Shown: piece by piece, positions 1-34,872 of the stretch | Layout: each line of letters begins with the position of its first letter | Numbering within the stretch: position 1 is the first letter of the stretch | The notes under the pieces: generated by a model | The model's input: only the letters and a program-made list of their open reading frames with translations | Database searches by the model: none | Told to the model about the DNA's origin: nothing | Assembly: GCA_026417495.1 (NCBI GenBank) | Contig: JAOADD010000009.1 | Location: 1-34,872 of the forward strand | Length of the DNA stretch: 34,872 nucleotides | Source of the DNA: Ignavibacteria bacterium | GTDB taxonomy: Bacteria; Bacteroidota; Ignavibacteria; Tepidaquicellales; Tepidaquicellaceae | Direction: 5' to 3' | Program-made: the position numbers and the translations under genes

Positions 1-130
1 GAATTTATTAGATATACCCACTCCTGCAGAGATAATCATTAAGTCATCAGGGGAAGATTATAACATAAGAGATTACGTAGCTGACATTATTCAATTTTTA
101 TACTGTGAGGAGGTTGTTAACATTTTATAA
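1..130 (+). CDS. 3' end of an unidentified gene (partial at the left edge)
   Basis: An open frame (codons in phase with position 2) runs in from the left edge and stops with TAA at 128-130, giving about 42 residues. The tail reads like a soluble protein, with 'PTPAEIIIKSSGEDYN' followed by 'ADIIQFLYCEE'. I do not recognise the family. The next 500 bp contain no convincing gene, so this is probably the last gene of a unit lying outside the window. The other two plus-strand frames are closed early. The call rests on reading-frame continuity only. Confidence 0.45.
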   Translation, partial: NLLDIPTPAEIIIKSSGEDYNIRDYVADIIQFLYCEEVVNIL

Positions 131-640
131 CGGGTGATTTAGAGTGAAGGGATTTAATCATACGGGTAAGTTTATAAAAAGTGATTAGCCTATTTGAAAT
201 CAATCAGCAACCTGTTTAATTTACAAAATTTTTTCTTTCATAAAGGTAATCCTTTTTTTTAGATGTAAATTATCATAAAATCTTGATTTATTATGCAATA
301 GAAAAACACATAGAAAAAAAAGTTCGAGTCTCGGATTATAACCTTTTTGTATCGATTAATAAAATTTCATTTGCTCATCGCATGACACTCAAATTATTTA
401 AGGTATCCAAAAAGTATTTTTATAATCTATTACCTAGGCAAAAGAATTTAGATAAATTTTTTAATCAGAAAGTTCATCAAAGATTTTATTTATTCAAAAG
501 AGCAAATACAGGTAATCCTTTGTTATTCATGAGATTTTGATGCTTTCAAAAAATCTAATTTTTTTTCTTAAATTGTGACTGAAGAAAATAATCCCTGCTT
601 ATCTTTCAGAAAATCTCCAGTTAATACTGATAAATATTTG
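131..640. other. Gene-poor stretch, no supported feature
   Basis: About 510 bp of AT-rich sequence lie between the partial left-edge gene and tRNA-Arg. One frame (283-540, TTG start) is open for 85 codons but has no start context, no recognisable domain and a low-complexity basic composition, so I do not call it. An 11-nt direct repeat (GGTAATCCTTT) occurs near 245 and near 512; at this base composition it may be chance. No strong hairpin, tRNA or mobile-element end was seen. Confidence 0.5.
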
Positions 641-712
641 TACCCCGTAGAGGATTCGAACCTCTAAAGACAGATCCGTAGTCTGCCGGTTTATCCATTA
701 GCCTAACGGGGT
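641..712 (-). tRNA. tRNA-Arg (anticodon ACG)
   Basis: Read on the minus strand, this 72-nt element folds as a complete cloverleaf. The acceptor arms ACCCCGT and ACGGGGT pair fully, the T-loop has GGTTCGAATCC, and the anticodon stem GCAGA/TCTGT encloses the loop CTACGGA with anticodon ACG. The ACG anticodon is normally edited to ICG and reads CGU, CGC and CGA. No 3' CCA is encoded. It is 65/72 identical to the tRNA-Arg(CCG) at 10804-10875. A TAATTTTG motif lies just upstream at 721-728 (minus strand). Confidence 0.96.
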
Positions 713-720
713 ATTTATTA

Positions 721-728
721 CAAAATTA
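721..728 (-). promoter_or_regulatory. Candidate Bacteroidetes-type -7 element for tRNA-Arg(ACG)
   Basis: On the minus strand this reads TAATTTTG, matching the Bacteroidetes -7 consensus TAnnTTTG, and it ends 8 bp before the mature tRNA 5' end. The matching -33 TTTG is not at the ideal distance; the nearest TTTG is only 13 bp upstream. The motif is short and will occur by chance in AT-rich DNA. Its position next to a tRNA is the main support. Confidence 0.35.
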
Positions 729-896
729 ACTATATTTGTGGCAAATTTAAATGAAAATGGAGCATGTATAATTTTGTGATTGTTATATAATCGAATTGTA
801 ACAATTATTTCAGTTGTGTATGATTTAAAAATTTTTTTCACAATAAAAAGATTTAATGAAACTGATTTTCACTATTAATTTTATTAAATTATATTA

Positions 897-1940
897 ATGA
901 AATTCTTAATTCTTAAAATATATTTTATTTTTATTATATTTTTTTACTCACTTTCGTTAAATGCACAGATCGTATTAACTTCAGCAAATAATCCTGCAGT
1001 AGGGGATGCGCATATTTTGAGAAATGTTGATGAAGGTGAAATTATCCCTGGCCCTGCAGGTGCAAATCAATTTTGGGATTTTTCTTACATTAAAGCAGCG
1101 CAAGATTCTACTGCAACATTTTTTATCTTGAAGTGCACAACACCATACGGAATGCATTTTGATAAAGCAAACCTTGCTTCTCATGATGGTAATTGGCATT
1201 TTAAATATTATAATGTAACAGAATCGTTTTTCCAGTATCACGGTTCAGGTGATACATCAAAAGTAGTAGTATATTCTGATCCTGTATTAACCTTACAATA
1301 TCCCTTTACATACGGCAACTCATTTTTAGATAGCTCATACGCTATAATTAATTTGGGACAAAAACTGATTAAAAAATCTGGAATTAAATTAGTAATTGCT
1401 GATGGATATGGAGTCATTGCATTTCCGAATGATACAGTATATAATGTATTAAGGCTGAAATCAACAGAAATTATAACAGATTCAATTTTCATTGATGGCA
1501 ATTTTGTATCTGCAGAACAGATTATAGATACTAGTTACTATTGGTATAGATCTAATTATAAGTTTCCTATCTTTGTAATTAATTTTACATATTCAGAAAG
1601 TGGTTTCAATAGATATGCTGGTTTTGTGCAGAATCCGAACGCAGTTGGTATTCAAGCTCTACAAACTGAAATGCCAAATAAAATTATTTTGCATCAAAAT
1701 TATCCAAATCCATTTAATCCAATAACGAACATTAAATTTGATTTACCAAATGGTGATTTTGTAAAACTCGCAGTTTATAATCTACTTGGACAGGAAATTA
1801 GTACTCTCTTAAATGAATTTTTGAAAGCAGGAAGTTATAACATTACCTTTAATGGTTATGATTTACCTTCAGGAATTTATTTTTATAAAATAATTACAAG
1901 TGACTTTTCTGATACTAAAAGAATGATTTTGATTAAATAA
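897..1940 (+). CDS. Secreted protein with T9SS C-terminal sorting domain
   Basis: The 347-residue protein begins with a hydrophobic signal peptide (about residues 1-23, ending 'SLNAQ'). From about residue 265 it carries a C-terminal domain of the type A T9SS sorting family: 'LHQNYPNPFNP', then 'VYNLLGQE', then 'LPSGIYFYKI' and a final 'MILIK'. Such domains route proteins across the outer membrane through the type IX machinery and are usually cleaved. The middle (about 25-260) has no recognised domain; it is rich in aromatic and beta-prone residues and looks like a surface adhesin or unknown exported module. It is flanked by tRNA-Arg and tRNA-Pro and appears to be a single-gene unit. Export is well supported; the function is unknown. 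Confidence 0.85.
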   Translation: MKFLILKIYFIFIIFFYSLSLNAQIVLTSANNPAVGDAHILRNVDEGEIIPGPAGANQFWDFSYIKAAQDSTATFFILKCTTPYGMHFDKANLASHDGNWHFKYYNVTESFFQYHGSGDTSKVVVYSDPVLTLQYPFTYGNSFLDSSYAIINLGQKLIKKSGIKLVIADGYGVIAFPNDTVYNVLRLKSTEIITDSIFIDGNFVSAEQIIDTSYYWYRSNYKFPIFVINFTYSESGFNRYAGFVQNPNAVGIQALQTEMPNKIILHQNYPNPFNPITNIKFDLPNGDFVKLAVYNLLGQEISTLLNEFLKAGSYNITFNGYDLPSGIYFYKIITSDFSDTKRMILIK

Positions 1941-2003
1941 AGATTTACGATTGTGAAAGTTATATAAGAAAGTTAGTTTTTATTAAGATTTTAATTTCAG
2001 AAA

Positions 2004-2011
2004 TAATTTTG
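2004..2011 (+). promoter_or_regulatory. Candidate Bacteroidetes-type -7 element for tRNA-Pro
   Basis: TAATTTTG matches TAnnTTTG and lies 42 bp before the tRNA-Pro 5' end. No clear -33 TTTG was seen at the expected distance. The support is positional only. Confidence 0.3.
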
Positions 2012-2053
2012 TATTGAAATAAAACAAAATGAATAATAATTTATATTGTCGGT

Positions 2054-2129
2054 TCGGGGTGTAGCTCAGTTGGTTAGAGTGCCTGAATGGGGTTCAGGAG
2101 GCCGGTGGTTCGAGTCCACTCATCCCGAC
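2054..2129 (+). tRNA. tRNA-Pro (anticodon GGG)
   Basis: A 76-nt cloverleaf. The acceptor arms TCGGGGT and ATCCCGA pair with one G-T wobble, the D-arm reads GTAGCTCAGTTGGTTAGAGT, and the anticodon stem CCTGA/TCAGG is perfect around the loop ATGGGGT (anticodon GGG). The T-arm contains GGTTCGAGTCC. It reads CCC and CCU proline codons. No CCA is encoded. A rho-independent terminator follows directly. Confidence 0.96.
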
Positions 2130-2131
2130 AA

Positions 2132-2158
2132 AAGACTCTTAAAGAGTCTTATTTCTTT
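2132..2158 (+). terminator. Rho-independent terminator after tRNA-Pro
   Basis: AAGACTC (2132-2138) and GAGTCTT (2144-2150) form a perfect 7-bp stem with a 5-nt loop, followed by the T-rich run ATTTCTTT. It separates tRNA-Pro from the C1 peptidase gene starting at 2178. Confidence 0.75.
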
Positions 2159-2177
2159 ATAAAATAATAAAGTACAT

Positions 2178-3290
2178 ATGAGAAAATTGAATAGAATTCT
2201 TTTTGTTTTTATTCTGTTGCTTGGGTTTTTTACGCAGAGTTTTTCACAGGATGGACTTACTCCAATTGTGATGATTGAACATTCTCCAGTAAAAGATCAA
2301 GGTATGACAGGTACTTGCTGGAGTTTTGCTACTTTATCATTACTAGAGTCTGAGGCTATTAAAAATGGTTATACGGATTTAAACATTTCGGAAATGTATA
2401 TTGTAAGAAATATTTATATTGAAAAAGCGAGAAACTATATATTACGACAAGGTAAATGCAACTTTGCAGAAGGTGCAATGGGACATGATGTGATTTTTGG
2501 TATTGCAAAATATGGTGCTATGACAGAAGAAGCATATTCAGGTTTAAAAAGTGGAAAAACTTATCACAACCACTCAATACTCATTGTAAATTTGAAAAAT
2601 TATTTAGATAAGATTCTTGAAAATATTCCAATATCGAACAATTGGGAAGCGGGTTATATAAAAATTCTTGATGACTTTCTAGGGAAACCACCTGAAAAAT
2701 TTACTTATCGAGGGATTGAATACACACCTAAAGAATTTGCAGAAAAGGTTTTGAATTTTAACCCAGATAATTATATAAATATTACTTCATTTACCCATCA
2801 TCCTTTTTATCAACCATTTATATTAGAAGTACCTGATAATTTTTCAGGTGGTGCATATTACAATGTACCCTTAGATGAATTTATGGAAATTGCAAGAAAT
2901 GCTGTTCTATCGGGGTATAGTGTGCTTTGGGATGCTGATGTGTCTAACGAAAATTTTAAAATGGATTTAGGATATGCTATGCAATGGAAAACATTTTCTA
3001 ATAATGGAGTAGACCCCGATGCTGACGAGATAATGTGTACCCAAGAGCAAAGGCAATTTTTATTTGAAAATCTTACAACACAAGATGACCACCTGATGCA
3101 ATTTGTTGGACTTGAAAAATCAAAATCGGGTAAATTGTTTTATTATACTAAAAACTCTTGGGGGGAAATAGGAAAGTTTAAGGGTTATTTAAAAGTTTCA
3201 GAAGCATACTTTGCAATGAATACGATTGCTATTATTTTAAATAAAAATGCTCTCACCTATGATATGAAAGTGAAACTTGGTTTGAAGTAA
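2178..3290 (+). CDS. Exported papain-like cysteine peptidase (C1B, bleomycin hydrolase/aminopeptidase C type)
   Basis: 370 residues with a signal peptide at about 1-23 ('FVFILLLGFFTQSFS'). The papain-fold catalytic set is intact: Gln41 and Cys47 in 'KDQGMTGTCWSF', His305 in 'QDDHLMQFVG' and Asn326 in 'KNSWGE'. The long stretch between Cys and His and the 'DDH' and 'KNSWG' motifs resemble C1B bleomycin hydrolases, which are usually cytosolic aminopeptidases of about 450 residues; this one is shorter and exported. It probably trims peptides in the periplasm or outside the cell. It ends 14 bp from the convergent M28 peptidase gene. Catalytic class is well supported; the substrate is unknown. No T9SS sorting domain is present. 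Confidence 0.88.
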   Translation: MRKLNRILFVFILLLGFFTQSFSQDGLTPIVMIEHSPVKDQGMTGTCWSFATLSLLESEAIKNGYTDLNISEMYIVRNIYIEKARNYILRQGKCNFAEGAMGHDVIFGIAKYGAMTEEAYSGLKSGKTYHNHSILIVNLKNYLDKILENIPISNNWEAGYIKILDDFLGKPPEKFTYRGIEYTPKEFAEKVLNFNPDNYINITSFTHHPFYQPFILEVPDNFSGGAYYNVPLDEFMEIARNAVLSGYSVLWDADVSNENFKMDLGYAMQWKTFSNNGVDPDADEIMCTQEQRQFLFENLTTQDDHLMQFVGLEKSKSGKLFYYTKNSWGEIGKFKGYLKVSEAYFAMNTIAIILNKNALTYDMKVKLGLK

Positions 3291-3304
3291 AATTTTAGAT
3301 ATAC

Positions 3305-4672
3305 CTACAAATCGTATTTATCGATTAGATATACTAACATAGCTATAGAAGCAGAGCCAAGTTGCAATTCTCTTTTGTGTACATTTTCAAATCTATCATT
3401 AGGTGAATGATGATAATCAAAATATCTTTGAGAGTCAGTAATTAATCCAATTAAGGGTACATTTAATTCTTTAAGAAAAGAAATATCAACTCCACCACCA
3501 CCTTTAACAATCAAGAATAGATTATATTGGAAAAAAATATCAGACCATTTTTTTATTTTATCAAAAACAATATCATCAGCATTAATTGAAAATCCGAAAG
3601 GAGTTGTTCCTCCTGCATCTGCTTCTATAGCAGCTATATGGATTTCATTTTTTTGTTTAGCGATTTCAGCATATTTTTTTCCTCCTCTTTGTGCGACTTC
3701 TTCATCCATAAAAGCACAAAACCTTATTGTATGGTTTGGGGATATATTCAGTGTTTTAAATAACCTTAAAACTTCCATGCATTGAACAATTCCCGCTCCA
3801 TCATCGTGTGCCCCTTCACCTGTATCCCAAGAATCTAGATGAGCACCAATAAGAATTATTTTATCAGGATATTTATTCCCCCTAATTTCCCCAATTACAT
3901 TGTATGAAGTTTTTTCTTCACCTTCATAGCAGTTTGTTCTGAAATAAAATTTAAGCTCCTTATCCAATTTTAATAAAGTTGATAATGTATCTGCATCATT
4001 TGTGCTTATACAAACAGCAGGAATTTTTTTTATACTATCATTATAAGACATTATTCCAGTATGTGGATAATAATCATTTGATAAAGTTAATGAGCGAATA
4101 ATAACTCCAGTTGCTCCAAGTTTTGCTGCATTCATTGCCCCTGCAACTCTGAATTTTGCTACTTCTCCATATGCTCTAAAAGTGTTCAAATATGTAGGGT
4201 TAAGGTGTTGATTAAAAAAAATTATTTTATCAGTTATATAGTCTTTATCATATTCAAATAATTCCTCGTAGGACTTTACTTCTATAACTTTACCAAATAA
4301 ACCATTTGAGCCAGTTCCTATTGAACCACCAAGAGAGGAGATATTTACTTCAATCTTACCAAATTTTTGAGAGGATATGTAAGCATATTCCTTATCACCT
4401 CTTATCCAATTACGAACCATTAGTTCTTGAAGGAAAACAGTATCTAAGTTCAACTTATCAAGTAAATTTTTAATCCAAGAAACAGCATATTCTGACTGCG
4501 TAGAGCCACAAATTCTACCACCGATATTTTTACAAAGATATCTAAGATTATCATAAGCTAAATTATTTGATAATGCTTCTGAAAAAAATTTATTTATTAT
4601 TATCGAATCAATATTTTGAGAAAAAGAATTATGTGCGAAAAATACTAATAAAACAATTATAATTTTTTTCAT
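3305..4672 (-). CDS. Exported M28-family zinc metallopeptidase with PA-like insert
   Basis: 455 residues with an N-terminal signal peptide (about 1-18, ending 'HNSFSQ'). The co-catalytic zinc site of the M28 family is visible: His278 and Asp280 in 'GAHLDSWD', Asp290 in 'GAHDDGAG', Glu324/Glu325 in 'FMDEEV', Asp352 in 'EADAGG' and His421/422 in 'DYHHSPND'. Residues about 120-245 look like the PA-type insert seen in carboxypeptidase Q-like members, which are amino- or dipeptidases. The gene is divergent from the large M16 gene and convergent with the C1 gene, so three exported peptidases sit together. It probably releases amino acids or dipeptides in the periplasm. Family assignment is firm, exact specificity is not. 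Confidence 0.92.
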   Translation of the reverse strand: MKKIIIVLLVFFAHNSFSQNIDSIIINKFFSEALSNNLAYDNLRYLCKNIGGRICGSTQSEYAVSWIKNLLDKLNLDTVFLQELMVRNWIRGDKEYAYISSQKFGKIEVNISSLGGSIGTGSNGLFGKVIEVKSYEELFEYDKDYITDKIIFFNQHLNPTYLNTFRAYGEVAKFRVAGAMNAAKLGATGVIIRSLTLSNDYYPHTGIMSYNDSIKKIPAVCISTNDADTLSTLLKLDKELKFYFRTNCYEGEEKTSYNVIGEIRGNKYPDKIILIGAHLDSWDTGEGAHDDGAGIVQCMEVLRLFKTLNISPNHTIRFCAFMDEEVAQRGGKKYAEIAKQKNEIHIAAIEADAGGTTPFGFSINADDIVFDKIKKWSDIFFQYNLFLIVKGGGGVDISFLKELNVPLIGLITDSQRYFDYHHSPNDRFENVHKRELQLGSASIAMLVYLIDKYDL

Positions 4673-4770
4673 TCAGATTGATTAAATTTTTATTTAAGTT
4701 AATAATATTTTTAATTAAATTATATCAAAATTTTTTATAGAATAAATTTTGTTAATAAAATAAAACAAAA
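4673..4770. promoter_or_regulatory. Divergent promoter region between M28 and M16 peptidase genes
   Basis: 98 bp of almost pure A/T lie between two start codons facing apart, so both promoters must be here or overlap the genes. No exact TAnnTTTG site was found; ATAAATTTTG near 4743 is one base longer than the consensus. No Shine-Dalgarno sequence precedes either start. The call rests on layout only. Confidence 0.4.
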
Positions 4771-7671
4771 ATGAGAAAAATAGCAATGTTTTTAATTACA
4801 TTTTTTTTATTGAGTGGTTCTGCGTTTTGTCAGAAGGAGTATAAATATATAACTTATCCTGATGATCCTCTTAAAACAAGAATATATACTCTTGATAATG
4901 GTTTAAAGGTTTATATTTCGGTAAATAAATCTGAACCAAGAATTGCAACGAGAATAGCAGTGAAAGCAGGTAGTAAATTAGACCCATCGGATGCAACGGG
5001 TCTTGCACACTATCTAGAGCATATGCTTTTCAAAGGTACTGACAAATTTGGGACTAAAGATTTTTCAATTGAAGGTAAGTTGATTGAAGAAATTATAAAT
5101 TTATATGAAGAGTACCGAGCTACGAAGGACCCTGATGAGAGGAAAAATATTTACAGAAAAATAGATAGTGTATCGTATCTTGCTTCTGAATATGCAATAC
5201 CAAATGAATATGATAAAATGTTATCTGCAATTGGTGCTAAGGGAACAAATGCTTATACATCAGTGGAACAAACCGTATATACTAACGAAATTCCTTCAAA
5301 TCAATTTGAAAAGTGGGTAGAAATAGAGGCGGAAAGATTTAGAAATCCAGTTATGAGATTATTTCATACTGAGCTTGAAGTTGTTTATGAAGAAAAGAAC
5401 AGAAGTCTTGATAATGGTTTTTATAAAGCATACGAAGCACTGATGTCGGGACTCTTTTCTAAACATACTTATGGGACACAAACAACAATCGGTACCGTTG
5501 AGCATTTAAAAAATCCATCTATTAAAAAAGTTATTGACTATTATAATACTTACTATGTCCCCAATAATATGGCGATAATTTTAGCAGGAGATATTAATCC
5601 TGATGAAGCAATTAAAATAATTGATGAGAAATTTGGGGTGCTAAAGCCAAAACCTATACCTGATTTTATTCCACCAGTTGAAGAAAAAATTAAAGAACCT
5701 ATTTTAAAAGAAGTTTATAGTCCTGAACAAGAATTTCTGTTTATGGGATTTAGACTACCAGGAGTTAATGCAGAAGATTTTGAAAAACTTGAGATGTTAA
5801 GCAGTATTCTTTATAATGGAACTGCTGGTTTGATTGATTTAAATTTAATTTTACAACAAAAAGTATTACAAGCATCAGCATATATCTATGATATGAAAGA
5901 TTATTCAGTATTGTTTATAAATGCAACACCAAGGGGTGGACAATCACTTGATGAATTGAAAACACTATTATTATCACAAATCGAATTATTAAAGAAAGGT
6001 GACTTTTCAGATTGGTATTTAGATGCCGTTATAAATAATATAAAACTTGAACAGATGCGAATATTGGAAAGCAATAACAGAATTGTTAATGAATATGTAA
6101 ATTCATTTACTCAGGATATTCCATGGGATAAATATTATAAAAAGATTGAATTATATTCTAAAGTTACCAAACAGGATATTATTGATGTTGCAAATAAATA
6201 TTTTGGGGAAAACTATGTTGCTGTTTATAAGAAGACAGGTGAAGATAAAACAGTGCAAAAAATTGTGAAACCGGAAATTACTCCTGTATTAGTAAATCGT
6301 GACACTGAATCAGAATTCTTAAAAAATATTATTAAAACACCCGTTCCCGAAATAGAGCCAGAATTTATTAACTACAAAGAAGTAATAACTGAATCTCTTA
6401 TTCAATCAAAAAATAAAATCTATCACCTTAAAAATAATGAAAATGATTTATTTGAGTTTGCGTTAGTTTATGATATGGGAACTAATAATGACAAAAGATT
6501 AGGGTTAGCAATGAAATATTTATTACTTATAGGGACAGAAAAATATTCTGCAACTGATTTGAGTATAGAGTTTTATAAAATTGGATGTAGATTTGATGCT
6601 AATGCAAATGTTGATAGATGTGAAATAAAAATTAGTGGTTTAAATAAAAATTTTAAAAAAGCAATTGAGTTATTATATCACCTACTCAATGATTGCAAAG
6701 CAGATGATAAAGCACTACAAAACCTAATATCAGATGAATTAAAAGAAAGGGAAAATGCAAAACTATCTAAAAATATTATTTTAAGGCAAGCGCTTCTCAA
6801 TTATGGTAAATATGGTGCTTTATCACCTTTTACTAATGTATTGTCAACAGAAGAATTGAAATTGTTAAAAGGTGAAGACATAACTTCACTAATAAAAAAT
6901 CTGTGTTACATTCAGCATAAAATTGCTTATTATGGACCTTTTAGTAGTGAAGAATTTTATTCTGCAATACAACCATATTATTTAAAAAAGATAATGCCTT
7001 TTGATCCACCTCCAGAGAAAAACTTTCCTGAACTTGAAACTCAAGAAAAAGTTTATTATGTAAATTATAAAATGCAGCAAGTTGAAATTATGATGATAAG
7101 TAAAAGCGTATTATATGATGCCAAACTTACTCCTGTAATAAGATTATTTAATGAATATTTTGGTTCTGGAATGTCTTCTGTAGTTTTTCAGGAATTAAGA
7201 GAAGCAAAAGCACTCGCTTATTCTGTGTATTCCAATTTTACCACACCACGGGAAAAAGGTAAATCTTATTACATTACATCATATATAGGGACACAAGCAG
7301 ATAAGCTTGCTGAAGCTTTAGATGGATTTATTGCATTATTAACTATTTTACCTGAATCCGAAATATCTTTTAACTCAGCAAAGGATGGTATTATTAAGCA
7401 AATTCAATCCGAGAGAATTTTAAGGTTTGACATCATAAGGAATTATCTTAACAACTTAAGATTTGGAATCGATTATGATATTAGAAAAGATATATATGAA
7501 CAAGTACCTAAAATGACTCTAACAGATTTGAAAGAGTTTCACCAAAAGTATTTTAATCATAAGTCATATACTTATCTAGTTATAGGTGATAAAAATAAGG
7601 TTGATATTGATATATTAAAGAAATATGCAGATTTTAAAGAGTTGACTTTGGAAGAAATATTTGGATATTAA
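4771..7671 (+). CDS. Exported M16 metallopeptidase, long two-unit form (pitrilysin-like)
   Basis: 966 residues. After a signal peptide (about 1-20) comes a catalytic M16 domain with the inverted zinc motif H80-Y-L-E83-H84 in 'LAHYLEHMLFKG'; the third ligand is probably Glu207 or Glu208 in 'EVVYEEKN'. A helical insertion at about 95-150 lengthens the spacing compared with the classic roughly 74 residues. The second half (about 540-966) is a degenerate M16 unit with the substrate-binding R/Y region 'QELREAKALAYSVY'. Long M16 enzymes enclose short peptides in a clamshell chamber and degrade them. The gene stands alone, divergent from the M28 gene. Both halves are in one chain, unlike the split pair at 22611-25215. 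Confidence 0.93.
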   Translation: MRKIAMFLITFFLLSGSAFCQKEYKYITYPDDPLKTRIYTLDNGLKVYISVNKSEPRIATRIAVKAGSKLDPSDATGLAHYLEHMLFKGTDKFGTKDFSIEGKLIEEIINLYEEYRATKDPDERKNIYRKIDSVSYLASEYAIPNEYDKMLSAIGAKGTNAYTSVEQTVYTNEIPSNQFEKWVEIEAERFRNPVMRLFHTELEVVYEEKNRSLDNGFYKAYEALMSGLFSKHTYGTQTTIGTVEHLKNPSIKKVIDYYNTYYVPNNMAIILAGDINPDEAIKIIDEKFGVLKPKPIPDFIPPVEEKIKEPILKEVYSPEQEFLFMGFRLPGVNAEDFEKLEMLSSILYNGTAGLIDLNLILQQKVLQASAYIYDMKDYSVLFINATPRGGQSLDELKTLLLSQIELLKKGDFSDWYLDAVINNIKLEQMRILESNNRIVNEYVNSFTQDIPWDKYYKKIELYSKVTKQDIIDVANKYFGENYVAVYKKTGEDKTVQKIVKPEITPVLVNRDTESEFLKNIIKTPVPEIEPEFINYKEVITESLIQSKNKIYHLKNNENDLFEFALVYDMGTNNDKRLGLAMKYLLLIGTEKYSATDLSIEFYKIGCRFDANANVDRCEIKISGLNKNFKKAIELLYHLLNDCKADDKALQNLISDELKERENAKLSKNIILRQALLNYGKYGALSPFTNVLSTEELKLLKGEDITSLIKNLCYIQHKIAYYGPFSSEEFYSAIQPYYLKKIMPFDPPPEKNFPELETQEKVYYVNYKMQQVEIMMISKSVLYDAKLTPVIRLFNEYFGSGMSSVVFQELREAKALAYSVYSNFTTPREKGKSYYITSYIGTQADKLAEALDGFIALLTILPESEISFNSAKDGIIKQIQSERILRFDIIRNYLNNLRFGIDYDIRKDIYEQVPKMTLTDLKEFHQKYFNHKSYTYLVIGDKNKVDIDILKKYADFKELTLEEIFGY

Positions 7672-7756
7672 TGATTAAATTTCAAATTGCGATAAGCAGT
7701 ACTTTTGATTTTTTGGCAGTATGAAATGTAATTCCTTCTCTTCAGAATACTATATT

Positions 7757-7776
7757 TTACTATGAGATTATAGTAA
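7757..7776. terminator. Weak hairpin in the convergent M16/kinase gap
   Basis: TTACTAT (7757-7763) and ATAGTAA (7770-7776) pair over 7 bp around a 6-nt loop, in the 213-bp gap between two convergent genes. The stem is AT-rich and no strong T run follows, so it would be a weak terminator at best. Nothing else is visible in this gap. Confidence 0.25.
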
Positions 7777-7884
7777 TTAGTTTAAATTTATTTGTATATC
7801 TCTATAATGAAATTGTGGTTTTAAAATAATAATATAATTTTAATTAAATGTATACTAGAAACATTTGAATTAATTACAACAATT

Positions 7885-10587
7885 TTATTTTATTTTATCT
7901 AAATATTCTTTTATCAGTTTAACAAATCCCTTTTTAATAAATGGTTTTGAAATGTAATCAGTGCAACCTGCTTCCAAAAATTCTTCTCGATCACCTATCA
8001 TAGCAAATGCAGTCATTGCAATTATTGGTGTATCTTTGTATTCAGGTATCTTTCTAATTATTTTTGTCGCTTCTGAACCATTCATACCTCTACCAAGATT
8101 TATATCCATTATAATCATTGGATATTTGTAATGTTTGATTTTTTCTAAGCAAGCTTCAGCAGTAAAAACGACGTCAATATTACACAAACCCTTTAAATAT
8201 TCTTTTACTATTTGTATGCTTGCATCATCATCTTCAACAAGGAGAATTGTTGGTAAATGTTCCTTCTCTTCTACTGTCTCGACGGGAGTTGGCATTTCTT
8301 TCTTTTCTTCTAATTTTTTATCAATAAACTGAACTTTACCAGAGTAAGGAAATCTTAAAGTAAATGTAGAACCTTTTCCAAGTTCACTCTCTACTTCTAT
8401 GGTTCCATTCATTTTCTCAACAAATTTCTTTGTAATAGTTAGTCCTAATCCAGACCCTTCGAAACTTCTACTTGGTCCTTCACTAACTTGTCTGAACTCT
8501 TCAAATATTACATTTAAACTTTCCTTTGGTATTCCGATTCCTGTGTCTATTACTTTTATAACGGCAAAATTATCATCTTTTTTTTGTTCTACTTCAGCTC
8601 TAATAATAATTCCTCCTTTTTCAGTAAATTTAATTGCATTATTTACAAGATTGGAAATTGCACTTCTGAGTAATATTTCATCGTTTTTAATGAATAGTGA
8701 TTTTAAATTTGTTTCTTTTCTCAAGTATAAATTTTTATTCTTAGCCGCTACAGAAAATAAGTTTACAATTTCATCAATCAAAGGTAGGACATCTGATCGT
8801 TTCATACTTATATATAGTTTATCAGATTCTATCTTAGATAGGTCTAATATTAAATTAACTGTTTCCAATAATCTCATACCCGAATTGTGAATATATTCTG
8901 CGAATTGTTTTACTTCAGGGTCATTGGATTCTTTTGATAATATTTCCGAAAAACCTAGAATACCAACAAGTGGTGTTCTCAACTCATGACTCATATTTGC
9001 CAGGAAATTAGATTTTACTCTGCTTGCTTCTTCAGCTTTTTCCTTAGCTTTTCTTAATTCTCTTTCTGCAATTATTCTTTCTGTAACATCTCGGCATATT
9101 CCTTCATGATATAATATATTTCCTTTCTCATCTCTAATATACCTTGCATGTTCTTCAATCCAGACTTCGCTACCATCTTTTCTTTTTAACCTATATACTT
9201 CCAAATCTGGTATAAAATCAATATTTACCTTCTCATACTCTTCTCTTTCAGCAGGGTCAAAATATAAATCAAGAGGAATATATACCTTCATTAATTCTTC
9301 TTTTGAATCATAACCTAAAATTTTCACCATTGCATTATTTACTTCTAAGAAATGTCCATCAGGTGTACTTCTGTAATATCCCTCTTGCATATTCTCAATA
9401 AGATTTCTAAATTTTTCCTCACTCTGCCTAAGTGCAATTTCCATAAGTTTCGTTTCAGTAATATCTAATATTACACCATCAAGAAAAAGTGGTTTATCAT
9501 TTTTATCGTATAGAGCCCTTCCTTTTTCATACACATAATGTATTGAACCGTTCTTGTGTATAATCCTGTATTCCAATTTAAATGAGCGTTTCCCTTTTAC
9601 ACCTTTTTTTACTTCTTCAATAACATATTCTAAATCCTCTTGATGTATTATATCAGCATATTTTATCGTTCCGTTCATGAATTCTTCTGCTTTGACACCA
9701 CATAGATTTTCAATTTCAGGGCTAATAAAAAACATTTGCCATGGGAAGTCTAATTCGCATCTGTAAACAACACCAGGAATATTTTTAACTAATGTTTGAA
9801 ATTTTGATTCACTATCTTTCAGTGCTATCTCAGCAATTTTCTCCATTGAGACATCCAATAATGCACCTACAATTATTTTTCTTCCTTCTTTATCCGTCTC
9901 TTTAACAATATATCTATCCGACAACCAAATGTAATCACCACTGGAAGTTTTGAATCTGTAAGTCAATTCGTTATAATCTTGTTTTAGACCTGCTCTATAT
10001 AATTTGATTACATTTTCTCTTTCATCAGGATGTAAATTAGATTCCCAAAAGTGTGGTATTTTGATAAATTGCTCTTTGTCATATCCTGTTATTTTTTTAA
10101 TATTGTCACTAATCCATGTTGCATCGGAAACCGAAGGTGACTCCGTAGTATAAAACGCAATAGGTAAGTTTTCTAGGATTACCTGGGGTAAATCTTCAAT
10201 GATAGGTAAATGTTTTAGCAAACTTTTTTTCTTCTCAAACTCTTCTACAACATACACAATTACTTTTTCCTTTAAAAAGTTAGGAATAGTAATTTTAGCA
10301 AATATGAAAATTTCTGAATTATCTTTTCTTTTCAATATTCTTCCTCCTTCAAAAGGAGTGTTATTGATTTCAATATTTTCTAAAAATTTGTCTAATCTCT
10401 CTTTTCCATAAGTTTCTAAATCATAAAGGTTCAAATCTTTGATTTCATCTTCGTTGTAATTCAAAATTTCCCTGAAGTATGTATTAGATTCAAGAATTTT
10501 TTTACTCTCAAAATCAAAAATTGCTAATCCTATAGGTATTTCTCTTAATAAATCTTCGTAAAAAGATTGATTTACTGATCTAGTCAT
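7885..10587 (-). CDS. Multi-PAS hybrid sensor histidine kinase with receiver domain
   Basis: 900 residues without signal peptide or membrane segment, so probably cytosolic. Domain order: PAS at about 8-118; three PAS/PAC units at about 133-258, 262-385 and 386-510; a short coiled coil; HisKA with phospho-accepting His534 in 'NMSHELRTPLVG'; HATPase with the N box 'NLVNNAIKF', G1 'DTGIGIP' and G2 'GSGLGLTITKK'; an acidic linker; and a receiver domain at about 779-898 with phospho-acceptor Asp828 in 'IIMDINLG'. It would sense an internal signal (redox, light or ligand; the PAS ligands cannot be read), autophosphorylate and pass phosphate to its own receiver. No separate response regulator or Hpt gene lies nearby, so it is an orphan whose output is unknown. 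Confidence 0.94.
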   Translation of the reverse strand: MTRSVNQSFYEDLLREIPIGLAIFDFESKKILESNTYFREILNYNEDEIKDLNLYDLETYGKERLDKFLENIEINNTPFEGGRILKRKDNSEIFIFAKITIPNFLKEKVIVYVVEEFEKKKSLLKHLPIIEDLPQVILENLPIAFYTTESPSVSDATWISDNIKKITGYDKEQFIKIPHFWESNLHPDERENVIKLYRAGLKQDYNELTYRFKTSSGDYIWLSDRYIVKETDKEGRKIIVGALLDVSMEKIAEIALKDSESKFQTLVKNIPGVVYRCELDFPWQMFFISPEIENLCGVKAEEFMNGTIKYADIIHQEDLEYVIEEVKKGVKGKRSFKLEYRIIHKNGSIHYVYEKGRALYDKNDKPLFLDGVILDITETKLMEIALRQSEEKFRNLIENMQEGYYRSTPDGHFLEVNNAMVKILGYDSKEELMKVYIPLDLYFDPAEREEYEKVNIDFIPDLEVYRLKRKDGSEVWIEEHARYIRDEKGNILYHEGICRDVTERIIAERELRKAKEKAEEASRVKSNFLANMSHELRTPLVGILGFSEILSKESNDPEVKQFAEYIHNSGMRLLETVNLILDLSKIESDKLYISMKRSDVLPLIDEIVNLFSVAAKNKNLYLRKETNLKSLFIKNDEILLRSAISNLVNNAIKFTEKGGIIIRAEVEQKKDDNFAVIKVIDTGIGIPKESLNVIFEEFRQVSEGPSRSFEGSGLGLTITKKFVEKMNGTIEVESELGKGSTFTLRFPYSGKVQFIDKKLEEKKEMPTPVETVEEKEHLPTILLVEDDDASIQIVKEYLKGLCNIDVVFTAEACLEKIKHYKYPMIIMDINLGRGMNGSEATKIIRKIPEYKDTPIIAMTAFAMIGDREEFLEAGCTDYISKPFIKKGFVKLIKEYLDKIK

Positions 10588-10803
10588 TTTTGTACGATTA
10601 AAATTTTTATATTGGTTCCCGAAGCTTCACAAATATCTAAATTAACAAGAAAAAAATAAATGATAATTTTTCTATAAAATTTACTTTCATAGAATCAGCA
10701 TGAGAACAGCTTATTAAAATTTTTAATTATGAAAAGACATTGAATATAGGAATTCTTTTCAAACTAATTTTAAAAATATCAAAACATCAAATCAATTTTC
10801 ATG

Positions 10804-10875
10804 TGCCCCGTAGAGGATTCGAACCTCTAAATACAGAACCGGAATCTGTCGGTTTATCCATTAGCCTAACGGGGC
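10804..10875 (-). tRNA. tRNA-Arg (anticodon CCG)
   Basis: On the minus strand this 72-nt element has acceptor arms GCCCCGT/ACGGGGC, a perfect anticodon stem ACAGA/TCTGT around the loop TTCCGGT (anticodon CCG), and a GGTTCGAATCC T-loop. It reads CGG. It differs from the tRNA-Arg at 641-712 at only 7 positions, including the anticodon, so the two are recent paralogues. No CCA is encoded. It sits alone between the kinase and esterase genes, all on the minus strand. Confidence 0.96.
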
Positions 10876-10927
10876 ATAAATAGAATGATAAAAATAATTG
10901 GAAAAATTAGATGGATCAAAATGAAAA

Positions 10928-12247
10928 TCATTTAACAAGTATCATTAATTTTGCGTCATTGAAATTTTCTGTTGTTAGTTTATAAATATAAATACCACTA
11001 CATAAGTTACTTGCTTCAAAATTGATACTATATAATCCAGATCTTTGATACTCGTCTATTAATGTTCTTACTTTTCTACCTGTTATATCGTATAAATCTA
11101 ATGAGACTTTTGTCTGTTCTGGTAACGAATATCTTATAACCGTGCTGTTATTGAAAGGATTTGGGTAATTTTGATATAAAACATAATTTTTAATTATTAA
11201 GAAATTATTTTTTACTTTCGGAATATAACCTAAATTTGTGTCTAATAAAACAGTATAATTTTCAATTATAATTTGTCTCCCCTCATTACACAATGTCCTT
11301 CTTAAGAATTTAGTTGTTCTTTTAAGTAGGTATTCAATAGGATAAAAATTTTCATGACCTCCTCCAGGAACATAGTTCAATTCAAAAGGGAATTTTATGT
11401 TTCTCATTCTTTTCATAATTTCATAGGAACCTTGGGTCAAAATATAATTAGGACAAGAATAAGCATACCCAGTACCATAAGGAACATTTATATCTGCTGT
11501 CCCATGAAACATTAATATTGGAATTGCTTTCGAATATGTAATGTATGACGTATCTAAAATAGCACCAGATGAGCTAATAACGGATTTTACTCTAAAATTT
11601 ATTTTATAGGTGTTTGTTGCAGAATCTAAATAACCAAGTTCATTTACAAGGTTTGGATATAGAGAGTTAATATCATTTTGAGTAATGAAAGGTAAAAGCA
11701 AACTTATAACAGCACCTGCACTTATTCCACCTACAAACATATAGGAAGTATCAATTCTGAATTGATTAGCATTAGCACAAAAAAACCTGAATGCAGCTTT
11801 GGTATCCTGCAGTGCTCTATAAATTGCTTTTACTAATGAATAACCATCTCCATTACAATCAAATGGATTTCCCCCTGTATTCCATCCAAGTCTATATGAT
11901 ATAGACGCAGTTACATATCCTTTCATTGCAAAATCCATAATTATTGGTTTCAATATATATTTATCACCTGAATAAAACCCGCCACCATGAAGTAGAAGTA
12001 GGAATGGTCTTTTATTTAATGAATCTAATGAGAAATTTGGATGAGCAATAATAGCATCAAGCATCACATTTTGTCCTAGCCAATTGACATTTTGTCCATA
12101 AATTATTTCTCCTATTGTATCTATTTCATTTATTCCAAATGCATAGTTTGTATCAAATCTACCAGGTATGCAATAAGACTGAGAGAACGCTAATTTAAAT
12201 ATTAATAAAAAGATGAAAATCGATATATATTTTTTCAATACGAACAT
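10928..12247 (-). CDS. Secreted alpha/beta-hydrolase esterase with T9SS sorting domain
   Basis: 439 residues: signal peptide about 1-22, then an alpha/beta-hydrolase of the carboxylesterase/BD-FAE type. The oxyanion-hole motif is His87 in 'LLLHGGGF'; the nucleophile is Ser176 in 'GGISAGA'; Asp252 in 'HGTADINVP' and His298 in 'PGGGHENF' complete the triad. Residues about 355-439 are a T9SS type A sorting domain ('LYQNYPNPFNN', 'DLYDITGRKVRTL', 'CSGIYIYKL'). It is therefore predicted to be surface-attached or secreted and to hydrolyse esters, perhaps acetyl or feruloyl groups on polysaccharides; the substrate is inference. Its ATG lies 2 bp beyond the stop of the upstream baeRF gene on the same strand, so the two are co-transcribed. 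Confidence 0.9.
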   Translation of the reverse strand: MFVLKKYISIFIFLLIFKLAFSQSYCIPGRFDTNYAFGINEIDTIGEIIYGQNVNWLGQNVMLDAIIAHPNFSLDSLNKRPFLLLLHGGGFYSGDKYILKPIIMDFAMKGYVTASISYRLGWNTGGNPFDCNGDGYSLVKAIYRALQDTKAAFRFFCANANQFRIDTSYMFVGGISAGAVISLLLPFITQNDINSLYPNLVNELGYLDSATNTYKINFRVKSVISSSGAILDTSYITYSKAIPILMFHGTADINVPYGTGYAYSCPNYILTQGSYEIMKRMRNIKFPFELNYVPGGGHENFYPIEYLLKRTTKFLRRTLCNEGRQIIIENYTVLLDTNLGYIPKVKNNFLIIKNYVLYQNYPNPFNNSTVIRYSLPEQTKVSLDLYDITGRKVRTLIDEYQRSGLYSINFEASNLCSGIYIYKLTTENFNDAKLMILVK

Positions 12248-12249
12248 AA

Positions 12250-13338
12250 TTAATATCTCAAGATGAGTGCAATATGTCCGTATTTATCAAGTTTACCATT
12301 ATCAACAAAGACAACACTACCTCCTGTATTAACAACTCTTTCTATAATATCATCTACAGCATCATCAATAATTTCTTTACCTGGAGCAACCTCTACAGGT
12401 ATTAGATGTAATCCATCATCAGATACTCTTGCAGAATATTGATAGTTCAATTCTACAACTAAAAGTCTACCTCTACCTTCATTTGCAAGTTTCCATACTT
12501 CGTCAACACCACTAGCAAGTTTTCTTTTACCATATGCTTCTTCAATTTCTTTGATTATTTTATCTCGCTTTTCTGCTCTTACTCGTTTGACTTCGGGCCA
12601 AACTATTTTAGAAAGTTCATGTGCTGAAACTGTTTCATAATTACCATTTATCCCTGTTAATATTAGTTCTTTTTGAGATGAAATATCGTTATATAAACTC
12701 AGAGTCCTTTCAGTCCCTGTTATAACAACTGAGTAATTATCAACATTAATATTTTTTAATTTAGAATCTAATTCTCTTAAATATTTTCTTATTCTTTCTA
12801 TATTATCGGATTGCCTATCATTTCTATGTGTTTCTGTTGTTAATGATGATTTTGTTTCATAATATGTATTTGTGAATGGAAATTCATTTTCAGTATATTC
12901 TATAATATTATCTCTTATCCCGAGAAATAATTTTGCAATCTTATCACTTATTACAAGCACCCAATATGGTTCACTTCTATTTATACCAAATACGAGATCA
13001 CGTGTGGCGAAGGTAGGGTCGATAATAACCCTTTCCTTTACTGGAAATGGTAAATAAAATTTTATTGCTTTATCTTTATTAACAAAGATTGCAAGTCCAT
13101 CTAAAAAACTATTGTAATCAATGCTTTGATTTATTTCATTAATTTTATCAAGAATCTGTTTTACTTCTTCCTTTTTAAATTCTTCGTTAAGTCTTTTTGT
13201 TGCTAAATTAATTAAATTTTTTAATCTCAAAGGGTCTTGCTTGTTTTCAGGAAAATGTCTATGTGTGGGCATTAAAATTGAAACGCATGGATAAGAATTA
13301 ATTGATTGTAAGTATTTTAATGCTTTTAGATTAATCAT
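12250..13338 (-). CDS. baeRF-family protein (bacterial release-factor-like)
   Basis: 362 residues, soluble, no signal peptide. The N-terminus 'CVSILMPTHRH' followed by 'DPLRLKNLINLA', and the C-terminal 'GSVVFVDNGKLDKYGHIAL', match the bacterial archaeo-eukaryotic release factor (baeRF) families, probably family 3 or 7. These are homologous to eRF1/Pelota and end in an L7Ae-like domain. They are predicted to act on ribosomes or RNA, but no function is proven, and some databases label them as chemotaxis proteins without good reason. It is the first gene of a two-gene unit with the secreted esterase and is divergent from dnaJ. The family call is from memory of motifs, not a search. Confidence 0.7.
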   Translation of the reverse strand: MINLKALKYLQSINSYPCVSILMPTHRHFPENKQDPLRLKNLINLATKRLNEEFKKEEVKQILDKINEINQSIDYNSFLDGLAIFVNKDKAIKFYLPFPVKERVIIDPTFATRDLVFGINRSEPYWVLVISDKIAKLFLGIRDNIIEYTENEFPFTNTYYETKSSLTTETHRNDRQSDNIERIRKYLRELDSKLKNINVDNYSVVITGTERTLSLYNDISSQKELILTGINGNYETVSAHELSKIVWPEVKRVRAEKRDKIIKEIEEAYGKRKLASGVDEVWKLANEGRGRLLVVELNYQYSARVSDDGLHLIPVEVAPGKEIIDDAVDDIIERVVNTGGSVVFVDNGKLDKYGHIALILRY

Positions 13339-13518
13339 AATTAAAATCCTTTTATTTTTTTTCTATAATTTAAATATGAATTTTATAATAATCAATTGTT
13401 TTTATCAAGATTTTTTTTATTTTTCTGATTTATATTTTTTTAAGAATAGGGGAAAAAATTTTTTTATTACAGTTTTAACTGAACCCAAAAAAAATTAATT
13501 TTGTATAAATAGTTGGAT
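13339..13518. promoter_or_regulatory. Divergent promoter region between baeRF and dnaJ genes
   Basis: About 180 bp of AT-rich DNA between two divergent start codons. TAATTTTG at 13496-13503 matches the Bacteroidetes -7 consensus TAnnTTTG and would place transcription start only about 10 bp before the dnaJ ATG at 13519. A clear -33 TTTG was not seen. No HrcA (CIRCE) inverted repeat was found, so heat-shock control by HrcA is not supported. Confidence 0.4.
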
Positions 13519-14457
13519 ATGGAATACAAAGATTATTATAAAATACTTGGTGTAAAAAAAGACGCTTCTAAAGATGAAATAAAAAAAGCGTTTAGAAAAC
13601 TTGCATTGAAATATCACCCTGATAGAAATAAAGGTGATAAAAACGCTGAAGAAAGATTTAAAGAAATTAACGAAGCATATGAAGTTTTAAGTGATGATGA
13701 AAAAAGAAGAAAATATGACCAAATGGGTGAAAGCTATAGGTATTATCAGCAATATGGAGGTGAACCTGGAGGATTTGACTGGTCTCAATTTGCAAATCAG
13801 ACAGGTGGAAGAAGTTTCACCTTTGAAGGTGATTTAGGGGATTTTTTTAATAGAAGTGGCTATTCTGATTTCTTTGAGATGTTTTTTGGAGATGGTAGTA
13901 CATTTGGTAGAAGGAGGCAAAGTGAATTTGGTAGAACTACTCGAGCTAAAGGAGCAGATTTGAAAGCACAAATAGATATTACTTTAAGAGAGGCATATAC
14001 AGGGACTGAGAGAATATTTAGGATTAGTAACGAATCCATAAAATTAAAAATTAAACCTGGAATTGAAAGTGGGCAGATTTTAAAAATAGAGGGAAGAGGT
14101 GAGAAAACTTCCCGAGATATGCAACCAGGAGATTTGCTAATTACAATTAATGTTTTGGATGACCCTGTGTTTAAGAGAAAAGGAAATGACCTTTATGCAG
14201 AAATATATATTGATTTATACACAGCTGTATTGGGTGGAAAAGTTGAATTTGATACATTTAAAGGTAAAGTGAAAATTGATATTTCTAAGGGTACTTCTTC
14301 AGGTAAAATATTAAAATTGAAAGGATTGGGAATGCCTGTATACGGAAAAGCAAATTCTTATGGTGATTTGTATTTAACAGTTCAGATTAAAGTACCAGAT
14401 AGTTTGACTCAAAAAGAAATTAATCTATTTAAAGAACTACAAAGATTACGATCGTAA
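13519..14457 (+). CDS. DnaJ/CbpA-type co-chaperone (J domain, no zinc finger)
   Basis: 312 residues from the ATG at 13519; a TTG two codons earlier is less likely. The J domain covers about 3-68 with the HPD motif at 33-35 ('[10 protein letters not shown]'). A Gly/Phe-rich stretch (about 75-140, including 'GGEPGGFDW') is followed by two beta-sandwich client-binding units (about 145-312). The four CxxCxGxG zinc repeats of true DnaJ are absent, so this is a class II/CbpA-type protein. It stimulates the ATPase of DnaK and delivers clients; DnaK is not in the window. It is divergent from the baeRF gene and followed by tRNA-Leu. Confidence 0.93.
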
Positions 14458-14545
14458 GAATTTTAAAAAGGGGGGTATTACAATAATTATCGGAAAAGAA
14501 TTGAAATAAAATGAATAATTTAATAATTTTACATGAGTTTTAACT

Positions 14546-14628
14546 GCGGGAATGGCGGAACTGGCAGACGCACCATCTTGAGGGGGTGGCGCCACGAAGG
14601 CGTGTGGGTTCAAGTCCCACTTCCCGCA
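14546..14628 (+). tRNA. tRNA-Leu (anticodon GAG)
   Basis: An 83-nt class II tRNA with a long variable arm. The acceptor GCGGGAA/TTCCCGC is perfect, the anticodon stem CCATC/GGTGG encloses the loop TTGAGGG (anticodon GAG, reading CUC and CUU), the variable arm is TGGCGCCACGAAGGCGT and the T-loop GGTTCAAGTCC. No CCA is encoded. It lies between dnaJ and rpsF. Confidence 0.96.
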
Positions 14629-14707
14629 CAACCAATAACTATATTTGAACTTGATTATTTTATTAATTAATTATATTTTTATTGCTTAAATTAAAAATTA
14701 ATTTTTG

Positions 14708-15118
14708 ATGAATAGAGATTACGAATCCTACATTATTGTTGATGGAAACTTAGAAGATGCTTCTATTGAAGAAATAATTAAACGATATGAAAATCTTCTA
14801 AAAAAGTACAAAGCAGAAATTAAAAACATTGATAGGATTGGAAGGAAAAGATTAGCATATCCTATTAAGAAAAAACAAAATGGATATTATGTCTGTTTTG
14901 AATTTATTGCTAAGAATGATGTAATTGCAAAACTAGAAAGAGCGTATAGACTTGATGAAGATATTTTAAGATATTTAACAATATATATGACTAAGAAAGA
15001 ATTAAATGCAAAGAAGAATTATCTTGAAAAACGTTCCAAGATATTAGAAAATATTGAAGAAGCAATAAAAGTTAATGAAAATATAGATAGTACCGAAGAT
15101 GAAGTACCTACTGAATAA
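14708..15118 (+). CDS. rpsF: 30S ribosomal protein S6
   Basis: 136 residues from the ATG at 14708; the TTG at 14705 is discounted. 'NRDYESYIIVDGNLED' and 'IGRKRLAYPIKKKQNGYY' are typical of bS6, followed by 'RLDEDILRYL'. The acidic C-terminal tail is about 35 residues beyond the core. S6 binds S18 on the platform of the small subunit. It heads a cluster with ssb and rplI, but rpsR (S18), its direct partner and usual neighbour, is not here. No Shine-Dalgarno sequence is visible. Confidence 0.95.
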   Translation: MNRDYESYIIVDGNLEDASIEEIIKRYENLLKKYKAEIKNIDRIGRKRLAYPIKKKQNGYYVCFEFIAKNDVIAKLERAYRLDEDILRYLTIYMTKKELNAKKNYLEKRSKILENIEEAIKVNENIDSTEDEVPTE

Positions 15119-15159
15119 AATGAGTGTTGTTTTAAATAACTTTAATTAATTAATTATAC

Positions 15160-15165
15160 GGAGGT
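15160..15165 (+). promoter_or_regulatory. Strong Shine-Dalgarno site of ssb
   Basis: GGAGGT lies 6 nt before the ssb ATG at 15172. This is unusual in the window, where most starts, including those of rpsF, rplI, rplB, rpsS, rplN and rpsE, have no purine-rich site. It fixes the ssb start. Confidence 0.7.
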
Positions 15166-15171
15166 AATCGT

Positions 15172-15639
15172 ATGGCTGAATACAAGATGCCCGAAATTAA
15201 TTCAGTAATTATTGCAGGAAATTTAACTAAAGACCCTGTATTTCGACAGACTACAAACGGGACACCAGTAGTTAATTTTTCTATTGCAAGCAATCGAAGA
15301 TTTAGAGATAAAAGTGATGAATGGAAAGAGGATGTGTGTTATGTTGGTGTGGTTGCATGGAATAGGTTAGCAGAAAGTTGTCGTGATAAATTGAAAAAAG
15401 GAAATGCTGTTCTAGTTGATGGTGAGTTACAAAGTAGGACATTCAAGACTGAAGACGGTTCAAATAGGACAATTGTTGAAATAAAAGCCAGAAGAATTCA
15501 ATTTTTGAATAGGAGAATGGCACAAAGTGGTTCAGCGGATCAACAAGCAGATGATAAAGATGAACCAACAACCTTTGTTGATGACAATTTTGATCAGTTA
15601 TTATCTCCTGAAGATACTAACTTACCACCTGAACAATAA
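15172..15639 (+). CDS. ssb: Single-stranded DNA-binding protein with atypical C-terminus
   Basis: 155 residues. The OB fold spans about 8-112: 'INSVIIAGNLTKDPVFRQT', 'VVNFSIASNRRF', 'VAWNRLAESCRDKLKKGNAV' and 'RTIVEIKARRIQFL'. It coats single-stranded DNA during replication, repair and recombination. The acidic linker follows (about 118-150), but the last residues are 'EDTNLPPEQ' rather than the usual acidic tip ending in a proline-phenylalanine pair (DDxPF) that recruits partner proteins. No frameshift explanation is seen: the stop is followed by a clean terminator. It lies 53 bp after rpsF. Another ssb elsewhere in the genome could carry the canonical tip. Confidence 0.94.
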   Translation: MAEYKMPEINSVIIAGNLTKDPVFRQTTNGTPVVNFSIASNRRFRDKSDEWKEDVCYVGVVAWNRLAESCRDKLKKGNAVLVDGELQSRTFKTEDGSNRTIVEIKARRIQFLNRRMAQSGSADQQADDKDEPTTFVDDNFDQLLSPEDTNLPPEQ

Positions 15640-15662
15640 TTATAACTAAAAATATATCGTTT

Positions 15663-15697
15663 GTAAATGGATATTTAATCCATTTACTTTTTTATTT
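15663..15697 (+). terminator. Rho-independent terminator between ssb and rplI
   Basis: GTAAATGGAT (15663-15672) and ATCCATTTAC (15678-15687) make a perfect 10-bp stem with a 5-nt loop, followed by TTTTTTATTT. It is the strongest terminator in the window. It sits exactly where rpsR is usually found, so rplI must have its own promoter or rely on readthrough. Confidence 0.85.
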
Positions 15698-15719
15698 ATT
15701 AAATTTTATTTTTTAAGTT

Positions 15720-16208
15720 ATGAAAGTAATCTTAAAACAGGATTTTGAAAAACTTGGAAATGCTGGTGATATTAAGGAAGTTAAAAATGGATATGCAAGA
15801 AATTTCCTTATTCCAAGAGGTATTGCTGTAGCAGCAACCCCTGCAAATATAAAATCATTTCAGGAGGTTAAACGCCAGCAAGAGAGGAAACGAAAAAGAG
15901 AACTTGAGAACGCGAGAAAAACTTCATTTGAAATTGAAAGGGATGTTTTGGAAATTTATGCTAAGGCAGGTGAAGAAAATAAGTTGTTTGGATCTATTAC
16001 TGCTCAAATGATATATGAAAAACTTCTTGAGAAAGGTTATAAAAATATTGAGAGAAAAAAAATTCTATTGCATGAACACATTAAGACTCTTGGTGAGCAC
16101 ATTGTAGAAATAAAATTACATTCTGATGTTATTGCTAAACTGAAGGTCCTTGTAAAAGATGAAAAAACTCTTAAAGAAAAAGACGATAATAAAAAGGAAA
16201 AGGAATAA
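15720..16208 (+). CDS. rplI: 50S ribosomal protein L9
   Basis: 162 residues. The N-terminal RNA-binding domain has the family signature 'GDIKEVKNGYARNFLIPRG' (about 18-36). A long connecting helix rich in Lys/Arg/Glu follows (about 45-75), then the C-terminal domain 'KLFGSITAQMIYEKL'. The last 15 residues are a charged Lys/Glu tail. bL9 sits at the base of the L1 stalk and helps maintain reading frame. It is separated from ssb by a terminator. Confidence 0.96.
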   Translation: MKVILKQDFEKLGNAGDIKEVKNGYARNFLIPRGIAVAATPANIKSFQEVKRQQERKRKRELENARKTSFEIERDVLEIYAKAGEENKLFGSITAQMIYEKLLEKGYKNIERKKILLHEHIKTLGEHIVEIKLHSDVIAKLKVLVKDEKTLKEKDDNKKEKE

Positions 16209-16251
16209 TATTAAATTAAACTTCTGTTTTGGAGACAGAAATATTTAATAT
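16208..16251 (+). other. Imperfect hairpin just after rplI
   Basis: ATATTAAAT (16208-16216) pairs with ATTTAATAT (16243-16251), with an inner stem TTCTG/CAGAA (16222-16226 and 16236-16240). There is no T run after it. It may protect the rplI mRNA 3' end or be a first terminator element. Confidence 0.35.
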
Positions 16252-16272
16252 ATTGAATTTTAAAATTACTAA

Positions 16273-16303
16273 AACCTCCTAGAACATAGGAAGGTTTTTT
16301 TAT
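16273..16303 (+). terminator. Rho-independent terminator after rplI
   Basis: AACCTCCTA (16273-16281) pairs with TAGGAAGGTT (16287-16296) with one bulged A, followed by TTTTTTTATTT. It ends the rplI unit before korA at 16326. Confidence 0.8.
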
Positions 16304-16325
16304 TTATAATAATAATGTTTTTAAT

Positions 16326-18194
16326 ATGGATAATAATAAAAGTAAGGGAAAAAGGAAACCTGGAAGCAAACCACAAGTAAAAGCTGTTGATGAAGTTACA
16401 ATTAGATTTGCTGGTGATAGTGGAGATGGAATGCAACTTACTGGTAGTCAATTTTCAGATACAATTGCAGCAGAAGGGCATGATGTAGAAACATTTCCAG
16501 ATTATCCCGCAGAAATTAGAGCTCCTTCGGGAACTTTGTATGGTGTAAGTGGATTTCAAATTCATTTCTCAGGGCATGATGTTCATACACCAGGTGATCA
16601 GATTGATGTTTTGGTTGCTATGAACCCAGCTGCATTAAAAGTGAATTTAAAAAATTTAAAAAAGAATGGTATCATAATTGCAAATTCGGATGCTTTCGAT
16701 AGAAAGAACCTTGATTTAGCAGAATATCAAACAAATCCTCTTGAAGATGGTTCATTAAGTTCATATATAGTGTATGATATCCCTATCACGAAGCAAACTA
16801 TTGAAGTACTAAAAGATCTTGACTTACCATTAAAAACTGTACTTAAGTGTAAAAATTTCTTTGCTCTCGGAGTAGTATATTGGCTTTACAATAAGTCACT
16901 TGAATATACATTGAATTGGATTGAGGAGAAATTTAGTAATCAACCTATGATTATGGAAGCCAATAAACGGGTTTTAAAAGCTGGATATTACTATGGTGAA
17001 AATACAGAAATGTTTACCACCCGTTTTGAGGTTAGAAGAGCAAAATTACCAAAAGGTATTTACAGGAACATTAATGGAAATGAAGCAGTTGCTCTTGGAT
17101 TGGTTGCTGGTGCTGCGAGAGCAGGTATACCACTTTTTCTTGGGAGTTACCCAATTACACCTGCTTCTGAAATAATGCAAACTTTATCAAGGTATAAAAG
17201 ATATGGTGTTAAGACTTTTCAAGCGGAAGATGAAATTGCAGGTATCTGTACTGCCATTGGAGCTTCTTATGCAGGGTGTTTAGGTGCAACCTCAACAAGT
17301 GGTCCTGGTATGGCTCTGAAAACAGAAGCAATAGGATTAGCTGTTATGGCAGAATTACCTTTAGTTATTATTAATGTTCAAAGAGGTGGACCTTCAACTG
17401 GATTACCAACTAAAACCGAACAGGCAGATCTATTACAGGCTGTTTGTGGTAGGAATGGGGAATCACCTGTGCCTGTACTTGCCGCAATTAGCCCAGCTGA
17501 TTGTTTTGATGTTGTTATTGAAGCTATAAGGATTGCAATTAAGTATATGACTCCTGTAATAGTTCTCACCGATGGTTATATTGCACAGGGTTCTGAACCA
17601 TGGAAAGTAGTTAAAGTTTCTGAATTACCAGAAATGAAAGCAGTTTTTAGAACAAGTCCAGATGGGTTTTATCCTTATGCAAGAAATGAATTCCTCGCGA
17701 GGCCATGGGTAAAACCAGGTACTAAAGGTTTAGAGCATAGAATTGGAGGATTAGAGAAACAGGATATTACAGGTAATATCAGTTATGAACCTGACAATCA
17801 TCATAAAATGGTAACTCTTAGAGCGAAAAAGATAAAAAATATTGATAAAGATATTCCAGAAGTAAAAGTTATTGGAAAAGAAAAGGGAAAACTATTAGTA
17901 TTAGGATGGGGAAGTACAACAGGTGCAATTGCTGATGCAGTGGAGGATGTGAATGAAAAAGGTTTTGATGTCTCTTACGCATATTTGCGTTATCTAAACC
18001 CATTTCCACGGAATCTTGGAAAAGTATTGAAAAATTTTGAGAAGATTCTCATACCAGAGGTAAATCTCGGACAACTTGCAAAGTTAATTAGAGCTGAATA
18101 TTTAATTGATGTAATTCAATTTAACAAGGTCAGAGGTATTCCATTCAGACCCTCTGAAATTGCAAATAAGATTGAAGAAATTTTGAAAGATTAA
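16326..18194 (+). CDS. korA: 2-oxoacid:ferredoxin oxidoreductase, fused gamma/alpha subunit (KorA type)
   Basis: 622 residues in the fused gamma-alpha arrangement. The gamma domain (about 22-220) begins 'IRFAGDSGDGMQLTG' with 'EIRAPSG'. The alpha domain (from about 250) has 'GNEAVALGL' and the substrate-binding 'YPITPASE' (275-282), then 'STSGPGMALKTEAIGLA'. With KorB it oxidises 2-oxoglutarate (or related 2-oxoacids) to the acyl-CoA with reduction of ferredoxin; the reverse carboxylation runs in reductive TCA organisms. No separate ferredoxin-like delta subunit is encoded here, as in other two-subunit KorAB enzymes. korB follows after 32 bp. Exact 2-oxoacid preference cannot be read from sequence alone. 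Confidence 0.93.
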   Translation: MDNNKSKGKRKPGSKPQVKAVDEVTIRFAGDSGDGMQLTGSQFSDTIAAEGHDVETFPDYPAEIRAPSGTLYGVSGFQIHFSGHDVHTPGDQIDVLVAMNPAALKVNLKNLKKNGIIIANSDAFDRKNLDLAEYQTNPLEDGSLSSYIVYDIPITKQTIEVLKDLDLPLKTVLKCKNFFALGVVYWLYNKSLEYTLNWIEEKFSNQPMIMEANKRVLKAGYYYGENTEMFTTRFEVRRAKLPKGIYRNINGNEAVALGLVAGAARAGIPLFLGSYPITPASEIMQTLSRYKRYGVKTFQAEDEIAGICTAIGASYAGCLGATSTSGPGMALKTEAIGLAVMAELPLVIINVQRGGPSTGLPTKTEQADLLQAVCGRNGESPVPVLAAISPADCFDVVIEAIRIAIKYMTPVIVLTDGYIAQGSEPWKVVKVSELPEMKAVFRTSPDGFYPYARNEFLARPWVKPGTKGLEHRIGGLEKQDITGNISYEPDNHHKMVTLRAKKIKNIDKDIPEVKVIGKEKGKLLVLGWGSTTGAIADAVEDVNEKGFDVSYAYLRYLNPFPRNLGKVLKNFEKILIPEVNLGQLAKLIRAEYLIDVIQFNKVRGIPFRPSEIANKIEEILKD

Positions 18195-18226
18195 TTTTTA
18201 TTTTCACTTAATTTTATAAGTTTATT

Positions 18227-19252
18227 ATGGAAGAAAAAGAAACTAAACCCAAATATACTCCAAAAGATTTCGCTTCAGATCGAGATGTAAGATGGTGTCC
18301 AGGTTGTGGAGATTTTTCTATATTAGCTCAGATACAAAGAACCTTTGCACAATTTCTTGATATACCAAGGGAGAAGATTGTTTTCATATCTGGTATTGGA
18401 TGTTCAAGTAGATTCCCTTATTATATGAATACATATGGATTTCATACTATTCATGGGAGAGCTGCAGCTATTGCATCAGGTGTTAAATGTGCAAATCCAG
18501 ACTTATCAGTCTGGATACCAACAGGGGATGGTGACCTTTTAAGTATAGGTGGTAATCATTTCATACATATATTGAGAAGAAATATTGATGTAAATATTAT
18601 TTTATTTAACAATAGAATTTATGGATTAACAAAAGGGCAAGTATCTCCAACTTCTCCACATGGTATGATAACAAAATCAACTCCACTTGGTAATATAGAG
18701 CATCCTGTAAATCCAATTTCCCTTGCTCTTGGTATGGAGGGAACATTTATTGCTAGATCTATTGATAGAGATCCTAAACATTTGCAGGAAATGATTATAA
18801 AATGTTATAAGCATAAAGGTGCAACATTCCTGGAAGTGTTTCAAAATTGTGTTATTTTTAATGATGGTGCTTATGAACTTTATTCAAATAAAGAAACAAG
18901 AGATGACTATTCGATATATATTGAACATGGGAAACCCTTAATTTTTGGAAAAAACAAGGATAAAGGTATTAAACTTGATGGCTGGAAACCTGTTGTTGTT
19001 GATTTAAATAGTCCAAATATTAGTGTGAATGATTTATTAGTTTATGATGAAAAGTCTCGCGAGCTTGCTTTCATTCTAAGCAGTTTTAGTGATAACCCGG
19101 ATTTACCTATGCCATTTGGAGTATTTCTTAATGTCGAAAAGAATACTTATGATGAGGATATGAAAAATCAAATTTTAGATTTGCAATTCAAATATGGAAA
19201 AGGAGATGTCGATGAATTATTAAAAGGAACGGATTATTGGGAAATTAAATAA
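18227..19252 (+). CDS. korB: 2-oxoacid:ferredoxin oxidoreductase beta subunit (KorB type)
   Basis: 341 residues. Four cysteines suited to the 4Fe-4S cluster are present: C24 and C27 in 'WCPGCGDFS', C59 in 'GIGCSSRF' and C208 in 'FQNCVIFNDG'. The thiamine diphosphate motif is GDGD (100-103) followed by 'FNNRIYGLTKGQ'. This subunit carries the active-site cofactor and passes electrons to ferredoxin. It pairs with the preceding korA in a two-gene operon and ends 3 bp from the convergent outer-membrane gene. Confidence 0.94.
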   Translation: MEEKETKPKYTPKDFASDRDVRWCPGCGDFSILAQIQRTFAQFLDIPREKIVFISGIGCSSRFPYYMNTYGFHTIHGRAAAIASGVKCANPDLSVWIPTGDGDLLSIGGNHFIHILRRNIDVNIILFNNRIYGLTKGQVSPTSPHGMITKSTPLGNIEHPVNPISLALGMEGTFIARSIDRDPKHLQEMIIKCYKHKGATFLEVFQNCVIFNDGAYELYSNKETRDDYSIYIEHGKPLIFGKNKDKGIKLDGWKPVVVDLNSPNISVNDLLVYDEKSRELAFILSSFSDNPDLPMPFGVFLNVEKNTYDEDMKNQILDLQFKYGKGDVDELLKGTDYWEIK

Positions 19253-19255
19253 TTT

Positions 19256-22200
19256 TTAGAAATCCAATCCTAAAGAGAAATAATATTTTGGCTCTGAGAA
19301 TTTTTTGAAATCAAAGCTATACGCTACATCAAACTTAAAAGGTATTCCGAGAAATATAATTCTAAGACCATATCCCATTCCAAGTAATAAGTCTTTTGTT
19401 TTAATTCCACCATCATTTGTAAATAATTGTAATTTCTTATTATCCCTCCATGCGGTACCAGCATCTATAAAAAGATTTCCTTGAATATCTTGAAAACCAA
19501 GAGGTAAGACTCCAAGTATAAGGTACTTAAACAAAGGAAATCTAAATTCAAAATTTGTTAAAGCGAACTTAGAACCTGAAATTCTATCATAATTATATCC
19601 CCTTAATGGGAGAATAGGCATAGAGAAAGCAAATTCATCTATATTGCTAATTGGTATATTATAATTTTCAAATTCTCTATTTATCCAATTTTCAGTACCA
19701 CCTAAATAAAATCTTTGAGGATTTTTACCGAAACTTGCTCCAAGGTTTAATCTCATTGCTAATGAAAAACCATCTGCAATTTTTATATATTTTCTAAAAT
19801 CACCAATAATTGAAGCAAACTCAATTCCATCACTTCCTAATTTAGGAGATCCTAAAAATGTAATATTAAATCTTGAACCTTTTTCGGGTGCGAGGTATCC
19901 CCAAAGAGAGTTATCGAATACATATCTCACAGAAGGGACTAAGAAAGTATTGGAATTCATAGGTTCTTCATTATCATCCAGGTTCTCTTGCGTCACATAC
20001 ATTAGATGCAATCCACCATCAAATCTTTTAAATCTTGTAAGTGGATATGAAAAAAGTAAACTTGTTCCCATATTCCTATATCTAAATAGTTCATCTCCAT
20101 AGCCTCTATCATACAAGATAAATCTTGCTGTGTGATATAGTTCAAAACCTATATCTAATCTTTTTGGTAAATAGTAATAAGAGAGTGCATAATCACTATT
20201 TTTCAAATCTATTACCATCGAAGTCAAGATATTAATTCGGTGATTACCCATCAAATCACTTAATGATATTATAGCATTTCCTTGTACACCATAAAAACTT
20301 GAGTAACCAGCGTTTCCATAGACTAGATCTGGAGAGAATCTGATCTTATAATCACCAATCCTAAAACTTCCATCGGGATTTATATTGTCTTTAATTTGGA
20401 AATTTAGATTGTTAACATAATCAGAGTCATCACTTACAATTTTTTTATTCGTTTTTTTCTTTTTGAAATCTATTACTATATTGTTACCTTGATTAACTAA
20501 AGTATCCTTATCAATATTATTATCCACTTTAGTAATTTTGCTCGTATCTATTTTTAAAGTATCTGATAAAATTTTCTGAGTTGTGTCATTTAATTTTGTA
20601 AGTTCTTCTTTCTTGATTTTATTTTTAACATATGTTGTTGGTTCGAGTTTTTCTAATCCTATGTTTCTTTCAAGCGGACTATCCATAGAGAAAATATCAT
20701 AACCAAGTTTATTCAATGCTACAAAAAGTAATTTCTTTCCATCTTTTGAGAGTGTTATTTGTGAAATAGGATTTACACTGTTCGTAATAGGTCGTTCTTT
20801 GAATGTACCTTCATCAGTATATTCTCTTAAATAAATATTGTCAATACCGTTAATATCTGATACATATAACATTTTTTTCCCATCAGAACTGAGTTGTACA
20901 TACTTTTCATTAGCATCAGGATTATCTATTATTTTTTCAATTTCTTTTGTAATTGTATTAATCCTGTAAATTCCCCTACCATTGTAATTCATAGAATATA
21001 TTTTGAAATCTTTTGGTAGGAGTGATGGGTTAATATAATCTTTCCTATCTGAATCGAAATAAATAAATTTTCCATCGTGAGACCATACTGGATTTTCATC
21101 TGAGAAAATATCATTTGTAAGGTTAGTTATTTTTTTTGTTATAAAATCATAAATATAAATATCAGATTGTTTCCCATTATTACCTGTGAAAGCGAGTATG
21201 TTTGATTTTGGAGACCAGCTTGCATTTGTTATAGAAGGTAAACTTATTGGTAACTTTTCATCATCACCTGTGTTCAAATCAATTACGAATATAGCATCAC
21301 TTTCTCCTGCTTTGACACTAATTGCCATTTTTTTAGAATCAGGAGACCATGTTAATCCTGGTGTTAAGACTTGTAATTCTTCGAAGTTATTTGTAGTGTT
21401 ACCTTCTACTACTTTATCAATAATTTTTCCTGTTGTTGCATCAGCAAGGAATACATCAAAATAGTCATCACGATTGGATATAAATAAGAACATTTTCCCA
21501 TCTGGTGATATTGACGGGGCAATGTTATAGAAACCTCCATCTTTGGTATGATCAGTTAGCATCTTAGCGAAGTCTAACACTTCTTCTTTATTTACTGCAT
21601 CAGACCAATAAACTTTTTTTAATTCTTTATGCCATTTTTCTGAAAGTTTTTCCAGTTCTAATTTATATGTTTCCTTAAAACCTTCGTAAACATCATTCAA
21701 TGATTTGATGTTATTCATCAATTCACCAATTTTATGTTCACCATAATAATCCATTAGAAAAGCAAAAAAACTTTGACCGCCTCTATATGCTAAATACCCA
21801 TCACAGTATTCTATTGGTGGTAAATAATCATTCATTATTGCATCTCTTATATACATATCAGTTTCTTTATCCAGTCCATTAAGGCTCTGACTTTCTGCCA
21901 TACCTTCTGCAAACCAGATCGGAATAGATAAAGTAATATTTTTTGCAATTACATTTTGAATTGAGCCTCCATAAAACATATCATTCATAAAACCATGTAA
22001 AAGTTCATGATGAATTACATGCCTGAATTGTTCATAATTTCCCTCAAATGGAATTAATATTCTGTTTTTAAACAACTCAGTAACCCCACCTACTCCTTCT
22101 GGTAGATATTCGTCAATTACATTATTCTGTTGAAAATCATTTGAAGATAGAAAAAGAATTATTGGAATACGATTGCTGATACGATAGTCAAGATTATTAG

Positions 22201-22429
22201 ATAATTTTTCTAATGCTTTTTCTGCTTCTATCGCGGTAAATTCTGCTATATCATATCCATTATCGTAAAAATATATATCGAAATGCTTCGATTGAATGAA
22301 TTTCCATTTAAAATTTTTGTATTGAACTTTATTCTTCCCAAACTCTTGTGATTCTAATGTAACATTAATTACAAGTATAAATACAAATAAAAAGAATGAG
22401 AATATTTTTAAAATTTTAAAATGTTTCAT
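19256..22429 (-). CDS. Exported gluzincin-like / TolB propeller / outer-membrane barrel protein
   Basis: 1057 residues. After a signal peptide (about 1-27) comes a peptidase MA-like domain with HExxH at 141-145 ('HHELLHGF') and the downstream Glu175 or Glu179 in 'WFAEGMAES', the layout of gluzincin zinc peptidases. Residues about 300-585 contain repeated TolB/WD40-like blades ('SISPDGKMFLFIS', 'WSPDSKKMAIS', 'WSHDGKFIYFDSD', 'SSDGKKMLYVSD'). A Lys/Asp/Thr-rich linker (about 590-690) leads to a predicted beta-barrel (about 697-1057) of surface-antigen/Omp85 type ending in Phe. This predicts a protein anchored in the outer membrane with a propeller and a putative peptidase in the periplasm. Similar fusions are annotated only as TolB-like or peptidase-like proteins; the role is unknown. 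Confidence 0.85.
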   Translation of the reverse strand: MKHFKILKIFSFFLFVFILVINVTLESQEFGKNKVQYKNFKWKFIQSKHFDIYFYDNGYDIAEFTAIEAEKALEKLSNNLDYRISNRIPIILFLSSNDFQQNNVIDEYLPEGVGGVTELFKNRILIPFEGNYEQFRHVIHHELLHGFMNDMFYGGSIQNVIAKNITLSIPIWFAEGMAESQSLNGLDKETDMYIRDAIMNDYLPPIEYCDGYLAYRGGQSFFAFLMDYYGEHKIGELMNNIKSLNDVYEGFKETYKLELEKLSEKWHKELKKVYWSDAVNKEEVLDFAKMLTDHTKDGGFYNIAPSISPDGKMFLFISNRDDYFDVFLADATTGKIIDKVVEGNTTNNFEELQVLTPGLTWSPDSKKMAISVKAGESDAIFVIDLNTGDDEKLPISLPSITNASWSPKSNILAFTGNNGKQSDIYIYDFITKKITNLTNDIFSDENPVWSHDGKFIYFDSDRKDYINPSLLPKDFKIYSMNYNGRGIYRINTITKEIEKIIDNPDANEKYVQLSSDGKKMLYVSDINGIDNIYLREYTDEGTFKERPITNSVNPISQITLSKDGKKLLFVALNKLGYDIFSMDSPLERNIGLEKLEPTTYVKNKIKKEELTKLNDTTQKILSDTLKIDTSKITKVDNNIDKDTLVNQGNNIVIDFKKKKTNKKIVSDDSDYVNNLNFQIKDNINPDGSFRIGDYKIRFSPDLVYGNAGYSSFYGVQGNAIISLSDLMGNHRINILTSMVIDLKNSDYALSYYYLPKRLDIGFELYHTARFILYDRGYGDELFRYRNMGTSLLFSYPLTRFKRFDGGLHLMYVTQENLDDNEEPMNSNTFLVPSVRYVFDNSLWGYLAPEKGSRFNITFLGSPKLGSDGIEFASIIGDFRKYIKIADGFSLAMRLNLGASFGKNPQRFYLGGTENWINREFENYNIPISNIDEFAFSMPILPLRGYNYDRISGSKFALTNFEFRFPLFKYLILGVLPLGFQDIQGNLFIDAGTAWRDNKKLQLFTNDGGIKTKDLLLGMGYGLRIIFLGIPFKFDVAYSFDFKKFSEPKYYFSLGLDF

Positions 22430-22522
22430 ATTGTAATATAATTGAAAATTTTTTTAATATTCAAGAGTATTTTGTAAATTCAATTACTTGTATTTTTAAC
22501 ATAAAAGATTTAAATTGATATT

Positions 22523-22565
22523 AACAAAACTATCTATTGTTACTTTATTTTTAGATAGATTTGTT
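22523..22565. promoter_or_regulatory. Long inverted repeat in the divergent intergenic region
   Basis: AACAAAACTATCTA (22523-22536) and TAGATAGATTTGTT (22552-22565) are inverted copies with a single A-A mismatch, separated by 15 nt. It lies in the 181-bp gap between the outer-membrane gene (minus) and the M16 pair (plus), about 45 bp before the latter's start. It could be an operator, an mRNA leader hairpin or a stray terminator. The T-rich flank is not a clean U tract. Confidence 0.5.
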
Positions 22566-22610
22566 TTCTAATATTTATACAAAAAATTTTCATTTAAAGT
22601 TGCTATTATA

Positions 22611-23861
22611 ATGAACAGAATACCTTTTGTTGAAGCTTACCTTGATAATGGTATTAAGGTAATTGTGTCCGAAAATAGCAGAATACCTATTGTTATTCTT
22701 CTTATTGGTTTTAAAGTAGGTTCAAAAAATGAACCTAAAGGTAAAAAAGGCCTTGCACATTTACTTGAGCATTTGATGTTTTCTGGAGGATATGATAAAG
22801 AAATGAATTATTTTGATAAAATGCTTGCATTAAATGGTGGTGATTCAAATGCTGTAACAAGTTATGATTATACTTATTATTATATTCAAATTCCTTCTCA
22901 TAAATTGGAATTTGCTTTAGAACTTGATACTGATAGATTTACAACTATGGGATTTGATGATAAGTCTCTAAATATTCAGAAAAAAGTTGTAATAGAAGAA
23001 AAAAAGGAAGCTTATGATAATACCCCATATGGTGATGTTGAGATGTTATGTGCAAAAAATCTTTTCAAAAATACTGATTATGAAGTCCCTGTTATAGGTT
23101 TGGAGAAAGATATTAATAATCTAACTGTGACTGATATTAGTAATTTTTTTTATGAGTATTATAATTCTAACAACTGCATTATTTCTATTGTAGGTAATAT
23201 AAATTGTAATAAAACTTTGAAACTACTAAATAAGTACTATTCAAGAATTTTAAAGAATGCAAATAAAATTTATAAATTTTCAGATTGTGATTTTAAATCA
23301 CCAATTGAATTATATCCAACTTCAAAAATAAAAATAGATTTGAATTCAAAGTTCATATTTTTTAAAATTCCTGCTCGTACCAGCAGGGAATATTATATTT
23401 TAAGAATGATTTCTATAATACTTGGAGATGGTTTTAGTTCAAGATTATATAAGAATCTCATTTACGAAAGAAAGGTTGCTCATTCAATTTATGTTTCACC
23501 ATCTTCATTTGAACATTCAGGTATGTTTGAGATTAATATTCTCTTTGATGACGGGAAAAAAGATAAGGAAATAGAGCAAATTATATTTGAAGAAATAGAT
23601 TCATTGAAGAATGGAAACTTTACTGAAGAAGAATTTCAAAAAGCTAAAAATAAAGTACAACTTGCTTTTGCAAATGGTTACCAGAAAAATTTAGCATTAG
23701 CACAAGCATTATTTTATTATGAATTTTTCTTCAATAATGTTAAGCTAATAAATGAAGATGTTAATAATTATCTTGGAATTACAAAGGAAGATATTATTGA
23801 TTCTGCTTGTAGGTATTTGGATTATAATAAAAGACTTGTTATTACATATCTCAAGGGATAA
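22611..23861 (+). CDS. M16 metallopeptidase, catalytically complete subunit
   Basis: 416 residues, no signal peptide. The inverted zinc motif is H50-L-L-E53-H54 in 'LAHLLEHLMFSGG', and Glu129 in 'VVIEEKKE' is 75 residues after His54, the classic M16 spacing. The C-terminal half (about 215-416) is the second M16 domain. It most likely forms a heterodimer with the next gene's product, as in M16B enzymes and mitochondrial processing peptidase. Lack of a visible signal peptide suggests cytoplasmic processing of peptides or precursor proteins. It heads a likely operon: the stop is 7 bp from the next ATG. Confidence 0.92.
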   Translation: MNRIPFVEAYLDNGIKVIVSENSRIPIVILLIGFKVGSKNEPKGKKGLAHLLEHLMFSGGYDKEMNYFDKMLALNGGDSNAVTSYDYTYYYIQIPSHKLEFALELDTDRFTTMGFDDKSLNIQKKVVIEEKKEAYDNTPYGDVEMLCAKNLFKNTDYEVPVIGLEKDINNLTVTDISNFFYEYYNSNNCIISIVGNINCNKTLKLLNKYYSRILKNANKIYKFSDCDFKSPIELYPTSKIKIDLNSKFIFFKIPARTSREYYILRMISIILGDGFSSRLYKNLIYERKVAHSIYVSPSSFEHSGMFEINILFDDGKKDKEIEQIIFEEIDSLKNGNFTEEEFQKAKNKVQLAFANGYQKNLALAQALFYYEFFFNNVKLINEDVNNYLGITKEDIIDSACRYLDYNKRLVITYLKG

Positions 23862-23868
23862 ATTTATT

Positions 23869-25215
23869 ATGATGAAGCTTTCTGAATTAATTGGCATCAA
23901 AATACCAGAGGTATCCAAAATTAAATTTCAAAATGGGATTAAACTTTTGATTATAAAAGATAGAAGATTTCCTGTGATTACTTCAATGTTTGTTTTTAAA
24001 AATGGTTCTATTAGTGATTCATATAGTGAAAAAAATCTTTTTGGTCTATGTTCTTTAACATCTGAACTGATTATTAAGGGAACAGAAAATTATTCTGCAT
24101 CTGAAATAGCAAACAGGATTGAATCAACAGGAGCATATATTTTTAGTGGGTGTAGTTATGATTTTTCTTTTCTTACTGTTCATTCATTAAAAAAATATTT
24201 TGAAGAAAATTATTCCTTTTCTAATGAACTTTTAAGGAATTCAATTTTTCAGGAAGAAGAGATAGAGAGACTGAGATTTCAAAAATTAAATTTAATGAGA
24301 TTAAATTTTAATTATGGTGATTATATTTCAAATAGAGTTTTTAAAAGAAATGTTTATGGAAAATCGTTATATGGGATTAATCCCGATGGCACTCTAACTA
24401 CATTGGAAAAATTAACGAGGAAAGATATTTTGAATTTCTACAAGAGTTTCTATTTACCGAATAATTTAATAATTATATTAATTGGCGATATAACTGATTC
24501 AAAAGCAATTAAATTAACCGAGAAATATTTTTCGAATTGGGGACCTAAAAAAATTCCTGATTTTAAAATTTTTCCTCAGAAAAATATTAAAGGAATAAAT
24601 GTGTATTTCATACCAAGAAAGGGTTCTGCACAAACAAACATAATTATAGGACATAAAAGTGTTGCTATAAAATGCCCTGATTATATCAAATTAAAAGTTT
24701 TGAATGCTCTACTCGGTGGAACTTTTATATCAAGAATAAATAGAAACCTTAGAGAGTTACAAGGGTTTACTTATTACACTTTTTCTTCCTTAAATTGCAG
24801 AAAATATCAAGGTGATTTTTCAATTGAGACAAGTGTTGATAATAAGCATACAATTAGCGCAATTAAAGAAATAATTAAAGAAATGAGAAATATAAGGGAA
24901 AATTATGTAGAGGATGAGGAATTAGTTTATGTTAAGAATTTCATAATAGGAAATTACCCTCTTCAAATAGAAACTGCTAACGAGATTGCAACAAAAGTTC
25001 TAGAATTAGAGTTATACAGTTTGAGAAAAGATTTTTATAATACATTATTGATTAAAGTTAATAATGTGAATAAAAAAGATATTTTTGAAGTCGCGAATAA
25101 ATATATTGACCCACAAAATTTAGTAATTTCTGTTGTTGGTGAGCCAAAGGTAATTAGAAATTCACTTGAAGAAATCGGACAAGTTAAAATAATAACAAAA
25201 ATTGATAACTTATAA
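23869..25215 (+). CDS. M16 peptidase-like partner lacking the zinc motif
   Basis: 448 residues from the ATG at 23869; upstream in-frame codons overlap the preceding gene and are not needed. The fold is M16, but the HxxEH position reads S62-L-T-S65-E66 ('FGLCSLTSELIIKG'), so no zinc can be bound there. The partner-type R/Y region is kept ('RINRNLRELQGFTYYTF'). This matches the inactive subunit of M16B pairs, which supplies substrate-binding residues to the active partner. The two genes are in different frames and each encodes a full two-domain unit, so this is not a frameshifted single gene. moxR follows after 12 bp. Confidence 0.9.
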   Translation: MMKLSELIGIKIPEVSKIKFQNGIKLLIIKDRRFPVITSMFVFKNGSISDSYSEKNLFGLCSLTSELIIKGTENYSASEIANRIESTGAYIFSGCSYDFSFLTVHSLKKYFEENYSFSNELLRNSIFQEEEIERLRFQKLNLMRLNFNYGDYISNRVFKRNVYGKSLYGINPDGTLTTLEKLTRKDILNFYKSFYLPNNLIIILIGDITDSKAIKLTEKYFSNWGPKKIPDFKIFPQKNIKGINVYFIPRKGSAQTNIIIGHKSVAIKCPDYIKLKVLNALLGGTFISRINRNLRELQGFTYYTFSSLNCRKYQGDFSIETSVDNKHTISAIKEIIKEMRNIRENYVEDEELVYVKNFIIGNYPLQIETANEIATKVLELELYSLRKDFYNTLLIKVNNVNKKDIFEVANKYIDPQNLVISVVGEPKVIRNSLEEIGQVKIITKIDNL

Positions 25216-25227
25216 ACTTAAAAATTT

Positions 25228-26202
25228 ATGATGGAAAAAAATGAAATAGAACTAATTGAAAAATTAAATAATAAATATATAGACTTATTAAATGAAATTT
25301 CTAAAGTAATTGTTGGTCAAACTGAAATTATTAATCAAATTTTAATTTCAATTTTATGTAAAGGACATTGTTTACTTATTGGTGTACCAGGACTGGGAAA
25401 AACACTAATTGTTAAAACTTTAGCTGAACTTCTTGATTTGAAATTTAGCAGAATACAATTCACACCAGACCTGATGCCATCAGATATAACTGGAACCGAA
25501 GTTTTTGAATCAAAAAATTCAGGTGGGAAGGGTTTCATTTTTGTTAAAGGTCCTATATTTGCAAATATGATTTTAGCTGATGAAATAAATAGAACTCCAC
25601 CGAAAACACAGTCAGCACTTTTAGAAGCAATGCAAGAACACAGGGTAACGGCTGCGGGGACTTCATATATTCTTGATGAACCATTCTTCGTCCTTGCAAC
25701 TCAAAATCCAATAGAACAGGAAGGTACATATCCATTGCCAGAAGCACAACTTGATAGATTTATGTTTAATTTATGGCTGGATTATCCATCAAACGCAGAG
25801 GAGGTGGAAATAATTAAAAAAACTACAAGTATGTACAGCCCTAAATTAAAAGTTATATTTACAAAAGAAGAAATTATTGAATTTCAAGATTTAGTTAGGA
25901 AAGTACCAGTTGCTGATGAGCTTGCTGAGTATACAGTAAAACAGGTTTCTTTAACTCGCCCTACAAACTCTACCTCACCTGATATAATAAAAAAATATAT
26001 TAATTGGGGAGCTGGTCCAAGAGCTTCACAATATTTAATTCTGGCTGCTAAAGCTGCATGTATACTTGATGGTAGATTTTCTCCTTCAAAAGAGGATATT
26101 AAAAAATATTCACTGCCAGTATTAAGACACCGTTTAATTACGAATTTTAATGCTGAAGCAGATAATGTAAAAGTAGAAGACATAATAAAAAGTATTTTCT
26201 GA
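25228..26202 (+). CDS. MoxR-family AAA+ ATPase
   Basis: 324 residues. Walker A is 'GVPGLGKT' (52-59), Walker B is 'MILADEINR', and sensor 1 is in 'FFVLATQNPIEQEG' with the 'YPLPEAQLDRFMF' arginine-finger region, all typical of MoxR. These chaperone-like ATPases help assemble or activate other proteins, often with VWA-domain and DUF58 partners. No such partners are next to it here; it lies between the M16 pair and a methyltransferase, in the same direction. Either ATG of the initial pair could be used. The family is certain, the client unknown. Confidence 0.93.
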   Translation: MMEKNEIELIEKLNNKYIDLLNEISKVIVGQTEIINQILISILCKGHCLLIGVPGLGKTLIVKTLAELLDLKFSRIQFTPDLMPSDITGTEVFESKNSGGKGFIFVKGPIFANMILADEINRTPPKTQSALLEAMQEHRVTAAGTSYILDEPFFVLATQNPIEQEGTYPLPEAQLDRFMFNLWLDYPSNAEEVEIIKKTTSMYSPKLKVIFTKEEIIEFQDLVRKVPVADELAEYTVKQVSLTRPTNSTSPDIIKKYINWGAGPRASQYLILAAKAACILDGRFSPSKEDIKKYSLPVLRHRLITNFNAEADNVKVEDIIKSIF

Positions 26203-26220
26203 AAATGATAATGTGAATAG

Positions 26221-27207
26221 ATGAGTATATACAATGAAAAAATTTCAAAATGTTATTTTTGTAATAGTGAAAATTTAATACCACACTCAAAAGCAAAGTA
26301 TTGGAATTATGCAGATATAAATTATGAAGAATGTAATCATTGTGGTCTTATCTTTGCCAACCCTATGTTATCACTTGATACTATAACTAAAGGAAATACA
26401 GCATTAAACATTTTACATAAATCCCGAGGAACATTCAGTCAATATAAAGGTGGGAAAGAATTCTCTTTTTATTTAAAGAAAATAAAAAAATCTGGAGTAC
26501 TTTTAGATGTGGGTTGTGCTGAAGGTTTCTTTCTTAAAGGAATAAAAGATTATTCTGATTGGAATGTTGAGGGAATTGAGATTATTGATAGCATAGTTAA
26601 ATTCTCTAATGATGTTTTAGATATTAGAGTTTACTTGAGTACACTTGAAAGCTTTGAAACTGATAAAAAGTATGATTTTATTAGAATGAATAATGTAATT
26701 GAACATTGTTTGAACCCAATCGAATTTTTACAAAAAGCTTATTATATATTAGAAAAGAAAGGATTCGTTTGGTGTTCTACACCGAATGGTTATCAGGATG
26801 GAGCTTTGCTTAAGAGAGCAAATAAGCAGGGTATAATGCTGAATTTGTTGGAGAATCATTTATTTCTTTATAAACCAAAAACATTAATAAAAATGTTTGA
26901 AAAGGTTGGTTTCAAAATAATAAAATCATATTGCGAAAATATTAAACACTCGATAACTGATTTTGGTGTAATCCCATTCTTAAAAGTTAAAGATGCAAAT
27001 GAAAAATTTTCTTTGGTTGATTTTGAAGGAAAATGCAATGTAGAATTTTATTTTACAAAGAGTGATTTACAAGAATTTCGAAAAAACCCAGCCTTGAAAA
27101 GTTATAAATTGAAATTTAATCTATTCCTAAAAAAGTTTGTGCCGGTTAAGATACCTTGGGGAATTCCTATTGGTCATCAGCAATTCATACTTGCTCAAAA
27201 AACTTAG
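26221..27207 (+). CDS. Class I SAM-dependent methyltransferase with N-terminal zinc-ribbon-like motif
   Basis: 328 residues. The N-terminus has paired cysteines C11/C14 ('CYFC') and C38/C41 ('CNHCGLIFANP') likely to bind zinc. The SAM-binding motif I is 'LLDVGCAEGFF' (94-104), followed by 'RMNNVIEHCLNP', the pattern of the Methyltransf_23/type 11 families. Such proteins often modify sugars, polyketides or lipids; the substrate cannot be told here. The gene follows moxR by 18 bp and ends 134 bp before rplB, in the place where rplW (L23) would normally be found. Confidence 0.85.
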   Translation: MSIYNEKISKCYFCNSENLIPHSKAKYWNYADINYEECNHCGLIFANPMLSLDTITKGNTALNILHKSRGTFSQYKGGKEFSFYLKKIKKSGVLLDVGCAEGFFLKGIKDYSDWNVEGIEIIDSIVKFSNDVLDIRVYLSTLESFETDKKYDFIRMNNVIEHCLNPIEFLQKAYYILEKKGFVWCSTPNGYQDGALLKRANKQGIMLNLLENHLFLYKPKTLIKMFEKVGFKIIKSYCENIKHSITDFGVIPFLKVKDANEKFSLVDFEGKCNVEFYFTKSDLQEFRKNPALKSYKLKFNLFLKKFVPVKIPWGIPIGHQQFILAQKT

Positions 27208-27264
27208 CTAGAAAAATACTATTTTTAATTATATTAAAAGTTAATATTTATATTTTAAAATATA

Positions 27265-27293
27265 TTGACTTTAAATTTAATTATTGATAATTT
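27265..27293 (+). promoter_or_regulatory. Candidate promoter for the ribosomal protein cluster
   Basis: TTGACT (27265-27270), a 17-bp spacer and TAATTT (27288-27293) resemble a sigma-70 promoter 49 bp before rplB. A perfect 16-nt palindrome TATATTTTAAAATATA (27249-27264) abuts the -35 box and could be an operator, though it may be chance in such AT-rich DNA. The 17-nt stretch TATTGACTTTAAATTTA (27263-27279) recurs upstream of rpsE (33987-34003). An internal start point is expected because the normal upstream genes are missing. Confidence 0.4.
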
Positions 27294-27341
27294 GCAATTT
27301 TGTATTTTTTGCTCTTTTAACCCATAATAGATAATTTTTTA

Positions 27342-28163
27342 ATGGCTTTACGAAAATTAAAACCCGTAACGGCAGCAACTAGATTTTACTCAGTTTCTAC
27401 CTTTGAAGAGATAACAAAGGAAAAACCAGAAAAATCTTTGATTGCTCCTTTAAAGAAAACAGGTGGTAGAAACAATAAAGGTAGAATTACTTCAAGGCAC
27501 CGCGGTGGTGGTCATAAAAGGAGATACCGAATTATCGACTTCAAGAGAGTAAGGGAAGACGAAGCAAAAGTTCTTGCAATTGAGTATGATCCTAACCGTT
27601 CTGCAAGGATTGCATTAATTCAATATCCTGATGGCGAAAAAAGTTATATAATCGCTCCTGATACTTTGAAGCCAGGTGATACTGTTCAATCTTCAAGAGA
27701 AGCTGAAATTAAGACAGGGAATACATTACCAGTTTCAGCTATCCCTGTTGGTACTTTTATTCATAATGTTGAATTAAAACCTGGAAAAGGTGCTCAATTA
27801 GCAAGAAGTGCTGGTACTTCTGCTCAAATAGTTGCGAAAGACGAAAAATATTGTCAAATAAAATTACCTTCTGGTGAAGTTAGAATGATTCTTAATGAGT
27901 GCAAAGCTACGATAGGTATTGTAAGCAATATTGACCATGAAAATATTAGTTTGGGTAAAGCAGGTAGGTCTAGATGGTTAGGTAGACGACCTCATACAAG
28001 AGGAGTTGCGATGAATCCTGTCGACCATCCTATGGGTGGTGGTGAAGGAAAAACCTCTGGTGGTGGTCATCCCGTAAGCCCATGGGGATTACCTGCGAAA
28101 GGGTATAAAACAAGAAAAAAGAAAAAACTCTCTAATAAATATATAGTTAAAAAGAGGAAATAA
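27342..28163 (+). CDS. rplB: 50S ribosomal protein L2
   Basis: 273 residues, full length. '[17 protein letters not shown]' at the start, '[22 protein letters not shown]' split over 38-59, and the C-terminal '[17 protein letters not shown]' loop are diagnostic of uL2, with '[10 protein letters not shown]' near the end. L2 supports the peptidyl transferase centre and the subunit bridge. It is the first gene of the cluster here; S10, L3, L4 and L23, which usually precede it, are absent. It lacks a Shine-Dalgarno site. Confidence 0.98.
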
Positions 28164-28168
28164 ATTTT

Positions 28169-28462
28169 ATGTCTCGTTCGTTAAAAAAAGGCCCTTATAT
28201 TGATTATAAATTACTAAAAAAAGTTGAACAACTTAACGCGAAGAAACAGAAAAAAGTAATTAAAACCTGGTCTAGAGCTTGTACGATTATACCTGAGTTT
28301 ATTGGGCACACTTTTTCGATACATAATGGAAAAGCATTTATACCAGTTTTTATATCTGAGAATATGGTTGGTCATAAACTTGGTGAGTTTGCAATGACAA
28401 GAACTTTCAGAGCACATTCTGGACAAAGGAAAGAAGAAAAAGCCGGAGGTGTGAAAAAATAA
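28169..28462 (+). CDS. rpsS: 30S ribosomal protein S19
   Basis: 97 residues. '[19 protein letters not shown]' and '[24 protein letters not shown]' (split), with '[13 protein letters not shown]', are typical of uS19. It lies in the head of the small subunit with S13. It starts 5 bp after rplB and its stop overlaps the rplV start (TAATG at 28460-28464), suggesting translational coupling. Confidence 0.97.
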
Positions 28463-29097
28463 TGGAAGCAAGAGCAATAAAAAGATATATACCATCATCA
28501 CCAAAGAAAATGAGAATTGTTGCTGATTTAATCAGGAATAGAAATGTTGAAGAAGGGTTGCAAATTTTGAAATTTTCTAAGAAACATGCATCTGAAGAAG
28601 TATTTAAAACTTTAAAATCTGCTTATGATAACCTTCTTGCTGCATTAGATGTCGGAAAGCTTGATATGGATAAAGTAAGGATTAAGTCAGTTACAGTTGA
28701 TGGTGGTCCTACCTTGAAAAGAATACGACCAGCACCACAAGGTAGAGCTTATAGAATAAGAAAAAGGTCAGCACATTTATCGATTGTTGTTGAATATGAA
28801 GAAGAAGAAAAGAAAGAATCACAAGTGAAAGTTGAAGAAGAAGAAAAACCAAAACCAAAGAAAAAAGTATCTGAACCTAAAGAGGAAGTTATTGAGCAAC
28901 AAAAAGAAGATGCAGAAGAAGTCGTAGAGACAGTTGATGAGGAAGTTAAAGAAGAAAAAGAAAAGAAGAAAACGAAAGCTCGAGTGACAAGGAAGAAGGA
29001 GAAGAAAACTGATGAAAAGAAAACGGATGAAAAAGTTAAGAAAAAGGAAGAAAACCTAAAAAAAGAAGTAAAACCAAAAAAGAAAAAAGAAAAATAA
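28462..29097 (+). CDS. rplV: 50S ribosomal protein L22 with long charged C-terminal extension
   Basis: 211 residues, against about 110 for the family. The core (1-113) is normal uL22: 'RYIPSSPKKMRIVADLIRN', the beta-hairpin with 'GGPTLKRIRPAPQGRAYRIRK' split over 81-101, and 'AHLSIVVEY'. The extension (114-211) is almost entirely Lys, Glu, Val and Thr, with repeats such as 'KKTDEKKTDEK'; it is probably disordered. The L22 hairpin lines the exit tunnel; the C-terminus is on the surface, so the tail could contact other factors. The start overlaps the rpsS stop. Confidence 0.95.
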   Translation: MEARAIKRYIPSSPKKMRIVADLIRNRNVEEGLQILKFSKKHASEEVFKTLKSAYDNLLAALDVGKLDMDKVRIKSVTVDGGPTLKRIRPAPQGRAYRIRKRSAHLSIVVEYEEEEKKESQVKVEEEEKPKPKKKVSEPKEEVIEQQKEDAEEVVETVDEEVKEEKEKKKTKARVTRKKEKKTDEKKTDEKVKKKEENLKKEVKPKKKKEK

Positions 29098-29100
29098 ATT

Positions 29101-29106
29101 AAGGAG
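29101..29106 (+). promoter_or_regulatory. Shine-Dalgarno site that fixes the TTG start of rpsC
   Basis: AAGGAG lies 5 nt before TTG at 29112. The TTG begins the canonical S3 N-terminus 'MGQKTNPIG', and no ATG is available at that place, so the unusual start codon is well supported. Confidence 0.8.
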
Positions 29107-29111
29107 AGTAT

Positions 29112-29738
29112 TTGGGACAGAAGACAAATCCGATCGGCTTTAGATTAGGTGTTATAAACACCTGGGATTCTAATTGGTATGACGATAAAAGTTTTTCTGC
29201 TAAACTTCAGGAAGACTCAATTATTCGGAATTATCTTCGTAAGCGACTTGAAAAAGCAGGAATAGCAAAGGTTGTAATTGAAAGGACTTTGAAAAAAGTA
29301 ACTCTCACTATTCATACATCAAGACCGGGATTTGTAATAGGAAAAAGTGGAAATGAAATTACAAAACTTGAAGAGGAAATTAAATCGCTTACGAATAAAG
29401 ATGTTAAAATTAATGTTTCCGAAATAAAGAAACCTGAATTGAATGCTCAGCTTGTTGCGGAAATGATTGCTCAACAAATTTCAATGAGAGTTTCTTTTAG
29501 AAGAGCAATGAAAACTGCTATCACTGCAACTATGCGAGCTGGTGCAGAAGGTATCAAAGTTATGTGTAGTGGTAGATTAGGTGGTGCGGAAATAGCTCGC
29601 TCTGAGCAATATAAAGAAGGTAGAATTCCACTTCAAACTCTAAGGGCTGATATTGATTATGCTTCTGTTACAGCTCATACAATTTATGGTGCGATTGGAG
29701 TAAAGGTTTGGATTTGCAGAGGTGAGAAGATGATTTAA
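29112..29738 (+). CDS. rpsC: 30S ribosomal protein S3 (TTG start)
   Basis: 208 residues starting with TTG: '[12 protein letters not shown]' is the universal bacterial S3 N-terminus. The KH domain carries '[19 protein letters not shown]' and the C-terminal domain '[20 protein letters not shown]'. S3 lies at the mRNA entry of the 30S head and has helicase-like activity with S4 and S5. It has a strong Shine-Dalgarno site, unlike most neighbours. Confidence 0.97.
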
Positions 29739-29769
29739 AAATTTAAAGATTTTTATTGGAGATTAAATT

Positions 29770-30180
29770 ATGTTATTACCAAAAAGAGTTAAATATAGAA
29801 AATCACAACGAGGTAGGAGAACTGGAAAAGCCAGCAGGGGATATTTAGTTTCTTTTGGTTCCTATGGTTTAAAAGCGCTAGAACCTGCTTGGATTACTGA
29901 TAGACAAATAGAAGCCGCTCGAATTGCTCTTACAAGGTATATGAAAAGAGATGGAAAAGTCTGGATTAGAATATTCCCTGATAAACCAGTTTCTAAAAAG
30001 CCTGCAGAAACTAGAATGGGTAAAGGAAAAGGTGCCCCTGAATTTTGGGTTGCGGTGGTTCAACCAGGGAGAATTATGTTTGAGGTAGATGGTGTTTCTG
30101 AATCGGTAGCACAGGAAGCATTCAGACTCGCTTCTCATAAATTACCTATAAAAACACAATTTGTTAAAAGAGTTTCTTAA
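29770..30180 (+). CDS. rplP: 50S ribosomal protein L16
   Basis: 136 residues, normal length. '[17 protein letters not shown]' and '[20 protein letters not shown]' (split at 77-96) are diagnostic of uL16, with the C-terminal '[13 protein letters not shown]'. L16 shapes the A-site tRNA pocket. GGAG (29758-29761) precedes the ATG by 8 nt. Confidence 0.98.
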
Positions 30181-30191
30181 TTGTATCAAAG

Positions 30192-30401
30192 ATGAAGTTA
30201 TACGAATTAAAACAAATGTCAACCAAGGATTTATTAAATACTTTAAAGGAAAGTTATGATGCATTGGATAATTATAGATTTCAGCATGCTTCAGGACAGT
30301 TAGAGAATTACAAAAGTATTCAGAACACAAAGAAGACTATCGCAAGGATTTTAACAATTTTAAAAGAAAGAGAAAAACTCGAAAAAGAACAAACAAAATA
30401 A
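30192..30401 (+). CDS. rpmC: 50S ribosomal protein L29
   Basis: 69 residues, two helices: 'MKLYELKQMSTKDLLNTL' and 'LENYKSIQNTKKTIARILT', then a charged tail. uL29 sits near the tunnel exit beside L23 and helps bind trigger factor and SRP. It fits the L16-L29-S17 order. Confidence 0.95.
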   Translation: MKLYELKQMSTKDLLNTLKESYDALDNYRFQHASGQLENYKSIQNTKKTIARILTILKEREKLEKEQTK

Positions 30402-30416
30402 ATATTATAGAATTAA

Positions 30417-30728
30417 ATGAGCGAGGAAATAATACAAAACGAAGTAGTGGTAAATGAGCCAGAAAAAAAACAACCGATTAGAAATAAAAGAAAAGTAAGA
30501 ATCGGCAAAGTTGTTAGCAATAAAATGGATAAATCTGTCGTTGTAGCTATTGAGAAGAGAGTAATACATCCTTTATATAAAAAGTTTTATAAAAGGACAA
30601 GCAAGTTTATGGCTCACGATGAAAAAAATGAATGCAATATTGGAGATATAGTTAAAATTATGGAGACCAGACCATTAAGTAAAAGAAAAAGATGGCGTGT
30701 TGTAGAGATATTGCAAAAAGTTAAATAA
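30417..30728 (+). CDS. rpsQ: 30S ribosomal protein S17
   Basis: 103 residues, about 20 longer than usual at the N-terminus because of an acidic lead-in '[18 protein letters not shown]'. The core '[19 protein letters not shown]', '[19 protein letters not shown]' and '[19 protein letters not shown]' is typical of uS17, a primary binder of 16S rRNA. The ATG at 30417 has no Shine-Dalgarno site. Confidence 0.96.
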
Positions 30729-30743
30729 AATTTTTAGACAAAA

Positions 30744-31112
30744 ATGATACAAGAAGAAACAAATTTAACAGTAGCAGATAATTCAGGTGCTAAATCCGTC
30801 AGATGTATTAGAGTTCTTGGTGGCTCTGACAGAAGATACGCCAGTCTTGGTGATATCATAGTTGTTTCCGTTAAATCAGCTATTCCTGGTGGTGCAGTAA
30901 AAAAAGGTGAAGTCACAAGAGCAGTAATAGTAAGAACCAAAAAAGAAGTAAGACGAAAAGACGGAAGTTACATTAAATTTGATGAGAATGCTGCTGTACT
31001 AATAAATAACCAAAATGAACCACGAGGGACAAGAATTTTTGGACCAGTTGCAAGAGAACTAAGAGAAAAGCAGTTTATGAAAATTATTTCCCTTGCTCCA
31101 GAAGTAATTTAA
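30744..31112 (+). CDS. rplN: 50S ribosomal protein L14
   Basis: 122 residues, normal length. '[18 protein letters not shown]', '[18 protein letters not shown]' and '[15 protein letters not shown]' identify uL14, which binds near the sarcin-ricin loop and forms bridges with the 30S subunit and RsfS. It begins 15 bp after rpsQ. Confidence 0.98.
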
Positions 31113-31122
31113 GTTTATTAAA

Positions 31123-31461
31123 ATGGAAAAATATAGATTGAAAAAAAACGATTTTGTAAAAGTTATTGCAGGAAACTATAAAGGTGCTACTGGTAAAATA
31201 TTATATATAGACAGAAAGAAGGGCCGTGTTATTGTAGAAGGTGTTAACATCATTCACAGACATACAAGACCAACGCAAAAGAATCCACAAGGAGGAATTA
31301 TAAGAAGGGAAGCACCTATTGCTATTAGTAATGTAATGTTAATGTGTCCCAAAACCAACGAGCCAACACGAATTGGGATGGAAGTTATTAAAGATGAGAC
31401 CACAGGAAAAGTAAAGAGAATGCGAAAAAGTAAGAAATCAGGTGAAATTTTAATATCTTAA
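31123..31461 (+). CDS. rplX: 50S ribosomal protein L24
   Basis: 112 residues. The KOW motif is '[19 protein letters not shown]' (9-27), followed by '[17 protein letters not shown]' and '[12 protein letters not shown]'. uL24 starts large-subunit assembly and lies at the tunnel exit. It begins 10 bp after rplN. Confidence 0.97.
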
Positions 31462-31465
31462 TTTT

Positions 31466-32134
31466 ATGGCAAAATCAAAAGAAGAAAGAAAAAAGGTAAA
31501 ACAACAGGAAGAACAGACGAAAGCGAAAAAATCTGATAAAAAGTCCTCTAAAGAAGAAACATTCGTAGAGGAAAAAGTTCCTATCAGATTGCTGGAGATA
31601 TATAGAAAATCCATAGTACCAGAATTAATGAAAAAGTTTAATTATAAAAATGTAATGCAAGTGCCTAAGCTTGAGAAAATATGTATTAATGCTGGTGTCG
31701 GTGCTGCTGTTTCAGACCCGAAGCTTATTGAAATGACGGTAAAAGATATTGAAGCAATTACAGGTCAGCATCCTGTTGTAGTGAAAGCGAAAAGGTCTGT
31801 ATCTAACTTTAAATTAAGAGCGGGGATGAACATAGCAGTAAGAGTAACTTTAAGAAATGCAAGGATGTATGAGTTCTTTGATAAACTGGTCAATGTTTCA
31901 ATACCACGAATTAGAGATTTTAGAGGTTTATCAGATAAAAGCTTTGATGGTAGAGGTAATTATACTCTTGGAATAAAAGAACAAATTATATTTCCAGAAA
32001 TAAATGTTGATACAGTAACTAGAATTTCAGGAATGGATATAACGATAGTAACAACTGCTAAGACTGATGAAGAAGCTTATGAGCTTTTAAAACATTTTGG
32101 ATTTCCATTTTTAACAAAACAGCAAACAAATTAA
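31466..32134 (+). CDS. rplE: 50S ribosomal protein L5 with charged N-terminal extension
   Basis: 222 residues, against about 180. The first 38 or so residues ('[19 protein letters not shown]' and following) are almost all Lys, Glu, Gln and Ser. The core starts near residue 40 with '[18 protein letters not shown]' and keeps '[14 protein letters not shown]', '[15 protein letters not shown]' and '[18 protein letters not shown]'. uL5 contacts 5S rRNA and the P-site tRNA. No internal start with a ribosome site is evident near residue 40, so the extension is probably translated. Confidence 0.95.
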
Positions 32135-32135
32135 T

Positions 32136-32405
32136 ATGGCAAGAAAATCTTTAATAGCAAGACAAAAAAGGAGAGAAAGGCTGGTAAAAAAATACGAAGC
32201 ATTAAGAAAAGAATTGAAAAAACAAGGTAATTGGAGTGCTTTACAAAAATTACCAAGAGATAGTAGTCCAACTCGTCTGCATAATAGATGTAATGTGACA
32301 GGAAGAGCGCGAGGGTATTACAGAAAATTTGGTGTATCAAGACTCGTTTTCAGGGAAATGGCTCTACAAGGAAAAATTCCTGGAATTATAAAATCAAGTT
32401 GGTAA
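32136..32405 (+). CDS. rpsN: 30S ribosomal protein S14 (long, zinc-less form)
   Basis: 89 residues. The C-terminal half '[20 protein letters not shown]' (67-72 region onward) and '[20 protein letters not shown]' are typical of uS14. Only one cysteine is present, so this is the long form without the CxxC zinc ribbon. The ATG lies just after the rplE stop. Confidence 0.97.
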
Positions 32406-32429
32406 TTAATTAAATAAGGAAATATTATT

Positions 32430-32825
32430 ATGTCAATGACTGACCCAATTGCTGACTACCTAACAAGAATAAGGAATGCTATAAAAGCAGAAAAAAAATC
32501 CGTAGATATACCTTATTCAAAATTTAAGCAGAATATAACAGATATACTTTTGAAAGCAAGTTTTATAAATGATTATAAAATTATTGAAGTAGATAAGAAA
32601 AAATATTTATCAATAAGGTTTAAATTTTATGAAGATTCTAATGTAATTAATGGATTGAAAAAAATAAGTAAACCTGGAAGAAGAGTTTATGTAAAAGCTG
32701 AAAAATTACCTAGAGTTAGAAATGGTATGGGTATTGCTATTGTGTCAACTTCAAAAGGTTTGATAACAGATAAGCAAGCTAGAGAGCTTGGTGTTGGTGG
32801 AGAGGTTGTTTGTTATATCTGGTAA
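32430..32825 (+). CDS. rpsH: 30S ribosomal protein S8
   Basis: 131 residues. 'MTDPIADYLTRIRNAIKAEK' at the start and the C-terminal 'GMGIAIVSTSKGLITDKQAR' with 'GGEVVCYIW' define uS8, a central assembly protein that represses the spc operon in E. coli. AAGGAA at 32416-32421 is a moderate ribosome site. Confidence 0.98.
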   Translation: MSMTDPIADYLTRIRNAIKAEKKSVDIPYSKFKQNITDILLKASFINDYKIIEVDKKKYLSIRFKFYEDSNVINGLKKISKPGRRVYVKAEKLPRVRNGMGIAIVSTSKGLITDKQARELGVGGEVVCYIW

Positions 32826-32856
32826 ATTTATTAATGTTAACTTTATTAATTAAAAA

Positions 32857-33396
32857 ATGAGCAGAATAGGTTTTAAACCCGTAACTTTTGATAGCAAAAT
32901 TAAGATAACAGGAAAGGATGATTCTATTGAAGTAACTGGTCCTTTAGGTACTTTATCCATGAAAGTTCATGAAAGAATTAAGTACGAAATAAAGGATAAT
33001 CAAGTAACTTTTTCCAGAATAAATGAATGGAAAAGTACTAAAGCACTGCACGGTTTACACAGGGCTTTATTGCAAAATTTGATTGTTGGTGTTACGGAGG
33101 GTTATACTAAAAGATTGGAAATTGTTGGTATAGGCTATAAAGCTGAAATGAAGAATAATTATTTGTTGTTACATCTTGGATATTCGCATTCTATTGCATT
33201 TCTTCCTCCTCCTGAGGTTAAAGTAGAAGTACCAGCTCCAAATCAAATAGTAGTTTCTGGTATTGATAAACAACTTGTAGGTTTGGTAGCAGCAAAAATT
33301 CGTTCATTCAGAAAACCTGAACCTTATAAGGGTAAAGGTATAAAATACGAAAATGAAGTTATAAGAAGGAAACAAGGTAAAACTCAGACAAAATAA
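32857..33396 (+). CDS. rplF: 50S ribosomal protein L6
   Basis: 179 residues, normal length. 'MSRIGFKPVTFDSKIKI' at the start, 'GVTEGYTKRLEIVGIGYKAE' in the middle and the signature 'PEPYKGKGIKYENEVIRRK' near the end identify uL6. It lies by the factor-binding site of the large subunit. Confidence 0.98.
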   Translation: MSRIGFKPVTFDSKIKITGKDDSIEVTGPLGTLSMKVHERIKYEIKDNQVTFSRINEWKSTKALHGLHRALLQNLIVGVTEGYTKRLEIVGIGYKAEMKNNYLLLHLGYSHSIAFLPPPEVKVEVPAPNQIVVSGIDKQLVGLVAAKIRSFRKPEPYKGKGIKYENEVIRRKQGKTQTK

Positions 33397-33426
33397 TTTA
33401 AGTAAAAAAGAAAATTTTTTGTAAAA

Positions 33427-33792
33427 TTGAAGAAGAAAAATTTAGATAGAAGGAAAAAATTAAAATTAAAAATCAGGAAAAAGATTTTCGGAACTCCTGA
33501 AAAACCAAGATTAGTTGTGTTCAGGAGTAATAAACATATTTATGCACAAATTGTAGATGATATTAACCATAAAACTTTATTGCAGGTATCTACATTGAGT
33601 AAAGATGTAAAGCAGAAAATTGATGGAGTCTCTGGAAAAGTTGCTAAAGCAAAAATTGTTGGGAATGTTATTGCTGAGAATGCTAAAAATTTGAATATAT
33701 CGAAAGTAGTTTTTGATAGAGGTGGATACTTATATCACGGTAGAGTAAAAGCGGTTGCAGAAGGAGCAAGAGAAGGTGGTTTAAAGTTTTAG
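33427..33792 (+). CDS. rplR: 50S ribosomal protein L18 (TTG start)
   Basis: 121 residues from TTG at 33427; no ATG is available at this N-terminus. '[20 protein letters not shown]' and '[21 protein letters not shown]' (split) are the uL18 signatures. It binds 5S rRNA with L5. Unlike rpsC, its TTG start has no clear Shine-Dalgarno site, so translation may depend on coupling or a structural signal. It is followed by tRNA-Gln rather than by rpsE. Confidence 0.95.
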
Positions 33793-33802
33793 AATAATTT
33801 GT

Positions 33803-33810
33803 TATATTTG
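33803..33810 (+). promoter_or_regulatory. Candidate Bacteroidetes-type -7 element for tRNA-Gln
   Basis: TATATTTG matches TAnnTTTG and lies 24 bp before the tRNA-Gln 5' end, in the 42-bp gap after rplR. No ideal -33 TTTG is visible. It would let the tRNA be transcribed separately from the ribosomal cluster. Confidence 0.35.
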
Positions 33811-33834
33811 TAAAAATAGTTATTTGAAATATTC

Positions 33835-33905
33835 TCTCGGGTCGTCTAATGGCAGGACAGCGGCCTTTGGAGCCGTTAGTGGAGGTTCGAATCCTCCCCT
33901 GAGAA
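33835..33905 (+). tRNA. tRNA-Gln (anticodon TTG)
   Basis: A 71-nt cloverleaf. The acceptor TCTCGGG/CCTGAGA has one G-T pair, the anticodon stem GCGGC/GCCGT encloses CTTTGGA (anticodon TTG, reading CAA and CAG), and the T-arm has GAGGTTCGAATCCTC. The short D-arm 'GTCTAATGGCAGGAC' is typical of tRNA-Gln. No CCA is encoded. It interrupts the usual L18-S5 order. Confidence 0.95.
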
Positions 33906-33931
33906 CTGATTAATATTGAATCGTTCTTTTT
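33903..33931 (+). terminator. Terminator overlapping the 3' end of tRNA-Gln
   Basis: GAAC-T-GATT (33903-33911) pairs with AATC-GTTC (33919-33926), with one bulged T and a 7-nt loop, followed by TTTTT. The stem includes the last tRNA bases. It suggests that transcription from upstream ends here and that rpsE has its own promoter. Confidence 0.55.
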
Positions 33932-33934
33932 GAA

Positions 33935-33957
33935 ATCTTTATATATTTATATAAGAT
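33935..33957 (+). other. AT-rich hairpin upstream of rpsE
   Basis: ATCTT-T-ATAT (33935-33944) pairs with ATAT-AAGAT (33949-33957) with one bulge. A T run (33964-33970) follows after a few bases. It may reinforce termination after tRNA-Gln or be a leader structure. AT-rich, so weak evidence. Confidence 0.3.
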
Positions 33958-33986
33958 ACAAGCTTTTTTTAAGGTAATTATTTAGG

Positions 33987-34003
33987 TATTGACTTTAAAT
34001 TTA
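33987..34003 (+). repeat. 17-nt motif shared with the region upstream of rplB
   Basis: TATTGACTTTAAATTTA is identical to 27263-27279. It resembles a -35 box plus spacer. However, a -10 box at the standard distance (34012-34017) would put transcription start at or after the rpsE ATG at 34021, so its role as a normal sigma-70 promoter is doubtful here. Confidence 0.4.
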
Positions 34004-34020
34004 TAATTTTATAATATTAA

Positions 34021-34530
34021 ATGGCTGAAAAATTTATAAAAGCAAGTGAATTAGAATTAAAAGAGAAATTAGTCTATATTGGTAGAGTTGCTAAGGTTGT
34101 TAAAGGTGGAAGAAGGTTTGGGTTTACTGCAATTAGTGTGGTTGGAGATGGTAATGGACATGTGGGATATGGTTTAGGAAAAGCTAATGAGGTTGCTGAT
34201 TCGATAAGAAAAAGTATTGAAGATGCTAGAAAAAGAATAATTAAAGTGCCAATTGTGAACGGAACAATTCCATTTGAGATTATTGGAAAATATGGTGCAG
34301 CAAAAGTTTTACTCAAACCTGCTGCTCCGGGAACAGGTATTATTGCTGGAGGAGGTGTGAGGGCTGTTATGGAAGCGGTTGGTATTACAGATGTTTTAAC
34401 TAAACTTTTAGGTTCATCAAATCCGCATAATGTTGTAAAAGCAACAGTTAAAGCTTTAGAGAGTTTATATGATTTGAAAACTGCAGCTGAGCGTCGAGGT
34501 ATCTCAGTCAGTGAACTTTTAAAGATTTAA
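34021..34530 (+). CDS. rpsE: 30S ribosomal protein S5
   Basis: 169 residues. '[20 protein letters not shown]', '[20 protein letters not shown]' and '[15 protein letters not shown]' mark the double-stranded RNA-binding and ribosomal S5 folds, followed by '[20 protein letters not shown]'. uS5 contributes to decoding accuracy and to mRNA unwinding with S3 and S4. It is separated from rplR by 228 bp holding tRNA-Gln, and is followed by rpmD. Confidence 0.98.
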
Positions 34531-34548
34531 ATATGTATAAAATTTTGT

Positions 34549-34728
34549 ATGGAAAAAAAGATTAAAATTACACAAATTAGAAGCGTGATAGATAGACCAG
34601 CGAATCAAAAGCGAACAATGCGTGCTTTAGGTTTAAAAAGAATAAATCAAACTGTTGAAAAAACAGATACACCTCAAATTAGAGGTATGATTAAAAAAGT
34701 AAAACATTTAATTAAAGTTGAAGAATAA
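34549..34728 (+). CDS. rpmD: 50S ribosomal protein L30
   Basis: 59 residues, normal for bacterial uL30. It reads 'MEKKIKITQIRSVIDRPANQ', then 'KRTMRALGLKRINQTVEKTD' and 'IRGMIKKVKHLIKVEE'. The 'RxxxRALGL' stretch is the family hallmark. It starts 18 bp after rpsE. L15 and SecY, which normally follow, are absent; a long hairpin and a gene for an exported protein come next. Confidence 0.95.
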   Translation: MEKKIKITQIRSVIDRPANQKRTMRALGLKRINQTVEKTDTPQIRGMIKKVKHLIKVEE

Positions 34729-34733
34729 AAAGT

Positions 34734-34770
34734 GATTTGCCAGAGGTTATAAAATAATCTCTGGTAAATC
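34734..34770. terminator. 17-bp hairpin after rpmD
   Basis: GATTTGCCAGAGGTTAT (34734-34750) pairs with ATAATCTCTGGTAAATC (34754-34770) over 17 bp with two G-T wobbles and a 3-nt AAA loop. On the plus strand there is no T run after it; on the minus strand ACTTTTTATTC follows, so as an intrinsic terminator it fits minus-strand transcription better. It could also be a processing or stabilising hairpin at the end of the ribosomal mRNA. Confidence 0.6.
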
Positions 34771-34771
34771 G

Positions 34772-34787
34772 TTATGGGAAACCATAA
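34772..34787 (+). promoter_or_regulatory. Small hairpin with GAAA tetraloop
   Basis: TTATGG and CCATAA form a perfect 6-bp stem closed by a GAAA tetraloop, one base after the 17-bp hairpin. GNRA tetraloops stabilise RNA folds, so this pair may be a structured RNA leader of the following gene. Its 3' edge overlaps a possible ATG at 34787. Confidence 0.4.
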
Positions 34788-34831
34788 TGCTTAATAAAAC
34801 AAAAATTAAAAAACTAAAGAAAGGGAGAAAA

Positions 34832-34872
34832 ATGAAAGCGACAAAACTTCTACTCTCTATTTTATTCGTCAT
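34832..34872 (+). CDS. 5' end of a gene for an exported protein (partial at the right edge)
   Basis: AAGGGAG (34821-34827) precedes ATG at 34832 by a few bases, and the first residues 'MKATKLLLSILFV' look like the start of a signal peptide. An in-frame ATG at 34787 would add 15 basic residues, but it has no ribosome site. The family cannot be told from 13 codons. It clearly is not L15, which would be expected after L30. Confidence 0.6.
   Translation, partial: MKATKLLLSILFV

Follow-up and report, generated by a model that had tools for sequence, protein, structure and literature searches.

A predicted zinc metallopeptidase, a TolB-type propeller and an Omp85-type outer-membrane barrel are joined in a single chain encoded on the window, the whole stretch of 34,872 nucleotides of Ignavibacteria DNA that was analysed. 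The fusion protein is a real and widespread bacterial outer-membrane protein, apparently without a characterised member, and it is probably a component of outer-membrane building or quality control. Its zinc motif is intact and conserved, its barrel carries the Omp85 motifs, and in many relatives its gene stands in operon-like linkage to tamB. We propose, with confidence and doubt in about equal measure, that it is a barrel-anchored outer-membrane zinc metallopeptidase serving TamB- or BAM-dependent outer-membrane assembly or quality control. Outer-membrane assembly is known chiefly from Proteobacteria and, recently, from Flavobacterium and Bacteroides. The fusion family is present throughout the sampled genomes of the class, comes in several paralogous types, keeps its zinc site and is placed in a bamA-lpx-tamB gene order. 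If it is a TAM- or BAM-linked peptidase, then TamB's pairing in these lineages, and the way in which they clear stalled barrels, become directly testable.

Domain architecture and the predicted zinc site

Structure models and their fold matches show three domains in one chain (Table 1), as a sequence-only reading had proposed. The N-terminal sequence carries no lipobox cysteine, and a Pfam scan of the protein gave no POTRA match. The full-chain AlphaFold model (eight sequences; mean pLDDT 67, pTM 0.45) displays all three domains, with a mostly helical N-terminal one and a barrel of about 15-16 strands by DSSP, certain stretches of which are of low confidence.

Table 1. Features of the fusion gene and its product, in window coordinates.
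Feature	Position	Strand	Basis or content
Fusion gene, ORF of 1057 aa	19256..22429	-	Signal peptide, metallopeptidase, TolB-like propeller, disordered linker, Omp85 barrel
N-terminal hydrophobic signal peptide, residues ~1-28	22346..22429	-	Sequence reading; similar start in orthologues
Gluzincin-type peptidase domain, residues ~40-290	21560..22312	-	Pfam Peptidase_MA_2 and separate model
HELLH zinc-binding motif, H141 E142 H145	21995..22009	-	Conservation in 85-relative alignment
WFAEGMAE with E175	21893..21916	-	E175 kept in 83/85 relatives
TolB-type beta-propeller, residues ~301-590	20660..21529	-	PD40 E 3.2e-24; TolB 3iax Z 28.1
Lys/Asp/Thr-rich linker, residues ~591-690	20360..20659	-	Low model confidence, pLDDT <50 over 599-681
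Omp85-type transmembrane barrel, residues ~694-1057, Phe at end	19259..20350	-	BamA matches; PF01103 in orthologues
PLRGY, Omp85 loop-6 motif, residues 941-945	19595..19609	-	R943 73/85, G944 75/85
FIDAG, Omp85 FxDxG strand motif, residues 987-991	19457..19471	-	F987 83/85, D989 85/85, G991 84/85

By motif, fold and family profile the N-terminal domain makes the protein a gluzincin, and zinc binding and peptidase activity are predicted for it. The Peptidase_MA_2 match covers residues 69-270 (E 5.9e-11, above the Pfam cut-off). Since propellers filled the whole-model structure searches, the domain was modelled and searched separately, and the best 50 structural matches of this isolated model (pLDDT 77.5, pTM 0.78) are gluzincins throughout. 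Bacterial collagenase of family M9 (Z 15.1) and lugdulysin of family M30 (Z 14.8) are the top folds, and M1 aminopeptidases match with Z of about 12-13.4. The HExxH motif and its downstream Glu, which the earlier reading had described as complete, are present as H141-E142-L-L-H145 and as E175 in WFAEG. In the model they sit on a pair of long helices that follow each other (132-153 and 171-182), a gluzincin-like arrangement, and E175 is likely the third zinc ligand by analogy with other gluzincins.

Conservation of the site is high. H141, E142, H145, E175 and E179 are invariant across 32 close orthologues, the window protein included. A wider alignment of 85 relatives takes in both paralogues of the source genome together with other paralogue types; here H141 and H145 are kept in 81 relatives, E142 and E175 in 83, and all four residues together in 81, both own-genome paralogues among them. 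A chance occurrence of HExxH was ruled out by the Pfam score, the fold matches and this conservation. The zinc ligands are lost in four rows of the alignment (L039, L040, L041 and L140), which come from Cytophagales and family f29 and which a quick tree unites in one clade with full support; several long branches leave the deep parts of this tree unsure. A fifth sequence, L042, also lacks the zinc ligands and is closely related to L040 and L041. In all five Cytophagales-type homologues the HExxH is replaced while propeller and barrel are retained. These homologues are likely inactive forms, so the protein of this clade would act, if at all, non-proteolytically, and the survival of the clade suggests an independent function for the barrel-propeller part.

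The propeller comprises five PD40 stretches and superposes on TolB 3iax with an rmsd of 2.2 over 244 residues (VIA-align). All significant PDB sequence matches of the fusion protein are TolB-type propellers, and NCBIfam TolB gives a partial match below its curated cut-off (E 4e-31). The barrel, taken as residues 694-1054, matches BamA of F. johnsoniae (VIA-align Z 19.8, rmsd 5.7, 280 residues aligned) and of D. radiodurans (Z 19.7). Profile matches are weaker in this part of the protein: NCBIfam Omp85_fam matches at 942-1026 below its curated cut-off (E 1.8e-9), and the window protein has no match to Pfam Omp85 PF01103, which orthologues in other genomes (E 8.4e-17 in G016, 1.3e-13 in G073 and 2.7e-11 in G093) and a paralogue of the source genome match above cut-off. 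The chain ends in Phe, as had been noted from the sequence, and the final residue is F or W in 83 of the 85 relatives. With a BamA-type barrel, the loop-6 RG(F/Y), the FxDxG and a C-terminal aromatic residue, the protein belongs to the Omp85 superfamily; it lacks the POTRA domain, at least one of which defines a classical Omp85 protein.

Known relatives and distribution

The propeller-barrel fusion itself is already known. The sequence-only reading had held that TolB-like and Omp85 domains normally work apart, a view overtaken since 2014, when Heinz & Lithgow named a subfamily, WD40-Omp85, that carries a TolB-like propeller and that they compared to a fusion of BamA and BamB (PMC4104836). The same paper counts non-POTRA subfamilies, WD40-Omp85 included, within Omp85. 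Both the subfamily and the fusion protein place a TolB-like propeller N-terminal to the Omp85 barrel, where it replaces POTRA, and the fusion proteins are very likely members of the subfamily or close kin, judged by its description. In contrast, the WD40-Omp85 text is silent on a peptidase domain and on tamB linkage, both of which are found in the fusion family. The word 'peptidase' is absent from the main text of that paper, and its 'Metallo' subfamily is based on PF00149, a different family. The expectation that no member has been characterised agrees with the literature searched, a search that most subscription papers lay beyond, and in searchable papers the peptidase and the tamB linkage seem to be undescribed.

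Several better-studied proteins share parts of this design. BepA, an M48 metallopeptidase of E. coli that acts on BAM (PMC8423444), is the proposed functional analogue as a periplasmic zinc metallopeptidase in outer-membrane protein assembly. BepA, however, stands alone in the periplasm and has an M48 domain, whereas the fusion protein carries an MA_2-type gluzincin on its own barrel; membership of M48 was ruled out, with no match to M48 in Pfam up to E 1. The closest studied enzyme-on-barrel analogue is PlpD, a patatin-Omp85 protein whose enzyme domain has been shown to be periplasmic (PMC11116518). PlpD has a lipase, a POTRA domain and no propeller, unlike the fusion protein with its peptidase, its propeller and no POTRA, and membership was rejected because Pfam finds neither patatin nor POTRA. 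A patatin-POTRA-Omp85 protein of the PlpD type is encoded elsewhere in the same genome (L091:6114-8864, G000:C76) as a second enzyme-on-barrel fusion. TamA and TamL (PMC4494059, PMC12045153) likewise have an Omp85 barrel and recall the fusion gene's linkage to tamB in many genomes, but the fusion protein carries a propeller and a peptidase and has neither POTRA domains nor a lipid anchor; the absence of three POTRA domains and of a lipobox excludes it from their family. TolB of Tol-Pal has the same propeller fold (Z 28), but TolB combines it with its own N-terminal domain and the fusion protein with a peptidase and a barrel. A true TolB was ruled out, the score of 108 bits lying far under the NCBIfam equivalog cut-off of 343.

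The family is widespread in Bacteroidota and Chlorobiota, to which the named relatives belong (Melioribacteraceae, Chlorobiales and Cytophagales, for example). At E 1e-3 a match is present in 141 of 148 sampled genomes of the phylum, many weak ones of which may be propeller-only. Strong matches occur in 36/36 sampled genomes of the window's class, which suggests a core function. In a single contig scan, the sole match from outside Bacteroidota and Chlorobiota was a partial one to the propeller, on the gammaproteobacterial contig L043, and PF13485 had no match in 14 control genomes. The source genome has three copies: the window copy, a C9 copy of 940 aa counted from its ATG (31%), which is the paralogue that matches PF01103, and a C13 copy of about 1030 aa. 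It also encodes a stand-alone Peptidase_MA_2-like protein of 293 aa with HELTH and WLDEG (L095:7207-8088, minus strand, G000:C44), which has neither barrel nor propeller.

Gene linkage to tamB and to BamB-like genes

The genomic context of the orthologues points to outer-membrane biogenesis. Of the 62 members of the orthologous clade that were sampled, 35 have a TamB-like gene, an RNase R gene (rnr) and the fusion gene in this order on one strand, mostly with a gap of 3-50 nt between rnr and the fusion gene. These 35 come from f2, f3, f4, f9 and f12 within the class and from f13, f23 and f24 beyond it, eight families in all. In three further members only the RNase R neighbour is present, and two of these loci lie at contig ends. 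The linkage to tamB is absent from families f5-f8, f10, f11, f15, f20 and f21, and in one locus of family f31 (L126) tamB and an hldE-type nucleotidyltransferase gene adjoin the fusion gene divergently, without rnr. The upstream gene of about 1500 aa was assigned to TamB by NCBIfam TamB matches, which lie below cut-off, together with a custom profile that includes the PF04357-positive TamB of the window genome. PF04357 matches the TamB of the window genome with E 2.8e-27 and that of L126 with E 3.2e-31, and the assignments were unchanged once an unverified long protein (L068|9) was removed from the profile. The conserved pair upstream is not tamB plus tamA, since its second gene encodes RNase R.

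The linkage extends into a larger cluster. In G051 the upstream block reads uppS-bamA-skp-skp-lpxD-lpxC/fabZ-lpxA, a lipoyl-ligase-like gene, one unknown gene and hldE. An identical uppS-to-hldE block occurs in G066, on a contig that stops within tamB. At L156:6309-17270 this order (with the ligase gene lplA-like) continues into tamB, rnr and the fusion gene, and its unknown gene of 359 aa (14714-15793) has no Pfam match. Because a cytosolic enzyme, RNase R, is encoded between tamB and the fusion gene, the linkage may in part reflect nothing more than an inherited order of genes. On contig C38 of the window genome, tamB and rnr still lie together with hldE-type genes, but the fusion gene is missing there, which indicates that the window copy has moved away from tamB. 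Its present neighbours are a 2-oxoacid:ferredoxin oxidoreductase pair (16326-19252), with which it is convergent, and two M16 peptidase genes (22611-25215), from which it diverges. Shuffled sequences give about as many promoter-like sites as the real sequence, and the search for a terminator was negative.

The C9-type paralogue has a different neighbour. A same-strand BamB-like gene follows it directly in 6/6 loci checked (L150-L155), all of which lie outside the window genome; the C9 copy of the window genome itself has no such gene downstream. The BamB-like gene of L151 encodes a PQQ-propeller (PF13360, E 7.2e-21) with a lipobox, and the downstream genes of the other loci resemble it with E between 4.6e-148 and 2.3e-14. 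The L151 gene (L151:9663-10814) shares a few bases with the fusion gene.

Proposed role and alternatives

The role that we favour would begin with export of the protein to the periplasm by its signal peptide and insertion of the C-terminal Omp85 barrel by BAM. The TolB-like propeller and the gluzincin domain would hang beneath the barrel on the periplasmic side, with a flexible linker taking the place of POTRA domains; this topology is modelled on the usual Omp85 arrangement and on the PlpD precedent (PMC11116518). The propeller may bind either a partner or a client protein, with TamB or a client of BAM or TAM as the most plausible candidates, and the barrel could serve as an anchor or as an insertase-like platform. 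The peptidase may trim or degrade proteins that are under insertion or stalled, as BepA does on BAM in E. coli. In this scheme the presumed partner and substrate are read from gene linkage and the putative proteolysis from motifs. Three uses had been suggested from the sequence: outer-membrane quality control, a secretion-linked function and surface processing. Quality control or assembly is the best supported, because orthologues sit behind tamB in an outer-membrane biogenesis cluster, while this analysis found no positive support for surface processing or secretion.

The same linkage could mean that the fusion protein is TamB's Omp85 partner, which we think unlikely. For Bacteroidota, tamL is reported to lie outside the operon of tamB (PMC12045153), which makes the operon-like linkage of tamB to another Omp85 noteworthy. 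Moreover, no TamL-type lipobox was found among the POTRA-Omp85 proteins examined in eight genomes, and the surviving clade without zinc ligands fits a barrel and propeller acting alone. However, non-lipidated POTRA-Omp85 proteins are present in the same genomes and may be the TamB partners. One of those in the window genome has three POTRA domains as in TamA, the fusion protein has none, and tamB is distant from the fusion gene in the window genome and in several families. A broader version combines this partnership with proteolysis. Outside the well-studied Bacteroidia, in much of Bacteroidota-Chlorobiota, TAM would use a different outer-membrane partner, an Omp85 with propeller and peptidase replacing POTRA, and a single outer-membrane machine would unite quality control by proteolysis with the transfer or assembly that depends on TamB. 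We offer this generalisation as an unlikely speculation.

A periplasmic envelope hydrolase that uses its barrel only as an anchor, cleaves peptides, lipoproteins or cell-wall-linked proteins, and has no part in barrel assembly is rather improbable. The resemblance of the fold to collagenase, M30 and M1 enzymes favours it, as do the TolB-type propeller with its known role in Tol-Pal and the three diverged paralogues of one genome, which suggest several substrates. Against this stand RGY and FxDxG, which are kept as in functional insertases, seemingly beyond the need of a plain anchor, and the linkage of the orthologues to tamB and of the paralogue to BamB-like genes. Least probable is a self-translocating or surface-displayed peptidase (type Vd-like), whose barrel would expose the N-terminal domains on the cell surface to serve nutrition or processing: an enzyme and an Omp85 barrel do share one chain, and the window's other peptidases and type IX sorting-domain proteins make extracellular hydrolysis part of the organism's life, but in the prototype, PlpD, the enzyme was shown to stay periplasmic (PMC11116518), the barrel would need to let through two folded N-terminal domains, and presence in all sampled genomes of the class and a bamA-lpx-tamB neighbourhood fit a housekeeping envelope role better.

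Further genes were noted in the window. The two M16 reading frames at 22611-25215 (plus strand) overlap by about 110 nt, and a third, long M16 protein is encoded at 4771-7671. Proteins with a type IX sorting domain (Por_Secre_tail) are encoded at 897-1940 and 10928-12247, and the organism therefore probably has a type IX secretion system. The minus-strand gene at 12250-13338 encodes an archaeo-eukaryotic release factor-like protein (baeRF family 3).
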